Shown: piece by piece, positions 1 to 64,000 of the stretch
How the letters are laid out: the number at the start of each line of letters is the position of its first letter
Position numbering within the stretch: position 1 is the first letter of the stretch
Origin: Bacillota bacterium
GTDB lineage: Bacteria; Bacillota; Sulfobacillia; JAIMAT01
Assembly: GCA_029960955.1 (NCBI GenBank)
Contig: JASBVS010000037.1
Location: 124,001-188,000, forward strand
Length of the DNA: 64,000 bases
Direction of reading: 5' to 3'
Position numbers and translations under genes: made by a program
Notes under the pieces: generated by a model
What the model saw: the letters and a program-made list of their open reading frames with translations, nothing else
Told to the model about the DNA's origin: nothing
The model's database searches: none

Positions 1-184
1 TGCCGTCGGTCTGGATCTGGACCTTTTCCACCTGGCCCTGCTGGACCAGGGTGAGAAAGCGATTGTAGGTCACCTGCTCCGGCTGCTTCGTCTCCGTGTG
101 GGAGAAGAGCTGGAACATGGTGACCACCAGCAGCACCAGCAGGACGTAGAAGGCTAGGCTGCGGATCGCCCGGTTCGAATTCAT
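1..184 (-). CDS. ftsH: FtsH membrane AAA+ zinc protease, N-terminal fragment (runs off the window)
   Basis: Only the first 61 codons are inside the window; the gene continues beyond base 1. The start ATG (184-182) follows a GGAGG site 7 bases upstream. The protein begins with a short basic stretch (MNSNRAIRS) and one transmembrane segment (about residues 9-27). It then starts the extracytoplasmic domain with the YNRF..LVQQGQVEKVQI pattern typical of FtsH N-termini. FtsH is a membrane-anchored ATP-dependent protease for quality control. The order spoIIE, tilS, ftsH on one strand is the classic Bacillota arrangement and supports the call despite the short length. Confidence 0.85.
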   Translation of the reverse strand, partial: MNSNRAIRSLAFYVLLVLLVVTMFQLFSHTETKQPEQVTYNRFLTLVQQGQVEKVQIQTDG

Positions 185-324
185 CCTCGCCCTCCTAGCA
201 GGAGCGGGGAGCCGGTGCCGGACCCGACCCGGCTGCTCCCCCACGGCTCCCCGCTCGCCCCGCAACCGCGGGTCGCGACCAGATGCGAGTTGATTCTATC
301 ATAGGCTTCTCCCGGCCCCATGCC

Positions 325-1755
325 CTAGGAGGCTGGCGCCTCGGCGCGCAGCGCCCACGAGCGGGCGCCGGCGGCGGCCAGGATGCGGCGGTCGGGCAGG
401 AGCCCGGGACTCCAGACCGGCCGGCCCCGGTGGAGCAGCACGGGCCAGCGGGAACGCGCATCCCGTCCCAGCCCGCGCCTTTCCAGCGCGCGCACGAGGC
501 GGAGCGGCATCTCCAGCCCGGCCGGCTGCCAGCGGTCCTCGCGGCGCGGCGGGCGGATCGCCAGCCCGCCTTCGGCGAGACAGCGCCCGTCGATCCAGAG
601 CGGTTGCCAGGCCCCGCCTGGCGCGGCCGGGCGCGGAGCCGGCCCCTCCAGGCGGAAGCGCCAGAAGCGGCCGCCCGGAGCGCGCCAGAGAAGGACGGTG
701 GCGGGCGGCAGCGCCCAGGCGGTCGCCTCGGGAGCCGTCTCGCGCGGCTGCGGGGGCACCTCCGGCGGCGCGCCGGCGGCGGCGGTCGCCGTCTGGCGGA
801 CGCGCGCCCCGGCTCCCGCGATCTCGAGGAAGCGCCCCCCGCCCAGTTCCTCCCGGCGCGGGCTGCCGCGCAGGAGCGCCCGGCGCGCGGCTTCCAGGCG
901 ACGGAAGGCGAGCTGGCGCCCGGGAGCCCCCGCCAGCAGCCGCAGCAGGCGGCGCTGGGCCGCCACGGGCAGGCGGCGGAAGCGGCGGCGGTCGAGGTCG
1001 CCGCCGGCGTCGAGCACCTCCGCGAGGAGAGCGCGCGCCAGCTCGTCCAGCCAGGCTTCCTCGTCCGCCAGCATCTCGGCCAGGTTCCAGAGGCGCTCCC
1101 GCAGGGAGGGGGCGATCCGCTCGAGCCCGGGCAGCACCTCGAGGCGGAGGCGGTTCCGCAGGAAGGCGGGATCGGTGTTGCTGGCGTCCTCCCGCGCTTC
1201 GATGCCCGCCGCCCGGCAGTAGGCGCGCGTCTCCTCGCGGCGAAAGGCGAGAAGCGGCCGCACGAAGGGCGGCCGGCTCCAGCTCATGGCGCCCAGCCCG
1301 CGCCGGCCGGCCCCCCGCAGGAGCCGCATCAGCACCGTCTCCACCCGGTCGTCGGCCTGGTGGCCCAGCGCCACGCGCTCCGCTCCGAGGCGGAGCGCCT
1401 CCTCGCGCAGGGCGCGCAGCCGCAGCTCGCGCCCCGCGCTCTCCACCGACCAGCCCGGCCGGGCGGCCAGGCCGCGGACGTCCACCGCCCGGACCGCCAG
1501 GGGCACGCCGCGGGCCCCGGCCAGCTCCCGGCAGAAACGGGCCTCCGCCGCGCTCTCGGGCCGGAGGCCGTGGTCGACGTAGAGGGCGAAGAGCTCCAGC
1601 GGCCAGAGGCGGCGGACCGCGGCCAGGGCGTCGAGGAGCGCCGAGGAGTCGGGGCCTCCCGAGAACGCCACGAGGACGCGCTGGTGGGGTCCGAAGAGGT
1701 GGCGGGCCAGCGCTTCCTCGACCAGGCGGCGGCGGAACCGCTCCACCTCGTCCAT
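325..1755 (-). CDS. tilS: tRNA(Ile)-lysidine synthase TilS
   Basis: TilS attaches lysine to C34 of the CAU-anticodon tRNA-Ile2 so that it reads AUA. The 476-residue product has the N-type ATP pyrophosphatase signature SGGPDSS at residues 32-38, YVDHGLRPES, and GHQADDRVET..MRLLRGAG typical of TilS. A C-terminal tRNA-binding region follows. Its length is close to the 472 residues of the Bacillus enzyme. The ATG at 1755 has a GGGAGG site 8 bases upstream. It lies 44 bases downstream of spoIIE and 140 bases upstream of ftsH. The hypoxanthine phosphoribosyltransferase gene often found between tilS and ftsH is absent here. Confidence 0.95.
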   Translation of the reverse strand: MDEVERFRRRLVEEALARHLFGPHQRVLVAFSGGPDSSALLDALAAVRRLWPLELFALYVDHGLRPESAAEARFCRELAGARGVPLAVRAVDVRGLAARPGWSVESAGRELRLRALREEALRLGAERVALGHQADDRVETVLMRLLRGAGRRGLGAMSWSRPPFVRPLLAFRREETRAYCRAAGIEAREDASNTDPAFLRNRLRLEVLPGLERIAPSLRERLWNLAEMLADEEAWLDELARALLAEVLDAGGDLDRRRFRRLPVAAQRRLLRLLAGAPGRQLAFRRLEAARRALLRGSPRREELGGGRFLEIAGAGARVRQTATAAAGAPPEVPPQPRETAPEATAWALPPATVLLWRAPGGRFWRFRLEGPAPRPAAPGGAWQPLWIDGRCLAEGGLAIRPPRREDRWQPAGLEMPLRLVRALERRGLGRDARSRWPVLLHRGRPVWSPGLLPDRRILAAAGARSWALRAEAPAS

Positions 1756-1799
1756 GGACGATCCTCCCGGGCTCGAGTATAGCCGGCGCCCTCGCGGCC

Positions 1800-3872
1800 T
1801 CAGCGCGCGGGAAGCAGCCGCACGGCCACCACGGTCAGGTCGTCCTCCGGCTCCCCCCCGGCCGCCGCCACCGCCAGCCCGAGCAGCCGTTCGGCGGTCT
1901 CCTGCGGGCCGCCCAGGAGCGGGTGACGAAGGAGCTGGCCGAGCCTGGCGACGCCTTCCGCGCCGGCGCCGAAGGCGGCCGGGACGCCGTCGGTCACCAG
2001 GACCAGCAGGTCGCCGGGCAGGAGTGGCCGCTCCAGGAGGACGGGGCGGGGGAAGTCCGGCGAACCCAGCGGCGGCGCCTGCTGCTCGAGCACCTCCACC
2101 TCCCCCCGCCGCCGCAGGAAGCTGGGCGGGGCGCCGCCCTTGACGCACTCCAGCCGGCCCCGGCGCAGATCGACCAGCGCCAGGTCGAGCGTGGCCACGC
2201 TCTCCCGCGGGGTGCGCAGGGTGAAGAGCGCGCTGGCCGTCTCCACCGCCACCGCCGGCGGGAAGTGCGAGGCCAGGAGGCGCCCGAGCAGCTCGAGAAC
2301 CGCCTCGCCCTCGCGGGCGGCGGCGAGGCCGCTGCCCATGCCGTCGCTGAGCAGGATGGCCAGCCGGTCGCCCTCCAGCGACTGGACCGCGTGTCGGTCG
2401 CCGCTGGGCGTTCCGCTCCGCCCCGGCCAGGTGGCGGCGCCGACCGCGCAGCCCAGGACCGGCTCCGCCGCCGGCCAGGCCGTCGTCTCCACCGCGGCCG
2501 CCTCCTCGGCCAGCGCGCCCACGACCCGGGCGACGCCGGTGATCTGGCTCGCCAGCAGGAAGCGCCCCTCCTCCAGCCGGCGGGCCGCCACCTGCTCGCC
2601 GCGGCGCCCGGCCAGCCACCGATCCACCGCCGCCCGCACCGCCAGCGGGCGGAGGCAGCGGGGCGGACGCCAGGCCTCGGGCAGGGTCATCTCCTCGTCG
2701 CCCTCCTCCAGCAGCGCGGCCAGGTCGGCCAGCTCGCGCCTGCGCCGGACCAGCCGCCGCTGCCAGCACTCCTCGAAGGCCGGGCAGTCCCGGCAGGCTC
2801 CCCCCGTCACCTCGCCGATCAGCCCCTCCATCTCCGGCGGCCCGGCGGGGCGGGGGCGCCCCAGCGGCATCTCGACGCGCTGCGCCACGTCCTCCAGGAG
2901 GAGCGAGAGCGCCGCCAGCCGGCGCCTCGTCCCGGGCGGAGGGTCGCCCGGGCGCGGCAGGCTGGCCGCGATCCAGCCCGCCCAGGGGCCCGGAAGCGCC
3001 AGGAAGAGCGCCGCCCCCGCCGCCTCGCCGAGGAGGAGCGGCGCCGTCAGCGTCTCCGGCACCCCGGCGCCGGCCAGGGCGGCACCGCCGTAGGCGAGGA
3101 CCACGGTGGCGCCCCCGGCCGCCATGCCCAGGGCGGCCGCCCACCGGCCGAGACGCGCCGCCGCGCCGGCCAGGTAGCCGCCCAGCGCCAGCGCCGCGGC
3201 GGCCACCGGGTCGCCCACGCTGAGCGCCAGGAGCGCGCCGGCCACCGCCCCGGCCGCGGCGCCGGTCCCCGCCCCGGCCCGCAGCCCCAGGGAGAGGACG
3301 GCGAGCGCCATGGGGACGGGCTCCAGCGCCGCCGGTCCGAGCTCGATCCCGCGCAGGCCGACCGCGCCCACGCCTGCCAGGAAGGCGACGGGCAGCAGGT
3401 CGGCCCACCGCTCCACCGACGCTTTCTCCGCCAGCGCCCGCTCGCCCATGAACGCCAGCGATCCCCCCAGGACCGCCGAGGGGAGGGCGGTCGCCAGCAC
3501 CCAGCGGGCGTCGCGGCCGTAGAGGGCGACGAGGCTCGCCGCCAGCGCGGCCACGGCCGCGCTCGCCGCCCGGCCGGAGGCGGAGCGGCACCAGCGGGGC
3601 CAGAGAAGCTCCAGCACGGCCGATCCGGCCAGGAAGCCCACCATCCCCCGCGCCCCGCCGGTGCTGGCGCCGCCGGCCGCCCCCGCCGCCAGGGCCAGCA
3701 GCCGCAGGGCGGGCGGGCCGCCCCGTGCGAGCAAGAGCGCGTACCAGCCGGCCCCGAAACCGCCCAGCGAACCCAGGAGCGCCGCCCGGGCGTAGAGCCC
3801 GGTCGAGGCGGCGGCCAACCAGGGCCAGGCTCGCCGGACGAAGGCCGGCAGGCCTGTCCAGCGCAGTCGCAT
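1800..3872 (-). CDS. spoIIE: Stage II sporulation protein E (PP2C-type phosphatase)
   Basis: SpoIIE dephosphorylates SpoIIAA at the asymmetric septum and so activates sigma-F. The 690-residue product has an N-terminal half made of about ten hydrophobic segments. A cysteine-containing linker follows (CRDCPAFEECW near residue 350), then a C-terminal PP2C domain with SDGMGSG, VTDGV and the metal-binding EDDLTVV motif. It is shorter than the Bacillus protein (827), mainly in the linker. The ATG at 3872 follows GAGGAGGGG. This gene is the strongest sign that the organism forms endospores. Transcription continues toward tilS and ftsH. Confidence 0.95.
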   Translation of the reverse strand: MRLRWTGLPAFVRRAWPWLAAASTGLYARAALLGSLGGFGAGWYALLLARGGPPALRLLALAAGAAGGASTGGARGMVGFLAGSAVLELLWPRWCRSASGRAASAAVAALAASLVALYGRDARWVLATALPSAVLGGSLAFMGERALAEKASVERWADLLPVAFLAGVGAVGLRGIELGPAALEPVPMALAVLSLGLRAGAGTGAAAGAVAGALLALSVGDPVAAAALALGGYLAGAAARLGRWAAALGMAAGGATVVLAYGGAALAGAGVPETLTAPLLLGEAAGAALFLALPGPWAGWIAASLPRPGDPPPGTRRRLAALSLLLEDVAQRVEMPLGRPRPAGPPEMEGLIGEVTGGACRDCPAFEECWQRRLVRRRRELADLAALLEEGDEEMTLPEAWRPPRCLRPLAVRAAVDRWLAGRRGEQVAARRLEEGRFLLASQITGVARVVGALAEEAAAVETTAWPAAEPVLGCAVGAATWPGRSGTPSGDRHAVQSLEGDRLAILLSDGMGSGLAAAREGEAVLELLGRLLASHFPPAVAVETASALFTLRTPRESVATLDLALVDLRRGRLECVKGGAPPSFLRRRGEVEVLEQQAPPLGSPDFPRPVLLERPLLPGDLLVLVTDGVPAAFGAGAEGVARLGQLLRHPLLGGPQETAERLLGLAVAAAGGEPEDDLTVVAVRLLPAR

Positions 3873-3913
3873 GGCATCCCCTCCTCGCAGCCCGCCGGTC
3901 GACTTCCTCCGGT

Positions 3914-3955
3914 GGCGCCGATTCTAGGGCGGGGGTGGAACGGACCGCTGTCGAC
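3914..3955 (-). promoter_or_regulatory. Putative spoIIE promoter with Spo0A-box-like heptamer
   Basis: On the minus strand a -10 hexamer TAGAAT (3926-3921, 5 of 6 to consensus) lies about 50 bases before the spoIIE start. Around the -35 position there is no good hexamer, but TGTCGAC (3949-3955, read on the plus strand) matches 6 of 7 bases of the Spo0A box TGTCGAA. In Bacillus, spoIIE is a Spo0A-activated sigma-A promoter, which fits this layout. The match is short, so this is an inference. Confidence 0.4.
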
Positions 3956-4052
3956 TCCCGCAGGCTCCGGGCGCCGCCCGCCGCGGCTTCTCGCGGCGCT
4001 TCGACCGGCCGGCGCTCCGCGCGCGGGACTCGCCGCCGGCGGCGCTCATAGG

Positions 4053-4268
4053 CTGCGCGCGGAGGCCCGGGGCTCGACGCCGGAAGGCGACCTGGCGCAC
4101 AGGCTGGACGAGGCGATCCGTGACGAGGAGGCCGCCGCGCGCATGTACGGCGAGATGGCAAGGATGGCGCCGGATCCGGCCGGTGCCGACATCCTCTGGT
4201 CGATCCGCCAGGACGAGCTGAAGCACCGGGAGCTTCTGGTCCGCATGCGCCGCCGCCTCTCCGCTTGA
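4053..4268 (+). CDS. Small ferritin-like (rubrerythrin-type) protein, start uncertain
   Basis: The frame ends in LDEAIRDEEAAARMYGEMARM and SIRQDELKHRELLVRM. These are two helices with the E(x)nE and ExxH pattern of half a ferritin-like bundle. No ATG, GTG or TTG precedes the motif in frame: the first ATG (4143) lies inside helix one. CTG codons at 4053 or 4092 (the latter 5 bases after GGAAGG) are possible starts and would give about 71 or 58 residues. It may dimerise to bind a diiron centre, or be the remnant of a longer gene. It is divergent from spoIIE. Confidence 0.4.
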   Translation: MRAEARGSTPEGDLAHRLDEAIRDEEAAARMYGEMARMAPDPAGADILWSIRQDELKHRELLVRMRRRLSA

Positions 4269-4496
4269 GCCGGGCGGGCTGCCGGAGCGACCGGGGGCTC
4301 GCCGGCCGCGGGCTTCCCCCGCCGAGGCGGTCCGTCCCCTCCGGACCCGCGCGGCCTCGACCTCCCCGCTCTTCTACCCGCCGGTAGGGAGGACCGCCAG
4401 CGGCCGCGGCCGAAGCTGAGGCGCACGGTCTCCCCGGAAGGCCCCCCTCGGGCATGCCCGGATCCAGGGAGCCGGAGAGGCGGGGAGGTGGGGTCT

Positions 4497-5756
4497 TTGG
4501 CAGGGCCGGCCGGCCGCTCGCATGGCCGCCTTCGGCGGGTCGTGGTCACCGGGCTCGGCGCCGTCACCAGCCTCGGGCTCGACGTCGAGTCCAGCTGGAG
4601 CGCGCTTCTCGCGGGACGCTCGGGGGTGGCGCCCATCGCCTCCTTCGACGCCTCGGCGCTGCCCGTCCGCTTCGCCGGCGAGGTGAAGGGCTTCGACCCG
4701 CTGGCCTACATGGACCGGCGGACCGCCCGGCGCTCGGGCCGCTTTGCCCAGCTGGCGTTGGCTGCGGCGCGCCAGGCGCTGGCCTGGGGCGAGCTGGATC
4801 CCGAGCCCGACGTGACCGGCGCGGTCGTCGCCACCTCGGGCGGAATCTGGGAGACCGGCGCCCAGGAGCGTCGCCTCCAGGAAGGGGGCGCGCACAGCGT
4901 CGACCCGCTTCTCGTCCCCAGGGTAGGCGCGCACATGGCCGCCGCCCGCATCGGCCTCGAGCTGGGCCTCCGCGGGCCCAACACCACGGTCAACTCGGCC
5001 TGCGCCTCCGGGGCGGACGCGATCGGCCAGGCGTTCAACCTCATCCGTCTCGGCCAGGCGGAGGCGATGCTGGCCGGCGGCTCGGACACCACCGTCGCCC
5101 CCCTGGCTATCGCGGCGCTCGCCCGGCTTGGCGCCCTCAGCCGCCGCAACGACGAGCCCGAGCGCGCCTCCCGCCCCTTCGACGCCGGGCGCGACGGCTT
5201 CGTCCTGGCCGAGGGGGCGGGGATCCTCCTGCTCGAGAGCGAGGAGTACGCGCTCCGGCGGGGCGCGCCGATTCTTGCGGAGCTGGCCGGCGCCGGCTGG
5301 TCCTTTGACGCGGCCGACGACACCGCGCCCGACGCGGAAGGGCAGGCGCTGGCCATGCGCCGGGCGCTGGCCGACGCCGGCGCCGATCCCGCGGAGGTCG
5401 GCTTCGTCAAGGCGCACGGCACCTCGACGGAGCTCAACGACGCCGCCGAGAGCCGCGCCATCCGCGCCGTCTTCGGCGCCCACGCCGACGGCCTGCCGGT
5501 CACCTCGTTCAAGGGCGCCATGGGCCACGCCGCCTGCGCCGCCGGCGCGGTCGAGGCGGTCTTCACGGTCCTGGCGCTGGCGCGCGGCCTCGTCCCGCCG
5601 ACGGCCAACTACGAGCTGCCCGACCCCGCCTGCGACGTCCGCGTGGTGGCCGGCCGGCCCCTCGAACGGCCCGTGGAGGCGGCGCTGGCCAACGCCTTCG
5701 GCATGGGCGGCCAGAACACCAGCCTCCTCTTCCGGCGCTACCGCCCAGGCTCCTGA
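4497..5756 (+). CDS. fabF: Beta-ketoacyl-ACP synthase II-like enzyme (FabF family)
   Basis: This is a condensing enzyme that extends an acyl-ACP with malonyl-ACP. The product (about 419 residues) carries the full Cys-His-His triad: NSACASG, KAHGTSTELND and KGAMGHAACAAG, plus the C-terminal NAFGMGGQN. Length and order match FabF. A GTG at 4488 is in frame, but the exact anti-Shine-Dalgarno match GGAGGTG overlaps it. TTG at 4497, 7-8 bases downstream of that site, is the more likely start. No other fab genes are adjacent, so this is a stand-alone copy that may serve fatty-acid or specialised acyl synthesis. It converges on the clpE-like gene. Confidence 0.88.
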   Translation: MAGPAGRSHGRLRRVVVTGLGAVTSLGLDVESSWSALLAGRSGVAPIASFDASALPVRFAGEVKGFDPLAYMDRRTARRSGRFAQLALAAARQALAWGELDPEPDVTGAVVATSGGIWETGAQERRLQEGGAHSVDPLLVPRVGAHMAAARIGLELGLRGPNTTVNSACASGADAIGQAFNLIRLGQAEAMLAGGSDTTVAPLAIAALARLGALSRRNDEPERASRPFDAGRDGFVLAEGAGILLLESEEYALRRGAPILAELAGAGWSFDAADDTAPDAEGQALAMRRALADAGADPAEVGFVKAHGTSTELNDAAESRAIRAVFGAHADGLPVTSFKGAMGHAACAAGAVEAVFTVLALARGLVPPTANYELPDPACDVRVVAGRPLERPVEAALANAFGMGGQNTSLLFRRYRPGS

Positions 5757-5792
5757 TCGCCCGCGAAACGGCCGAGCGACCGCAGGCGAAGA

Positions 5793-5824
5793 GCGAGCCC
5801 CAGGTCCGGCGACCTGGGGCTCGC
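5793..5824. terminator. Bidirectional hairpin terminator between fabF-like and clpE-like genes
   Basis: A perfect 14-base-pair inverted repeat (5793-5806 with 5811-5824) encloses a CGGC tetraloop, 37 bases after the ketosynthase stop and 35 bases after the clp stop on the other strand. There is no clear T-run, as expected at this GC content. Confidence 0.75.
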
Positions 5825-5858
5825 CTCCAGGGATGTCTCCGAAGCGCTCCTCTCCGAA

Positions 5859-8366
<2,508 letters not shown>

Positions 8367-8395
8367 GGCTCGCACCCCTTCCCTCGACTGCGTTT

Positions 8396-8444
8396 ATTGA
8401 CCTTCATTGACCATTAGGATACCACCTTCGTCCAGGAAGTTTAA
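8396..8444 (-). promoter_or_regulatory. CtsR-type operator and promoter of the clpE-like gene
   Basis: Read on the minus strand, a direct heptamer repeat GGTCAAT-GAA-GGTCAAT lies at 8412-8396. The known CtsR site is RGTCAAA-NAN-RGTCAAA, so only the last base of each half differs. Upstream are -10 TATCCT (8421-8416) and -35 TTAAAC (8444-8439), 17 bases apart. The repeat therefore covers the transcription start, the right place for repression. The ATG is about 30 bases further down. Confidence 0.75.
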
Positions 8445-8544
8445 CCGGCACGGCCTGCGGACCCGCGCCACGCGAACGCGAGCGAGGCCGGCCCCGGGTG
8501 CTCCGGAGGCCGGCCCCGCTCGGAGTCGCAGCCGCGGCGGCCGC

Positions 8545-10230
8545 TCAGCTTGGCGCGGAGGGCGAGGCGCCCGCCTCCCCCAGGTACCCGGCTCCTTCGA
8601 GGGCGACCTCCCGCCGCCCGTGGCCGAAGGGCACCTCGGCGGTCTCCGCGCTGCGCAGGACGAAGTCCGGGTAGGCCAGCGCGCCCATCTCCGGCAGGTC
8701 CAGGCCGGCCAGCTCCGTCTCCTGGCTGACGCGGATCCCCATGACAGCGTCCAGGGTGCGGAAGAAGAGGTAGGAGAGGCCGAAGCCCCAGAGAACGGCG
8801 ACGGCGACTTCGCACAGCTGGGCGACCAGCTGGCCCGGGTCGCCGAAGAAGAGCCCTGTCACCCCCCTCGCCGCCCCGGCTCCGACGCCGTTCCAGCCGA
8901 TTCCGTAGGTGCCGTCCGCGAAGAGACCGACGGAGAGAACGCCCCAGAGGCCGTTGGTGAAGTGGACGCTGACGGCGCCCACCGGATCGTCGAGGTGGAT
9001 CCGGTCGAAAAAGCGGATGCTCTCGTAGACCAGGAGGCCGGCGACGGCGCCGATGATCACCGCCGACCAGGAGTTGACGAAGGCGCTGGGCGCGGTGATG
9101 GCCACCAGGCCGGCCAGCACGCCGTTGGCCATCATGGCGGGATCCGGCTTGCCGTCGCGCAGCCAGGCGTAGACCATGGCCGCGAAGCCCCCCACCGCGC
9201 CGGCCATCATGGTGTTGACCGCCACCACCGAGATGCGCAGGTCGGTGCCCGCCAGCGTGCTGCCCGGATTGAAGCCGAACCAGCCGAAGAAGAGGATGAC
9301 GGTGCCCAGGATGGCCATCGGGATGTCGTGACCGGGCATCGGCCGCGGCTTGCCGTCCCGGCCGTAGCGCCCGATGCGGGGACCCAGCACCAGCGCCCCG
9401 GCCAGGCCGGCCGCGCCACCGATGGCGTGGACCACCCCGGAGCCGGCGAAGTCGACCGCGCCGTGGCCGAGCCCGAGGCGGCTGCCCAGCTGGGCCAGCC
9501 AGCCTCCGCCCCAGAGCCAGTTGCCGAAGACGGGGTAGAGCACCATGGAGATGAAGAACGAGGAGGCGACGACGGCGGCGAACTTCACCCGCTCGGCCAT
9601 GGCGCCGGTGGGGATGGTGACGGCCGTGTCCATGAAGACCATCTGGAAGAGGAAGAGGGCGAAGACCCCGACGTCGTAGGCGCCGCCGCTCGTCAGGAGG
9701 AAGCCCGAGTGGCCCAGCAGCCCCCAGCCGCCCAGGCTCCACTCGCCGCTCAGCGGCGGCGTCCCGCCCAGGGCCGCGATCCGCCCCACGCCGCCGAACT
9801 GCAGGGCGAAGCCGACCAGCCAGTACCCGATGGCCCCCACCAGGAAGACCATCAGGTTCATGGCGATGGTATGGGCGGCGTTCTTCGCCCGGGTGAAGCC
9901 GGTCTCCACCAGCGCGAAGCCGGCCTGCATGAAGAAGACCAGGAAGCCCGCGAGCAGCGTCCAGACGAAGTTGATCCCGACGGTCGCGTGACCGGTGGCC
10001 TGCGCCACTTCCTGGAAAGTCGGATGCCCCGCCTGCGCCGCGGGTACGTCCGCGATCCCGCCGGTCGCCGACCCGCTGGGGTCTCCCGCCGCGAAGGCCG
10101 GGGCGACGGCGAGGGCGGCTACCGCCAGCACCACCACCAGGCCCAGAAGCAGCCGGGCGGCACCGCCTCCCCACACCTTTCGCTCCTTCCGCACGCGAGC
10201 TGCCTGCGAACGGACGCCTCGATCCCGCAC
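8545..10230 (-). CDS. amt: Ammonium transporter (Amt/Rh family)
   Basis: This is a membrane channel or transporter for ammonium. After a signal-peptide-like N-terminus (LLLGLVVVLAVAALAVAPAFAAG) come about 11 membrane segments. The twin-histidine pore residues are present in GSGVVHAIGG and GAVSVHFTNG. So are the Amt signatures FVFFMQAGFALVE-like and FGWFGFNPGS. A GTG at 10230 sits 8 bases after AAAGGAGG and is preferred over an in-frame TTG further upstream, which would place that site inside the gene. The product is 561 residues with an unusually long C-terminal tail (YPDFVLRS onward). No glnB/glnK regulator gene is adjacent. Confidence 0.95.
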   Translation of the reverse strand: MRDRGVRSQAARVRKERKVWGGGAARLLLGLVVVLAVAALAVAPAFAAGDPSGSATGGIADVPAAQAGHPTFQEVAQATGHATVGINFVWTLLAGFLVFFMQAGFALVETGFTRAKNAAHTIAMNLMVFLVGAIGYWLVGFALQFGGVGRIAALGGTPPLSGEWSLGGWGLLGHSGFLLTSGGAYDVGVFALFLFQMVFMDTAVTIPTGAMAERVKFAAVVASSFFISMVLYPVFGNWLWGGGWLAQLGSRLGLGHGAVDFAGSGVVHAIGGAAGLAGALVLGPRIGRYGRDGKPRPMPGHDIPMAILGTVILFFGWFGFNPGSTLAGTDLRISVVAVNTMMAGAVGGFAAMVYAWLRDGKPDPAMMANGVLAGLVAITAPSAFVNSWSAVIIGAVAGLLVYESIRFFDRIHLDDPVGAVSVHFTNGLWGVLSVGLFADGTYGIGWNGVGAGAARGVTGLFFGDPGQLVAQLCEVAVAVLWGFGLSYLFFRTLDAVMGIRVSQETELAGLDLPEMGALAYPDFVLRSAETAEVPFGHGRREVALEGAGYLGEAGASPSAPS

Positions 10231-10435
10231 CGCCCCGACCTCCTTTCGCAAGTTGTCCGGTCGCCTGCGTCATCTTATGTCATGCTTAGGCCAATTCCTT
10301 ACACGTCTGCCGGTTGAGCAAAGGGTACTCGTGTCATGTGCCTTCCGTCAAGAGCGCCGGAGCAGGGCGCTTGCCCCGGCGCGGTTTCGGGCAAGCTTTG
10401 CGGACAGAGGCCAAGGGGAGGAGCCGGAGCGGAAG

Positions 10436-11992
10436 GTGCGACACCTGAGGCCGCTGGGCGAGCTGGCGCGCGCCGTCGCCGCCGAGGTGCGAGGTGACCC
10501 GCTGACCCCCGTGCGGGGTATCAGCTACGACTCGCGCGCCGTCCAACCCGGGGCGCTCTTCGCCTGCCTGCGCGGGCTCCGGGCGGACGGCCACGACTTC
10601 GCCCAGGAGGCGGTCCGCCGCGGCGCGGCCGCGCTGCTGGTGGAGCGGCCCCTGCCGCTCCCGGTGCCGCAGCTCGTGGTGCCCGACGCCCGCCTGGCGC
10701 TGGGCCGGGTGGCCGCCGCCTACTGGGACCACCCGGGCCGTCGCCTGCGCGTGGCCGCCGTCACCGGCACCAACGGCAAGACCACCATCGCCCACCTCTT
10801 CGCGGCCTGCGCCCGCGCCGCGGGCGAGCCGGCGGCCGTGGTCGGCACGCTGGGCGCCTGGATCGGCGGCCGGCGGGCGCGGGAGCCCGGCCTCACCACG
10901 CCGGAGAGCGCCGATCTCCAGGAGCTGCTGGCGGCCGCGGTGGCGGCGGGCGACCGCTGGGTCAGCCTCGAGGCTTCCTCGCACGGTCTGGCGCTCGGGC
11001 GGCTGGAAGGGACGCCGGTGGACGTCGCCATCCTCTCGCAGATCCGGCGCGACCACTTCGACTTCCACGGCGACTTCGAGAGCTACCGCCGGGCCAAGCT
11101 CCGCCTCTTCACCGAGGCCGGCCGGGCGCAGGGGGCGCCCTCCCTGGGGGCGGTGCTCAACGCGGAGGACCCGAGCACGCCCTGGATCGCCGCCCGGGTG
11201 CGGGCGCCGGTCCTCCTCTACGGGTTCGGGGCGCCGGCCCACCTCCGGGTCGAAGAGGTGCGGCGGGCGCCTTCGGGACGGACGCGGCTCACGCTCCGCT
11301 GGCGGCTTCCCGGGGAGGCGAAGGGCGGCCGTCTCGACGGCTCGCCCGGGGGTCGCCTCGAGGTGGAGATGGGCCTCCCGGGAGCGTTCAACGTGTCCAA
11401 CGCGCTGGCCGCGGCCGGCGCCGCCCTCCTGGCCGGCTTCGCGCCGGAGGCGATCGCGCGGGCGCTGGCCGAGGCACGCCCGCCCGAGGGGCGGGTGGAG
11501 AGCGTGGAGATGGGCCAGCCCTTCCAAGTGCTCGTCGACTTCGCGCACAACCCCGCGGCGCTGGAGGCTGTGCTCGAACTGGAGCCGGTCGACGGCGGGC
11601 GGCGCATCGTCGTCTTCGGTGCCGAGGGCGGCAAGGACCCGGGCAAGCGGCCTCTGATGGGGCGGGCGGTCGCGGAGCGGGCGGACTACGCGATCATCAC
11701 CTCGGACAATCCCCACCACGAGGATCCGGAAGCCATCGCTCGCGAGGTGGAGCGGGGCTTCCTCAGCGTGCCGGACCCTCCGCCCTGCGAGGTTGTCCTC
11801 GACCGGCGCGAGGCCATCCGGCGCGCCCTGGAGGTGGCCCAGCCGGGCGACCTGGTCCTGATCGCGGGCAAGGGGCACGAGCGGACGCTGGTCGGCGCCG
11901 ACGGGGCCCGCCCCTTCCGCGACGTGCAGGTGGTCCGGGAGCTTCTCGTGGCGCTTGGCCTCGCCGGCCGCCATCGCCTGCTGCGGCTCTAG
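10436..11992 (+). CDS. murE: UDP-MurNAc-tripeptide synthetase (MurE-type Mur ligase)
   Basis: This enzyme adds the third amino acid to UDP-MurNAc-L-Ala-D-Glu in peptidoglycan synthesis. The 518-residue product has the MurE N-domain (ISYDSRAVQPGALFACLRG), the ATP loop GTNGKTT, TTPESADL, and the C-terminal DFAHNP and GKGHE motifs. The substrate motif reads SDNPHHEDPEAI, where meso-diaminopimelate enzymes have DNPR. The Arg is replaced by His, so the amino acid used is uncertain. The GTG at 10436 follows GGAG by 6 bases. It stands alone, away from a division/cell-wall cluster, and could be a second paralogue. Confidence 0.88.
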   Translation: MRHLRPLGELARAVAAEVRGDPLTPVRGISYDSRAVQPGALFACLRGLRADGHDFAQEAVRRGAAALLVERPLPLPVPQLVVPDARLALGRVAAAYWDHPGRRLRVAAVTGTNGKTTIAHLFAACARAAGEPAAVVGTLGAWIGGRRAREPGLTTPESADLQELLAAAVAAGDRWVSLEASSHGLALGRLEGTPVDVAILSQIRRDHFDFHGDFESYRRAKLRLFTEAGRAQGAPSLGAVLNAEDPSTPWIAARVRAPVLLYGFGAPAHLRVEEVRRAPSGRTRLTLRWRLPGEAKGGRLDGSPGGRLEVEMGLPGAFNVSNALAAAGAALLAGFAPEAIARALAEARPPEGRVESVEMGQPFQVLVDFAHNPAALEAVLELEPVDGGRRIVVFGAEGGKDPGKRPLMGRAVAERADYAIITSDNPHHEDPEAIAREVERGFLSVPDPPPCEVVLDRREAIRRALEVAQPGDLVLIAGKGHERTLVGADGARPFRDVQVVRELLVALGLAGRHRLLRL

Positions 11993-12050
11993 CCGGAGGA
12001 AGCCCCCGCGCGCGGGCTCGTGCGGCAGAGCTTGTGCGCAATTTCACTAC

Positions 12051-12079
12051 TTGTCGCTTACGTAAGCGAGTAATATGAT
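12051..12079 (+). promoter_or_regulatory. Promoter of the double-cupredoxin gene with a palindromic operator
   Basis: A -35 TTGTCG (12051-12056) and a -10 TATGAT (12074-12079) are separated by exactly 17 bases. A perfect 16-base palindrome, TCGCTTACGTAAGCGA (12054-12069), fills the spacer and overlaps the -35 element, so a bound repressor would block polymerase. The cognate regulator is not known. The nearest candidate is the convergent HxlR-family gene on the other side of the cupredoxin gene. Confidence 0.75.
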
Positions 12080-12129
12080 TCCCCTGCAGGTCGCTCGCAG
12101 TATCGTCGCCGCCTACCGACGTTCGGGTA

Positions 12130-12149
12130 GCTGATTCCGAAGAATCAGC
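12130..12149 (+). promoter_or_regulatory. Leader hairpin upstream of the cupredoxin ribosome binding site
   Basis: A perfect 8-base-pair stem (GCTGATTC / GAATCAGC) with a CGAA loop lies in the 5' untranslated leader. It ends 3 bases before the AAAGGAG site. It may stabilise the transcript or shape ribosome access. No U-run follows, so it is not a terminator. Confidence 0.5.
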
Positions 12150-12164
12150 GAAAGGAGATGAGAC

Positions 12165-13061
12165 TTGCTGATGGCTCCGTCGAGGGGCTCGCAGGCCCGG
12201 CCGAGCGTGGCGCAGCGGCTGGGCGCCTCCCTTTCGCCCGGCCTCTGGAGGCCGGGGCTCACCCTGAGCCGGCGCGAGTTCTTGGCCACCGTCGGGTTGG
12301 CCGTGCCGGCCCTGACCTTGCTGGCCGCCTGCGGCAGCGTCCCCGCCAACCCCGGCCAGACGGCCAAGACGACGACGCCGGCAGGCAACACCGGCGCCGG
12401 CGCGGCGCCGAAGACGATCTCCGTGACCGTGCCCGGCGAGGATTATTTCGATCCGTTCATCGTGACCGCCAACGCGGGCGACACGGTCCAGTGGACGAAC
12501 AAGGATTCGGACGCGCACGCGGTCGTCTCCGTCCCCGACGCCCCCGCCAGCATCATGCTGACGCTGCCGGCCAACCAGTCCGCTTCCTTCAAGTTCGACA
12601 AGGCGGGCGTCTACAACTACTACTGCAACGTGCACGCCGATTACGACACGTCCATGAAGCGGGTGAAGGCGCACACGGACTCCAGCGTCTTCCCCGTCGC
12701 CATGGAGGGCTTCGTGGTCGTGCAGGGGCCCGAACTCAGCCAGGCCGCCCAGCAGAGCGCGACGGTGGAGATCCCGGGCAAGGATCTCTTCGAGCCGTAC
12801 GTCGTCGTCCTCAAGCAGGGCGGCCAGGTGACCTGGCACAACGGCGACAGCGACGCCCACGCCGTGGTGGCGGCCGACAACTCGTTCATGCTGCCGGTCC
12901 AGGCCGGCCAGTCGGTCTCGCACGCCTTCGCGAGCGCGGGCACCTACTACTACTACTGCAACGTCCACGCCGACCTCGACTCGACGACCCACGAGGTGAA
13001 GGCGCACAAGGACGCCAGCGCCTATCCCGTCGCCATGGCCGGCCTGATCGTCGTCGTCTGA
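12165..13061 (+). CDS. Exported lipoprotein with two tandem plastocyanin-like cupredoxin domains
   Basis: The 298-residue product starts with a Tat-type signal (SRREFLATVG) that also holds a lipobox (LLAAC), so it is probably a Tat-exported lipoprotein. Two homologous cupredoxin domains follow (about residues 82-185 and 195-298). Each has a first copper His in DSDAHAVV, a Cys-His pair in YYCNVHAD and a late Met in PVAM. It probably carries electrons or binds copper outside the membrane. TTG at 12165 is 7 bases after GGAG; an ATG two codons later has poorer spacing. A palindromic operator in the promoter suggests tight control. No oxidase or nitrite reductase gene is adjacent. Confidence 0.85.
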   Translation: MLMAPSRGSQARPSVAQRLGASLSPGLWRPGLTLSRREFLATVGLAVPALTLLAACGSVPANPGQTAKTTTPAGNTGAGAAPKTISVTVPGEDYFDPFIVTANAGDTVQWTNKDSDAHAVVSVPDAPASIMLTLPANQSASFKFDKAGVYNYYCNVHADYDTSMKRVKAHTDSSVFPVAMEGFVVVQGPELSQAAQQSATVEIPGKDLFEPYVVVLKQGGQVTWHNGDSDAHAVVAADNSFMLPVQAGQSVSHAFASAGTYYYYCNVHADLDSTTHEVKAHKDASAYPVAMAGLIVVV

Positions 13062-13073
13062 GACGGGCGGGAG

Positions 13074-13103
13074 GGAAGCCCCGCTGGGTGAGGCGGGGCT
13101 TCC
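13074..13103. terminator. Bidirectional terminator between cupredoxin and HxlR genes
   Basis: A perfect 11-base-pair stem (13074-13084 with 13093-13103) with an 8-base loop lies between the two convergent stop codons, 12 bases after the cupredoxin stop. Confidence 0.75.
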
Positions 13104-13137
13104 GGCTGCCTGGAGGCCCGGCTGCCGCCGGAAGCTC

Positions 13138-13470
13138 TCAAAGCCAGTCGTGCGCCCACTGGTGCAACGCGTCCACCGCCCCCACCAGCTGGCGGCCCCG
13201 GTCGGTGAGGGCGTAGGCGACCTGGACCGGGCGGGCGGAGGCGTCGACGCGCCGCACCACCAGCCCTTCCTCCTCCAGTTCCTTCAGGCGCTGGGAGAGC
13301 AGGCGGTCGCTGAGGCCCGGCACGCCACGCCGTATCTCGCGGAAGCGGTGTGGGCCGGCGAGCAGGCGGGCGATGATCTCGGCGGTCCAGCGGCGGCCCA
13401 GAAGCACTGCAGCGCGGCGGAAGCGGGGGCAGATCCGGCCCTCCTCCGCCGTCCCCTGGCAACGGTCCAC
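13138..13470 (-). CDS. HxlR-family winged-helix transcriptional regulator
   Basis: This 110-residue DNA-binding protein has the HxlR/MarR-like pattern CPRFRRAAVLLGRRWTAEIIARLLAGPHRFREIRR. It continues with GLSDRLLSQRLKELEEEGLVVRRV, and both cysteines near the N-terminus (DRCQG, ICPRF) resemble redox-sensing members of the family. The GTG at 13470 follows AAGGAGG. It converges on the cupredoxin gene and may sense copper, quinone or oxidative stress. Its target is not shown by the sequence. Confidence 0.85.
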   Translation of the reverse strand: MDRCQGTAEEGRICPRFRRAAVLLGRRWTAEIIARLLAGPHRFREIRRGVPGLSDRLLSQRLKELEEEGLVVRRVDASARPVQVAYALTDRGRQLVGAVDALHQWAHDWL

Positions 13471-13757
13471 ACCGATCCTCCTTCCTGTCGAGCCTCGGAC
13501 CCGTTCCGCGGCCGGTCGCGCGGAGACCCGGTTGGAGCTCCTGCTTCATCGGGGAGTCTGCTGCGATTCTCTGACACCCGTGCTAACGAAAGCTGAGATC
13601 CGACTAAGAAGTTCGCCGGGGAGTCCGCCATTTGGGGCTCGTGCCGCCGGTGCGGAGAGGAGGCGGACCGACCGCGAGCGGCCGTCCGGGGGCTGGAGCG
13701 CAGGAGGTGGCCGTTCCGGCCGCCCTCAGGGGGCGGTCGTCCGGCCACCGGGCACGC

Positions 13758-15560
13758 TCATCTCCGGCGGGCCGCGGCCGAGCCGCCGGCCGGTGCGGGC
13801 GGCGCCCCGCCCGGCGGGCCGCCGCGCCGGGGGAGGCGCCTCCCTTCCGGTCCCCTCCCGGCCTCGCTCCCCGGCCCGATCCGCTCCGCCTCGGCGGTGA
13901 GCAACGCGTCCAGCGCCGCGGCGACCAGCCGCTCGTCGCCCGCGGCGCCCGCGGAGGAAGCGGCGGCCGTCCGCAGCTCGAGAAGCCACTCCGGGTGCGT
14001 GGCGCCGACCGACCGTTCCAGCTCGCTGCGCAGCTCCCGCTTCGCCCGTTCGAGTGCCTCCCCGCCCGCCAGCGGCAGGAGCAGGAGGAAGAGCGCGCCG
14101 TCCCAGCGACCGGCGAAACCGCGGTAGCGGGCGGCCAGCCGGCGAAGGACGGCGCCGACCAGCACCAGCAGCTCGTCGCGGGCCTCCCAGCCGTAGACCA
14201 GGGTGAAGTCGTCGAGGCCCGCCAGCTGGATGGCCAGCACGCCGAGCGCCTCGGCGCCGCCCGCGTCGCGCCCGAGAGCGGCGCGCCCCGCCTCCAGCTG
14301 CGCCCGCAGCCGCGCCATCCGCAGCTCCAGTCCCAGCCGGTTCTCCAGTCCCGTCAACGGGTCGGCGCGCGAGCCGCGGCGCGCCTCCAGCTCCAGCCGT
14401 TCCACACGCTGCCGGGCCCAGCGGATGGCGGCCCGTTCGATCCGGTCGCCCAGGCGCGCGGGAAGGCCGGCCCGCTCCGCGGCGCGTGCCAGGCGGACCG
14501 ACCACTCGGCCAGGTCGGCGGCTCCCAGCCGGTCCAGGCTGGCCGGCGGCTCCTGCACGGCCGGCTCGCCGCCCGCCGCCCCCGGCGCCCGGCGCCCGCC
14601 CGCCAGCGCCAGTCGCACGCTCTCCTGGACCGCTTCCTCCAGGCGGCGACCGGTCAGCTCGGCGTCGCCTTCGCCCAGCTGCCAGAGGAAGGGCGAGCCC
14701 GGCGGCAGGCGGCGGCGCAGCGCCTCTCCCAGGCGCGCCTGCAGCGCGTCCAGATCCTCCGGCTCCGCCTCGTCCGGGGACTCGCGCCCCTCGGCGCCGG
14801 GAACCGGCGGCCAGAGTTCGGAGAGGTCGATCAGGTCGACCGCCTCGTCCAGGGGAAGCGGCCGGGCGAGGAGGAAGCCCTGGCCCATGTCCACGCCCAG
14901 CTGCTGGACGACGAGGAGCTCCGCCGGCCGTTCGATCCCCTCCGCCACCAGCGCGGTGCCCGTCTCCCGCCCGTAGGCGACCAGGCTGGCCACCAGGCTG
15001 CGCCGCGCCCAGTCCTGGTCGAGGTCGCGTACCATCACGAGGTCGAGCTTGAGCACGTCGGGGCGGACGTCGATGAGGCGGCTGAGGTTGGTCCCCTGCA
15101 CCCCCAGGTCGTCGAGGGCGACGCGGACGCCGGGCGCCTCCGAGCGGAGCGCGCGCACCGCCTCGGCCAGTCCTCCGGCCGCCGACCGCTCGGTGATCTC
15201 CAGCACCAGGCGAAGACCGCGGCAGCGTTTCAGGGCGCCGACCACGGCCTCGCGCGAGCGGCGGCGGATGAGCGTGCGCGGCTCCACGTTGATCGTCAGG
15301 AAGCCGCACCGGCCGCGCAGCCTCTCCGCCGCCTCGCGGACCGCCCTCTCCACGATGAGGCGGTCCAGCTCCTCGGCCAGTCCGCGCAGGCGCGCCTCCC
15401 GGAAGAGCGCCAGCGGACTCTCGAGCTCGCTGCCGGCGGGCCCGCGGACCAGCGTCTCCAGGCCGACCACCCGCTTGTCCGTCAGGCGGACGATCGGCTG
15501 GTAGAGGAGGCGAAGACGGCCGGGATCGTCGAGCAGTCGGTCGAAGAGGTCGCTGGCCAC
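13758..15560 (-). CDS. Cyclic-di-GMP phosphodiesterase-type protein, EAL domain first, degenerate GGDEF domain last
   Basis: The 600-residue product has no signal or membrane segment. Residues about 5-250 form an EAL domain that keeps the catalytic set: ETL for EAL, INVEP, EITER, DDLG, K in VLKLD, EGIE and GQGFLLARP. A middle helical region follows. Residues about 385-540 form a GGDEF domain that still has DPLTGLENR, but its signature loop reads RWDGALF instead of GGDEF, so it should not make c-di-GMP. The C-terminus is Pro/Gly/Arg-rich. The EAL-before-GGDEF order is the reverse of the common one. The GTG at 15560 has only a weak ribosome site. Confidence 0.85.
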   Translation of the reverse strand: MASDLFDRLLDDPGRLRLLYQPIVRLTDKRVVGLETLVRGPAGSELESPLALFREARLRGLAEELDRLIVERAVREAAERLRGRCGFLTINVEPRTLIRRRSREAVVGALKRCRGLRLVLEITERSAAGGLAEAVRALRSEAPGVRVALDDLGVQGTNLSRLIDVRPDVLKLDLVMVRDLDQDWARRSLVASLVAYGRETGTALVAEGIERPAELLVVQQLGVDMGQGFLLARPLPLDEAVDLIDLSELWPPVPGAEGRESPDEAEPEDLDALQARLGEALRRRLPPGSPFLWQLGEGDAELTGRRLEEAVQESVRLALAGGRRAPGAAGGEPAVQEPPASLDRLGAADLAEWSVRLARAAERAGLPARLGDRIERAAIRWARQRVERLELEARRGSRADPLTGLENRLGLELRMARLRAQLEAGRAALGRDAGGAEALGVLAIQLAGLDDFTLVYGWEARDELLVLVGAVLRRLAARYRGFAGRWDGALFLLLLPLAGGEALERAKRELRSELERSVGATHPEWLLELRTAAASSAGAAGDERLVAAALDALLTAEAERIGPGSEAGRGPEGRRLPRRGGPPGGAPPAPAGGSAAARRR

Positions 15561-15656
15561 GTCGGCACCCCCGCATTGCTTCGGGCGGTTGCGCCGCGGT
15601 TTTAGCGCCTCGCCGGCCGCCTCCCGGCCGCGGGCCGGCGCCGCGCCTCGTCCGCG

Positions 15657-15920
15657 TCAGCGCGACCGGGCCGGGAGGAGCCGCTCGAGCCGGGGCACGT
15701 CGAAACCGAAGACGGCCTCCTCGCCCACCAGCAGGACGGGCGCCGTCACGTAGCCCAGCCGCTGGCGGAGCTCCCCGCCCCAGGCCGGGCGCGCCCGGAG
15801 GTCGCGCTCCTCGTAGGGCACCCGCCTCAGCTGCAGGTACTCGCGCAGCTGCGTGGCCGCGAGGCAGGGGCCGAGGGTGTAGAGCACCGCCGCCGCGGGC
15901 GTACCGGAGGGGGTGGACAT
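15657..15920 (-). CDS. Glutaredoxin-like small thioredoxin-fold protein
   Basis: The 87-residue product matches a glutaredoxin fold: VLYTLGPCLAATQLREYL, then RRVPYEERDL and the cis-Pro segment VTAPVLLVGEEAVFGFD. The active site is CLAA, with one Cys only, so a dithiol mechanism is unlikely. It is the last gene of the arsR-tenA chain, 36 bases after tenA. Its partner and role are unknown. Confidence 0.75.
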   Translation of the reverse strand: MSTPSGTPAAAVLYTLGPCLAATQLREYLQLRRVPYEERDLRARPAWGGELRQRLGYVTAPVLLVGEEAVFGFDVPRLERLLPARSR

Positions 15921-15956
15921 GGGGCTTCTCGCGCTCCCTTCGCCGTCACCGCGTCG

Positions 15957-16658
15957 TCAGACCGGCCAGCCTTCCAGCCGCCAGGCCATCTCCCAGAACA
16001 TCCACTCCAGTCGGCTGGTGGTGACGAAATGCTCCTGCAGAGCCGCCCGGGCCGGCGGTTCGAGCCCGGAGGCGACGGCCTCGGTCAGCTCCAGGACGGA
16101 CCGCACCGTACGGCCGTACTCCTCCCCGCCGTAGGTCTCGATCCAGCGCCGGTAGAAGGGGTCGGGCGAGCCGAGGCGCAGGAGCTCCTCGCCCGTCCGC
16201 TGGTAGATCCAGAAGCAGGGCAGCAGCGCGCCGAGCAGCTCGTGGAAGGGCCGCTCGTAGGCGACCGAGAGCAGGTAGCGGGTGTAGAAGAGGTTGGTCG
16301 GCGCCATCGCCGTCGCTTCCACTTCCTCCGGAGAGAGGCCGAACTCGCGGAAGTAGAAGTCGTGGAGCCGGCGCTCGACCTCGACGACGCCGGCGGCGCT
16401 GCGCGCGAAGAGCGCCATCGCCCCGGCCTCCGGCGCCTTCGCCGCCGCCAGGCTGAGCGTCCTGGCGTAGTCGCGCAGGTAGAGCGCGTCCTGCACCACG
16501 AAGAAGAGGAAGCGCCGGCGTTCCAGCGTGCCGTCGGTCAGCCCCGCCAGGAAGGGGTGCCGCCGGATCGCCTGCCAGACGGGGTCGATCGACTCCCAGA
16601 GGGCGTCCGCGTGGGGAAGGCCCGTCCTCCCTCCGCCCTCGGGCTCACTCCGCGCCAC
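15957..16658 (-). CDS. tenA: TenA-family protein (aminopyrimidine aminohydrolase / thiaminase II type)
   Basis: TenA salvages the thiamin pyrimidine by hydrolysing aminopyrimidines. The 233-residue product has the family landmarks FVVQDALYLRDYAR (catalytic Asp), LLPCFWIYQRTG (nucleophile Cys), YRRWIETYGG and LEWMFWEMAWRLEGWP (catalytic Glu). All the key residues known from the Bacillus enzyme are therefore kept. The GTG at 16658 follows GAGGAGG, and the first 14 bases overlap the end of the arsR-like gene. No TPP riboswitch is visible upstream and no other thi gene is in the window. Confidence 0.92.
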   Translation of the reverse strand: MARSEPEGGGRTGLPHADALWESIDPVWQAIRRHPFLAGLTDGTLERRRFLFFVVQDALYLRDYARTLSLAAAKAPEAGAMALFARSAAGVVEVERRLHDFYFREFGLSPEEVEATAMAPTNLFYTRYLLSVAYERPFHELLGALLPCFWIYQRTGEELLRLGSPDPFYRRWIETYGGEEYGRTVRSVLELTEAVASGLEPPARAALQEHFVTTSRLEWMFWEMAWRLEGWPV

Positions 16659-16974
16659 GGGTATCCTCCTCCTGCCCGGCCGGGCCGAGGAGCGCCGGGG
16701 CGTAGCGCTCCAGCCTCTCGCGGCGCAGGCGGTAGTACCGGTAGCGCCCCTCCCGGCGGACGTCGATCAGGCCGGCCTCCGCCAGGATCCGCGTGTGGTG
16801 CGAGAGCGTCGCCCGCGCGAAGCCGAGCGTCCCTGCGATGGCCGCGCAGCCCAGCTCCTCGCTCCCGGCCAGCATGCGCAGGATGCGCAGGCGCATGGGG
16901 TCGGCCAGCGCCCGGTAGACGCGCCCCGCCTCGTCGAGGAAGGTCTCCTCCTCCTTCTCCCGGCCGATGATCAT
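16645..16974 (-). CDS. ArsR-family winged-helix regulator
   Basis: The product (109 residues) has the ArsR HTH: YRALADPMRLRILRMLAGSEELGCAAIAGTLG, then ATLSHHTRILAEAGLIDVRREGRYRYYRL. It has no obvious metal-binding cysteine pair in helix 3. The ATG at 16974 follows GGAGAGG; an in-frame GTG 15 bases upstream would place this site inside the gene. It overlaps tenA and follows polX by 19 bases, so it is probably co-transcribed with both. Confidence 0.85.
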   Translation of the reverse strand: MIIGREKEEETFLDEAGRVYRALADPMRLRILRMLAGSEELGCAAIAGTLGFARATLSHHTRILAEAGLIDVRREGRYRYYRLRRERLERYAPALLGPAGQEEDTRGAE

Positions 16975-16993
16975 CGCCTCTCCGGCCACGATT

Positions 16994-18742
16994 CTACACG
17001 CGCGCCCGGACGGCCCCGTCCGCGCCGCCGCGCCGGCGCCGGGCGGCGTGCTCCAGGACCGCCTCGAGCGGCTGTGCGTTCAGGAAGGCTTCCGGCCCGA
17101 GCCCCGCCCGCCGCGCCCAGCGGATCCCCAGCTCCAGCGCCCCCAGCCCCTCCGGCGAGTGGGCGTCGCTGGAGAGGACGAGCGTCACGCCGGCGCGGTG
17201 GGCGGCGGCCGCCTGCTCCCAGGTCAGGTCGAGCCGTTCCGGCGAGGCGTTCACCTCCAGCGCCACGCCCAGCTCCAGCGCATCCTCGATCAGCCGCTCC
17301 GCGTCCAGCGCGTAGGGCGCGCGCAGGCCGAGCCGCCGGCCGCCGGGATGGGCGACGGCGCAGGTGGCCGGCTCCTCCATGGCGCGGCGGAGGCGCCGGT
17401 TCTGCTCGGAGGCGTCGCGGGAGAAGCGGGAGTGGACGGAGGCGTTGACCCACTCCAGGCCGGCCAGCGCTTCCTGGTCGTGGTCGAGGCGGCCGTCGGC
17501 GAGGACGTCCACCTCCGAGCCGCGCAGCAGGCGAATGGCCGGGTGGCGCGCCTGGATCCGGGCGATCTCCTCCCACTGCGCCTTCAGCCGGGCGGTGTCG
17601 AGCCCGTTGGCGATGCGCAGCGAGGGCGAGTGGTCCGTGATGGCGACGTAACGGTAGCCGCGCGCCTCCGCCGCCTCCGCCATCGCCTCCAGCGAGGCGC
17701 GGCCGTCCGACCAGGCGGTGTGGACGTGGAGGTCGCCCTGCAGGTCGCCCGCCTCGATCAGGCGAGGAAGCGCGCCCCGCGCGGCGCTCTCCACCACGTC
17801 CGGGCGCTCCCGCAGCTCCGCGGGGATCCAGGGGAGGCCGAGCGCGGCGTAGGCGTCGGCCTCCTCGGGCGTGGCCAGGAGCTCCGTGCCGCGGCGCAGC
17901 CCCCCGGCGTCCAGCTCCAGGCCCCGGGCGCGCAGCCGCGGCTCCAGCGCCGCCAGGTGGGCCTCGTCGCCGGTGGCCGCGAGCAGGACCGCACCGAAGG
18001 CGGTCTCGCAGGCGGGATGGAGGCGGACCGGGATGCCCGCCGCGGCGGCCGCTTCCTCGGCGATGCGACGCGCCGGCTCGGGCACGTCCGGGCGCCCGTC
18101 CCCCGCCGCGCTCCCCGCCAGCCCCAGCACCAGGTCGAGCCGCTCCACCTGCTCGGCCGCGCGCCGGACGGCGCCGGCCACCTCGACGCGCAGGACGCCC
18201 TCGGCCTCCCCCAGCAGCGCCGCCAGGCGGCGGCCCAGCGTCCAGGCCTCGCCGAGCCAGAGGCCGCTCCCGGGCCGGGCCAGACGGAGCGCCTCGAGGA
18301 GCGCCCGCTCCTTCTGCGGCCCGAAGCCGGGCAGGGCGCGGAGGCGCCCGCCCGCCGCCGCCTCCGCCAGTGCCTCCGGCTCGTCGATCCCCGCCCGCCA
18401 GAGGGCGGCCACGCTCCTGGGCCCGAGCCCGCGCAGCTCCAGCATCCGGCGGACGCCTTCGGGCACCTGCGCCCGCAGGCGCTCCAGCAGGTCGCAGGTG
18501 CCGGTGGCCAGGATGTCGGCCGCCTTCCTGGCCAGCGCCGGGCCCACGCCCGGGATCTCGGTCGCCCGGCCGGCCCGGACCAGCTCCGGCAGCTCGGCCG
18601 CCCGGCGCTCGACGGCCGCCGCCGCGCGGCGGTAGGCCGGCGCCTTGCGCACGTCGTGGTCGAGCAGCTCCATCAGGTCGGCGATCTCGCGGAAGCGCTC
18701 CGCCACCGTGCGGCCGTCGTAGGCTCCTTCCTCCGGCGCCAT
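16994..18742 (-). CDS. polX: PolX-family protein (HhH, Pol-beta-like, PHP domains) with altered polymerase site
   Basis: Bacterial PolX does gap-filling repair and has a PHP 3'-5' exonuclease. The 582-residue product has N-terminal helix-hairpin-helix repeats (IPGVGPALARKAADIL, LRGLGPRSVAALW, LPGFGPQKERALLE). A Pol-beta-like middle and a PHP domain follow, the latter intact (DLHVHTAWSDG, ITDHSPS, GSEVDVL, NASVHS, AHPGGR, SSDAHSP). The nucleotidyltransferase motif is changed: GAVRR instead of GSxRR, and ERLDL instead of GDxDL. One of the two catalytic Asp residues is thus lost. It may act only as a nuclease. It is downstream of the EamA gene by 31 bases. Confidence 0.9.
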   Translation of the reverse strand: MAPEEGAYDGRTVAERFREIADLMELLDHDVRKAPAYRRAAAAVERRAAELPELVRAGRATEIPGVGPALARKAADILATGTCDLLERLRAQVPEGVRRMLELRGLGPRSVAALWRAGIDEPEALAEAAAGGRLRALPGFGPQKERALLEALRLARPGSGLWLGEAWTLGRRLAALLGEAEGVLRVEVAGAVRRAAEQVERLDLVLGLAGSAAGDGRPDVPEPARRIAEEAAAAAGIPVRLHPACETAFGAVLLAATGDEAHLAALEPRLRARGLELDAGGLRRGTELLATPEEADAYAALGLPWIPAELRERPDVVESAARGALPRLIEAGDLQGDLHVHTAWSDGRASLEAMAEAAEARGYRYVAITDHSPSLRIANGLDTARLKAQWEEIARIQARHPAIRLLRGSEVDVLADGRLDHDQEALAGLEWVNASVHSRFSRDASEQNRRLRRAMEEPATCAVAHPGGRRLGLRAPYALDAERLIEDALELGVALEVNASPERLDLTWEQAAAAHRAGVTLVLSSDAHSPEGLGALELGIRWARRAGLGPEAFLNAQPLEAVLEHAARRRRGGADGAVRARV

Positions 18743-18773
18743 CGCCTCCGCCCCCTCCCCTCTCCAGGCCCCA

Positions 18774-19742
18774 TCATGCCACGCCCACGCCGACAGGCCG
18801 CCGCCTCCTCCCGCCGGAGAGCGTCACCAGGGCCACCATGGCCATCACCCCGGCGGCGCCCAGCTGCTGGAGCGGGCTGAGACGGACGCCGAGCCAGAGG
18901 CCGGCGGCGAGGGCGGCGGCGAGAGGCTCCACCGAGGCGACGAGGCTCGTCTCCGCGGGCAGCAGGCGCCGGAGCGAACCCGTGTAGAGGGTGAAGGGCA
19001 CCAGCGTGCCGCCGACGGCGACGAAGGCGAGGAAGCCGCCCATGCCCCAGCCGGCGCCAGGTACGGAGGAGGCATGCCAAGCGGTGCCGGCCGGGAGCAC
19101 CCACGGGGCGAGGGCGACCGCTCCCACCACCATCGCCCAGCCGGTGACCAGGGGCGCCCCGTAGCGGGCCAGGAGCGGCGCGGGGTAGACGGTGTAGAAG
19201 GCGAGCGCCGCGGCGGAGAGGAGCCCCCAGGCGAGCGCGGCCGGCGAGAGGGCCAGCGCGCCTCCTCCGCCGGTCGCCAGGAGGAAGGTTCCCCCCACCC
19301 CCAGCGCCAGCGCGGTCAGCGAGCGAGGCGAGGGCAGGCGTCGCTCGGTCCACGCCTGCCAGACGGAGACCATCCCCGGCGCCAGGTACTGGAGGAAGGT
19401 GGCGGTAGCCGCGTTGCCGGCGTCGATGGCGGCCAGGTAGGTGCCCTGCACGACGACGAAGCCGAGGAGGGCGAAGACCACCAGGCGCCACCGGTCCCGG
19501 CGCTCCCGCCACGGCGCGAGGAGCAGCGCGGCCACCGCCGGGCGCGACGGGCGCGACCGGCCCAGCGCGCCCGCGGCCACCGCGGCCAGGAGAAGCGGCC
19601 CCGCCGTGGCCATGCGGAAGGCGACCAGCCAGGCGGGGCCGAGGCCGCCCTTCTGCATCAGCAGCTGGGCGACGGTGCCCGAGAGGCCCCAGAGCACCCC
19701 CGCCCCCAGGGCCATGGAGAGGCCGGCCGCGCGCCCGTTCAC
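18774..19742 (-). CDS. EamA/DMT-family transporter
   Basis: The 322-residue product has about ten hydrophobic helices in two EamA repeats. The first begins MALGAGVLWGLSGTVAQLLM, and the second contains FTLYTGSLRRLLPAETSLVASVEPL, the typical family ending. Such proteins export amino acids or other metabolites; the substrate is not evident. The GTG at 19742 overlaps the stop of the oxidoreductase gene upstream (GTGA), so the two are translationally coupled. An ATG at 19715 is an alternative start. A basic cytoplasmic stretch (RSRPSR... PWRERRDRW) splits the first repeat. Confidence 0.85.
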   Translation of the reverse strand: MNGRAAGLSMALGAGVLWGLSGTVAQLLMQKGGLGPAWLVAFRMATAGPLLLAAVAAGALGRSRPSRPAVAALLLAPWRERRDRWRLVVFALLGFVVVQGTYLAAIDAGNAATATFLQYLAPGMVSVWQAWTERRLPSPRSLTALALGVGGTFLLATGGGGALALSPAALAWGLLSAAALAFYTVYPAPLLARYGAPLVTGWAMVVGAVALAPWVLPAGTAWHASSVPGAGWGMGGFLAFVAVGGTLVPFTLYTGSLRRLLPAETSLVASVEPLAAALAAGLWLGVRLSPLQQLGAAGVMAMVALVTLSGGRRRRPVGVGVA

Positions 19743-20995
19743 CCGTCGATCCCCGCCGCCCGCCAGGCCCGGTCGAGCAGCTCCTCGACGGCCAGCCCCG
19801 CCTCCAGGCCGGCGGCGGCCTGCGCGGATTCCGGCAGCGGCCCGGCGCCGCGGCTCGCCTCGAGCCAGAAGACCAGCGAGGCCAGGTGCGTGTCGGCCAT
19901 GCGGCCGAGGCTCCGCGCCGCGGGCGGCAGGAGCGCCTCCACCCGCCGGTACCAGCGCAGCGCCTCCCCGCCGGCGCCGGCCGCGGCGCCTTCCTCGGCC
20001 AGCGCCGCCACGTCGGCGGCCGTTCCGCGGGCGTGGAGGCGACGCTCGCGCAGCCGGAGGTCGAGGCGACCGGCCTCGACGTCGACGCGGGCCGAGCCGC
20101 GGCTCCCGTAGACCTCGACCCGGGTGCCCTCGCCGCCGTCGGCCACCCGCGAGACCTCGACGCTCCCCTCGGCGCCTCCGGCCAGCGTCAACGCCACCTC
20201 CGCCCAGTCGTCGACGCGGTGGCCCGAGCTGCCCAGCAGGCCGCCCGCCCGGGAGACGGCGAAGGTCCGGAGGCGGGCACGCACCCCGCTCACGCGGCCC
20301 GCCTCGCCCAGCGGGCCGAAGAGGTAGCCGACCAGGTCGAGGAGATGCGAACCCAGGTCGACCAGCGCGCCGCCCCGGGCGAGCTCGGGGTCGAACTTCC
20401 AGCTGCGCGGCCGCCGGGGGTCGAGGTAGCCGCCGTGGAACATGCGGAGGCGGAAGTGGAGCGGCTCGCCGAGCAGCCCCTCGGCCAGGAAGGCGCGCAG
20501 CAGCGCCAGGTTCCGGTCGAAGCGGAGGTTGTAGGCCAGGCCGAAGGGCTTCGTCGCCCGGCCCGCCGCCGCCCGCGCGCGCTCGGCCAGCGCCCGCGCC
20601 TCGCCCAGATCGCCCGTCAGCGGCTTCTCGCAGTAGACGGCCAGCCCCGCCTCCAGCGCCGCACCCGCCGCCGCCGCGTGGAGCCCGTTGGGCAGGCAGA
20701 CGTCGAGGAAGTCGACCCGCCCCGCCAGCGCCCGCACCGCCTCCGCCACCTCGCGCGCTCCCCGCGGCTCCTCCACCACCTGCACCCGGGCGAAGCCCAG
20801 CGCCTCCGCCTCGGCCGCGTGGCCGGCGCCGACCACGGCCGCGGCCGGCTCGACCGGACCGGGTGCGCCGCCCGGGACGAGCAGCGGAGCCGCTCCGAGG
20901 GCGGCCAGGTGCGTGCGGGCGACGCCGCCCAGGCCCGCGACGGCGTAACGGAGCGGGCGCGATCCGCCCGTTCCCCGCTCCCCCTCCGCCCCCAC
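19739..20995 (-). CDS. Gfo/Idh/MocA-family NAD(P)-dependent oxidoreductase
   Basis: The 418-residue product has an N-terminal Rossmann fold (YAVAGLGGVARTHLAAL) and the family signature VYCEKPLTGD. The C-terminal domain carries GALVDLGSHLLDL with the usual catalytic His. Family members oxidise or reduce sugars, inositols and related compounds; the substrate here is unknown. The GTG at 20995 is 7-8 bases after GGGAGG. It is the first gene of a minus-strand chain continuing into the EamA gene and polX, and it is divergent from the acylase gene. Confidence 0.85.
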   Translation of the reverse strand: MGAEGERGTGGSRPLRYAVAGLGGVARTHLAALGAAPLLVPGGAPGPVEPAAAVVGAGHAAEAEALGFARVQVVEEPRGAREVAEAVRALAGRVDFLDVCLPNGLHAAAAGAALEAGLAVYCEKPLTGDLGEARALAERARAAAGRATKPFGLAYNLRFDRNLALLRAFLAEGLLGEPLHFRLRMFHGGYLDPRRPRSWKFDPELARGGALVDLGSHLLDLVGYLFGPLGEAGRVSGVRARLRTFAVSRAGGLLGSSGHRVDDWAEVALTLAGGAEGSVEVSRVADGGEGTRVEVYGSRGSARVDVEAGRLDLRLRERRLHARGTAADVAALAEEGAAAGAGGEALRWYRRVEALLPPAARSLGRMADTHLASLVFWLEASRGAGPLPESAQAAAGLEAGLAVEELLDRAWRAAGIDG

Positions 20996-21154
20996 CGCCT
21001 TCCCTCCCGGGGAGGCGATTCCGCGCGGGGAGGCGGCTTCCTTCCGAAGCGGGAGGCGGCCGCCCTCCTCTCTCCCTCGCCCGGGGGGAGGCAGGCGCCG
21101 GAAACGACCAGGGGCTCTGCCGTCGACGGAGAATGGCTTCCGGGGAGGGAGAAG

Positions 21155-23860
21155 ATGGCACGTCCCCTCGGGCGCGCGCTGGGCGCGGCCTTCCTGGCGC
21201 TGGCACTCCTCGCCGCCCTGCTTCTGCCGCTGGGGCCCCTGCCGCCGCTGGGGCCGACCTTCAACCCGACCCGGGGCGTGCTCGCCCAGGCGTGGCAGCC
21301 CGTGCCCGGGCGTCTTCAGCTCCCCGGCCTCCGCCGGCCGGTTGTGGTCGACTTCGACCGCTGGGGCGTCCCCCACGTCTTCGCCCAGAACGACCACGAC
21401 CTCTTCATGGCCCAGGGCTACCTGACCGCGCGCGAGCGGCTCCTGGAAATGGAGCTGATCCGGCGGCAGAGCGAAGGCCGCCTGGCCGAGATCCTGGGAC
21501 CGGCCGCGCTGCCCAGCGACGAGCTCCAGCTCGCCCTGGGGCTCTGGCGGACGGCGCAGGCCTCGGCCCGGCGGATCGCCCGGCAGGAGCCGGGCATCTA
21601 CGGCGAGCTGCAGGCCTACGCCGACGGCGTCAACGCCTGGATCCGCCAGGCGTCGGGGAACGGCCGGCTGCCCGCGCTCTTCCGCCTTCTCGGCTTCCGG
21701 CCCGCAGCCTGGACCGTGGCCGACAGCCTGGTGGTCCAGGCGTTCATGGCCGAGGACCTCGCCTTCAGCACCGCCCCGCTCGACCGCGCGGTGATCACGG
21801 CGAAGCTCGGGCCGGCCCGGGCCGGTTCGCTCTTCCGCACGGTGGCGCTCAACCCCCAGTTCCCCTACGACCCCGGGCCATACCCGCCGGCGGAGCCGCC
21901 CGACCGGGCGGCGCTCGCCAGGGCGCTCCTGCCCTTCGCCCCGGGAGCCGGCGTGGGCGGCCTGAGCGCGCTGGCGCCGGCAGGAAGTCCGGAGGCGGGG
22001 GCGGGGCCCGGGGCGGCCTTGCCCGACCGGGTGGCGGCCTCGCTCTGGCTCGGGGTCGGACAGGCGGTCAAGGCGGCGCTGGCGGCCGGACCGATGAGCG
22101 GGGCCGTCGCGGCCGGACTCTCCAACAGCAACAACTGGGTGGTCGACGGCACGCTGACCGCGAGCGGGAAGCCGCTTCTGGCGGGCGATCCCCACCTGGC
22201 GTTGACGCTTCCTTCGATCTGGTACGAGGTCCAGCTGGAGGCGCCCGACCTGCACGTCTACGGGGTCAGCATCCCGGGCACGCCGGGCGTGGTGATCGGG
22301 CACAACCGGGACGTCGCCTGGAGCCTCACCAACGTGCAGAACCAGCAGAGCTTCTACTACCTGGAGAGGACCGACCCGGCCCACCCGGACGCCTACCTGC
22401 ACGGCGGCCGCTGGCTCCGCTTCTCCGACTACACGGTGGAGATCCCGGTCAAGGGGGGCGCGCCCCGGCGCCTCTCGCTCCGCTGGACCGTCCATGGACC
22501 GGTGCTGCCGGCGGGGCTGCCGGGCTTCCCGCCCCTGCCCGGGAAGGTGGTCAGCCTGGCCTGGACGGGCGACCTCTTCTCCGACGACTTCGCCGCCCTG
22601 GACGGGCTGATGCGGGCGCGGAACGCCGCCGACGTGCGCGGGGCGCTCCGCCTCTGGGGGAGCCCCACCCAGAACTTCGCCTACGCCACCACCCAAGGCG
22701 ACATCGGCATCGTCTCGGCCGGCTACTACCCCCTGGTGGGCGCAGGCCAACCCTGGCTCCCGCTGGACGGCGCGGACCCGGCCCAGGACTGGCAGGGTCT
22801 CATCCCTTACGACCGCGTGCCGCAGGCGGCCGACCCGCCAGGCCACTTCCTCTTCACCTCCAACCAGCGGGAGGTGGGCGCCGGCTACCCGTACTACATC
22901 GGCACCGCCGACGACGGCTTCGACGCGGGCTACCGCGCGGCCACCGTGCAGGCTTGGCTCGCCGATCCCGCACACCGGCCGCTGACCCTCCAGCGCATGG
23001 CGGAGCTGCAGTCCTCCCAGCTGGACGGGCTGGCCCTGCGCATGGTGCCGGTGCTGGTGGCGGCGGTGCGCTCGGACCCGGGCGCCTCGCCGGCGCTCCG
23101 CCAGGCCGCCGACCTGCTGGCGGCCTGGGACGGGACAATGGCGGCCGGGGAGGCGGCGCCGGCCATCTGGTGGAGCTGGCTGCGCCACTACGTGCAGGAC
23201 ACCTACGGACCCTGGTGGCAGGCCTCGGGGCTGGAGCGGCTGCCCGGCTTCTCCCTGAAGGACTTCCAGCCGGCCCAGAGCGGCTGGAAGGCCGTCCTGC
23301 TGGAGAACCTGGAGGTGATGACCACGGCGCCGGTCGGCTCGGCCGCCTACCGGGCCGCCGCCTATCCGGGCGGCTCGGACCGCTCCTGGTTCTTCGATCC
23401 GGTCCAGCAGACCGACCGCAGCCGCCAGGAAGTGATGCTCCAGGCGCTGGGCGAGGCGCTGGCGGAGCTCCGCGCCCGGCTGGGCGACGACCCCGCCCGC
23501 TGGCGCTGGGGCGACCTGCACCAGCGGCTCATCCCCTCGCTCACCCAGCGTGCCGCCCTGGGTCGCGGCCCCTTCGCCACGGGCGGCGACGCCTTCACGG
23601 TCGACGTCTCGGGGGGCGAGCCCTCCACCCACGGTCCCAGCTGGCGCATGATCGCCGACCTCTCCGACCTCGGCCGCTCCTGGGGCGTCTTCCCCGGCGG
23701 CGAGTCGGGCGACCCGACGAGCCCCCATTACGCCGACCAGCTGCCGCTCTGGCGCGAAGACCGCTACAAGGAGCTCCTCTTCCCGGGCCAGCCGATGCCG
23801 GAGGCGGGCGCCTGGGCGGTCCGCGTGGCGACGCTCGAGCCCCGAGGAGGTGGACGCTGA
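21155..23860 (+). CDS. Penicillin acylase-family Ntn hydrolase
   Basis: The 901-residue precursor is exported (LGAAFLALALLAALLLPLG signal or anchor) and should self-cleave into alpha and beta chains. The alpha part has RRPVVVDFDRWGVPHVFAQNDHDLFMAQGYLTARERLLEMEL. The beta-chain nucleophile is most likely Ser325 in SNSNNWVVDG, followed by GKPLLAGDPHL, SIPGTPGVVIGHNRDVAWSLTN, and the later Asn in PTQNFAYATTQGDIG. Family members cleave amides such as penicillins, acyl-homoserine lactones or acyl-peptides; the substrate cannot be told. The ATG at 21155 follows GGGGAGG. Its stop overlaps the start of a membrane-protein gene (TGATG). Confidence 0.92.
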   Translation: MARPLGRALGAAFLALALLAALLLPLGPLPPLGPTFNPTRGVLAQAWQPVPGRLQLPGLRRPVVVDFDRWGVPHVFAQNDHDLFMAQGYLTARERLLEMELIRRQSEGRLAEILGPAALPSDELQLALGLWRTAQASARRIARQEPGIYGELQAYADGVNAWIRQASGNGRLPALFRLLGFRPAAWTVADSLVVQAFMAEDLAFSTAPLDRAVITAKLGPARAGSLFRTVALNPQFPYDPGPYPPAEPPDRAALARALLPFAPGAGVGGLSALAPAGSPEAGAGPGAALPDRVAASLWLGVGQAVKAALAAGPMSGAVAAGLSNSNNWVVDGTLTASGKPLLAGDPHLALTLPSIWYEVQLEAPDLHVYGVSIPGTPGVVIGHNRDVAWSLTNVQNQQSFYYLERTDPAHPDAYLHGGRWLRFSDYTVEIPVKGGAPRRLSLRWTVHGPVLPAGLPGFPPLPGKVVSLAWTGDLFSDDFAALDGLMRARNAADVRGALRLWGSPTQNFAYATTQGDIGIVSAGYYPLVGAGQPWLPLDGADPAQDWQGLIPYDRVPQAADPPGHFLFTSNQREVGAGYPYYIGTADDGFDAGYRAATVQAWLADPAHRPLTLQRMAELQSSQLDGLALRMVPVLVAAVRSDPGASPALRQAADLLAAWDGTMAAGEAAPAIWWSWLRHYVQDTYGPWWQASGLERLPGFSLKDFQPAQSGWKAVLLENLEVMTTAPVGSAAYRAAAYPGGSDRSWFFDPVQQTDRSRQEVMLQALGEALAELRARLGDDPARWRWGDLHQRLIPSLTQRAALGRGPFATGGDAFTVDVSGGEPSTHGPSWRMIADLSDLGRSWGVFPGGESGDPTSPHYADQLPLWREDRYKELLFPGQPMPEAGAWAVRVATLEPRGGGR

Positions 23861-24345
23861 TGACGACCCCGGACTCCCCGCCCGCGCGGAGCCCGGAGGC
23901 GGGAGCCTCCCGCCTCGCCGGGGCGCTGCGCCTGGCCGCCGGCGGCCTTCTCACCGCGCTTCTCGCCGCCGCCGGCCTGGCGGCCGGCCTCTGGTGGCTC
24001 GGGATCCCGGCGGCGGCGCTCCTGGCCTGGTGGCTGGAACCCCAGGGCCGGCGCGGCTGGGTCGCCTTCGCGGCCGTCCTGGCCGCCTGGCTCGCCTTCG
24101 ACCTGCGGGCGTTCCTGGACGGGGGCGCCTGGGCGCAGAGCCGCGCCGTGATGGCGCTGGCCGGCCTGCCGGCGGCGGCGGCCGTCGCCTTCTGGCTCCT
24201 GCCCGCCCTCCTGGCGGCGGCTTCGGCCGGCCTGGCGGCCGTCGCCGGCGCCGAGCTGCGGGAGTGGCAGCGCCAGCGCGCGGCGGCCGGAGTCCCGGGT
24301 TCCCGGGCGCTCGCGCCGGGGACCGGCGAGGAGCCGCCCCGCTGA
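23860..24345 (+). CDS. Small membrane protein of unknown function, coupled to the acylase gene
   Basis: The 161-residue product has about four hydrophobic stretches (ALRLAAGGLLTALLAAAGLAAGLWWLGIPAAALLAWWL; VAFAAVLAAWLAF; AVMALAGLPAAAAVAFWLLPALLAAASAGLAAVAGA). Its tails are polar. The ATG overlaps the acylase stop codon and GAGGAGG lies 9 bases upstream, so the two genes form an operon. I recognise no family. Confidence 0.75.
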   Translation: MTTPDSPPARSPEAGASRLAGALRLAAGGLLTALLAAAGLAAGLWWLGIPAAALLAWWLEPQGRRGWVAFAAVLAAWLAFDLRAFLDGGAWAQSRAVMALAGLPAAAAVAFWLLPALLAAASAGLAAVAGAELREWQRQRAAAGVPGSRALAPGTGEEPPR

Positions 24346-24478
24346 ACCGCCCGCAGCCCGCCGTCGCCAGGTGGCCGGCCGCTTCTGCCGTATCCTTAGT
24401 GGGCGAGGGCCCAAGCGGGAGGCGGGCCGGGCCGGCTCCGCCCCCCCGCGCGGCCCGGGAAAGGAGCGATGAGTCGGC

Positions 24479-26725
24479 GTGTCCTCCGCAGAGCCCTCCT
24501 TCCAGGTGATCGGGCGTTCGCAGCCGCGGCTCGACGGGCCGGAGAAGCTCCGCGGCTCCGCCCGTTACGTGGCCGACCTGCACCCTGCCGGCCTGCTCCA
24601 CGCGCGCCTGGTGCTCAGCCCCCACGCCCACGCCCGCGTCCGGCGCATCGACACCTCCGGCGCCGTGCGAGCGCCCGGGGTCGTGGCCGTCCTGACCGCC
24701 GCCGACCTCGAGCCGACCGGCCTTCTCGCGGAGGGAGAGGTCTTCTACGCGGGCCACCCCGTCGCCGTGGTGGTGGCGGAGAGCGAGGCGCTGGCCGAGG
24801 ACGCCGCCGAGCTGGTCGAGGTGGCGTACGAGCCGCTCCCCGCCGTTCTCGACCCCGAGGAAGCGATGCGTCCCGGCGCTCCCCTGGTGCGCGAGCTGCC
24901 CGAGGAGCACGCCTCCCAGGCGATGGCGGCGCACGGGGCCGCCGCCGGCGGCGCCCGCGACGAGCCGCGGCCGCGGAACGCCAGCGACGTGGTCCGCTTC
25001 CGCCGGGGCGACGTCGAGGCCGGCTTCGCCCAGGCCGACGCGGTGATCGAGGCCACCTACCGCGCCGCCGCCGTCCACCAGGGCCACATCGAGACCCACG
25101 GCGTCGTGGCCGAGGCGGCTCCGGACGGCTCCCTCACCATCTGGACCTCCACCCAGGGCTCCTTCGACACCCGCCAGGGGACGGCCGGCACGCTGGGACT
25201 GGAGGAGCACCGCATCCGCGTGGTGCCCATGACCGTCGGCGGCGCCTTCGGCGGCAAGTTCCTGCTGCTCGAGCCGCTGGCGGCCGCGGTGGCGCGCCGC
25301 CTGGGTCGCCCCGTCCGGCTGGTCCTCGACCGGGTGCAGGACTTCCTGGTCAGCCGCCCCTCCCCTGCCGCCGTCATCCACCTCAAGATGGGCGCCCGCC
25401 GCGACGGCAGCCTGACGGCGCTCCAGGCCCGGCTCGTCTTCGACAGCGGCGCCGAACCCGGGTCGCCGGTCGGCATCGCCGCGCTCCTGCTGGGCGGCAC
25501 CTATCGCGTGGCCAACCTGGACATCGCCGGCTACGAGGTGCTGACCCACAAGAGCCCGGCGGGCGCCTACCGCGGTCCGGGCGCACCGCAGGCCTACTTC
25601 GCGCTGGAGTCGCACATGGACCGCCTGGCCCGCCGGCTCGAGCTCGACCCGCTGGACTTCCGGCTCCGGAACGCCGTCCGCGAGGGCGACCCCCGCCCCG
25701 ACGGGCGACCCTGGCCGCGCCTGGGCCTGGTGGAGTGCCTGGAGCGCCTGCGCGACCACCCGCTCTGGAAGGAGCGGCCGGCCGGGCCCGACGAGGGCTG
25801 GGGCATGGCGGTGGGCGGCTGGCCGGGCGGTCTCGAGCCGGCCGCGGCCGGCTGTCGCCTCGATCCGGACGGGACGCTCACCGTCCAGGTGGGCGCCGTC
25901 GACATCACCGGTTCCGCCACCTCCCTGGCGATGATCGCGGCGGAGGTCTTCGGCCTCGCGCCCGACCGGGTGCGCGTGGTCAACCGCGACACCGACAGTT
26001 CCCCCTTCGGCGGCTCGGCGGGAGGAAGCAAGACCGTCTACACGGTCGGTCCCGCGGTTCAGCGGGCGGCGGAGGACGCCCGCCGGCAGGTTCTGGAACT
26101 GGCGGCCGAGAGGCTGGAGGCGGCTCCGGAGGACCTGGAGCTGCGCGACGGCCGCGTCTCGGTCAGGGGGGTGCCCTCCCGCTCCGTCACGCTGGCCGAG
26201 CTCGCACGGCTCTCGACGCGCTTCGGCAGCCGCTACGCGCCCATCCACGGCCACGGCCGGGTGGCCCAGCGCTCCTCCTCCCCGGGTTTCGCCGTCCACC
26301 TGGCCCGCGTCCGGGTCGACCGCGAGACCGGCGAGGTGCGCGTCACCGGCTTCCTGGCCGTGCAGGACGTGGGCCGGGCGATCAACCCCGCCGAGGTGGC
26401 CGGGCAGATCCGCGGCGGCGTGGCGCAGGGGATCGGCCGGACGCTCCTGGAGCAGCTGGTCTGGGACGACGCCGGGCAGCTGCTCGACGCCAACCTGGCC
26501 GACTACCGCCTGCCCACCGGCGACGACGTGCCGCGTATCGAAGCCGAGCTGGTCGAGGTGCCGGCCCCGGACGGCCCCTTCGGCGCCAAGGGCGTCGGCG
26601 AACCGCCCGCCATCCCCGTGGCGGCCGCCCTCGCCAACGCCGTCGAGGCGGCGGTGGGCGTCCGCCTGAACGAGATCCCCTTCCGCCCGGAGGCTTTGCT
26701 GGAGGCGATGAAGCGGGCGGGGTGA
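24479..26725 (+). CDS. Molybdenum hydroxylase large subunit (xanthine dehydrogenase / aldehyde oxidase / CoxL-type)
   Basis: The 748-residue product binds the molybdopterin cofactor. It has GGAFGGK, AYRGPGAPQAYFALESHMDRLA, GGSAGGSKTVYTVG, QDVGRAINPAEVAGQIRGGVAQGIG and the active-site Glu in FGAKGVGEPP. The AYRG form groups it with xanthine/aldehyde-type enzymes rather than form-I CO dehydrogenase (AYRCSFR). No Fe-S or FAD subunit genes are adjacent, which is unusual. The GTG at 24479 lies 12 bases after AAAGGAG, while an out-of-frame ATG at 24469 has ideal spacing, so the true start deserves care. A likely maturation operon lies just downstream on the opposite strand. Confidence 0.9.
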   Translation: MSSAEPSFQVIGRSQPRLDGPEKLRGSARYVADLHPAGLLHARLVLSPHAHARVRRIDTSGAVRAPGVVAVLTAADLEPTGLLAEGEVFYAGHPVAVVVAESEALAEDAAELVEVAYEPLPAVLDPEEAMRPGAPLVRELPEEHASQAMAAHGAAAGGARDEPRPRNASDVVRFRRGDVEAGFAQADAVIEATYRAAAVHQGHIETHGVVAEAAPDGSLTIWTSTQGSFDTRQGTAGTLGLEEHRIRVVPMTVGGAFGGKFLLLEPLAAAVARRLGRPVRLVLDRVQDFLVSRPSPAAVIHLKMGARRDGSLTALQARLVFDSGAEPGSPVGIAALLLGGTYRVANLDIAGYEVLTHKSPAGAYRGPGAPQAYFALESHMDRLARRLELDPLDFRLRNAVREGDPRPDGRPWPRLGLVECLERLRDHPLWKERPAGPDEGWGMAVGGWPGGLEPAAAGCRLDPDGTLTVQVGAVDITGSATSLAMIAAEVFGLAPDRVRVVNRDTDSSPFGGSAGGSKTVYTVGPAVQRAAEDARRQVLELAAERLEAAPEDLELRDGRVSVRGVPSRSVTLAELARLSTRFGSRYAPIHGHGRVAQRSSSPGFAVHLARVRVDRETGEVRVTGFLAVQDVGRAINPAEVAGQIRGGVAQGIGRTLLEQLVWDDAGQLLDANLADYRLPTGDDVPRIEAELVEVPAPDGPFGAKGVGEPPAIPVAAALANAVEAAVGVRLNEIPFRPEALLEAMKRAG

Positions 26726-26797
26726 ACCCTTCGGACGCGGAGGGCGACGCGGACGACGACGCGAAGGACCTGGAGGAGCGAAGGGGAGGAAAAAGAG

Positions 26798-26830
26798 CGG
26801 GCGCGGTGCCTCGGCATCGCGCCCGTCTTT
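26798..26830. terminator. Intrinsic terminator downstream of the molybdenum hydroxylase gene
   Basis: A 13-base-pair stem (26798-26810 with 26813-26825, one G-T pair) is followed by TCTTT on the plus strand. On the minus strand it is followed by CTCTTTTTCC. It can thus stop the hydroxylase transcript, and also any transcript entering from the lpd side, where the T-run is better. Confidence 0.75.
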
Positions 26831-27129
26831 GGAGCAGGCCTCGGGAGGTAGACCTGCTCCGCCCCCCGAAGGGCTTTCGTCGGAACCGGGTGCAGCGCGA
26901 ATCGGGCAACCGCCCCGGTTCCTCGAGAACGCCCGCCGACCCGGGAAACGTCCCCGCGCTCCTTAGGGCTCCCCGATCGGCGGTTGCACCTTCAGGGTAG
27001 CCGGACCGGCAGTGGCGAACATCGGCTCGCCGCCCGAAAATGGGGAACCCGCGCCTTGGGTCGTCGCCCTAGCCCCGGGCGGGCCACCCCTTCCGGAAGC
27101 GGCCGGCCGCCGGCCCCGCGCCCGGCCCG
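26831..27129. other. Gene-free, highly self-complementary intergenic segment
   Basis: No coding signal is visible on either strand between the terminator and the lpd stop codon. The segment holds stacked inverted repeats. One stem is GGAGCAGG / CCTGCTCC (26831-26838 with 26853-26860). Another is GGAACCGGG with CCCGGTTCC (around 26882-26890 and 26914-26922), enclosed by GTCGG / CCGAC. Together with the minus-strand T-run terminator at its end it could be a long 3' untranslated region of the lpd operon or an unrecognised structured RNA. I found no match to riboswitches, 6S RNA, tmRNA or SRP RNA. Confidence 0.4.
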
Positions 27130-28614
27130 TCACGCGCCCCGGCCGGCGCCGCTCGGCTCCGGCCGCCGGCGCGGGAGCGCATGGACCGGCTGGCCCAGGC
27201 CGACGCCGGCGGCCTCCATGATCGCCTCCGGCAGGGTGGGGTGGGCGTGGATCGTCAGCGCCAGGTCCTCCAGCGTCGCCCCCATCTCGATGGCCAGCAC
27301 GGCCTCTCCGATCAGGCTGGAGGCGTCGGGCCCGACGATCTGGGCGCCGACCAGGGTGTGGTCGGCCTTGTCGGCCACCAGCTGGACGAAGCCCTCGCCG
27401 CGCCCTTCCCCCAGCGCCCGGCCGTTGGCGGCGAAGTTGAAGCGGGCGGCCAGCGGCTCGATGCCCTGGCGGCGCGCTTCCTCCTCGCCGAGGCCGGCGG
27501 TGGCGATCTCGGGGTCGGAGAAGATCACCGCGGGGATGGCGCGCGGCTCGAAGGCCGTCCGCCTGCCCGCCGCCGCCTCGGCGGCGACGATCCCCTCGTG
27601 GCTCGCCTTGTGCGCGAGAAGCGGCCCTCCGGTCAGGTCGCCGACGGCGAAGAGGCCCGGGACGCGCGTCCGTCGCTGCTCGTCCACCGCCAGGAAGCCC
27701 TTCGCGTCCGCGGCCAGCCCCACGCTCTCCAGACCCAGCTCCTCGCTGTTGGGACGCCTTCCTACCGAGACGAGCACCTTCTCCGCGGGGAGGGCGAGCT
27801 CGCGCCCGTCGGCGAGCCGGACGGCCACCCTCCCCTGGCGCGCACCCGCCGCGGGCGGCTCGCCGCCGAGAAGGCTGGCGCCCTTGTGGACCGTCACGCC
27901 CAGCTGGCGGAGGCGCCGCTCGACCACGGCCACCAGGCCGCGATCGACGCCGGTCAGGATCTCGGGCAGCGCCTCGACCACCGTCACCCGGCTGCCGAGC
28001 TTGGCGTAGACCGTCCCCAGCTCGATGCCGATGTACCCGCCGCCGACCACCACCAGCTCCCCGGGCAACTCGCGCAGGGCGAGCGCACCGCTGGCGTCGA
28101 GCACCCAGTCGCCGTCGAAGGGAAGGACGTCCAGGCCGGCGGGGCGCGAACCCGTGGCCAGGATGGCCTGGCGGAAGGCGATCTCGCCGCCCGCCGCAGG
28201 CGTCGCGCCGTCCCCGCCGGGCAGCGGCTCGACCCGCGCCCGGCCGGCACCCGCCAGGCGCGCCCGGCCGCGCACGAGGCGGACGCCGTTGCCCTCCAGC
28301 AGCTGGCGGACGCCGCGGGTCAGCTGGCGGACCACCCCTTCCTTCCACGCCTGAAGCCGTTCCAGGTCGACCCGCGCCTCGCCGAAGAGGAGCCCCATCC
28401 CCCCGGCCTCGCGGGCTCGCGCGAAGAGGTCGGCGGCGCTGATCAACGCCTTGGAGGGGATGCAGCCCTCGTTGAGGCAGACGCCGCCCACCTCGCCCGC
28501 CTCCACCAGGGTGACGCCCAGGCCCAGCTGGGCCGCCCGGATGGCCGCCACGTAGCCCCCGGGGCCGCCGCCGACGACGAGGAGATCCGTCGACTCCCTG
28601 TTCGCCTCGCTCAC
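27130..28614 (-). CDS. lpdA: Dihydrolipoyl dehydrogenase (E3-type flavoprotein disulfide reductase)
   Basis: The 494-residue product has the FAD motif VVGGGPGGYVAAIRAAQLG, the redox disulfide GGVCLNEGCIPSKAL, the NAD motif VVGGGYIGIELGTVYAKLG, and LFAVGDLTGGPLLAHKASHEG. The C-terminal catalytic His-Glu lies in HAHPTLPEAI. It transfers electrons from dihydrolipoyl groups to NAD. The GTG at 28614 overlaps the stop of the mocA-like gene (GTGA). No E1 or E2 gene is near. It ends the coxD-xdhC-mocA operon, an unusual place for lpd, so it may serve other lipoylated partners. Confidence 0.9.
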   Translation of the reverse strand: MSEANRESTDLLVVGGGPGGYVAAIRAAQLGLGVTLVEAGEVGGVCLNEGCIPSKALISAADLFARAREAGGMGLLFGEARVDLERLQAWKEGVVRQLTRGVRQLLEGNGVRLVRGRARLAGAGRARVEPLPGGDGATPAAGGEIAFRQAILATGSRPAGLDVLPFDGDWVLDASGALALRELPGELVVVGGGYIGIELGTVYAKLGSRVTVVEALPEILTGVDRGLVAVVERRLRQLGVTVHKGASLLGGEPPAAGARQGRVAVRLADGRELALPAEKVLVSVGRRPNSEELGLESVGLAADAKGFLAVDEQRRTRVPGLFAVGDLTGGPLLAHKASHEGIVAAEAAAGRRTAFEPRAIPAVIFSDPEIATAGLGEEEARRQGIEPLAARFNFAANGRALGEGRGEGFVQLVADKADHTLVGAQIVGPDASSLIGEAVLAIEMGATLEDLALTIHAHPTLPEAIMEAAGVGLGQPVHALPRRRPEPSGAGRGA

Positions 28615-29312
28615 GCTCGCCACCCTTTCTGGGAGATCTCGCCTTCGGCGTCCCCGGCCGCGCCCCGCGCCTCCGCCCCGCACAGCTTCGGGAGCAGGCG
28701 CGCGTACGCCTCCGGGTCGTCCACGTCGCGGAACCAGGGGCCGCTGCCCAGCTCGACGCGCAGGACGCGCCCGGGGTGGCGGGCCAGGATCTGGCGCCCC
28801 CCGGCGTCGCCCTCCAGCGCCAGCAGCTCGTCGAAGAGCTCCCGCGCAAAGGCGGCCGGGTTGCGCAGCTCCCCCTCCTCGGCCGCCGCCACCGCCTGCG
28901 CCGCCCCCCGCCGCCGGAAGGCCTCGACCAGCCGGGTGACGTGCCGCCTCTCCAGCGCCGGCTGGTCGGCCACCAGCAGGAGGATCCCCTGCGGAGGCTC
29001 GCGCGAGGTGGCGGCGCGCACGCCCGCCGCCACCGAGGAGGCGAGCCCGCTGGCGAAGTCCGGATTGAACAGGCAGCGGAGCCGCGCTTCCTCGCCGCGC
29101 AGGCGCGCCCAGCGCTCGGCCTCGGCGCGCACGGCCCCGGCGGCCGCCCCGAGCACCACCCAGAGCCGGCCGTCGACGGCGGTGGCGGCGTCCAGCGCCC
29201 GCGAGAGCAGCGTCGCGCCCTCCCCGGCCGGCAGGAGCGGCTTCGGCCGGCCCATCCGCCGGCTCAGCCCCGCCGCCAGGACCACCGCGTCAAGCATCGC
29301 CGGCGACGGCAT
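28611..29312 (-). CDS. mocA: Molybdopterin-type nucleotidyltransferase (MocA/MobA-like)
   Basis: The 233-residue product has the NTP-transferase signature VVLAAGLSRRMGRPKPLLP, LVADQPALERRH and a C-terminal DVDDPEAY. MocA attaches CMP to molybdopterin for hydroxylases. The neighbours xdhC and coxD and the nearby molybdenum hydroxylase make this the best reading over MobA or sugar nucleotidyltransferases. The gene overlaps the xdhC C-terminal gene by 23 bases; the ATG at 29312 or the one at 29297 could be used. Confidence 0.82.
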   Translation of the reverse strand: MPSPAMLDAVVLAAGLSRRMGRPKPLLPAGEGATLLSRALDAATAVDGRLWVVLGAAAGAVRAEAERWARLRGEEARLRCLFNPDFASGLASSVAAGVRAATSREPPQGILLLVADQPALERRHVTRLVEAFRRRGAAQAVAAAEEGELRNPAAFARELFDELLALEGDAGGRQILARHPGRVLRVELGSGPWFRDVDDPEAYARLLPKLCGAEARGAAGDAEGEISQKGWRA

Positions 29313-30075
29313 GGATGGCGCCGCTCCGCTCGCTCAGGAAGCCGCCCCGGTGCCCGTTGCGGACGGCCAGCACCTCGGCCAGGATGCTGACGGCCACCTC
29401 CTCCGGCCCTTCCGCGCCCACGTCCAGGCCGACGGGAGCATGGAGGCGGGCCAGCGCCCCGGGCGAGGGCTCGAAGCCCTCGCGGCGCAGGTCCTCCAGG
29501 ATCCGCTCCGCCCGCGCGCGCGGTCCCAGCAGGCCGACATAGGCCGCCTGCGACTCCAGGGCGAAGCGGAGGCAGGCCCGGTCGCGCTCCAGGTGGTGGT
29601 TCATCACCACCGCGTAGCTTCGCGGACCCAGCGGAACCCGCTCGCGCAGCTCCTCCGGCGCCGCCGGGACCAGCTCGGCCCCGGGGAAGCGTTCGCGGGT
29701 GGCGTAGGCCTCCCGCGGATCGACCACGCGCACGCGGAAGCCGAGCCGGCTTCCCCAGCCCGCCAGCGGCACCGCGTCGTGACCGGCGCCGAAGAGGACC
29801 AGCTCCGGCGGCGGCGCCTGGACGTCGAAGAAGAGGGGAAGGCGCCGGCCCCCCGGAAGCTCCGCCTCGGTCGTGCCGGAGCGCGGCCGGGCCGCCTCGA
29901 GCCGCCTGCGCGCCTCCTCCAGCGCCCAGCGGTCGAGCGTCGCGTCGCCCAGGCTCCCTTCCGGGTCGCCCTCCGCCGGCACGAAGAGTCGGCTGCCCTC
30001 CTCCAGCGCCGTCACCAGGACGGCGGCCCGGCCCTCGCGCAACGCTTCCAGCCAGCGGTCGAAGGGCCCGCTCAT
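29290..30075 (-). CDS. xdhC: XdhC-family maturation protein, C-terminal (Rossmann) domain as a separate gene
   Basis: The 261-residue product matches the C-terminal half of XdhC/CoxI. It has PELVLFGAGHDAVPLAGWGSRLGFRVRVVDPR, then VVMNHHLERDRACLRFALES, and YVGLLGPRARAERIL with LHAPVGLDVGAEGPEEVAVSILAEVLAVRNG. XdhC binds the molybdenum cofactor and promotes its sulfuration and insertion. The partner N-terminal domain is encoded immediately upstream with a 4-base overlap (ATGA). The two genes therefore together make one XdhC-like unit. Confidence 0.88.
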   Translation of the reverse strand: MSGPFDRWLEALREGRAAVLVTALEEGSRLFVPAEGDPEGSLGDATLDRWALEEARRRLEAARPRSGTTEAELPGGRRLPLFFDVQAPPPELVLFGAGHDAVPLAGWGSRLGFRVRVVDPREAYATRERFPGAELVPAAPEELRERVPLGPRSYAVVMNHHLERDRACLRFALESQAAYVGLLGPRARAERILEDLRREGFEPSPGALARLHAPVGLDVGAEGPEEVAVSILAEVLAVRNGHRGGFLSERSGAIHAVAGDA

Positions 30076-30419
30076 CGCCCCTCCACCCCGGCGTCGCCGG
30101 GCGGAAGCGGCTCCACGTAGACGTCCAGCGAGCCGCCGCAGCCCAGCCCCAGGCTCCAGACGGTCTCGTCGTCCAGCTGGTAGTGGCGCAGGACGGGGCG
30201 ACCGCTCTCCATCGCCTGCCGGGCCACCTCGGCGATGTCGGCCTCCACGCAGCCCCCGGAGATGGTACCGGTGATCCGCCCCTCCTCGTCGACCAGCAGC
30301 TTGGCGCCTTCCCGCCGGTAGGCGGAACCCTGCACCCGCACCACGGTCGCCAAGGCCGCGCGCCGGCCCGAGCGCCTCGCCTCCGCGATGGCCTGGAGCA
30401 GCTCCTCCCGCTCACCCAT
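30072..30419 (-). CDS. XdhC/CoxI-family maturation protein, N-terminal domain as a separate gene
   Basis: The 115-residue product corresponds to the XdhC_CoxI domain: LATVVRVQGSAYRREGAKLLVDEEGRITGTISGGCVEADI and a final GLGCGGSLDVYVEPLP. The conserved Cys in SGGCVE and GLGCGG are both kept. It lies 6 bases after the coxD-like gene and overlaps the C-terminal xdhC gene by 4 bases. Separate N- and C-terminal genes are known in other bacteria, so the split is probably natural. Confidence 0.85.
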   Translation of the reverse strand: MGEREELLQAIAEARRSGRRAALATVVRVQGSAYRREGAKLLVDEEGRITGTISGGCVEADIAEVARQAMESGRPVLRHYQLDDETVWSLGLGCGGSLDVYVEPLPPGDAGVEGR

Positions 30420-30425
30420 GGCCGT

Positions 30426-31376
30426 TCACCTCCCGTCGGGCTCCTCGGCCAAAGCCTCCTGCAGAGCGCCCTTCAGCGGCTCCGCCGCGCCGGCCGTCAG
30501 GAGCTCCCAGTCCTCCCTGTCCTTCACGATACAGCCCAGCGTCTGGTCGACCACCGTCTCGTCCAGGCCGTCCCGGTGCAGGGCGACCAGCGCCCGCGCC
30601 CAGTCGAGGCTCTCGGCCACGCCCGGCGCCTTGTTGAGCGAGAGCCGGCGCAGCCGCTCCACGAACCGCGCGATCTGGCGCGCCAGCCGCCGGTCGATGC
30701 CCGGCAGGCGGGCCTCCAGGATCCGCACCTCCTTCTCGAAGTCCGGGTAGGGGATCCAGAGGTAGAGGCAGCGGCGGCGCAAGGCGTCGCTCAGCTCGCG
30801 GGTGCGGTTGGAGGTGAGGATGACGTAGGGCCGCGCCTGCGCCCGGATGGTGCCGATCTCCGGGATGGTCACCTGGAACTCGGCCAGCACCTCCAGCAGG
30901 AAGGCCTCGAACTCCTCGTCCGCCCGGTCGATCTCGTCGACCAGGAGCACCGGCGCCCGCTCCTGCGTGATCGCCTCCAGGAGCGGCCGGCGCAAGAGGA
31001 AGGGCTCGCTGAAGATCTCCGCCTCCCGCGCCTCGGCCGGCTCGCCGCTCTGCTCCGTCAGCCGGATGTGCAGCATCTGCTTGGGGTAGTTCCACTCGTA
31101 GAGCGCCGTGGAGGCGTCGAGCCCCTCGTAGCACTGGAGGCGGATCAGCCGCGTCCCGAGCACGCCGGCCAGCACCTTGGCGATCTCGGTCTTGCCCACC
31201 CCCGCCGGCCCCTCGACCAGGAGCGGCTTCTCCAGGGCCAGCACCAGCCGGAGCGCCGTCGCCACGGCGCGGTCGGCCACGTAACCGTGCGCCCGGAAGG
31301 CCGCCTGGATGCTTTCGGCGTCAGGAAGCGGGCCCGCGGCGATCCTCTCCCTCGCCTCGTCGCCCGTCGGCCTCAC
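30426..31376 (-). CDS. coxD: MoxR-family AAA+ ATPase (CoxD-like)
   Basis: The 316-residue product has Walker A GPAGVGKTE, Walker B PVLLVDEIDRADEEFEAFLLEVL, sensor 1 ILTSNRTRELSDALRRRCLYLWIPYPD, and a C-terminal helical lid. In carboxydotrophs CoxD helps assemble the active-site metal cluster of molybdenum hydroxylases, working with the VWA protein CoxE. Operon position before the xdhC genes supports that role. The CoxE-like gene is about 11 kb away. An in-frame TTG at 31457 would add 27 residues that do not look conserved. GTG at 31376 was chosen, although its ribosome site is weak. Confidence 0.85.
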   Translation of the reverse strand: MRPTGDEARERIAAGPLPDAESIQAAFRAHGYVADRAVATALRLVLALEKPLLVEGPAGVGKTEIAKVLAGVLGTRLIRLQCYEGLDASTALYEWNYPKQMLHIRLTEQSGEPAEAREAEIFSEPFLLRRPLLEAITQERAPVLLVDEIDRADEEFEAFLLEVLAEFQVTIPEIGTIRAQARPYVILTSNRTRELSDALRRRCLYLWIPYPDFEKEVRILEARLPGIDRRLARQIARFVERLRRLSLNKAPGVAESLDWARALVALHRDGLDETVVDQTLGCIVKDREDWELLTAGAAEPLKGALQEALAEEPDGR

Positions 31377-31459
31377 CTCCCACCCTGGTGCGCCAGGAGT
31401 GACAGCCTTTCTCCACAATAGCCTGTGAAAGGATGAGAGCCCATAGGGTGACGCCAAGT

Positions 31460-31481
31460 CGGCCGCCGGCGCCGGCGGCCG
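31460..31481. terminator. Perfect GC palindrome between sigma-factor and coxD genes
   Basis: All 22 bases form an uninterrupted palindrome of G and C only, about 100 bases after the sigma-factor stop. It can form a very stable hairpin and may end the sigma-factor transcript, though no T-run follows. Confidence 0.45.
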
Positions 31482-31581
31482 GGAAGAGGCCGAGCGGAGC
31501 GAAGCGGCGGAAGCCGGCCGGGCTCCCGCGCCAAGTCCGGTTCCAGTTGGAGAGGTGTAGCGGGATCGGCTTCGGGACGGG

Positions 31582-32442
31582 TCAGGAAGCCAGGTACTCC
31601 ACCAGGCCGCGGTCCGCGGCGCGGCGGAGCTTGCGCAGCGCCCGCTGCTCCAGCTGGTGGACGCGGCAGCGGCTGATCCCCATCTGCCGGGCGACCGCCT
31701 CCAGGGTCCTCGGCTCGTCGCCGTCCAGGCCGAAGCGAAGCGCCAGCACCTGCTGCTCGCGCGGGCCGAGGCCGCCCATGAGGCGTCGGATCTCCAGCGA
31801 GAGCTGCCGGCTCATGGCCAGCTCGTCCAGGGTGGCGGCCGGCCCTTCGTCGCGGACGAAGTCGCCCAACCGGCCCTCGCCGCGATCGCCGACCGGCGTG
31901 TCGAGCGATACGGGCTCGCGCGCGGCCCGCAGGATCGCCTGGACGCGCTCCACGCCGGTGCCGGCCTCGCTGGCCAGCTCCTCCGGGCTGGGGTCGCGCC
32001 CCTCGCGGCCGGCGAAGGCCCGCTCCGCCTTGCGCAGCCGGCTGGCCTCGCCCGCGGGGATGCGGATCGCCCGCGCCTGGTTCTCGATGGCGCGGACCAT
32101 CGCCTCGCGGATCCACCAGGTGGCATACGTGCTGAAGCGGTAGCCGCGGCGCCAGTCGAACTTCTCGGCGGCGTGCATCAGTCCCATGTTCCCTTCCTGG
32201 ATCAGGTCGCCCAGGGGGAGGCCGCGCCCGACGTAGTGGCGCGCCAGGCTGACGACGAGGCGGAGGTTGGACTCGATCAGGCGCCGCCGCGCCTCCCGGT
32301 CGCCCTGCTCGCTCCGGCGGGCCAGCTCCCGCTCCTCCTCCTCGCCGAGCAGAGGCTGCCGCCCGATCTCGTCGAGGTAGAGCCGGACGGAGTCCTGGGC
32401 GCGGTCCTCTTCCTCTTCCGTCTCCGTGAGCAGGGTGGACAT
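31582..32442 (-). CDS. RNA polymerase sigma factor, RpoD/SigA-like (group 1 or 2 sigma-70)
   Basis: The 286-residue product has region 1.2 ([27 protein letters not shown]). Region 2 follows ([74 protein letters not shown]), then region 3 and a region 4.2 helix-turn-helix ([29 protein letters not shown]). Region 2.4 is nearly that of the primary sigma, so it should read similar -10 elements. In 4.2 the usual RERIRQIE is RCRVHQLE, hinting at altered -35 recognition. It stands alone without dnaG, so it is more likely a group-2 factor. The ATG at 32442 has GAGG upstream. Confidence 0.88.
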
Positions 32443-32711
32443 CGTCCTCGCCTCGCTCTCCACACCCGGTCGCCGGCCCCGGCCCGCCGTCGCCCGGCTC
32501 CATCCTTGCACGTACCTTGCAGCCAGGTTGCCCTTCGCTTGCACCAATGTTTCCAAGTGCGACGATAGAAAAACCCTCGCTGCGCCACCATTCCACGAAA
32601 GGAGCATTTCGGAGCGGACCGCCGCACCGAACGGATGATTCGTCGCCTCGCCCGACCGGCAGGAAGCCCGCCCTTCCCCCGCATAACCCTTTCGGGCAAG
32701 GGGTGAGAACG

Positions 32712-33659
32712 GTGCGCGACCGGGCCTGGAAGCCGTCCGGAGCGGGCGGGACGGCGCGGCTCCGGGACGTCTTCCTGGTGCTCGCCGGAGCCGTCCTCTG
32801 GGGGACGACGGGCACCGCGCGGGCGCTGGCGCCCGCCGGAGCGAGCCCGCTGGCCGTGGGTGCCGCCCGCCTCCTGCTGGGAGGGCTCACCCTCTTCGCC
32901 CTGGCCGCCGGGCGGATCGCGGCGGCCGGCCTCCGCTCCTGGCCCTGGCCGCAGGTGCTCCTCTCCGCCCTCTGCATGGCGGCCTACCAGCCGCTCTTCT
33001 TCGGCGGCGTCTCCCGGACCGGCGTCGCCGTCGGCACGCTGGTGGGCATCGGCAGCTCGCCCATCCTCGCCGGCCTCCTGGCGGCTCTCCTGCGCGGCGA
33101 GCGCCTGACACGCCGCTGGCGGGGGGCGACGCTGCTGGCCGTGGCGGGCACCGCGCTCCTGGCCGGCTCGGGCGGCCAGCTCCGCCCCGATCCGCTGGGG
33201 CTGGCCATGGCCGTGGCAGCCGGCTGCGCCTACGCGCTCTACGCGGTGGTCAGCAGGCGCCTCTTTGAGAGCCACGATCCGGCCGCCGTCACGGGCCTCG
33301 TCTTCGGCCTCGCCGGCGTGGCGCTGGCCCCGCTCCTGCTGGCCTCGCGGCCCGACTGGCTCCTCCAGGCGCGTGGCGCGCTGGTCGCGCTCCATCTCGG
33401 GCTGGTCGCCACGGCGCTGGCTTATACGCTCTTCACGCGCGGCCTCTCCCGCCTCCCCGCCTCGACAGCCGCCACGCTCTCCCTGGCCGAGCCGCTGACC
33501 GCCGCGCTGCTGGGAGCGCTCTTGCTGCGCGAGCGGCTCTCGCCCCTGGACGGGCTGGGGGCGGCCCTGCTTCTGGCGGGCTTCCTGCTTCTCGTCCTGC
33601 CGCCCGTCGCGCCCGCCTGCGCAGAGCCGCGGGCCGACCTGCAGCCTCCTCGTTCGTGA
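32712..33659 (+). CDS. EamA/DMT-family transporter
   Basis: The 315-residue product has two EamA repeats and about ten hydrophobic helices. The first starts [23 protein letters not shown]; the second ends [32 protein letters not shown], both typical. The substrate is unknown. The GTG at 32712 is 8 bases after AAGGGG; that site can pair with CCCTT just upstream (32684-32703), a possible weak translational hairpin. It is divergent from the sigma-factor gene. Confidence 0.85.
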
Positions 33660-33672
33660 AAGAGCGAACGAG
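33649..33672 (+). terminator. Hairpin overlapping the end of the EamA gene
   Basis: An 8-base-pair stem CTCGTTCG / CGAACGAG with an 8-base loop contains the stop codon. No T-run follows, so termination would be weak. Confidence 0.5.
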
Positions 33673-33838
33673 CAAGAGGTGCCGGCCCTCCCTGCGGCGT
33701 CGCTCACCCGGTGCCAGCGCCCTGGAGCCGGCCTCAGCCCCTCTCGCCGGCCGGCAGCCGCGTTGCCCTCGCCGCGATTTCGCAAGTTAATGCAGTCCAC
33801 ACACTGTCGTCGGTACTCCGCCCGGGGAGATGACGTCC

Positions 33839-35011
33839 GTGAAGCTGGTCATCGCCGGCGCCGGTTACGCGGGTCTGGCCGTCCTCCGCACCCTGAGGGC
33901 GTCCGGGGCGCTCCGCCGCGCCCATGTCACGCTGGTCGACCCGCACCCCTTCCACACCCTGGTGACGCGCCTGCACGGCGTCGCCGCAGGGGCGCTGCCC
34001 CCCTCCCGGGCGACCGTTCCGCTGGACCGGCTGGCGGGCGACGTCGAGCTGCTGCGCGCCCGGGTCACAGGCGTGGAGCCGGCGGCGCGACGCCTCCGCA
34101 CCGACGCCGGCGCGCTGGAGTACGACGCGCTGGTCCTGGCGGCCGGCTCCGTGCCGGCCTACTACGGGATCCCCGGCCTCGAGCGGTACAGCCTGCCGCT
34201 GCGCACGCTGGAGGACGCGCTCGGCATCCGGAAGCGCCTGGCGCGGCCCAAGCCCCCGGCTCGCCTCGTGGTCGGCGGCGCCGGCCTGACCGGCCTGGAA
34301 CTGGCCGCCGAGGTGGCCTCGCGCCGCCGCCGGCCGCGCGAGATCGTCCTGGTCGAGGCGCTTCCGGAGATCCTTCCGCCCTTCTCGGCCCGCCTGCGCG
34401 AGCACGTCAAGGCGAGCCTCGCCCGGGCGGGCGTCGAGCTGCGCACCGGCGCACCCGTCCGCGAGGTGGAGGCGGGCCGCCTCCGCTTCGACGGCGGCGC
34501 CAGCCTCGACTTCGACCTCCTGGTCTGGACGGGCGGCGTCGCAGGCGCGCCGCTTCTCCGGGATCTCGGCGCCCCGCTGGGCCGCGGCGGGCGCCTCAAG
34601 GTGGACGCGTCGTACGCCGTACCGGGAGTGGAGGGCGTCTACGCGGTGGGCGACGCCGCCGACGACGGCCGCGAGCCGACGGCGCAGCTGGCGATCGCGC
34701 AGGGCGAGCACCTGGGCCGCCTCCTCTCGCTCCGCCTCCTGGGGAAGCGCGAAGCCGGCGCACCCGCCGCCTTCCGGCTGTGGGGCGTCGTCGCCAGCCT
34801 CGGTCCCCGCGACGGCTTCGGACGCCTGCGCGGAAGCGAGCTGACCGGGCTGCCCGCGGCGGTGATGAAGCGGCTGTCGGAGCTCCGCTACCTCTGGCAC
34901 CTGGGAGCCCGGCCCGAGCCGGTCGAGGCGGTCCCCCTGCCCTCCGCCTCGGGCCAGGAAGCGGACCGCCCCCGGGAGTCCTCGCGCACCGCGCAGATGC
35001 GCGGCCGCTAA
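33839..35011 (+). CDS. ndh: NDH-2-type NADH dehydrogenase (FAD-dependent pyridine nucleotide disulfide reductase family)
   Basis: The product (390 residues) has the FAD motif LVIAGAGYAGLAVLRTL, and VTLVDPHPFHTLVTRLHGVAAG, the typical NDH-2 start. A second Rossmann motif (LVVGGAGLTGLELAAEVASRR), VEGVYAVGDAADDG and a C-terminal amphipathic segment (AAVMKRLSELRYLWHLG) used for membrane attachment follow. No CxxC redox pair is present. NDH-2 passes electrons from NADH to quinone without proton pumping. GTG at 33839 is 9 bases after GGGGAG; an ATG at 33830 is directly adjacent to that site and is less likely. Confidence 0.88.
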   Translation: MKLVIAGAGYAGLAVLRTLRASGALRRAHVTLVDPHPFHTLVTRLHGVAAGALPPSRATVPLDRLAGDVELLRARVTGVEPAARRLRTDAGALEYDALVLAAGSVPAYYGIPGLERYSLPLRTLEDALGIRKRLARPKPPARLVVGGAGLTGLELAAEVASRRRRPREIVLVEALPEILPPFSARLREHVKASLARAGVELRTGAPVREVEAGRLRFDGGASLDFDLLVWTGGVAGAPLLRDLGAPLGRGGRLKVDASYAVPGVEGVYAVGDAADDGREPTAQLAIAQGEHLGRLLSLRLLGKREAGAPAAFRLWGVVASLGPRDGFGRLRGSELTGLPAAVMKRLSELRYLWHLGARPEPVEAVPLPSASGQEADRPRESSRTAQMRGR

Positions 35012-35088
35012 GGCCCGCGCGTCCGGGCGGGAGCGCGGTCGCTCCGCCCTTCCTCCCGGGTTAGACTGCAGCCTCGGGAGGGGTGCAC

Positions 35089-36138
35089 GTGGGATCGCTG
35101 ACGGCCTTGCTGGGGGCGCCCCTGGACGGCCTGCCGCTCTGGCGCTGGCTGCTGGCGGCACTGGTGGCCGCCGTCGTCTACGCGCTCCTGCACTGGGGGC
35201 GCCGCGGCACCGTGCGGCTCCTGCGCCGGCTGCGCAGGCCGGATCCCGCGGGCGACTTCCCCGCGCTCCTCGCCGGTCTTCTGGAACGGCGGAGCGGCGC
35301 CTTCGCCTTCGCGCTGCTCGCCCTGGCGGCGGGTTCGCTCCTCCTCAGCCCGTCGCCGCGGGCGCTGTCGGTGGTCCGGGCGGTGACGCTGGCCGCCCTC
35401 TGGTTCCAGATCGGCCTCTGGAGCGACCTGGTCGTCCGCTGGTGGCTGGCGCGCGCCTTCGGCGCCGGCCGCGGCCCCGGCGAACTCGAGCCGGAGGCGG
35501 CCTCGGTCTTCTCGGCCCTGGCGCTGATCGGACGGGTGCTCCTCTGGGTGCTGGTGGCGCTCCTGATCCTGGGCTCGCTGGGCGTCAACGTGGTCGCGCT
35601 GCTCGCCGGCCTCAGCATCGCCGGTGTCGCCGTCGCCTTCGCCGTCCAGAATGTCCTGGGCGACCTGATCGCCTCGCTGGCCATCGTCCTCGACAAGCCC
35701 TTCGTCGTCGGCGACCTCGTCGCCGCCGGCGACTTCACCGGCACGGTGGAGGCGATCGGCCTCCGCGCCACCCGGCTCCGGGCGCTGACGGGCGAGCAGC
35801 TGGTCATCCCCAACGCCGACCTCAGCCGCAGCCGGATCCGGAACTACGGCCGCGCCGGCCGGCGGCTGGTCGTCCAGCGCTACGGGGTGGCCTTCGAGAC
35901 GCCGCCGGAGAAGCTGGAGGCGCTGCCCGACCGCCTGGAGCGGGCGCTCTCCTCCGTTCCGGGGATCGCTTCCTGCCGGGTCCACTTGGCGGGGCCGGCG
36001 GGCGGCGGTTTCGCGCTGGAGGTGGCCTTCACGGTCCCGGGCGGCGATGCGCAAAGCCTCCTGGAGAGCCGGCAGAAGGCCGCGCTGGCCGTGCGGCGCG
36101 CGCTGGCCGAGGAGGGCGTCGCGCCCGCCGCCGGCTGA
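35089..36138 (+). CDS. mscS: MscS-family small-conductance mechanosensitive channel
   Basis: The 349-residue product has N-terminal membrane helices. The pore helix and beta domain follow: LGVNVVALLAGLSIAGVAVAFAVQNVLGDLIASLAIVLDKPFVVGDLV, with the Gly/Ala-rich pattern of TM3. The lining segment EAIGLRATRLRALTGEQLVIPNADLSRSRIRNY is characteristic. The channel releases solutes on hypo-osmotic shock. The GTG at 35089 is 7 bases after GGAGG; a GTG at 35083 is nearer. It converges on the c-di-AMP-riboswitch operon. Confidence 0.93.
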   Translation: MGSLTALLGAPLDGLPLWRWLLAALVAAVVYALLHWGRRGTVRLLRRLRRPDPAGDFPALLAGLLERRSGAFAFALLALAAGSLLLSPSPRALSVVRAVTLAALWFQIGLWSDLVVRWWLARAFGAGRGPGELEPEAASVFSALALIGRVLLWVLVALLILGSLGVNVVALLAGLSIAGVAVAFAVQNVLGDLIASLAIVLDKPFVVGDLVAAGDFTGTVEAIGLRATRLRALTGEQLVIPNADLSRSRIRNYGRAGRRLVVQRYGVAFETPPEKLEALPDRLERALSSVPGIASCRVHLAGPAGGGFALEVAFTVPGGDAQSLLESRQKAALAVRRALAEEGVAPAAG

Positions 36139-36184
36139 GGGCCCTGCAGGCCCCTCCCCGACCGTCCGCCGGGCGAGCCTCGAG

Positions 36185-36222
36185 GGCGGGGGCCGGCGCC
36201 TCTGCCGCCCCCGCCGTTCTTT
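36185..36222 (+). terminator. Terminator of the mscS gene
   Basis: A 9-base-pair stem (36185-36193 with 36207-36215) and 13-base loop is followed by GTTCTTT. It lies 47 bases after the mscS stop and before the convergent operon's end. Confidence 0.65.
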
Positions 36223-36242
36223 CGGCCCGATCGGACCAAGGA

Positions 36243-37958
36243 TCAGCGAGCCGGAGCGCCCGCCGCGGGGCGCGGCGCCCACCCCTGGCGCAGCGCCCGG
36301 TCCACGAGGCGCCGGACCCGCTCGCTCTCGCTCAGCGGCTGGCCCGTCTCCGGATCCACGGCGCGGCAGGCGCCGTCGACCAGGCGCGTCACCACCTCGC
36401 CGCGCGCCTCGGGATTGCCGCGCAGCTGGGGCGCGTCGATCAGGCCGACGCGGACGGCCCGCGCCAGCGTGGCCGCGTCCGCCCAGGGATCGGTCACGCC
36501 CGGCTCCGCCAGCGAGCGGATCGCCTCCAGGAGGATCATCGCTTCCTGGACCAGCTCCTCCCGCCTCGCCTGGACGTTGGGGTCGACGGCCATGGCCGGC
36601 AACCCCTCCAGCGCGTCGCGGACGACGCCGCGGGCCAGGCGGGCGGCCTCGATCACGTCCTGCGCCGTGGCCGCGTGGTCGGCCTCCACCGGCGCCACGA
36701 CGTGGACGATATGCGGCCGCAGCGCCATCTGCAGGAGCGTGGTCGCGCCCAGATGGCCGCGCGCCACGTCCACGTCGGCCGGCATGCTGGTCAGCCCGGC
36801 CCGCGTCTCGCGCAACACGGTGAAGCCGTCGCCCTCTAGCGACTCGATCAGCTCCGCCTTGGCCAGCATCTTGGCCAGGTCCATCGCGAACGAGGTGCCC
36901 GCGGGCGTGTTGAACATGAACTGGGCGACGTAGGTGCGGACGCCCGCCGCCCGCGCGTTGTAGGCGGCCAGGAAGGCCATGGCCACGGCGACGCTGTCGG
37001 GAGCGTCGCGCAGGCTCCAGTGGTGCGCCTCGTTCGACTCCAGCGGGATGCCGTGCGCCCCGTGCCAGGCGAAGGCGGCCTGCGCCTCCCGGATCGTCTC
37101 CTCCAGCGGCCGCCGGCTCCGCCCGTCCAGGAGGCTGTACCAGGTGAGCGGGACCGCCCCCCAGGCCAGGTGGATGGTCTCGCGCAGCACCTCGGCCATG
37201 CGCACGATGTCGCGCGTCCCGCTGTACGAGCGCATCAGCGGGAAGTTGCCGCGCCGCGAGGCCTCGTAGAGCGCGCGGAACTGCTCGGGGGTGTGGACGG
37301 GGACGCCCCCCGCCCCTTCCTGGCGCGGATCGCGTTCCTCCGGGTGGAAGAAGTGCTCCTGGGTGTTCTGGTCCACCCCCAGCGAGATGACGTCCACCGC
37401 GCGGGAGTCGGCGATCGCCGCCACGCCCTGCAGCGTCTCCTCGTAGGAAGGGCGACCGTAGTGGTGGCGGATCAGCGGGAACGGCGCCTGCGCGCGCACC
37501 CGCTCGACCAGCGTCTGCGGGTAGGCGGTCGGCGCCGACTCCAGCGGCCGCCCGCGCAGCCAGGCAAGGACCGCCTCGTCGCCCTCGCTCCCGTCGAAGA
37601 CGGCGTCGAAGAGGCGGGAGCGGGCGGCCACCCGGGCCACCGGCGGGGTGCCGCCGAAGGCGAGGCGGGGCCGCCGGCGGCCTTTCAGCCCGCGCGTCTC
37701 CAGCTCGCGGGCGAAGCTCTCCAGCACCCGGCCGGCCGCCTCCGGCGTCAGCCGGTAGCTCACCCCGACCAGGTCGGGGCGCTCGCGCGCCACGGCGCGG
37801 GCGAAGTCGGCGGGGTCGACGGCCGGCCCCAGGAAGAGCGTCCGGTAACCGGCCACCTCGGCCAGGCGGAGGAAGCGGGTGACCCCCGCCACGTGGACGC
37901 ACTCCCCGATCGCCCCCGCCATCACCAGCGGCTGCTTCAGACCGGCATGGGAAGCCAC
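36243..37958 (-). CDS. Cobalamin-binding-domain protein with a mutase-like C-terminal region, function unknown
   Basis: The 571-residue product begins with a B12-binding Rossmann domain (residues about 10-150): LVMAGAIGECVHVAGVTRFLRLAEVAGYRTLFLGPAV, then DLVGVSYRLTPEAAGRVLESF. The ligand motif DxHxxG reads CVHVAG, keeping His and Gly but not Asp. A long alpha/beta region follows (MRSYSGTRDIVRMAEVLRE, PLTWYSLLDGRS, GIPLESNEAHHWSLRDAPDSVAVAMAFLAAYNARAAGV, FMFNTPAGTSFAMDLAKMLAKAELI). It resembles the barrel subunit of cobalamin mutases such as methylaspartate mutase E. The reaction is unknown. The GTG at 37958 follows AAGGAGG and overlaps the upstream dehydrogenase gene by 22 bases, so both are one operon. 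Confidence 0.7.
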   Translation of the reverse strand: MASHAGLKQPLVMAGAIGECVHVAGVTRFLRLAEVAGYRTLFLGPAVDPADFARAVARERPDLVGVSYRLTPEAAGRVLESFARELETRGLKGRRRPRLAFGGTPPVARVAARSRLFDAVFDGSEGDEAVLAWLRGRPLESAPTAYPQTLVERVRAQAPFPLIRHHYGRPSYEETLQGVAAIADSRAVDVISLGVDQNTQEHFFHPEERDPRQEGAGGVPVHTPEQFRALYEASRRGNFPLMRSYSGTRDIVRMAEVLRETIHLAWGAVPLTWYSLLDGRSRRPLEETIREAQAAFAWHGAHGIPLESNEAHHWSLRDAPDSVAVAMAFLAAYNARAAGVRTYVAQFMFNTPAGTSFAMDLAKMLAKAELIESLEGDGFTVLRETRAGLTSMPADVDVARGHLGATTLLQMALRPHIVHVVAPVEADHAATAQDVIEAARLARGVVRDALEGLPAMAVDPNVQARREELVQEAMILLEAIRSLAEPGVTDPWADAATLARAVRVGLIDAPQLRGNPEARGEVVTRLVDGACRAVDPETGQPLSESERVRRLVDRALRQGWAPRPAAGAPAR

Positions 37959-39055
37959 GAACGGACCCCTCCTTCACGGACGTAGCGGAGCAGCTGCTCG
38001 GCCCCCTCGAAGCCCAGGTTCTCCAGCGTCCGCCCGCGGGCGCGGAGATCGACGCCGGCCACCTGGCAGGCGAGCGTCACCAGCGCCTCCGTCAGCGGCA
38101 CGGGGACGCCCAGCTCGCGGCCCAGGGAGGCCAGCGGCACCAGCCCCGTGGGCACGTCCTCGAGGATGTACCGGTTCTGCAGGCTGCACGGCGCGGCGAT
38201 CCCCCCGTAGGCGGGATTGCTCTGGATCGCACCGTACAGGTCGTCGCCGCAGGCGCCGTACGCTTCCTCCAGCCAGGCGCGGGCGCTCTGCACGGCGACG
38301 CCCAGGGCGCGCGCCACCGCCAGCCGCTCCCCGTCCAGCGCCTCCAGCAGCCGCGCCACCGCCGGCGAGATCCCCTGGCGGTAGTACTCGAAGGTTTCGC
38401 CCGCCTCGATGCGGGCCGCGTTGAGAAGGGTGGGCGCCGGGTGGAAGATGGCGCCGACGTTCCCCAGCGAGGTGGCCAGCACGTCGGGCGCCGCCACGAA
38501 CTGGGGAAGCGCCCGCGCCAGGGGCTCCAGCACCTCCTCCGTCCGCCGGGCCGGCACCGCCGCCAGCGGCACCTCGTGCTTCACCTGGAAGACGCGGACG
38601 CGTCCAGGAGCCACCACCCGGCTGGCGTAGAGGAGCGTCTGCGCCTCGGCGACCAGCACGCCGGCCGGGGCGCCCGCCAGGCGGAGCGCCTGCTCCACCT
38701 CCAGCGCCCCCAGCGTCCGCCCGGGGTGGAGCAGGACTTTCTGGCCCGGGCGCAGGTGGGGCGCAAGCCAGGCGGCCACGTCGCGGTGGGCGTGGGCGGG
38801 CACGACCACCAGCACCAGCTCGGCCGTCTCCAGGAGCGGGGCGGGCTCCGAGCCGGCCGCCACCAGGCGGCCGAAGCCCTCCAGCGCCCCCTCCAGCTGG
38901 ATGCCGCCGCGCTCGACGACGGCCGCGATCTTCCCGGGAGTCCGGTTGAGAAGCGCCACCGGGTGGCCGAGCAGCGCCAGGTGGCCGGCCATGGCCAGGC
39001 CGCCACCCCCCGCCCCCACGACGGTGAAACGCGGTTCGATCCGCGCGCTGCGCAC
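37937..39055 (-). CDS. Octopine/nopaline dehydrogenase-family NAD(P) oxidoreductase
   Basis: The 372-residue product has the nucleotide fold FTVVGAGGGGLAMAGHLALLGHPVALLNRTPGKI. VLVVVPAHAHRDVAAWLAPHLRPGQKVLLHPGRTLGALEV and the opine-dehydrogenase C-domain signature SLGNVGAIFHPAPTLLNAARIE follow; the last contains the catalytic His. Family members reductively join an amino acid to a 2-oxo acid, or act on related compounds. GTG at 39055 lies behind GAGGGGGG; an ATG at 39100 is in frame but sits directly on the terminator T-run. It is the first gene behind a c-di-AMP riboswitch and overlaps the cobalamin-protein gene. Confidence 0.82.
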   Translation of the reverse strand: MRSARIEPRFTVVGAGGGGLAMAGHLALLGHPVALLNRTPGKIAAVVERGGIQLEGALEGFGRLVAAGSEPAPLLETAELVLVVVPAHAHRDVAAWLAPHLRPGQKVLLHPGRTLGALEVEQALRLAGAPAGVLVAEAQTLLYASRVVAPGRVRVFQVKHEVPLAAVPARRTEEVLEPLARALPQFVAAPDVLATSLGNVGAIFHPAPTLLNAARIEAGETFEYYRQGISPAVARLLEALDGERLAVARALGVAVQSARAWLEEAYGACGDDLYGAIQSNPAYGGIAAPCSLQNRYILEDVPTGLVPLASLGRELGVPVPLTEALVTLACQVAGVDLRARGRTLENLGFEGAEQLLRYVREGGVRSWLPMPV

Positions 39056-39064
39056 GGCGATCCC

Positions 39065-39085
39065 CCCTCGAGCGGATCTCGAGGG
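39065..39085 (-). promoter_or_regulatory. Hairpin covering the ribosome binding site of the opine-dehydrogenase-like gene
   Basis: The perfect stem CCCTCGAG / CTCGAGGG (8 pairs, 5-base loop) places the GAGGG ribosome site in its 3' arm on the minus-strand RNA, 10 bases before the GTG start. It would hide the site unless opened by ribosomes or another RNA segment, giving a second layer of control after the terminator. Confidence 0.55.
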
Positions 39086-39100
39086 CCGGTCCAAGGGCAT

Positions 39101-39126
39101 GAAAAAAGCCCAGGAGCAGGCCTGGG
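39101..39126 (-). terminator. Intrinsic terminator (expression platform) of the c-di-AMP riboswitch
   Basis: On the minus strand, CCCAGG-CCTGCT-CCTGGG is followed by CTTTTTTC, a textbook hairpin with a U-run, rare in this GC-rich window. It lies between the aptamer (39163-39288) and the first gene, so it is the on/off element. In known ydaO-type switches ligand binding favours termination. Confidence 0.85.
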
Positions 39127-39162
39127 TCGCGCGCGCGGCGCGCCCGGCCGCCTCCTCTCCCC

Positions 39163-39288
39163 ACGCCTGCGAGGTTAGCTGACGGGCTCGGGCCGGAAGA
39201 GTCTGGCCCTACGGTTCCTTCCGCCTCGGAACCGATTGGCCCCGGAACATTGGGTCCCCCGCTCCCCGTCTCCGGGGATTCGGCGATC
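39163..39288 (-). ncRNA. c-di-AMP riboswitch (ydaO-yuaA class) aptamer
   Basis: The minus-strand RNA matches the class landmarks in order. They are GCCGAATCC near the 5' end, GGAGCGGGGGACCCAA, GGGGCCAATC, a GGTTCC/GGAACC helix followed by GTAGGG, TCTTCCGGCCC, and the hallmark 3' segment CCCGTCAGCTAACCTCGCAGGC. The 5' GCC pairs with the 3' GGC (P1). I recognised it from the published consensus and crystal-structure sequences by eye. A terminator follows 37 bases downstream and a promoter precedes it by about 30 bases. The controlled operon encodes an opine-dehydrogenase-like enzyme and a cobalamin-binding protein. Confidence 0.93.
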
Positions 39289-39320
39289 AGGCGAACCGGC
39301 GAACCTCGGTTGTCACCCGA

Positions 39321-39349
39321 TCTGTAACAGAACCGCCCGACCCGGTCAA
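39321..39349 (-). promoter_or_regulatory. Promoter of the c-di-AMP riboswitch operon
   Basis: On the minus strand, -35 TTGACC (39349-39344) and -10 TACAGA (39326-39321) are 17 bases apart. Transcription would begin near 39314, about 25 bases before the aptamer, as expected for a leader RNA. Confidence 0.65.
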
Positions 39350-39452
39350 GGAAGCGCACCCCGGCGCGCCGGGCCTGCGCTTCCCCGCGCGCGCCCGCAG
39401 CACGCGTGTCGCCCCCGCTCGCGGGGCGCCTGTGGGATGATGGGAGGCGGGG

Positions 39453-40145
39453 GTGAGCCGCCTGTTCGGCCTGGAGGTCCCCTTCGACGACCGCCGCCAC
39501 GCCGGGCGACGCCTGGCGGAGGCCTGCCTCGAACGGGGTTGGCGGGCGGACTGCGTGGTCGCCCTTCCCCGCGGCGGCCTCCTCGTCGGCGCCGAGGTGG
39601 CCCGCGCGCTGGGCGCCCGGCTGCGCGTGGCGCTGGCGCGCAAGCTCCATCACCCGTACCAGCCGGAGTTCGCGGCCGGCGCGCTGGACCCCGCGGGCCG
39701 TCTCCTCTGGAACCCCGACCTCGTGCCGCCGGGCGGCGCCGCGCTGGAGCTCGAGCGGATCCCCGCCTTCGCGCGCCAGATCGAGGCCGAGCGCCGGGCC
39801 CAGGCGACGGCCCTGGAGCGGTACGGGCGCTGGTGCGTCGAGCCCGCGGAGGTCGGGGAACGCAGGCTCCTCCTGGTCGACGACGGCCTGGTGACCGGCC
39901 TCACCCTGCAGGCGGCCGTCCTCTGGTTGGCCGCCTTCGAGCCGGCCTGGCTCGGCGTGGCGGTACCCGTGGCCGAGGGCCAGGCCGCACGCCGGCTGGC
40001 GCGCCTCCTTCCGGAGGGCGACGAGGCGCTCCTGGCGCTCGAGCCGCTCTCCCCCCTCGGCGCCCTGGGCGCCAGCTACCGGCGCTTCGAGCCCGTGCCG
40101 GACGAGGAGGCGCTGAGCCTCCTGGAGGAGACGGAGGGGGGCTGA
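39453..40145 (+). CDS. Phosphoribosyltransferase-domain protein
   Basis: The 230-residue product has the PRTase fold, with ADCVVALPRGGLLVGAEVARALGARLRVALARKL near the N-terminus and the PRPP loop RLLLVDDGLVTGLT near residue 148. The same architecture occurs in stand-alone predicted phosphoribosyltransferases of unknown substrate. The GTG at 39453 is 5 bases after GGAGG. The radical SAM gene follows after 67 bases, so they may be co-transcribed. Confidence 0.82.
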   Translation: MSRLFGLEVPFDDRRHAGRRLAEACLERGWRADCVVALPRGGLLVGAEVARALGARLRVALARKLHHPYQPEFAAGALDPAGRLLWNPDLVPPGGAALELERIPAFARQIEAERRAQATALERYGRWCVEPAEVGERRLLLVDDGLVTGLTLQAAVLWLAAFEPAWLGVAVPVAEGQAARRLARLLPEGDEALLALEPLSPLGALGASYRRFEPVPDEEALSLLEETEGG

Positions 40146-40212
40146 ATCGCCCGCTCCGGCGATGGCGGCGGTCGTTCCGCCGGGGCATGGTCGGGGGATG
40201 GAGGTTGATGGG

Positions 40213-41307
40213 ATGCCGTCGCGGGACTTCGATTCCTACCCCTTCCTGGTGATCTGGGAGACGACCGTCGCCTGCGGCCTGGGCTGCCTGCACTGCCGCG
40301 CCAGCGCGCGCCGGGAGCGGGATCCGCAGGAGCTGGGCACCGCGGAGGCGCTCGACCTGGTCGCCCAGGTGGCGGAGCTGGAGCGGCCGCTCTTCGTTCT
40401 CTCCGGGGGCGACCCGATGATGCGCGAGGACCTGGAGGAGATCGTGCGGGAGGCCGCCCGCAGGAAGCTCTCGGTGGCGGTGACCGCCAGCGCCACCCCC
40501 CGCGTCACGCGCGAGCGGATCCGCGCCCTGGCCGAGGCCGGCCTGACGCAGTGGGCCTTCAGCCTGGACGGCCCGACGCCCGAGGTCCACGACCGCTTCC
40601 GCGGCGTGCCCGGCACCTTCGCCCTGACGCTGGAGCGGATCGCATGGCTGCGCGAGATGGGCTTGCCGGTGCAGGTGAACACGGTGGTGACGCGCCACAA
40701 CCTGGAGCTGCTGCCGGCGATGGCGGAGCTGGTCCGGCGTCTCGGCGCCGTCCGCTGGGAGGTCTTCACGCTGATCCCGGTCGGCCGCGCGGCGGAGGGG
40801 GTCGAGCAGGTGACGCCGGAGGAGCACGAGCGGGTGATGGCCTGGCTGGCGGAGCTGGCCGGGCGCGTCCCCTTCGCCGTCACGTCCACGGAGGGTCCGC
40901 AGGTGCGGCGGATCCGCGCGCAGGCGGCCGGCGCGGGCCGCGCGCGCGGCGGGGCCGGCGAGGCCGGCGAGGCCGGCGGGCGACGACGGGGGATGCCCGG
41001 CAGCCCGCTTCCCGTCTGGGACGGGAACGGCTTCATCTTCGTCTCCTACCGGGGGGAGGTCTTCCCCAGCGGCTTCCTGCCGCTGGCGGCCGGGAACGTC
41101 CGGGAGCGGCGGCTGGGCGCGATCTACCGGGAGGCTCCGCTCCTCCGGGCGCTCCGCCGGCCCGACGGCTTCCACGGCAAGTGCGGGCTCTGCGAGTACC
41201 GCCGCATCTGCGGCGGGTCGCGGGCGCTGGCCTACGCGACGACCGGCGACCCGCTGGGCAGCGATCCGCTCTGCACCTATTCGCCTTCCGCCGCGGAGGC
41301 GCTATAA
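40213..41307 (+). CDS. Radical SAM / SPASM-domain protein
   Basis: The 364-residue product has the Fe-S motif CGLGCLHC (CxxxCxxC), LSGGDPMMREDL for SAM binding, and a C-terminal SPASM-like cluster region (GKCGLCEYRRICGGSRALAY, DPLCTY). The start FDSYPFLVIWETT and the cysteine pattern resemble the heme-biosynthesis/AhbD-like and TIGR04053 groups of radical SAM enzymes, but no substrate peptide or heme gene is adjacent. A Gly/Ala/Arg-rich insert (about residues 236-259) interrupts the barrel end. ATG at 40213 is 8 bases after GGAGG and is preferred over earlier in-frame starts. Confidence 0.85.
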   Translation: MPSRDFDSYPFLVIWETTVACGLGCLHCRASARRERDPQELGTAEALDLVAQVAELERPLFVLSGGDPMMREDLEEIVREAARRKLSVAVTASATPRVTRERIRALAEAGLTQWAFSLDGPTPEVHDRFRGVPGTFALTLERIAWLREMGLPVQVNTVVTRHNLELLPAMAELVRRLGAVRWEVFTLIPVGRAAEGVEQVTPEEHERVMAWLAELAGRVPFAVTSTEGPQVRRIRAQAAGAGRARGGAGEAGEAGGRRRGMPGSPLPVWDGNGFIFVSYRGEVFPSGFLPLAAGNVRERRLGAIYREAPLLRALRRPDGFHGKCGLCEYRRICGGSRALAYATTGDPLGSDPLCTYSPSAAEAL

Positions 41308-41354
41308 TGGGCAACGGACGATGCTTCCTAATCGGCCTTTTTCCCTTCCTGATG

Positions 41355-41389
41355 CGGCGCCACCCGCCCTGGGCAAGCGGGTGGCGCCG
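41355..41389. terminator. Bidirectional terminator between radical SAM and queT genes
   Basis: A 13-base-pair perfect stem (41355-41367 with 41377-41389) and 9-base loop stands between two convergent stop codons and is followed by TCTCTCTCC on the plus strand. Confidence 0.75.
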
Positions 41390-41425
41390 GTCTCTCTCCG
41401 GAGGCGGGCGCGGCCGGGGGCAGGC

Positions 41426-41977
41426 TTACGGCCGGCCATCGCCCTTCCTGCCGGTCGCGGCCGGCGCCGGCGGCCGCGAGGCGCCATCCGGCTCCTCCGT
41501 CCAGACCTCGAGCCAGCGCCGGGGAAGCCGCCGAAAGCCCGTCAGCAGCGCGCTGCCGAAGATGACGACCACGATGGCCTCGCTCGCCGCGATGGCGGCG
41601 GCGGTCGGCAGGTAGGGCACGTGGTAGAGGGGGCTCAGATAGGCCGGTACCAGGAGCCCGTTGAGCACGATCGGCGGGAGGTAGGCGAGCCACGAGCCCC
41701 GCAGCCGACGGGTGAGAAGGGCGGCCGCGAGCGTGACGGCGCTGCCGCCGAAGATGTCCCACGGCCCGAGCCCCCCGGCCACGTTGGCCAGCATGCAGCC
41801 GATCCAGAGGCCGAGCGGCGCCTCCGGAACCAGCACCGGCAGGAGCGTCAGCGCCTCGCTGATCCGCAGCTGCAGCGGCCCGTAGCTGAGGGGCGCCAGG
41901 ACCACCGTCAGGGCGGCATAGGCGGCGGCGATCAGCGCCACCCGCGCCAGGCGCAGGACCGTCCGGCGGCTCCTCAT
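41426..41977 (-). CDS. queT: QueT-family transporter (probable queuosine precursor uptake, ECF S-component type)
   Basis: The 183-residue membrane protein has five to six hydrophobic helices with the family pattern AAYAALTVVLAPLSYGPLQLRISEALTLLPVL. LGLWIGCMLANVAGGLGPWDIFGGS and YLPPIVLNGLLVPAYL follow. QueT takes up a queuosine precursor with the shared ECF module; no ECF genes are in the window. ATG at 41977 was chosen; a GTG at 41986 is closer to GAGGGG. I looked for a preQ1 riboswitch upstream and saw none. Confidence 0.85.
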   Translation of the reverse strand: MRSRRTVLRLARVALIAAAYAALTVVLAPLSYGPLQLRISEALTLLPVLVPEAPLGLWIGCMLANVAGGLGPWDIFGGSAVTLAAALLTRRLRGSWLAYLPPIVLNGLLVPAYLSPLYHVPYLPTAAAIAASEAIVVVIFGSALLTGFRRLPRRWLEVWTEEPDGASRPPAPAATGRKGDGRP

Positions 41978-42131
41978 CTCCGGCACGCGCCCCTCCGCGC
42001 CTCGAGCGGCGCGCTCCCGCCGCTCCTCCCGGATCGCACGCGCCCCACCTCCCTCGTTTCGCCGGCGCGGCGCCCGCCGCACCACCGCAGGCGGCCCCGG
42101 CGCTCCGCCCCGGCGCGGAGTTCGCCCCGCG

Positions 42132-43250
42132 CTAGCGTCGCAGGCGGAGCCTCTCCGCCAGCGCCTGCAGCGCCCGCGCATCGTGCGCGTCGGCAAAGGT
42201 ATCGACATACGGCAGCGCGGCGCGCATCCCTCGCGCCAGCGGCCGGTAGCCGGGCGAGGCCAGCAGCGGGTTGAGCCAGACGACCCCCGCGGAGCGCCGG
42301 TGAAGCTCGCGCATCGCCCTCTCCAGGCGATCCACGTCGCCCGTGTCCAGCCCGTCGGAGAGGATGAGGACCACCGTCTCCCGCCCCAGGAAGCGGTCCC
42401 CCCAACCCTCCAGGAAGCTCTCCAGGGCGGCTCCGATCCGCGTCCCCCCGCCCCACTCCGCTCCCAGCCGCCGCAGCGTGGGCAGCCTGCCGGGCCCGCC
42501 CGCGCGCAGCCCGCGGGTGACGCGGCGGAGCGCGGTCGAGAAGAGGAAGACCTCCACCCGCTGGGCGGAGCGCAGGAGCGCGTAGCCGAGCTGGAGCATG
42601 AGCCCCGCCTGGGCGGCCATGGAGCGGCTGGCGTCCAGCAGGAGGACGAAGCGCGGCCGGCGCGGCGGGTGTCCCAGCCAGTAGGGCCGCTGCAGCTGGC
42701 CGCCGGTCTCGAGGCTGTGGCGGAGCGTCTGCCGGAAGGCGAAGCGCCGGCCGTGCCGGCTGGGCCGCCAGCGGCGGCTGCGGCCGAGCCGGACGCGCAG
42801 CGCCAGCGCCCGCGCCGCCGCCAGCACCTCCTCCAGGTGTTCCGCCGGCACGGAGGCCTCGCCGCCGGAGTTCCCCTCCGCCGGGCTGTAGAGGGCGCTG
42901 AGCGTGCGCTCCGGCTCGCCGGCGTGCGCGCCGGCCGGCTCCGGACGGCCCGCGTCGAGCTCGCCCTCGCCCGGCGGGTAGGCTTCCTCCGCCCCCCGTT
43001 CGAGGGGGTCGGGCTCCGCCGCTGCGGGCTCGTCCGGCGGGGACGCACCGGGCTCCCGGAAGTAGAGGTCGAAGAGGGCGTCGAAGACGGGAGCTTCCTC
43101 GGGACGGGAGGAGAAGACCAGGCGGAGCGCCTCGCGGACCTCCCCGCGGTCGTCGAGGGAGGCGGTCGCCAGCGCGCGCAGCGCGTCGGCCGTCTCGGCC
43201 GGTCCCGCCAGGAAGCCCCTCCGTCGGAGCGCCGCGGCGAAGCGGAGCAC
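42132..43250 (-). CDS. coxE: CoxE-like protein with C-terminal VWA domain
   Basis: The 372-residue product has the N-terminal helical part of CoxE-type proteins (FAAALRRRGFLAGPAETADALRAL), an acidic linker and a VWA domain. The metal-site motifs are FVLLLDASRSM, GGGTRIGAAL and LILSDGLDTGD. CoxE works with the MoxR ATPase CoxD in metal-cluster assembly of molybdenum hydroxylases; a CoxD-like gene lies at about 31 kb. The GTG at 43250 is the first possible start in frame but lacks a clear ribosome site, so the start is uncertain. Confidence 0.82.
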   Translation of the reverse strand: MLRFAAALRRRGFLAGPAETADALRALATASLDDRGEVREALRLVFSSRPEEAPVFDALFDLYFREPGASPPDEPAAAEPDPLERGAEEAYPPGEGELDAGRPEPAGAHAGEPERTLSALYSPAEGNSGGEASVPAEHLEEVLAAARALALRVRLGRSRRWRPSRHGRRFAFRQTLRHSLETGGQLQRPYWLGHPPRRPRFVLLLDASRSMAAQAGLMLQLGYALLRSAQRVEVFLFSTALRRVTRGLRAGGPGRLPTLRRLGAEWGGGTRIGAALESFLEGWGDRFLGRETVVLILSDGLDTGDVDRLERAMRELHRRSAGVVWLNPLLASPGYRPLARGMRAALPYVDTFADAHDARALQALAERLRLRR

Positions 43251-43328
43251 CTGGCGGGAGAGCCGGCGCTCGACATCGGCGGTGGCCGTCGTCCACCCCT
43301 CCCCCCACCATGGTACACGCGCGGCGGC

Positions 43329-44045
43329 TCAGGGCGGCCAGCCGAAGGCCTGCCGCAGGCGGCGCGCGCCGTTCCGGCTGACCGGCACCTCCGCGCCCGC
43401 GGGCGCCCGCAGGCGCAGGCGGTAGGTGCCGTGGAAGAGCGGCACCAGCTCGTCCACCTGGCGCAGGTTGACGATGAAGGCGCGGTGGCAGCGGCAGAAG
43501 CGGTCGCCCGGAAGAAGCCGCTCCAGCCGGTGAAGCGGCTCGCGGACGCGGACCCTGCGCCCGTCGACCAGGCGCGCCTGCACCTCGTCGCCCCGGGCCT
43601 CGAGATAGGCCAGCGCCTCCAGCGGGAGCGGCAGGAGCCTCTCGCCCTCCTGGCCCGGCAGGGCTCGCAGCTGCTGCGCCGCCACCTGCTCCATCAGCCG
43701 GTCGACGGTATCCGCCAGCCGGGCGGGTTCGACGGGTTTGAGGAGATAGTCGACGGCGCGCAGGCCGAACGCCTCCAGGGCGTACTCGTCGAAGGCGGTG
43801 ACGAAGACCAGCCGCGGCTGCCGCCGCCTCCGCCCCAGCAGCGCCGCCCAGTCGAGCCCGCCCAGGCCCGGCATCTGGATGTCGAGGAAGAGGGCGTCAC
43901 AAGGCTGGGTCGCCAGGAGCGCCTCGGCCTCGCCGGCGCTCCCCGCCTCGCCCACCACCGACACCGAGGGGAAGCGCTCCAGGAGGTAGCGGAGCTCGGC
44001 GCGGGCGGGCGCCTCGTCGTCGACCAGGATCGTGCGAAGGCTCAT
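43329..44045 (-). CDS. lytT: LytTR-family response regulator
   Basis: The 238-residue product has a receiver domain (ILVDDEAPARAELRYLL, phospho-Asp in LFLDIQMPG, Lys in YLLKPVEP). A C-terminal LytTR DNA-binding domain follows (RLLPLPLEALAYLEARGDEVQARLVDGRRVRVREPLHRLERLL, FCRCHRAFIVNL). It is the partner of the upstream kinase, whose stop codon overlaps its ATG (ATGA). The targets are unknown. Confidence 0.92.
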   Translation of the reverse strand: MSLRTILVDDEAPARAELRYLLERFPSVSVVGEAGSAGEAEALLATQPCDALFLDIQMPGLGGLDWAALLGRRRRQPRLVFVTAFDEYALEAFGLRAVDYLLKPVEPARLADTVDRLMEQVAAQQLRALPGQEGERLLPLPLEALAYLEARGDEVQARLVDGRRVRVREPLHRLERLLPGDRFCRCHRAFIVNLRQVDELVPLFHGTYRLRLRAPAGAEVPVSRNGARRLRQAFGWPP

Positions 44046-45106
44046 CCGGCCCCTTCCTCCCTCGCCCTCTCCATGGGCAGGACCGCCCGGACGGCGGTCC
44101 CCCGCCCCGGCCGCGAGCGCAGGCGGAGTCCCGCCTCCGGCCCGTAGAGGTGGAGGAGCCGCTCCTGCACGTTGGAGAGGCCCAGCCCGGTCCCCTCGCC
44201 CACGCCCGGCTCCAGCACGCGCCGCAGCCGCTCCGGGGGGATCCCCACCCCGTCGTCCGCCACCAGCAGGTGAAGCCGCCCGTCGAGCGCCTTGACCCGG
44301 ACGCGCACCCGCCCCGTCCCCGCCCTGGGCAGGATCCCGTGGACGAGGGCGTTCTCCACCAGGGGCTGGAGGGTGAGCACGGGGATGAGCGCCTGGCGGG
44401 CGCGCGCGTCGACGCGTACCTGCACGTCGAGCCGGTCGCCGAAGCGCGCCTGCTCCAGCTTCAGGTAGGCTTCGAGGAAGCGCAGCTCCCCGGCCACCGT
44501 CACCCGCTCCTCGCGCACCGCGACCACCCGGCGCAGGAAGGTGGCCAGCTCCACGAGGAGCGCCCGCGCCCGCTCGCTGTCGTTCCGGCTGACCGCGATC
44601 ACCGTGTTGATGGCGTTGAACAGGAAGTGCGGCCGGATCTGCGCCTGCAGCGCCTCCAGGCGGGCCTGGGCCAGGAGCTGCCTCTGGCGCTCCGCCTCCG
44701 CCAGCGCCACCTGCAGGCTGAGCAGCTCGCTCATGCCCACCGCCAGGCGCGTGTCGTCGGCCCCGCCAGGCGCCTCCGGCGATGTCCGGTAGAGCTTGAC
44801 GGTGCCGACCACGCGGCCCTCCAGCCGCAGCGGCGCGATCACCGCCGAGCGGACGGCGCAGGGGCAGCCCCGCACGGGGCAGCGGAGCTCGTCCTTGTCG
44901 TGCACGCGGGTGATGCGGCCGGTGCGGATGGCCTCCCGCGTCGCCTCCGTCTGGATCGGCATCCCGGCCTGGACGTAGGGGCAGCCGTGGCCCTCGTAGG
45001 CCAGGACGCGGCGCGTGTCCGTGATGGCGACCGCGTCCACGCCCGAGAGGCCGAGGATGATGCGGGCGATGCGCTGCGCGGCTTCGGGAGGAAGGGGGGG
45101 CTCCAC
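44042..45106 (-). CDS. Soluble LytS-type sensor histidine kinase with cysteine-rich GAF-like sensor
   Basis: The 354-residue product lacks the membrane helices of LytS. Residues about 10-150 form a GAF/LytS-type sensor with clustered cysteines ([24 protein letters not shown]). The kinase core follows: [20 protein letters not shown] (phospho-His), [21 protein letters not shown] and [13 protein letters not shown]. The cysteines may hold an Fe-S cluster or sense redox state, so the signal is probably inside the cell. The GTG at 45106 is 10 bases after GGAGG; a longer in-frame start would cross the promoter region. Confidence 0.88.
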
Positions 45107-45123
45107 GTCTGCGTTTCCTCCAC

Positions 45124-45163
45124 GTGCAATGGGTTTGCACACTCGACTCGAGTGCCTATTGTA
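45124..45163 (-). promoter_or_regulatory. Promoter region of the kinase operon with two adjoining inverted repeats
   Basis: On the minus strand a -10 TACAAT (45163-45158) is followed at the transcription start by a 7-base inverted repeat CACTCGA-C-TCGAGTG (45140-45154). A second repeat, GTGCAA-N5-TTGCAC, lies at 45124-45140. Both lie between the -10 and the ribosome site. They could be operator sites or, as RNA, two adjoining hairpins. No clear -35 is visible, which would fit activator control. Confidence 0.55.
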
Positions 45164-45396
45164 CACGGAGCGGCCAGCGGGAGCCACCGTTCACCCCCCG
45201 CCCGCGACCGTCCGTCGCAGGAAGAGGACCGCTCGGCGGCGGGCGCTGGCCGCGGCTCCGCCCGCGGGTTATAAGGGCGTCGGGCGATCCCCGCCGGGCC
45301 CGGCGCGCCGGCAGCGGCCAGGTCTGGACGCCGAGGCGTCCTGTGGGGCATCATGCTGGGAAACGGCGGATGCGTGACGAGGAGGAGGATGGAAGG

Positions 45397-46731
45397 ATGG
45401 GTACGAGCTCGGTGCGCGAACGCGTCCGCCGTGAGGCGGAAGAGATGGAGAGGGAATGGGCGGAGGCGTCGCGCTGGCAGGGGATCCGGCGCGACTACTC
45501 CGCCCGCGACGTGGTCCGCCTGCGCGGCTCGGTGCGCGTCGACCAGCCGCTGGCGCGAAGGACGGCAGAACGGCTCTGGAGGCTGATGCACGAGAGGCCC
45601 TTCGTGCCCGCGCTGGGCGCGCTGACCGGCGGCCAGGCGGTCCAGATGGTGAAGGCCGGCCTGGAGGCCATCTACCTGAGCGGCTGGCAGGTGGCCGCCG
45701 ACGCCAACCTGGCAGGCGAGACCTACCCCGACCTGAGCCTCTACCCCTCCAACAGCGTCCCGGCGCTGGTGCGAAGGATCAACCGGGCGCTCCTCCGTGC
45801 CGACCAGATCGACTGGCTCGAGGAGCGGGACGGCACCGACTGGCTGGTCCCCGTCGTGGCCGACGCCGAGGCGGGCTTCGGCGGCCCGCTCAACGTCTTC
45901 GAGCTGACGAAGGCGATGATCGAGGCGGGCGCCGCCGCCGTGCACTTCGAGGACCAGCTGGCGGCGGAGAAGAAGTGCGGCCACATGGGCGGCAAGGTGC
46001 TGGTGCCCACCTCGCAGCACATCCGGACCCTGCAGGCGGCCCGCCTGGCCGCCGACGTCATGGGCGTGCCGACGGTGATCGTGGCGCGCACCGACGCGCT
46101 GGGCGCCAACCTGCTGACCAGCGACGTCGATCCGCGCGACCGCCCCTTCCTGACGGGGGAGCGGACGCCGGAGGGCTACTTCCGCGTCCGCAACGGCCTC
46201 GAGGCGGCCATCCAGCGCTCGCTGGCCTACGCCCCCTACGCCGACCTCCTCTGGTTCGAGACGGCGCGCCCCGACCTGGAGGAGGCGCGGCGCTTCGCCG
46301 AGGCGATCCACCGCCACTTCCCCGGCAAGCTGCTGGCCTACAACTGCTCCCCCAGCTTCAACTGGCGCCGCCACCTGGACGAGGAGCAGATCGCGCGCTT
46401 CCAGCGGGAGCTGGGCGAGATGGGCTACCGCTTCCAGTTCATCACCCTGGCCGGCTTCCACGCGCTGAACGCCAGCATCTTCCAGCTGGCCCGCGGCTAC
46501 GCCCAGCGCGGGATGAGCGCCTACGTGGAGCTGCAGGACCAGGAGTTCGCCCTGGAGCGCGAGGGGTACACCGCCACGCGCCACCAGCGGGAGGCCGGAG
46601 CGGGCTACTTCGACGCGGTGGCCGAGGTGATCAGCGGCGGCCTCGCCTCCACCCTGTCGCTGCGCGGCTCGACCGAGGAGGAGCAGTTCGAGGGCGACGA
46701 GGCCCCGGCGCGCATCGCCGCGGAGGCCTGA
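45397..46731 (+). CDS. aceA: Isocitrate lyase
   Basis: Isocitrate lyase splits isocitrate into succinate and glyoxylate in the glyoxylate shunt. The 444-residue product has [33 protein letters not shown], the active-site loop [31 protein letters not shown] and [14 protein letters not shown]. All are typical. The ATG at 45397 follows GGAGGAGGATGGAAGG. No malate synthase gene is adjacent. Together with the acetyl-CoA synthetase gene at 61 kb it suggests growth on acetate or fatty acids. Confidence 0.95.
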
Positions 46732-46797
46732 CCTCCGGCCGGGCGGAGCCCTCGACCACGGAGCCCCGAACGCCGGGGACGAGTCCCAAGACCCGTC

Positions 46798-46977
46798 CTC
46801 CAGGCGGTGGCCTGCGCGGAGGAGCGCGGCGCGGGCCACCGCCAGCTTCTCTTCCCGAATCAGGACGAACTCGCTGGGGTAGGTGGAGAGGGCGATGACC
46901 GGTACACCCGCCCCGGCCAGCGGCTGGAGAAGGCCGGCCAGGACCGCCTCCTGGGGTGCCACCAGGCTCAGCTCGTC
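46798..46977 (-). pseudogene. ACT-domain fragment without its own start or stop
   Basis: On the minus strand the translation DELSLVAPQEAVLAGLLQPLAGAGVPVIALSTYPSEFVLIREEKLAVARAALLRAGHRLE matches the core of a CASTOR/ACT-type domain (the ST-Y and LIREE pattern). Codons 5' of it belong to another frame of the hydrolase gene. The frame 3' of it runs on without a stop under isocitrate lyase. It overlaps the hydrolase stop. I read it as the remnant of an ACT-domain gene damaged by deletion. Confidence 0.6.
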
Positions 46978-47573
46978 GCCGGCGCCGTGGCCGCACGCGC
47001 CCGCTCGGCGAAGAAGTCGGCGACCAGCCGGTTGGCCTTCTTCTGCGTGCTGAAGTTGCGCCACTCGTGGCCCGACTCGAAGAGGGCCAGCTGCGCGCCC
47101 GGCACCAGCCGGGCCAGCCTCCTCCCCTCCTCCGGGGGGATCACCTCGTCCTCGCTGCCGTGGACCACCAGGAGCGGCACCTCCAGGCGCCGCAGACGCT
47201 CCTCCCAGGCGTCGCGCGGGTAGCGCTCCAGGATCTCCGCGGCGTAGCGCCAGGGGAGGAGGAAGCGGGGGTCCTCCTCGCTGAAGCGGAGCAGGTAGCC
47301 CCGGCTCCGCCACTCCTCGAGCCGCTCCTGGTACTCGGGGTTGGCCAGCGGCCAGGAAGGGGCCGACATGACGGCCACTCCGGCCAGCCCTCCCGCCGCG
47401 GCCGGCGCGGACCCGCCCGCCTCCTCCCGCTCGCCTTCCTCCGTCGCCACCGCCAGGCTGACGGTCCCGCCCAGGCTGTGCCCGAAGAGGAAGAGGAGCG
47501 GGTACCGGCGCCGGGCTTGGCCTCGCGGGTTGGCGACGTACCGCTTCTCGGGAGCGCTCTCGCTCAAGCGCAC
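46968..47573 (-). pseudogene. Alpha/beta hydrolase lacking its N-terminal third
   Basis: The frame keeps the nucleophile elbow FLFGHSLGGTVSLAVAT, the acid in LLVVHGSEDEVIPPEEGRRL and the catalytic His in FESGHEWRNF. Only about 30 residues precede the elbow, and they (LSESAPEKRYVANPRGQARRR) do not form the usual first strands and oxyanion-hole loop. A normal member has 70-100 residues there. The GTG at 47573 has GGAAAGGAAG upstream, so it may still be translated. Given the ACT fragment at its 3' end, the locus looks rearranged. Confidence 0.6.
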
Positions 47574-47743
47574 ACCTTCCTTTCCGCCGGTCTCGCTCCG
47601 CGGCGCGCCTTGATGGTAGCCCGGACGGCGCCTCGGGGGGCAACGGGCTCGCAGCGGCCAGGAATCGCCGTCCCGGGCGCGTATGGTTAGAAGGCGTACG
47701 CGCACGCGCGCCCCCATCCCCCAGGAAGCGAGGCGTCCCTGCG

Positions 47744-49375
47744 GTGAGCCTTCCTTTCGATCCGCTGGCCTACCCCTATCCCTCCCGGCGGATGCTGGTC
47801 TACGCCCGCAACGGCATGGTGGCCACGTCGCAGCCGCTGGCCGCCCAGGCGGGGCTGGAGGTGCTCCGCCGGGGCGGCAACGCCGTCGACGCCGCCGTCG
47901 CCACGGCGGCCGCCCTCACCGTCCTCGAGCCGACCTCCAACGGCATCGGCTCCGACGCCTTCGCCCTGGTCTGGAGCGAGGGCCGGCTCCACGGGCTGAA
48001 CGCCAGCGGCCCCGCCCCCGCCCTGGCCTCCGCCGAGGAGCTCCTCCGCCGGGGCTACCGGGAGGTCCCGCTCCAGGGCTGGGCGGCGGTCACCGTCCCC
48101 GGCGCCCCCGCCGCCTGGGCGGAGCTTCAGCGCCGCTTCGGCCGCCGCCCTCTGGCGGAGCTCCTGGAACCCGCAGCCCGGTACGCCGAGGAGGGCTACC
48201 CCCTCTCCCCGGTCCTGGGCGCCGCCTGGGCGGCCGCCGTGGAGCGGTACCGCTCCCTGGCCCGGGAGGAGCCGGAGCTCTACCGCCCCTGGCTCGAGAC
48301 CTTCGCCCCAGAGGGCGTCGCCCCGGCCATCGGCGGCCTCTGGCGTTCGCCCGCCCACGCGCGGACCCTCCGGACCATCGGCGCGAGCGGCGCCGACGCC
48401 TTCTACCGGGGCGAGCTGGCCGAGGCCATGGACGCCTTCGCCCGCCGCACGGGCGGCTGGCTCCGGGCCGGCGACCTGGCCGTCTTCCGGCCCGAATGGG
48501 TGGAGCCGCTCTCCGTCCGCTACCGCGGGGTGGACGTCTGGGAGCTCCCCCCCAACGGCCAGGGGCTGGTGGCGCTGATGGCGCTCCAGCTCCTGGAGAG
48601 CTTCGATCCCCCTTCCTCCCGCGGCTGGGAGGCCGAGGCGGAGCGGATCCACCGGGCCGTGGAGGCGGTCAAGCTCGCCTTCGAGGAAGGCTTCCGCGAG
48701 ATCGCCGACCCGCGCGCGATGCGTCTCCGGCCGGAGGAGCTGCTGAACCCCGACCGGGCGGCGGCGCGGCGCCGGCGGATCGGCGCGCACGCCTTCGAGC
48801 CGGAGCCCGGGCCGCGGCCGGCCGGGGGCACCGTCTACCTCTGCACCGCCGACGGTGAAGGCAACATGGTCTCCTACATCCAGAGCAACTTCGGCGGCTT
48901 CGGCTCGGGCGTCGTCGTCCCCGGGACGGGGATCGCCCTCCAGAACCGCGGCGCCTGCTTCACCCTCCAGGAAGGGCATCCCAACCGGCTCGAACCGGGC
49001 AAGCGGCCCTACCACACGATCATCCCGGGCTTCCTCAGCCGGGACGGGGTGCCCCTGGGCCCCTTCGGCGTCATGGGCGGGCTGATGCAGCCCCAGGGCC
49101 ACGTCCAGCTGCTGACCGGCCTCGTCGACCTCGGCCTCAACCCGCAGGCCGCGCTGGACGCGCCGCGCTGGCGCTGGATCGACGGGCGGCGCGTGGAGTT
49201 CGAGCCGGGCACGCCGCCGCACCTGGTGGAGGCGCTGGCGCGGCGCGGTCACGAGGTGAGCTGGGCTGCGGGCTCCGCTTCCTTCGGGCGCGGCCAGCTG
49301 ATCCTGCGCCTGGAGGAGGGCGTCCTCGCCGGCGCCAGCGAGCCGCGCGCCGACGGCCAGGTGGCCGCCTGGTGA
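47744..49375 (+). CDS. ggt: Gamma-glutamyltransferase-family protein (YwrD-like)
   Basis: The product (543 residues) has the family start ATSQPLAAQAGLEVLRRGGNAVDAAVATAAALTVLEPTSNGIGSDAF and the Ntn nucleophile Thr in GGTVYLCTADGEGNMVS. The C-terminal part has GFGSGVVVPGTGIALQNRG and KRPYHTIIPGF. There is no signal peptide, like YwrD rather than secreted GGT. It may process glutathione-like or other gamma-glutamyl compounds inside the cell. The GTG at 47744 has only a modest GAGG site 10 bases upstream. It leads a small operon with the peptidase gene. Confidence 0.9.
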   Translation: MSLPFDPLAYPYPSRRMLVYARNGMVATSQPLAAQAGLEVLRRGGNAVDAAVATAAALTVLEPTSNGIGSDAFALVWSEGRLHGLNASGPAPALASAEELLRRGYREVPLQGWAAVTVPGAPAAWAELQRRFGRRPLAELLEPAARYAEEGYPLSPVLGAAWAAAVERYRSLAREEPELYRPWLETFAPEGVAPAIGGLWRSPAHARTLRTIGASGADAFYRGELAEAMDAFARRTGGWLRAGDLAVFRPEWVEPLSVRYRGVDVWELPPNGQGLVALMALQLLESFDPPSSRGWEAEAERIHRAVEAVKLAFEEGFREIADPRAMRLRPEELLNPDRAAARRRRIGAHAFEPEPGPRPAGGTVYLCTADGEGNMVSYIQSNFGGFGSGVVVPGTGIALQNRGACFTLQEGHPNRLEPGKRPYHTIIPGFLSRDGVPLGPFGVMGGLMQPQGHVQLLTGLVDLGLNPQAALDAPRWRWIDGRRVEFEPGTPPHLVEALARRGHEVSWAAGSASFGRGQLILRLEEGVLAGASEPRADGQVAAW

Positions 49376-49401
49376 GAGGCGACGGGCCGGGAGGGAGCGG
49401 C

Positions 49402-49815
49402 ATGGTCGACTTCGAGACGTTCTGCGCCTGGGCGGACGAGATCGTCGACCAGCTGCCCGAGCGCCTTCTGGAGGAGCTCTCGGGCGGCATCCAGATCGAG
49501 AGGAAGTCCCGCCGCCAACCCGGCGACCCGCCGGGCGTCTACCTCCTCGGCGAGTACGTGGTCGAACCGGGCCTGGGCAGCTTCATCTTCATCTACTACG
49601 GCTCCTTTCGCCGCACCCTGGACAGGGAGCCTCCGGAGGTCTGGCGGCGGGAGCTGGTGACCACCATCCTGCACGAGCTGGAACACCACATCGAGGCGCT
49701 GGGCGGCGTCGACTGGCTGGGGGCCGAGGACCGCCGCGAGCTGGAGCGGCTCTGGCGCGAGGTCCGGGGGGAGGGCGAGGCCCAGGCGGGCGACGCAGGC
49801 CCCGGCCGGCCGTAG
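49402..49815 (+). CDS. Small zincin-like metallopeptidase-family protein (DUF1025 type)
   Basis: The 137-residue product has the zinc-binding motif ELVTTILHELEHHIEALGGVD, preceded by IFIYYGSFRR, as in the short metallopeptidase family common in high-GC Gram-positives. Its substrate is unknown. ATG at 49402 is 7 bases after GGGAGG; an in-frame GTG at 49372 overlaps the stop of the gamma-glutamyltransferase gene. The small spacing suggests co-transcription. Confidence 0.82.
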   Translation: MVDFETFCAWADEIVDQLPERLLEELSGGIQIERKSRRQPGDPPGVYLLGEYVVEPGLGSFIFIYYGSFRRTLDREPPEVWRRELVTTILHELEHHIEALGGVDWLGAEDRRELERLWREVRGEGEAQAGDAGPGRP

Positions 49816-49960
49816 GGTCACGCCGGTCCCCGCCTTGCCGGACCGCTTCCGGCTCGCGCATCCCGGGGAACTCCTGCGCTCGCCGCTCGTCCAAAATAAG
49901 AGAAGGGTCGCGCGCCGGCCCCCGCACGACCGTGCCGGCCCGCGCAACGAGGTGAGACGG

Positions 49961-50761
49961 ATGCACCGGCGCGGCCGGTTCGTGCTCGTCGTCATCGCCA
50001 CCGCCCTCTTCCTGGCGGCTGCGCCGCTGCTGGCGGCCTGCAACGGCAGCGGCGCGCGCGGCAGCGGGCCGGGCGGCGGCGGGAGCGGGCAGGCCGGGGG
50101 GGAGCCGTCGACGATCCGTCACGTGAGCGAGGCGGAGATGCCGGCCTACGAGTTGGCCGAGTGGGTGCGCGGCAACCGTCAGCGCCTCTTCTGGGGCTTC
50201 TTCACCTTCGGCGGGACCCGCTACCTCCTGGTGAGCCGGGGCGAGAGCCCCAACCCCGGCTACGGCGTCCGCGTCACCCGGCTGCGCAGCAAGGCGGACG
50301 GCACCCTGGTGGTGACCGCCACCTGGAGCGAGCCGGAGCCGGGAAGGCTCTATGCCCAGGTGATCAGCTATCCCTACGACCTGATCGCGACGCCCGCCTC
50401 GACGCCTGCGTACGAACTGCAGTTCGAGGGAGCCGGCGCTCCCGCGTCGCCCGGCCGGGTGGAACCCGACGTCCAGGTGACGGCGCCGGCTCCCGGCACC
50501 CGCCTGGCCAGCCCCTTCCGGCTGCGCGGGAAGGCGCGCGCCTTCGAGGGGCGCCTGCAGGTCGAACTGGAGGACGGCCACGACGTGCTGCTCCGGAAGG
50601 TGCTGACCGGTCCCGGGGCGCCGGAGTGGATGGAGATCGACGAGCAGCTCGCCTTCGCCCGCCCGACCAACCCGTCCGGCATGCTGACGGTCTACACGCT
50701 CTCCCCGCGTGACGGCTCGAAGCAGAACGTGGTCATGATCCCGGTCCGGTTCTCCCCGTGA
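49961..50761 (+). CDS. Lipoprotein with PrcB_C-like and Gmad2 domains
   Basis: The 266-residue product has a lipoprotein signal (FVLVVIATALFLAAAPLLAAC). A PrcB-type domain (WGFFTFGGTRYLLVSRGESPNPGYGVRVTRL..GTLVVTATWSEP) and a C-terminal Gmad2 immunoglobulin-like domain (VTAPAPGTRLASPFRLRGKARAFEGRLQVELED..TVYTLSPRDGSKQNVVMIPVRF) follow. Gmad2 is found in GerM-like sporulation and germination proteins, so a spore or envelope role is likely. ATG at 49961 is 6 bases after GAGGTG. It follows the peptidase gene by 145 bases. Confidence 0.82.
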   Translation: MHRRGRFVLVVIATALFLAAAPLLAACNGSGARGSGPGGGGSGQAGGEPSTIRHVSEAEMPAYELAEWVRGNRQRLFWGFFTFGGTRYLLVSRGESPNPGYGVRVTRLRSKADGTLVVTATWSEPEPGRLYAQVISYPYDLIATPASTPAYELQFEGAGAPASPGRVEPDVQVTAPAPGTRLASPFRLRGKARAFEGRLQVELEDGHDVLLRKVLTGPGAPEWMEIDEQLAFARPTNPSGMLTVYTLSPRDGSKQNVVMIPVRFSP

Positions 50762-50769
50762 GCGGGGAG
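50752..50769 (+). terminator. Short hairpin at the end of the lipoprotein gene
   Basis: A 7-base-pair stem CTCCCCG / CGGGGAG with a TGAG loop contains the stop codon. There is no T-run, so this is a weak terminator call. Confidence 0.4.
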
Positions 50770-50881
50770 GGGGCGGCGCGGTCCGGACTCCCCTGCCTGC
50801 CCTCCCGCCCTCTTCCGGCCGCCGGTCGGGGCAGGGTTTTCCGCAACCGGCCGTCGAATCGAGCCGTCGGGAGGTGCCTCC

Positions 50882-51820
50882 GTGGCCGAGCGGCTGGCAG
50901 GGCAGGCGCAGCAGGAGGACGAGGCGGAGCGGGAGGAAGCGACCGCGCGCGGGGGGCGGCGCGTCGCGGTGGTGACCGACAGCACGGCGACGCTTCCTCC
51001 GGGCTGGGCGGCCGAGCATGGCGTCGAGGTGGTGCCGCTGACCGTCCGCCTCGGCGGCCGCGAGTACCTCGACGGCGTCGAGCTGGCGGCGGGCGAGTTC
51101 TTCCGCCGCCTGCGCGAGACGGACGAGCCGGCCACCACCTCGCAGCCCGCCCCCGAGCTCTTCCTGTCGGCCTACCGCAAGGCGGCGGCAGCCGGCGCGA
51201 GCGGGATCGTGGTCATCACGCTCAGCTCGCGGCTGAGCGGCACCTACGAGAGCGCCCGGGCCGCGGCGGACCTCTGGCGGGAGGAGAGCGACCTGCCCGT
51301 CCTCGCGTGGGACAGCCGTTCCGCCGCCGGCGGCCAGGCGCTGCTGGTGACCGCGGCCGTCCGCCTCGCGGAGGCGGGCCTCGACGCCGAAGCCATCCTG
51401 GCGGCCCTGCAGAAGCTCCAGCCCACCCTCCACCTGGAGGCGGTGGTGGAGACGCTACGCTACCTCGCCCGCGGCGGCCGCATCGGCCGCGCCGCCGCCT
51501 GGGCCGGGACGCTCCTCGACGTGAAGCCGATCGTCGCGCTGGGCGCCGATGGCGTCGTCGAGCCGGTGGCCCGCGTCCGCACCTTCGCGTCGGCCCTGCG
51601 CTGGCTCCTGGACTCGCTGGCTCGCCGCTATCCCGACCGCGACCGGCCGCTCCACCTTGTCGTCATCCACGCCGACAACCCCGAGGCGGCCGCGCGGCTG
51701 GAGGAGGGCGTCCGGAGGCTGGGCTACCCCCTCGCGGAATTCTGGCGCGCCGACTTCACGCCCGTCCTGGGCGCGCACACCGGGCCGGGCCTCGCGGGCT
51801 TCTGCGACTGGCAGGAGTAG
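50882..51820 (+). CDS. degV: DegV-family fatty-acid-binding protein
   Basis: The 312-residue product has the DegV pattern: VAVVTDSTATLPPGWAAEHGVEVVPLTVRLGGREYLDGVEL, TTSQPAPELFLSAYRKAA, ITLSSRLSGTYESARAAADL and LRYLARGGRIGRAAAWAGTLLDVKPIVAL. The C-terminal part has GAHTGPG. Such proteins (FakB) hold a fatty acid for phosphorylation by FakA; no fakA gene is in the window. The GTG at 50882 is 7 bases after GGGAGG. It converges on the DUF917 operon with only 16 bases between the stops. Confidence 0.92.
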   Translation: MAERLAGQAQQEDEAEREEATARGGRRVAVVTDSTATLPPGWAAEHGVEVVPLTVRLGGREYLDGVELAAGEFFRRLRETDEPATTSQPAPELFLSAYRKAAAAGASGIVVITLSSRLSGTYESARAAADLWREESDLPVLAWDSRSAAGGQALLVTAAVRLAEAGLDAEAILAALQKLQPTLHLEAVVETLRYLARGGRIGRAAAWAGTLLDVKPIVALGADGVVEPVARVRTFASALRWLLDSLARRYPDRDRPLHLVVIHADNPEAAARLEEGVRRLGYPLAEFWRADFTPVLGAHTGPGLAGFCDWQE

Positions 51821-51836
51821 CCGGCCCGGCTGCCTG

Positions 51837-52988
51837 TCAGGCCACGAGGTAGCGCTCCTTTTCGCGCGGTACGCCCCACTGGCGGTACTGCTCGCGGAAG
51901 CGGACCTCCAGGGGGACGAAGGGGAGGTCGTAGCCGAAGGCCCGCGGGCCCCAGACCTTGAGTGCCGCCTCCGAGCGCATGATCTCCGGGGTGGGGATGC
52001 CGATCACCGTCACCCGCTGCCCGTAACGGATGCGCTCCGTCGTCACGGCCAGCCCGGTCTCGCTGTCCAGGACCGAGATCAGGTCGGGGACGGTGGCCAT
52101 CACCTCCCCGTCGCGAAGGGCGACCAGGTTCTCGTTCTGGAAGCGGATCTCGAGCCGGCTTCCCTGGTCGGCGCGGAGCCCCTGGAGGATGGCGCGACCG
52201 ACGGCGAACCCCTCGCGGGTCCGGCGTTCGACGTCGACCACCTTCCCCTCGAAGAGCCGGACCCCGTGGCCGTAGATGGAGTCGCGCGTCGCCTCGAGCA
52301 GCGCGTCGACCGGGTGCCGCCCCCGGCTCCGCGCCTCCCGGACCGCCCGGCCGATGGCCAGCCCCATGGAGATCGTGCCCCGGACCGCCGTCCGTTTGAA
52401 GTCGCGGCCGGACATGGGGTAGTCGACCAGGTGGGCGTGGCCGCCCATGCGGATGGTGACACCGCGGGCGAGCCACTCCAGCTGGAAGTTCTCCGGCGTC
52501 TCGAGGGTGACGACCGCGCCCCGCTCGTCGGCCACCACCGCGGGCGTGCCGGCGACGCCGTAGACGTGGAAGGTCTCCATCTGAAGCTCCGGGAAGGCCC
52601 TGCCCATGCCGTCGCCGTCGACCACCGGGATGCCCGCCCGGGCGGCGACCGCGAAGGGGATCTGCGAGTTGACACCGCCGCACTCGATCGGCGAGGTCGC
52701 GTCCGCCTTGCGGCCCAGGCGCCGCTCTTCGGCCCGGAGCGCCCGGTAGGCCTCCATCCCCTCGGGTACTTTCTCGATCATGACCGTCGGGGCGCCCATC
52801 ATGGCGGTCGGCAGAACCAGCGCGTCGTCCTCCAGCTCCTCCGGGTCGAGGAGGGCGACGGGTCCCGTCTCGCGCATGGCTTCCTGGGCCATCAGCTTGC
52901 CGATGAAGGGATCGCCGCCGCCACCGGTGCCGAGGATGGCCGCGCCGACGGCCAGGGCCTCCAGCTCCTCGGGATGGATCCAGCGCAC
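51837..52988 (-). CDS. DUF917-family protein, copy 1
   Basis: The 383-residue product has the family start LEALAVGAAILGTGGGGDPFIGKLMA. LPTAMMGAPTVMIEKVPEG, SPIECGGVNSQIPFAVAARAGIPVVDGDGMGRAFPELQM, FQNENLVALRDGEVMATVPDLISVLD and RYGQRVTVIGIP follow. DUF917 proteins are usually encoded beside hydantoinase/oxoprolinase genes, but their reaction is not established. GTG at 52988 is 1 base after the hydantoinase stop, with GAGGTGG upstream. A second copy lies on the other side of the hydantoinase gene. Confidence 0.88.
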   Translation of the reverse strand: MRWIHPEELEALAVGAAILGTGGGGDPFIGKLMAQEAMRETGPVALLDPEELEDDALVLPTAMMGAPTVMIEKVPEGMEAYRALRAEERRLGRKADATSPIECGGVNSQIPFAVAARAGIPVVDGDGMGRAFPELQMETFHVYGVAGTPAVVADERGAVVTLETPENFQLEWLARGVTIRMGGHAHLVDYPMSGRDFKRTAVRGTISMGLAIGRAVREARSRGRHPVDALLEATRDSIYGHGVRLFEGKVVDVERRTREGFAVGRAILQGLRADQGSRLEIRFQNENLVALRDGEVMATVPDLISVLDSETGLAVTTERIRYGQRVTVIGIPTPEIMRSEAALKVWGPRAFGYDLPFVPLEVRFREQYRQWGVPREKERYLVA

Positions 52989-52989
52989 C

Positions 52990-54555
52990 TCAGGCCACCT
53001 CCACGCCGCGCAGGCGGCCGGCCGCCTTGACCTTCACCCGCACGGCGTTGCCCGGCAGGTAGGCCAGCGGCACCTCCTCGACCTCGATCACCTCGACGCT
53101 CCTCGGGTCGGCGCCCGCCCGCACCGCCTCGGCGAAGGCGTCCTCCCGCGCCTCGTCCAGCACGGCCTCGCGGCTCCGCTGCTCGAGCGAAAAGATGCGG
53201 TCGACGGTGCCGGAGACCTGGGCGATGGCCGCGCCGATGGCGTTGGCCACCTCGTAGTGCTCCGGCCGGTCGATCTCCGAGACGCCCTCCAGGCGATCCG
53301 GGAGAAGGAGGCTACCCCCTCCGACCGCCACCACCGGCACCGCCGCGGCGCTGGTCTTGATCCGGTCGACCGCCTCCTCCACCATGGCGACCGCCTTGCG
53401 GAAGGCGGCCTCGAGGAGGCCGGCCTCCGCGCTCACCCGCTTCGGGTCGCCCAGCGCGGCCATGCCGCGTGCCACCGCGACGTCGGTCATGGTCAGCGTC
53501 GGGCCGCCGAAGACCTGGGCTTCCTGGAGGATGGCGCTGCCGACGCTCTCCGGACCGACGCGCAGCTCGCCGGCCTCCACGCGGACCAGCGAGCCGCCGC
53601 CCAGGCCGATGGAGATCAGGTCCGGCATGCGGAAGTTGGTGCGCACCCCGCCGATCTCCACGGCGACCGCCGACTCGCGCGGGAAGCCGGAGACGAGGAC
53701 GCCGACGTCGGTCGACGTGCCTCCCACGTCGACGACGACGGCGTCGCGCCGGCGCGAGAGGAAGGCTGCGCCGCGGATGCTGTTGGTCGGCCCGCAGGCG
53801 ATGGTGAGGATGGGGTAGCGCAGCGCGTAGTCGAGCGACATCAGGGTCCCGTCGTTCTGCGAGAGGAAGAGCTCGGCGTGAACCCCGAGCCCCTCCAGGG
53901 CGGCGCGGAAGGCCTCCGTCACGCGCCGGGCCACGCCGGATACGGCGGCGTTGAGGACCGTCGCGTTCTCGCGCTCCAGAAGCCCCACGCTGCCGATCTC
54001 GTAGGAGAGAGAGGCGACCGCCTCTCCGCCCGCTTCCTGGTCGATGATCTCCGCCGCGCGCAGCTCGTCGTCGTTGCGCACGGGCGAGAAGACGCCGGTG
54101 ACCGCGAAGGCTCGCACGCCCTGGTCGAGCGCCTCCCGCACGAAGCGCCGCACGGCCTCCGGGTCGAAGGTCGAGATGGGGCGGCCGTCGTACTCGACGC
54201 CCCCGGGCAGGATCGCCGACGGCCCTTCCACCTTCTCGCGCAGGTCGCTCGGCCAGGCCGCCAGGGGCCCTACCGCCCGCGTGGCCGGCGCACCCAGGCG
54301 GAGGATGGCCACCCGCGCCAGGCCGCGCCGCTCGATGATGGCGTTGGTCACCTGGGTCGTACCCAGCATGGCGTGGGCAACGCTCGCCGGATCCACACCC
54401 GACTTCCGCAGCACCTCCGCCACCACCGTGCGGATGCCGCTGACCACGTCGCGGCTGACCGGCGTCTTCGCCTTGGCGAGCACCCTGTGATCCTCGTCCA
54501 GCACCGCGGCGTCGGTGTTGGTGCCACCGACGTCAATCCCCAGCCTGTAGCCCAC
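52990..54555 (-). CDS. hyuA: Hydantoinase/oxoprolinase A-type ATP-dependent amidohydrolase subunit
   Basis: The 521-residue product has the ASKHA-fold start LGIDVGGTNTDAAVLDEDHRVLAKAKTPVS and VAHAMLGTTQVTNAIIERRGLARVAILRLG. ASLSYEIGSVGLLERENATVLNAAV, DAVVVDVGGTSTDVGVL and the tail motif VAVGGGSLLLPDRL follow. Members cleave hydantoins or 5-oxoproline, or activate carboxylates with ATP. The usual B subunit is absent; two DUF917 proteins flank it instead. It overlaps the upstream DUF917 gene by 23 bases. Confidence 0.9.
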   Translation of the reverse strand: MGYRLGIDVGGTNTDAAVLDEDHRVLAKAKTPVSRDVVSGIRTVVAEVLRKSGVDPASVAHAMLGTTQVTNAIIERRGLARVAILRLGAPATRAVGPLAAWPSDLREKVEGPSAILPGGVEYDGRPISTFDPEAVRRFVREALDQGVRAFAVTGVFSPVRNDDELRAAEIIDQEAGGEAVASLSYEIGSVGLLERENATVLNAAVSGVARRVTEAFRAALEGLGVHAELFLSQNDGTLMSLDYALRYPILTIACGPTNSIRGAAFLSRRRDAVVVDVGGTSTDVGVLVSGFPRESAVAVEIGGVRTNFRMPDLISIGLGGGSLVRVEAGELRVGPESVGSAILQEAQVFGGPTLTMTDVAVARGMAALGDPKRVSAEAGLLEAAFRKAVAMVEEAVDRIKTSAAAVPVVAVGGGSLLLPDRLEGVSEIDRPEHYEVANAIGAAIAQVSGTVDRIFSLEQRSREAVLDEAREDAFAEAVRAGADPRSVEVIEVEEVPLAYLPGNAVRVKVKAAGRLRGVEVA

Positions 54556-55636
54556 GCTCTCCGGCCTCCCCTCGTTCGAGCGGGATGTAGTCGAACTCGT
54601 AACCGAAGGCTCTCGGCCCGACCAGCGCCAGCCCGGCCGGCGTCCGCCAGATCGCCTCCGCGGGGATGCCGAGCAGCTCCACCCGCTGGCCGTAAGCCAG
54701 CCCCTCCGTGGTGATGGGCGTGTGGGTCTCGGCGTCCAGGACGGTGAGAAGATCCGGGACGCTGGCCAGAGGAAGCCCGTCCCGAACCGCCACCAGGTTC
54801 TCGTTCTGGAACTCCAGTCGCAGCACCGAACCCTCGTCCGGGCCGATACCGTCCAGCGAGGCGGTCCCCCGGACGAAGCCGCCGTCGGTGCGGCGCAGGA
54901 CGTCGACCACCTTGCCGGTGAAGAGGCGCCGGCCGCCCGTCACCTTGAGAAGCGCCTCCAGCACCCCGGCGCCGCCCGAGCGGGCCTCGCGCAACACGCG
55001 GCCGATGCCGACGGCGCGGCCGATCGTCCCCTCGATGACCGCGCCGCGGACCTGCCGCACCTCCATCGGGTAGAGGGCGATGATCGACGAGCCGCCCATG
55101 GCGACCGTGGCCGAGCGGCTCAGTCGCTCCGTCCAGAAGTTGTCGATCGTCTCCAGCACCTCGAGGTTCCCTTTCTCGTCCGCCAGCGCCATGGGCGTGG
55201 CCGCGACGCCGGCCAGGTGCATGGAGCACATGGGGATCTCCGGAAAGGCGCGGCCCATGCCGTCCGCGTCGAGGAGCGGCAGCCCCAGCTCCGCGGCCGC
55301 CGCCACGGGGATGGTCGAGTTGACGCCGCCCGCTTCGGCGGACATCAGGGCGACGGCGGGCCGGCCCAGGTGCCGTTCCAGCGCCCGGACCACCCTGGCC
55401 AGCTCTTCGCCCGAGGGCAGCTTCTCGACCAGGACGGTGGGCGCCCCCATCATGGCCACCGGCAGGACGAGCCCCTCCGCGGGGAGCTGCTCGACGCCGA
55501 CGAGGGGGACGGCGCCCTTGCGGCGGATCGCCTCGCGAGCCATCAGCCGCCCGACGTAGGGGTCACCGCCGCCACCGGTACCGAGCACGGTGGCGCCCAG
55601 TGCGAGGTCGTCCAGGATCGCCTCGTCGATCGCCAC
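54533..55636 (-). CDS. DUF917-family protein, copy 2
   Basis: The 367-residue product is a paralogue of the neighbouring DUF917 protein. It has DDLALGATVLGTGGGGDPYVGRLMAREAI, LPVAMMGAPTVLVEKLPSG, SAEAGGVNSTIPVAAAAELGLPLLDADGMGRAFPEIPM and FQNENLVAVRDGLPLASVPDLLTVLDAETHTPITTEGLAYGQRVELLGIP. Both share the GTGGGGDP, AGGVNS or CGGVNS and DGMGRAFPE motifs but are clearly diverged. A heteromeric complex with the hydantoinase is likely. The GTG at 55636 has a distant GAGG site. It follows the permease gene by 54 bases. Confidence 0.88.
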   Translation of the reverse strand: MAIDEAILDDLALGATVLGTGGGGDPYVGRLMAREAIRRKGAVPLVGVEQLPAEGLVLPVAMMGAPTVLVEKLPSGEELARVVRALERHLGRPAVALMSAEAGGVNSTIPVAAAAELGLPLLDADGMGRAFPEIPMCSMHLAGVAATPMALADEKGNLEVLETIDNFWTERLSRSATVAMGGSSIIALYPMEVRQVRGAVIEGTIGRAVGIGRVLREARSGGAGVLEALLKVTGGRRLFTGKVVDVLRRTDGGFVRGTASLDGIGPDEGSVLRLEFQNENLVAVRDGLPLASVPDLLTVLDAETHTPITTEGLAYGQRVELLGIPAEAIWRTPAGLALVGPRAFGYEFDYIPLERGEAGERGLQAGD

Positions 55637-55690
55637 GACGGTGGACTTCCTCTCTGCCGTATGAATCGTCTCCCCCTCCCGTTCTCCCGG

Positions 55691-57037
55691 TCAGGATGGG
55701 ATCTCGCGGAAGTAAGCCTGCGGGCGACCCTGAAGGAGGGCGACCAGGCGCATCAGCCCCCAGTAGAGGAGGCCGGCGGCGATCAGCGCGTTGAGCGCAG
55801 GGATGCCCGCCTGGACCGCGTAGCCCACGACGGAGGCGCCGGCCCACGCCACCCACATCACGGGGTTCCAGAGCTCGACCGTGGCCGGGACGCCGCCCGA
55901 AGCCGAGCTCTCCGCCAGGGCGCGGCGGTGCCGCCGCAGCACGAAGTAGTCGACGACCATGATGCCGGCGATCGGCGGGATGGTGACGCCCAGCAGGACG
56001 AGAAAGCCCTGGAACTGCTGCAGGATGCCCGCCGCCGAGAGCGCCGTGCCCAGGAGGCCGACGATCAGGGTGACCAGACCGCGGTTGACCTTCCGGTCGA
56101 AGAGCGCGTCGATCAGGTTGACCAGGCCCAGCGAAGAGGAGTAGAGGTTCCAGTCGTTGATCTTGAGCGTCGCCACGATCAGGATGAGCGTCCCCAGCAC
56201 GCCGCTGGTCGAGGTGACGATCCGGATCACGTCGGCGCTGCGGACGGCGTGGGCGAGAAGGACGCCGATCAACCCGATGGTGTACTCGCCAAGGGTGATG
56301 CCGACGAGCGTCTGCTTGACCACGTCGGCGGCGCTGCGGTTGAAGCGGGTCATGTCCGGCGTGATCACCGCGCCCACGATGAAGCCGCCCGCCACGAAGG
56401 TGGTGCCGGCGGCCAGGCTGAGCGCCGGGCCGGGCGCCGGGGAGGCGACCAGCTGGGCGAACGGATGCCGGAGAAGCGCGCTGACGATCGAGTAGCCAGC
56501 CAGGAGGAGGAAGGCCGGTACCGTGATGTAGGCGGTCCACGCCATGGAGAGGAAGCCGTAGATGACGATGAGGGTGACGCCCAGCCCCGTGATCAGCGAC
56601 CATCCCCAGAGGGGCAGGCCGCCGACCAGCGAGCGGATCCCTTCGGCGAAGACGGCGTTCTGGATGCCGAACCAGCCGATCAGGCTGACGGCGATCACGA
56701 GCCCCACCAGGCTCGAGCCGTAGCGGCCGAAGCCGGTCCAGCGGCCGAGGACCGAGGTGCTCAGCCCTTCCCGCTGGCCCATGATGCCCGTCAGGATGGC
56801 GACCAGCTCGAGGATGACCGCCCCCAGGGTCAACGCCCAGAAGGCGTCCCAGAAGCGCATCCCGAATCCCAGCGTCGCCCCCAGCAAGAACTGGGAGAGG
56901 GCGGAGAGCTGCCCGAAACGTTGTACCGCCACGCTGACCCACGAGTAGCGGCGTGCGGGCGGAACGCGCACGAGGGCGAAGTCGTCGTGGCCAAGGACCA
57001 AGCCGCTTTCGCCGCCGGCAGAAAGGTCGGCCGCCAT
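55691..57037 (-). CDS. NCS1-family nucleobase/hydantoin permease (CodB-like)
   Basis: The 448-residue membrane protein has about 12 helices with the NCS1 start RYSWVSVAVQRFGQLSALSQFLLGATLGFGMRFWDAFWAL. FIVGAVITPDMTRFNRSAADVV and IPPIAGIMVVDYFVLRRHR follow, as in cytosine permease. It imports cytosine, hydantoin, allantoin or related rings and probably supplies the enzyme genes behind it. A perfect inverted repeat lies 90 bases upstream of the ATG, next to the PucR gene. Confidence 0.9.
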   Translation of the reverse strand: MAADLSAGGESGLVLGHDDFALVRVPPARRYSWVSVAVQRFGQLSALSQFLLGATLGFGMRFWDAFWALTLGAVILELVAILTGIMGQREGLSTSVLGRWTGFGRYGSSLVGLVIAVSLIGWFGIQNAVFAEGIRSLVGGLPLWGWSLITGLGVTLIVIYGFLSMAWTAYITVPAFLLLAGYSIVSALLRHPFAQLVASPAPGPALSLAAGTTFVAGGFIVGAVITPDMTRFNRSAADVVKQTLVGITLGEYTIGLIGVLLAHAVRSADVIRIVTSTSGVLGTLILIVATLKINDWNLYSSSLGLVNLIDALFDRKVNRGLVTLIVGLLGTALSAAGILQQFQGFLVLLGVTIPPIAGIMVVDYFVLRRHRRALAESSASGGVPATVELWNPVMWVAWAGASVVGYAVQAGIPALNALIAAGLLYWGLMRLVALLQGRPQAYFREIPS

Positions 57038-57126
57038 CCCTGCGCACCCCCCAAGCTGTTTTGCGCAGGATTCTAAGGGGGGCGCGTGCGGAATGCGTCA
57101 TACGGGATGAAGAAATTCACTTTCCG

Positions 57127-57147
57127 GTTTGTGCGTTCTGCACAAAC
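57127..57147 (-). promoter_or_regulatory. Probable PucR operator upstream of the permease operon
   Basis: A perfect repeat GTTTGTGC-N5-GCACAAAC lies between the pucR stop and the permease start. Downstream on the minus strand are possible -10 elements TATGAC (about 57099-57104) and TAGAAT (about 57071-57076) without good -35 boxes, which suits activation. The adjacent PucR-family gene is the natural candidate for binding. Confidence 0.65.
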
Positions 57148-57177
57148 GCCGCCCGGTTCGCGCGCCGGACAGTCCGG

Positions 57178-57210
57178 GGCGGCCCCTTCTCGCGGACGGG
57201 CGGGGCCGCC
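57178..57210 (-). terminator. Terminator-like hairpin after the pucR gene
   Basis: A 9-base-pair stem GGCGGCCCC / GGGGCCGCC with a 15-base loop begins 2 bases after the pucR stop on the minus strand. It separates pucR from the permease promoter. No T-run is present. Confidence 0.55.
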
Positions 57211-57212
57211 GC

Positions 57213-58784
57213 TCAGCGCGCCTGGGCGTGCAGCACGCGAATCGCCACCTCGAGGAGGAAGAAGTCGCGCTCCAGGCTGAGCCCGCTCAGATCCTCGAAC
57301 TGTCTGAGGCGGTAGCGCGCGGTGTTGCGGTGGATCGCCAGCCGCTGCGCCGCACGGCCCACGTCCCCCCGCTCGCGCAGATAGGCCTCCACCGTCTCCA
57401 GGAGCTGCTTCCTGCGCGGATCGGGGAAGGCCAGTACCGGTGCCAGCAGCTGCCGGGCAAAGGAGGCGGCCTCGGCGGAGCGGTACCACCCCTGGAGAAG
57501 CCGCTCCGGCCCGAGCTCCTCCACCGTGACCAGGGCGCCGGCCCCGCGCACGGCGGCCACCAGGCGGAGCGTCTCGACGGCCTCGCGATAGGCCTGCCGG
57601 ATCCCCTCCCAGCCGACGGCCGGGCCGCTCAGCACCCCGTCTAAGAGGAATCCGTAGCCCAGGCGTCGCACGTGCCGGACCGCGCGCTCCAGCGCCGGCC
57701 GCGCCGCCTCCACGCGCAGCGGCTCCCGCTGCTCGCGCAACCGCATCGCCACGACGAAGCGCCCGTCGGGCCCGAGGGCGGCGAAGGCCCACAGCCCGGC
57801 CCGGCCCAACTCGCTCTCCAGCGTGTGGAGCACCGCGCTTTGCATCTCCAGGACTTGCGCCTCCGTCCAGCCCCGGGAAGCGAGGAAGTCGTCCAGGTCG
57901 TGGACCTGGAGCGCGGCCATCACGTGGGGCGCGGAGGGATTCCAGCCGGCCTGCCAGGCGCGCGCCAGCACCTCGGACGGCGGCGTGCCGGGCGAGGCGA
58001 ACAGCTCGCGGACCAGGTCGGCCTTGGAACGGAGGCGGCTCTCCCACTTCCGGTGACGCTCCTCCAGAAGCCGCTCGAGAAGGACGCCGGCCACCGTCAT
58101 GACGCGACGGATCACGAAGGTCTGGTGGGGGCGCGGGCGCGCGCGAAGGCGGAAGAGATAATCCGTGCGGCCGTCGACGGGCAGCGTCATCTCGCCCGTC
58201 ACCCCGTCGCCCGCCTCCTGGACCCGGGGCTGCGCGTCGGCGTTGGGCCCGGAGGCGTGTCGGGCGGGAACCGCGACCAGCTCCGCCTCCCCTTCCAGCT
58301 CCCGCTCCAGAATGTCGAGAAGCGCCTCCGCCGGCCTGCCCGCGCGCCAGGCCTCGAGCAGCGCGCCCACCGCCGCGTCGGCGCGCCGGTAGGCGGACAG
58401 CAGGTCTTCCTGGCGGCGGACCGCCAGGCGCTCGACGACGGCGACGATGCCGGTGGTACCCAGGTCGAGGAGCGGCAGCCCGGCCCGGTCGGCCAGCAGG
58501 AGAACCGCCTGCGGCAGCGCGCGCGGCCGTTCCAGGACCAGTCCCGCCGCCTCCGAGGCGGCGAGCCGGCGGACGAGCACGTCCAGCGCCGGCGACTCGT
58601 CCGCCCGCGTCCAGGCCGGAAGGAAGTAGAGCCCACCCTCTTCGACGTGCTCCTCCCATGCCCCCCTCCGACTGGGGTTGACCATCACCACGTGGCTGAC
58701 CTGCCGGTTCAGGCCGCGCCCTCCCGCGAGGACCTGGACAGTCGGAAGTTCCTGGCGCAAGAGCTCCCCGAGCGCGAGCGCCAC
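57213..58784 (-). CDS. PucR-family transcriptional regulator
   Basis: The 523-residue product has an N-terminal PucR sensor domain (LPTVQVLAGGRGLNRQVSHVVMVNPS, ASEAAGLVLERPRALPQAVLLLADRAGLPLLDL). A degenerate GGDEF-like middle and a C-terminal PucR helix-turn-helix (LLETVEAYLRERGDVGRAAQRLAIHRNTARYRLRQFEDLSG) follow. PucR proteins control purine, allantoin and hydantoin use. Its position before an NCS1 permease and hydantoinase genes fits that role. It starts 26 bases after the transglycosylase gene on the same strand. Confidence 0.92.
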   Translation of the reverse strand: MALALGELLRQELPTVQVLAGGRGLNRQVSHVVMVNPSRRGAWEEHVEEGGLYFLPAWTRADESPALDVLVRRLAASEAAGLVLERPRALPQAVLLLADRAGLPLLDLGTTGIVAVVERLAVRRQEDLLSAYRRADAAVGALLEAWRAGRPAEALLDILERELEGEAELVAVPARHASGPNADAQPRVQEAGDGVTGEMTLPVDGRTDYLFRLRARPRPHQTFVIRRVMTVAGVLLERLLEERHRKWESRLRSKADLVRELFASPGTPPSEVLARAWQAGWNPSAPHVMAALQVHDLDDFLASRGWTEAQVLEMQSAVLHTLESELGRAGLWAFAALGPDGRFVVAMRLREQREPLRVEAARPALERAVRHVRRLGYGFLLDGVLSGPAVGWEGIRQAYREAVETLRLVAAVRGAGALVTVEELGPERLLQGWYRSAEAASFARQLLAPVLAFPDPRRKQLLETVEAYLRERGDVGRAAQRLAIHRNTARYRLRQFEDLSGLSLERDFFLLEVAIRVLHAQAR

Positions 58785-58810
58785 CTCTCGGCCCCCTCCA
58801 TCCCCCGCCC

Positions 58811-59338
58811 TCAGCCGACCGCGTTCAGCACCCGCCGGATGTACTCCACGGTTTCGGGGTAGGGCGGCACGTCGCCGAAGCGCTCCACCGCCGCCGGGCC
58901 GGCGTTGTAGGCGGCGAGCGCCAGGCGCACGTCGCCGAAGCGGTCCAGCAGCTCCTTCAGGTAGCGGGCGCCCGCCTCCACGTTCTGGACCGGGTCGAGC
59001 GGGTCGCGGGCGCCCATCGCCCGCGCCGTCTCCGGCATCAGCTGCATGAGGCCGACGGCGCCGGCCGCCGAGACGGCGTCGGGGTTGAAGCCCGACTCGA
59101 CGCGCGCCACCGCCTCCAGCAGGCGGGCGTCGAGACCGTAGCGGGCGGCCGCGCGCTGGAAGAGCTCGCGGAAGGAGGCGGGAGCCGCGGGCGGCTGCGA
59201 CGTCGAGGAAGAGCTCCGGGCAACGCCCGCTTCCTCGGGTGGCGTCGCCCCACCGGGCTCAGGCGATCCGACCAGGTTGGCCGCGATCCACTGCTGCAGG
59301 AGAAGGCGACCGAGATCGGGCCGGTCGACCGGTTCCAT
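58811..59338 (-). CDS. SLT-type lytic transglycosylase-domain protein without signal peptide
   Basis: The 175-residue product has a complete SLT domain: YGLDARLLEAVARVESGFNPDAVSAAGAVGLMQLMPETARAMG with catalytic Glu, then NVEAGARYLKELLDRFGDVRLALAAYNAGPAAVE. It cleaves peptidoglycan glycan strands. The first 55 residues are polar and Pro/Ser-rich with no export signal, and no earlier start codon is available in frame. It may be released by a phage-like or unconventional route. Similar soluble forms occur beside flagellar genes, none of which are here. Confidence 0.87.
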   Translation of the reverse strand: MEPVDRPDLGRLLLQQWIAANLVGSPEPGGATPPEEAGVARSSSSTSQPPAAPASFRELFQRAAARYGLDARLLEAVARVESGFNPDAVSAAGAVGLMQLMPETARAMGARDPLDPVQNVEAGARYLKELLDRFGDVRLALAAYNAGPAAVERFGDVPPYPETVEYIRRVLNAVG

Positions 59339-59413
59339 GCCGCTTTCACACTCCTCCCAGCCCCGCTCCGGGCCGGGCCGGGCCGGCCGGCTCCTCCACG
59401 GGGCTGGTCCAGG

Positions 59414-59875
59414 TTATGCGCCGGCCGCGTAGGCGGCCGTCTCGAGGGCGAAGAGCGCCAGCACCAGCAGGTGGACGACGGTACACCAGAGGCAGACGGC
59501 GCCGATCACGAAGAGCTCGGTGTAGACCAGCGCCACCACCACCAGCGCGCCCGCCCCCGACCAGAGAAGCCGCACGCCGGCCGGGGCGCGGAGCGCCAGC
59601 GCGCCCGCCACCAGGAACCAGAGGAGGCCCCAGACGGCCACCGGGATCCCCCACCAGACGCTCGAGGCGCTGTTGAGCACCGACGCGCAGTCGACCAGAC
59701 CGGCGTTGGGGCAGGCCAGCGCCCGGGGCGCCCAGTGAAGCGCCGTCAGATAGCCCGAGACGGCCAGCCCCGCCGCCACAAGCGCAAGGCGAAGGGCCAG
59801 CGGCCGCCCGGCCAGGCGCCGGTCGCCCGGCGCGCTCCGCGCCCCCTCCGCCGCCCGGGACGGCTGGTAGCTCAC
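59414..59875 (-). CDS. Vitamin K epoxide reductase (VKOR)-family membrane protein
   Basis: The 153-residue product has four membrane helices, the loop pair [18 protein letters not shown] and the active-site CxxC in [15 protein letters not shown] homologues re-oxidise thiol oxidases with quinone, replacing DsbB in Gram-positives. The GTG at 59875 overlaps the stop of the thioredoxin-like DUF929 gene (GTGA), so the two form a translationally coupled disulfide-forming pair. Confidence 0.9.
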
Positions 59876-60771
59876 GGGAGCTTGACCCCCTTCACGGCGG
59901 GCGAGGAGCAGACTTCGGCCGGCTTCCCGCCCGTCACCCGGCAGATGGCGGCGGTCATCTGGTTGGCCGCCGCCAGCACTTCCTTGGCGGTGGCCGTCCG
60001 GCCCTGTGCGACCTCGGAGGCGATGGCGTCCCAGCTCTTCCCCTGCAGGGCCTCGGGAGCCACCGGCGAGCCGATCCAATAGGTGCGCCCGACGATCAGG
60101 AAGGGGATGGATCCGTCCGGATCGAGGCGGCTCATCAAGGCCTCTTCCTGCGGCGTCGGCGACTGGAGCGGCGGGTAGCGGCCGTCGGGTCCGGGCGCGC
60201 GACCCGTCAGCTCGACGGTGCGGACGGCCAGGTAGGGGCTCGAGAACTGCGCGTGCAGGAAGGTGAACGTGGGCGTGTCCGGGTAGACGTCCTGCGACGA
60301 GGAGCGCGAGAGCTCGAGCCCCTGCCACGATCCGAACCGTCCCAGCGCCACCACCAGCGCCCAGCGCTCGGCCGCGCAGTAGGGGCAGAACTCGGCCCCG
60401 ACGTAGAGGAGCGTCGGCTTCGACTGCGCCCCCGGCGCGGCGGGCACCTGCGTCCCGGGGGGCGCCGTCTGCGGCGCCGGCAGTTCGGCGCCGCCGGCCG
60501 CGTCGAAGACGGCGGCGGGGATGGTCGTCAACTTGCGCAGGAGCGCGTCGGAGACGGGGGGGCCTCCGGACCGGCCCGTCCCTCCCCCCGGGTTCGAAGC
60601 CGCCGGCCCCGAACCGCGCGGGCCTCCGGCCCTCCATACGGCCGCCGCCACGATCACCGCCAGGACGACGAGGACGGTGCCCAGGCCGATCCAGGCGATC
60701 CGCCGCCGCCCGCCTGCCTGCGCCGGCCGCCGGCTCGAGCCGGAGCGGCGCACCTTCGGACCACCGGCCAC
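59872..60771 (-). CDS. DUF929-family, membrane-anchored thioredoxin-like protein
   Basis: The 299-residue product has a basic N-terminus, one membrane anchor ([22 protein letters not shown]), a Gly/Pro linker and a thioredoxin-like domain. That domain has [27 protein letters not shown] (CPYC active site) and a cis-Pro in GSIPFLIVG. Two further Cys lie near the C-terminus (AAICRV, EVCSS). It is likely the extracytoplasmic dithiol oxidase partnered by the VKOR protein encoded next. GTG at 60771 is 7 bases after GGGAGG and is preferred over an upstream GTG. Confidence 0.87.
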
Positions 60772-60952
60772 TCGCAACCCTCCCTCTCGCACTCCCCATC
60801 ATGACATGCCGCGCCGGACGCCGAGAAGGGCGGCCCGGTCGCCGGAGCGCCGCCCGCCGGGCTCGACGACGCCCCCAGGTGCGGTGCTGTGCAGTGCGAA
60901 AGGGTATTCCGTCACGAGGAACGAATGGGGCAGCGCGAGGAGGCGAGGTCCC

Positions 60953-62857
60953 GTGGCGGTCGAGGAACCGCGCGCCATGGAGGCGCTGACACAGGTCCAG
61001 GAGGTGCTTCCTCCGCTCCCCCGGCTGCTGGAGGAAGCGTTCGTCCGCGACTGGGAGCCGACCTGGCGTCGCTCGGTGGAGGAGGCGGAGGCCTTCTGGG
61101 GCGAGGTGGCGCGGGAGTTCACCTGGTTCGAGCCGTGGCGGAAGGTGCTCGAGTGGGAGTACCCCTACGCCCGCTGGTTCGTCGGCGGCAAGACCAACAT
61201 CGTCCACAACGCCCTCGACCGGCACCTGGTCGACGGCCGCCGGCACAAGGTGGCGCTCTTCTGGGAGGGCGAGGACGGCAGCCGGCGCGTCTTCACCTAC
61301 GCCCAGCTCCACCGCTGGGTCTCCAGGATCGCCGACGCCCTGAGGAGGCAGGGCGTCGGCCGCGGCGACCGCGTGGTGATCTACATGCCGCTGACGCCCG
61401 AGGGCATCGCCACCATGCTGGCGACGGCGCGCATCGGCGCCATCCACAGCGTCGTCTACGCCGGCCTGGGCTGGAGCGCCCTGCGCCAGCGGGTCGAGGA
61501 CGCCGGCGCCAAGGTCGTCGTCTGCGCCGACGTGGGCTACCGGCGCGGCCGGACGGTGGAGCTGAAGCCCATCGTCGACCAGGCGCTCCAGGGCCTGGAC
61601 TTCGTCCAGCGGGTGATCGTCCACCGCCGCCGCACGCCGCCCGCCCCCCTGGCGCCGGGAGAGCTCGACTTCGACGAGATCGTGGCCGCCGCCTCCGCCG
61701 ACTGCCCGGCGGAACCCATGGACGCGGAGGAGCCGCTCTTCATCCTCTACACGTCGGGGACGACGGGCCGCCCGAAGGGCACGGTCCACGTCCACGGCGG
61801 CTACATGGTCGGGACGGCCTACCACGCCAAGGCCTTTTACAACATCGGCGACGACGACGTCTTCTGGTCGACCTCGGACATCGGCTGGATCGTCGGCCAC
61901 AGCTACATCGTCTACGCGCCGCTGGTGGTGGGCGCCACCTGCCTGGTCCGGGAAGGCGCGCCCGACTATCCCGACCCCGGCACCCTCTATCGCCTGATCG
62001 AGGCGTACGGCGTCACCCGCCTCTTCACCGCGCCGACCACGCTGCGCATGCTGATGAAGTACGGCGACGAATGGGCGAGGAAGTACGACCTCTCAAGCCT
62101 CCGTCACCTGACCTGCGCCGGCGAGCCGCTCAACCCGGAGGCCTGGCGTTGGGCGTGGAAGACGCTGGGCGGCGAGGGCCGCGCCTGGGTCGCGGACAAC
62201 ATGTGGCAGACGGAGACGGGGGCGCCCATGGTGGGCACGCCGCTCGCCCTTCCTGTCAAGCCGGGCTGGTGCGGCCGGCCGCTGATCGGCGTCGACGCCG
62301 ACGTGGTCGACGCCCAGGGGCGCCCGGTCCCGCCCCACACGGGCGGCAACTTCGTCATCCGCAGGCCCTGGCCGAGCATGTTCCGCACGATCTGGAACAA
62401 CCCCGAGCGCTACGAGGAGTACTGGCGCACCATCCCCGGCGTCTACGCCAGCGGCGACCTGGCGCAGCGCGACGAGGAAGGCTACTTCATGTTCCTCGGG
62501 CGCTCCGACGACGTGCTCAACCCCGCCGGCCACCGCATCGGCACGGCCGACGTAGAGAACGCGCTGGTCAGCCACCCCGCGGTGGCCGAGGCGGCCGTGA
62601 TCGGCATCCCCGACCCCGTCAAGGGCGAGGCCATCAAGGCCTTCGTCATCCTGCGCGCGGGCGCCGAGCCCTCGGAGGCGCTGCGCGCCTCGCTGGTCGC
62701 CCACGTCCGCGACCTCCTCGGCCCGATCGCCACGCCATCCGCGGTCGAGATCGTCGAGAAGCTCCCCAAGACACGGAGCGGCAAGATCATGCGCAGGCTC
62801 CTGAAGGCGCAGGAGCTGGGGCTCGAGGCGGGCGACACGTCGACGCTGGAGGATTAG
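60953..62857 (+). CDS. acs: Acetyl-CoA synthetase (AMP-forming)
   Basis: The 634-residue product activates acetate to acetyl-CoA through acetyl-AMP. It has the N-terminal ACAS domain (WFVGGKTNIVHNALDRHL), the A3 loop LYTSGTTGRPKG and STSDIGWIVGHSYIVYAPL. MWQTETGAPM, SGDLAQRDEEGYFMFLGRSDDVLNPAGHRI and the acetylatable Lys in PKTRSGKIMRR follow. The acyl pocket Trp is present at IWNNPERYEEYW. GTG at 60953 is 9 bases after GGAGG. It is divergent from the disulfide pair. With isocitrate lyase it supports acetate assimilation. Confidence 0.95.
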   Translation: MAVEEPRAMEALTQVQEVLPPLPRLLEEAFVRDWEPTWRRSVEEAEAFWGEVAREFTWFEPWRKVLEWEYPYARWFVGGKTNIVHNALDRHLVDGRRHKVALFWEGEDGSRRVFTYAQLHRWVSRIADALRRQGVGRGDRVVIYMPLTPEGIATMLATARIGAIHSVVYAGLGWSALRQRVEDAGAKVVVCADVGYRRGRTVELKPIVDQALQGLDFVQRVIVHRRRTPPAPLAPGELDFDEIVAAASADCPAEPMDAEEPLFILYTSGTTGRPKGTVHVHGGYMVGTAYHAKAFYNIGDDDVFWSTSDIGWIVGHSYIVYAPLVVGATCLVREGAPDYPDPGTLYRLIEAYGVTRLFTAPTTLRMLMKYGDEWARKYDLSSLRHLTCAGEPLNPEAWRWAWKTLGGEGRAWVADNMWQTETGAPMVGTPLALPVKPGWCGRPLIGVDADVVDAQGRPVPPHTGGNFVIRRPWPSMFRTIWNNPERYEEYWRTIPGVYASGDLAQRDEEGYFMFLGRSDDVLNPAGHRIGTADVENALVSHPAVAEAAVIGIPDPVKGEAIKAFVILRAGAEPSEALRASLVAHVRDLLGPIATPSAVEIVEKLPKTRSGKIMRRLLKAQELGLEAGDTSTLED

Positions 62858-62928
62858 GCTCCGGGCCGGCCGCCGACGCCCGGAGCCGGGGAAACCCGCG
62901 CCGGGAGCCGGCGAGAGCGCCTTCTACC

Positions 62929-62957
62929 TTGTGGCGGGCTCCCCCGGCGGCTATAAT
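62929..62957 (+). promoter_or_regulatory. Promoter of the tRNA-Met/tRNA-Lys unit
   Basis: A perfect -10 TATAAT (62952-62957) and a -35 TTGTGG (62929-62934) are 17 bases apart, 13 bases before tRNA-Met. Confidence 0.8.
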
Positions 62958-62970
62958 GGCACCTGGTCCC

Positions 62971-63045
62971 GGCGGCGTAGCTCAGTGGCAGAGCAAGCGG
63001 TTCATACCCGCTGCGTCGGTGGTTCAAATCCACCCGCCGCTACCA
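62971..63045 (+). tRNA. tRNA-Met (anticodon CAT), elongator type, CCA encoded
   Basis: The 75-base sequence folds as a cloverleaf: acceptor GGCGGCG / CGCCGCT, D arm GCTC-GAGC, anticodon arm AGCGG-TTCATAC-CCGCT and T arm with GGTTCAAATC. It ends in ACCA. The anticodon stem lacks the three G-C pairs of initiator tRNA. The acceptor end matches Bacillus elongator tRNA-Met, so Ile2 is less likely. Confidence 0.93.
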
Positions 63046-63053
63046 GGTTGCGC

Positions 63054-63129
63054 AGGCCCGTAGCTCAGCTGGGAGAGCACCTGACTCTTAATCAGGGTGT
63101 CGTGGGTTCGAGCCCCACCGGGCCTACCA
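63054..63129 (+). tRNA. tRNA-Lys (anticodon CTT), CCA encoded
   Basis: The 76-base sequence folds as a cloverleaf: acceptor AGGCCCG / CGGGCCT, anticodon arm CCTGA-CTCTTAA-TCAGG, T arm GGGTTCGAGCCCC, terminal ACCA. It follows tRNA-Met by 8 bases and shares its promoter and terminator. Confidence 0.95.
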
Positions 63130-63162
63130 GGAAATCGGCTCAGGACAAGCGATTCAGGAAGC

Positions 63163-63195
63163 GCCCCTGGGAACTGCTCCCAGGGGCACCGTTTT
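63163..63195 (+). terminator. Intrinsic terminator of the tRNA unit
   Basis: A perfect 10-base-pair stem (63163-63172 with 63178-63187) with a 5-base loop is followed by ACCGTTTT, 34 bases after tRNA-Lys. Confidence 0.88.
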
Positions 63196-63267
63196 GGGTG
63201 CGAATAGGGTGCGAACGCTCCCGAGTGGCATGGCCCGAGCCGAGGCGCCGCCCCGGTTGGGTGCGAA
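63196..63267 (+). repeat. Three copies of the 9-mer GGGTGCGAA
   Basis: Exact copies lie at 63196-63204, 63207-63215 and 63259-63267, directly after the tRNA terminator. Short direct repeats beside a tRNA gene can be traces of integration. No duplicated tRNA 3' end was seen in the remaining window. Confidence 0.45.
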
Positions 63268-63387
63268 TGCGGCGCACCCAGCCGCACCCGCGAACTTGCG
63301 TCAAACCTCGCAAGGAAGACTCTTGGACGGGAACCCTTGCCAACGACGCCGTAGTCTGCCACCTTGGGCGCGGAGGTGCGAAGGCGC

Positions 63388-63537
63388 ATGCGCAAGGTCT
63401 GGCTTGCGGGCGTGGTGGCGCTGCTCCTCGTGGCGACGCCGGCCCTGGCGCCGAACTCCGCCACCTACAAGAGCTCCCTTTTCGATGATCACGTGGTCCC
63501 CTTCTCAGTTTACCGTAGACACAAGGGCTCCTCGTAG
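63388..63537 (+). pseudogene. Signal-peptide reading frame, probably a truncated secreted-protein gene
   Basis: The 49-codon frame starts MRKVWLAGVVALLLVATPALAPN, a clear signal peptide, with GGAGG 11 bases and GAAGG a few bases upstream. After about 30 residues the GC content drops and the frame (FDDHVVPFSVYRRHKGSS) ends. The change in composition suggests that the mature part was lost when lower-GC DNA joined here. A genuine short secreted peptide is the alternative. Confidence 0.45.
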
Positions 63538-63624
63538 CCCCACCAGCTCCCATCGTTTTGGCGGGATAACCCGGGTTTGGCTCCAACACCGTGGATCCGC
63601 TTGCTCCGTGCGTTGCACTCTAAG

Positions 63625-63954
63625 TCACGTATTCGAGGAGTAAGAATCATCGATCTCTTGAGCAAGAGTACGCAGTTCAGTAACCGCATGCCCGAGACGA
63701 AACAGGAACGCCTCTGCGTCCGCCTGGGTGACCGGCTCCCCACGAGCGCCGTGAGCGAAATGCTCTTGTAGCCTCGAAAGTGCATGGCGCGCGGGATCGG
63801 CATGGTAAGAAAAGGCTTCTTTGATTCCAGGCAGTTCTCCACGTTCGGAAAGTTGTTGCTCGAACTCTGCGATAGCATCACCGATCTGGTTAACGAGTCC
63901 GCTGGCGATCCCCGTACCTGAACCATTGATCTCTTCCGCGCTTTTCTCGAGCAT
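63625..63954 (-). CDS. Lower-GC gene of unknown function near the window edge
   Basis: The 109-residue product (MLEKSAEEINGSGTGIASG..., ending EIDDSYSSNT) is mostly helical and acidic. A central QQLSERGELPGIKEAFSYHADPARHALSRLQEHFAHG and VTQADAEAFLFRLGHAVTELRTLAQ are notable. I recognise no family. ATG at 63954 is 9 bases after AAGGAG; a GTG at 63984 would add ten residues. Its codons and GC content (roughly half) differ from the rest of the window, so horizontal transfer is likely. An upstream partner gene would lie beyond base 64000. Confidence 0.65.
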   Translation of the reverse strand: MLEKSAEEINGSGTGIASGLVNQIGDAIAEFEQQLSERGELPGIKEAFSYHADPARHALSRLQEHFAHGARGEPVTQADAEAFLFRLGHAVTELRTLAQEIDDSYSSNT

Positions 63955-64000
63955 GTAGTCCAACTCCTTCGGGAATATCGCCACGAGCGGAGCTGACCGA

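Follow-up and report, generated by a model that had tools for sequence, protein, structure and literature searches.

In the 64,000-nt stretch of DNA analysed here (the window), a c-di-AMP riboswitch aptamer and an intrinsic terminator precede a minus-strand operon for an opine dehydrogenase-family enzyme (P1) and a fused B12-binding, mutase-like protein (P2), and this arrangement recurs in other Bacillota. We propose, with a probability of about 0.58, that the operon forms the core of a pathway that is controlled by c-di-AMP and makes an undescribed compatible solute derived from amino acids. c-di-AMP has a central role as a signal of osmotic and potassium state; most of the riboswitch targets known for it are transporters or wall enzymes. 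The preliminary description knew of no such pairing as a c-di-AMP regulon member, and we likewise found no description of it in the open literature, a scope outside which the surveys of Block 2010 and Nelson 2013 lie. A paper on B12 and salt stress in Natronorubrum makes no mention of mutases or opines.

Leader RNA and encoded enzymes

The ydaO-yuaA aptamer recognised in the preliminary description was confirmed by a covariance search, in which it matched the whole RF00379 model (positions 1-134) at 92 bits (E 2.6e-20), far above the gathering score of 38. It is the sole RF00379 match in the 2.26-Mb window genome (93% complete), in which searches also identified genes for a c-di-AMP cyclase and for a cobalamin adenosyltransferase. 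The T-run terminator was likewise recovered by a terminator scan (CCCAGG-CCTGCT-CCTGGG followed by T6; shuffle mean 0.1). Two sister species retain the stem, L106 with a compensatory change (CCCGGG/CCCGGG). Lying 24 nt 3' of the aptamer and ahead of P1, it gives the RNA the position of a 5' leader with a predicted expression platform. The promoter claimed earlier can be read in the sequence, with 8 of 12 consensus bases, but is only plausible as the operon promoter because a scan requiring 9 of 12 does not list it.

The predicted switch would have OFF polarity. A specific antiterminator, pairing the 3' strand of the aptamer with a terminator arm, was not accepted: the candidate in the window is complementary at 10 of 11 bases (32 of 5000 shuffles were as good), but sister leaders do not keep the pairing, and the comparative test gave p <= 0.05 in only 3 of 31 leaders.

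Table 1. Features of the operon and its surroundings in the window.
Feature	Position	Strand	Basis
Promoter-like TTGACC-17 nt-TACAGA	39321..39349	-	read from sequence, weak
c-di-AMP (ydaO/yuaA) riboswitch aptamer	39150..39295	-	RF00379, full length
Intrinsic terminator (6-bp stem, T6 tail)	39102..39126	-	scan; stem kept in sisters
P1, opine dehydrogenase-family enzyme	37937..39055	-	PF02317 164 bits (cut-off 30); 1bg6 E 7.1e-81
P2, fused B12-binding (MutS-like) and MutE-like mutase	36243..37958	-	PF02310; AF2 model fold
MscS-family mechanosensitive channel, convergent, outside the transcript	35083..36138	+	PF00924 69 bits

The two genes do overlap, by 22 nt. For P1, the GTG at 39055, with a good ribosome-binding site, is the preferred start; an alternative ATG at 39100 directly follows the T-run. 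The assignment of P1 to the octopine/nopaline dehydrogenase family holds in a profile search, which found the alpha-helical opine dehydrogenase domain together with an ApbA-like N-terminus for the Rossmann domain. Its nearest solved relative is N-(1-D-carboxylethyl)-L-norvaline dehydrogenase (1bg6), of which P1 is a full-length homologue with the same conserved His and Asp motifs, though with a different genetic context and regulation; P1 is not known to share its substrate. From its family, P1 may be predicted to condense a keto acid with an amino acid.

Residues 12-121 of P2 match the B12-binding family PF02310 above its cut-off, and His22, in the cobalt-ligating His motif, is invariant in 40 relatives. 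The remaining domain of the window protein has no Pfam match, but its description as mutase-like is upheld by the AF2 model of P2 (pLDDT 91), whose best PDB fold in a Foldseek search is glutamate mutase epsilon (1.5e-17). In line with this, PF06368 exceeds its cut-off within P2 of relatives G094, G118, G133, G154 and G024, whereas a search found no PF06368 match in the window genome. One operon of this kind includes MutL. On the basis of its B12 domain and modelled fold, P2 is a predicted adenosylcobalamin carbon-skeleton mutase of the glutamate mutase fold. It shares the B12 domain and barrel fold with glutamate mutase (MutS/MutE with MutL) but joins the S and E parts in one chain, has about 20% identity to MutE and adjoins an opine dehydrogenase. 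The substrate-binding residues of MutE (Glu171 and the arginine claw) are not clearly kept, the profile alignment being ambiguous. The MutL reactivase was not found in the window genus (G000, G001, G002); most of the remaining P2 genomes in this comparison do have it. Relatives of about 1220 aa were rejected as P1-P2 fusions, since each is a P2-like protein with a C-terminal MutL and a separate P1-like gene beside it.

Conservation of the pair and its regulon

The pairing of the aptamer with P1-P2 is not a local accident: 90 P2-bearing Bacillota genomes hold 123 c-di-AMP aptamers, of which 46 immediately precede the pair, where 0.14 would be expected. The pair is under such an aptamer in 43 of these 90 genomes, so that homologous pairs indeed co-occur with the same switch, contrary to the possibility that pairs elsewhere never come under c-di-AMP control. 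In 18 genomes, the window genome included, this aptamer is the only c-di-AMP aptamer found. Among 80 independent loci, P1 is directly 5' of P2 in 76, often with a 1-nt overlap, and an aptamer occurs in 32, always in the sense orientation and just 5' of the operon, with none elsewhere in 1.14 Mb; the helices of these upstream aptamers covary. About half of the Bacillota copies lack the aptamer, as do all copies outside this phylum, which occur in several other phyla and in records labelled archaeal.

Two further families, an ATP-grasp ligase resembling D-Ala-D-Ala ligase (Ddl) and an amide synthetase resembling AsnB, belong by their gene arrangement to the same regulon. Their genes lie inside the operon in some loci and under c-di-AMP aptamers of their own in others; in some genomes the dehydrogenase alone has its own aptamer. 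Clear orthologues of either family were not found in the window genus, and the window genome carries the dehydrogenase-mutase core only.

The osmolyte N-acetylglutaminylglutamine amide (NAGGN) is a capped amino-acid solute whose synthesis uses an AsnB-like amidotransferase together with a ligase of the ATP-grasp type. Both kinds of enzyme recur in the present regulon, which has an opine dehydrogenase and a B12 mutase in place of NAGGN synthetase, and of which the window genome holds neither capping gene. The known NAGGN operon was rejected as an identity, the best of the linked AsnB-like proteins reaching 301.6 bits against TIGR03104, whose cut-off is 570.1.

Proposed pathway and competing explanations

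At low c-di-AMP levels, as in hyperosmotic stress or when K+ is short, the leader RNA would allow read-through of the terminator, and at high levels folding of the aptamer would bring transcription to a stop. P1 would then carry out the NAD(P)H-dependent reductive condensation of an alpha-keto acid with an amino acid, yielding an N-(carboxyalkyl) amino acid (opine), and P2 would use adenosylcobalamin to rearrange the carbon skeleton either of this opine or of the amino acid from which it is made. In many relatives, one carboxylate may afterwards receive a cap, which would be an amide where the AsnB-like enzyme acts and a second amino acid where the ATP-grasp ligase does; this would lower the net charge of the solute. 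All of this, from OFF polarity and the direction of the reactions to the substrates, the product and the osmotic role, is inferred. The earlier guess at an amino-acid-derived solute is strengthened by the co-regulated amide-forming enzymes and by neighbouring genes, since the MscS gene reported next to the operon was verified, MscS also adjoins other copies (directly 5' of P1 in L160, L179 and L193) and Na+/H+ exchanger genes lie beside some; the solute itself is still a matter of inference.

The lysine-2,3-aminomutase of Dehalobacter, a radical-SAM/PLP aminomutase, offers a precedent. It is controlled by a Na+/c-di-AMP riboswitch (OFF) and serves the osmolyte N-epsilon-acetyl-beta-lysine (PMC9337991). 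There too, a c-di-AMP aptamer and a terminator control an amino-acid-rearranging enzyme, whereas the present operon encodes a cobalamin mutase and an opine dehydrogenase. More broadly, a biosynthetic pathway of four enzyme families seems to be under c-di-AMP control across Bacillota. That a widespread undescribed solute class exists, namely skeleton-rearranged opines, often amide- or dipeptide-capped, made by a B12 mutase and c-di-AMP-switched in Bacillota, is a more tentative proposal, which we hold at slightly less than even odds. If an osmolyte is made, its synthesis would follow a new route, one that relies on B12 radical chemistry, and a fused protein of the glutamate mutase fold would thereby be linked to osmoadaptation. 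The regulon has cultured Bacillota hosts, strains of Thermoanaerobacter, Caldanaerobacter and Fervidicola, which makes the question directly testable.

Against a solute pathway stand the window genus, with neither MutL nor clear capping orthologues, the glutamate-binding residues of MutE, not clearly kept, the many copies lacking the aptamer, and locus L199. There, a pair without the switch lies beside genes for a Dpp-type peptide ABC importer and a Peptidase_C26 protein, and beside a paralogous dehydrogenase/mutase-MutL system that includes an amidohydrolase. Such a context would suit a catabolic or amino-acid-pool module, in which P1 oxidatively cleaves an opine, whether imported or endogenous, and P2 channels the released amino acid into central metabolism, much like glutamate mutase in clostridial fermentation, c-di-AMP only tuning amino-acid pools. 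A TRAP transporter beside the paralogous system in L197 points the same way, as does the nearest characterised relative of P1, described from an opine-using Arthrobacter. We nevertheless consider this explanation unlikely: importers are no general neighbour, the commonest real neighbours being ATP-consuming amide-forming synthetases, which fit synthesis rather than catabolism, and the switch of the pair, the sole one in those 18 genomes, tracks the pair.

A role in the cell envelope, with Ddl-like and, in one locus, Mur-ligase-like enzymes building a modified wall precursor while c-di-AMP adjusts wall synthesis, would be in line with the Ddl-like nature of the ATP-grasp ligase, the Mur-ligase-like gene after P2 in L205 and the control of wall-remodelling genes by other c-di-AMP switches (PMC7266159). 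It is improbable, given the pair's occurrence in records labelled archaeal, the lack of a wall-type ligase in most loci and the commoner partnership with AsnB-like enzymes. About as little credit, if anything a shade less, is due to a specialised metabolite. In this case a Cys-less AsnB-like cyclase would turn the opine into a lactam, for instance, or some other ring, which would serve in signalling, metal binding or defence and not in osmoprotection. In its favour, 11 of the AsnB-like proteins no longer have the glutaminase Cys2, and in several of them the glutaminase domain is shortened, as in the beta-lactam and carbapenam synthetases, which also match. Against it, asparagine synthetase B is the best solved relative, T. 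wiegelii is among those that retain Cys2, and cross-phylum conservation together with a c-di-AMP switch is unlike a niche metabolite.

As regards neighbouring genes, L137 and L148 have AsnB genes that were rejected as members, being of a different subgroup and not adjacent to P2. The D-Ala-D-Ala ligase beside P1 in L167 was rejected too, since it is a genuine Ddl encoded on the opposite strand. The D-Ala-D-Ala ligase in L181 lies the same way as that of L167.

Riboswitch and leader of the operon

The preliminary description had read a ydaO-yuaA c-di-AMP aptamer, a T-run terminator and two overlapping genes from the sequence, and all three were recovered. The aptamer matched the RF00379 covariance model far above its gathering score. 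Both sister species, L097 and L106, retain the terminator stem and T-run, with a compensatory change in the L106 stem (CCCGGG/CCCGGG). Downstream of this terminator, the opine dehydrogenase-family gene (P1) and the fused mutase gene (P2) share 22 nt. The proposed promoter, TTGACC-17-TACAGA (39349-39321), was readable, but weak and absent from the consensus-scan list. A 10-of-11 complement in the leader is at most a candidate for aptamer-terminator coupling, as the sister species do not conserve it. The ribosome-binding site of P1 overlaps with an inverted repeat of 8 perfectly matched bp, CCCTCGAG-atccg-CTCGAGGG, which is only partly conserved in L097 and L106; translational control of P1 is possible. 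The genome itself (2.26 Mb, 93% complete) contained this single RF00379 match and encodes a c-di-AMP cyclase.

Coordinates of features in the window and of side observations in loci of other records (L-handles)
Feature	Position	Strand	Remarks
c-di-AMP aptamer	39295-39150	minus	RF00379, 92 bits (gathering score 38), whole model
Intrinsic terminator	39126-39102	minus	6-bp G+C-rich hairpin, T6 tail
Inverted repeat	39053-39085	minus	
P1	39055-37937	minus	opine dehydrogenase family
P2	37958-36243	minus	B12-binding domain, MutE-like region
Radical SAM/SPASM gene	40162-41307	plus	TIGR04053 family, 439.9 bits (cut-off 395); near the switch operon
ORF resembling isocitrate lyase	45124-46731	plus	by-eye reading only
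Tandem c-di-AMP aptamers 5' of P1-P2	L213:7549-7938	minus	103.7 and 100.2 bits
c-di-AMP aptamer and the operon after it	L244:1996-5787	minus	genome G028; third gene is an MscS relative
D-glutamate-cyclase-like gene (PF14336)	L183:6989-8071		between P2 and AsnB-like gene; record labelled archaeal
Paralogous systems (examples)	L199:9-6787; L197:4085-8976		

Conservation of the pair and of its switch

The P1-P2 pair is a conserved unit. A scan of the whole collection yielded 502 stretches encoding relatives of P2, and in 76 of the best 80 loci, which were examined, P1 immediately preceded P2, very frequently with a 1-nt stop/start overlap. Beside Bacillota, the hosts include records labelled Armatimonadota, Bacteroidota, Ignavibacteriota, Chloroflexota, Gemmatimonadota, Aminicenantes, Deinococcota and, in several cases, archaeal, many of them being metagenome bins whose single-record labels may be wrong. 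The presence of the pair in records labelled archaeal argues against a role in the cell wall, as does the usual lack of the ligase beside it, and this explanation is less likely than the main rival discussed below.

The switch is conserved together with the pair. A covariance model built in this analysis and run on both strands of the 80 loci (1.14 Mb) found 32 aptamers, each in sense and immediately 5' of the operon, and none elsewhere; 98.4% of their helix cells were paired and 14 pairs were altered on both sides, in an alignment fitted to the model. In 90 P2-bearing Bacillota genomes, 46 of the 123 RF00379 matches were on the strand of P2 and within 6 kb 5' of it (0.14 expected), none lay within 7 kb of P2 in other orientations, and the linked aptamer was the sole one found in 18 genomes. 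On the P2 tree, where several rows without a switch are truncated contigs, the switch was clustered (about 11 changes needed) and confined to Bacillota, save one record without phylum label.

Predicted activities of the two enzymes

The assignment of P1 to the octopine/nopaline dehydrogenase family held: it matched PF02317 (164 bits), its HPxPTLLNAAR and EDVxTGLVP motifs are complete, and among solved proteins it is closest to N-(1-D-carboxylethyl)-L-norvaline dehydrogenase (phmmer E 7e-81). P2 had been described as a B12-binding domain followed by a mutase-like region, in line with our results. Pfam matched the N-terminal B12 domain alone, and the AlphaFold model (40 sequences in the input alignment, mean pLDDT 91) most resembled glutamate mutase epsilon (6h9e_B, 1.5e-17; 1cb7_B, 4e-17), followed by ornithine 4,5-aminomutase, lysine 5,6-aminomutase and methylmalonyl-CoA mutase. 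In some relatives, P2 itself exceeds the cut-off of PF06368 (Met_asp_mut_E; 30.6 vs 26.6 bits in genome G094), and profile comparison with true MutE gave E 4.5e-5 over 379 columns at 20% identity. A related operon, L206, carries a MutL reactivase gene between aptamer and P2; no PF13941 reactivase match was obtained in the window genus. Taken together, the model folds, PF06368 relatives, MutE profile and MutL links point to an adenosylcobalamin mutase of fused MutS-MutE type as the most likely identity of P2; we do not term it a glutamate mutase because conservation of the glutamate-binding residues was not demonstrable. A cobalamin adenosyltransferase is encoded in the genome to which the window belongs.

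Partner enzymes, possible product and osmotic context

An AsnB-like amide synthetase was the next gene 3' of P2 in 15 of the 80 loci, including T. wiegelii, and lay nearby in 2 more. A D-Ala-D-Ala-ligase-like ATP-grasp gene occurred between aptamer and P1 (Fermentithermobacillaceae, L205, L207, L208, L245, L246) or 3' of P2 (L120, L247). Since no examined locus had both beside the pair, we suggest that they are alternative capping steps. Both belong to the c-di-AMP regulon as further families: in L242, a switch-AsnB unit adjoins switch-P1-P2, in L243 a switch-ATP-grasp unit is separate from the switch-P1-P2 of the same genome, and in L250 and L254 P1 stands without partner genes under its own switch. 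This modularity under own aptamers is the strongest evidence for a single c-di-AMP-controlled pathway.

Such a pathway would probably operate as follows. At low c-di-AMP, with the polarity of tested relatives, transcription would run through the terminator; P1 would form an N-(carboxyalkyl) amino acid and P2 would rearrange the skeleton of this product or of its precursor, both from presumed substrates. In many hosts, an amide-forming enzyme would then cap a carboxylate, and the predicted product is a low-charge, metabolically inert solute. The main rival is a catabolic or pool-adjusting role, favored by locus L199, where the pair has as neighbours a Peptidase_C26 gene, a Dpp importer and a paralogous system in which a dehydrogenase and a mutase-MutL protein are accompanied by an amidohydrolase. 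This paralogous system (L196-L201) comprises a P1-like dehydrogenase (26-34% identity) and, beside it, a protein of about 1220 aa whose P2-like mutase part is followed by a MutL reactivase at the C-terminus. Genes nearby encode an Amidohydro_3 protein in L196, L198 and L199, a TRAP transporter in L197 and a Dpp ABC importer in L199; the system is possibly a catabolic counterpart. A specialised metabolite is also a possible product: the glutaminase Cys2 is missing in 11 P2-linked AsnB-like proteins (L153, L155, L164, L168, L176, L177, L183 and L192 among them), several with a shortened glutaminase domain, and present in 5, and this loss recalls the evolution of beta-lactam synthetases, which the Cys2-less enzymes resemble.

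Riboswitch class, dehydrogenase family and mutase fold are each known already. The open literature searched gave no description of the conserved pairing, of the fused mutase subfamily or of their membership of the c-di-AMP regulon; two classical surveys of genes linked to ydaO fall outside its reach, so part of the gene association may already be listed there. A published c-di-AMP switch, with demonstrated transcription termination, controls an aminomutase for an osmolyte precursor (PMC9337991). The MscS gene noticed beside the operon is indeed present and convergent with it, and MscS relatives lie directly 5' of P1 in L160, L179 and L193. In L170, P2 is followed by genes for a CBS-domain protein and a Na+/H+ exchanger, and in L185 by genes matching these in size, with an MscS relative behind them.
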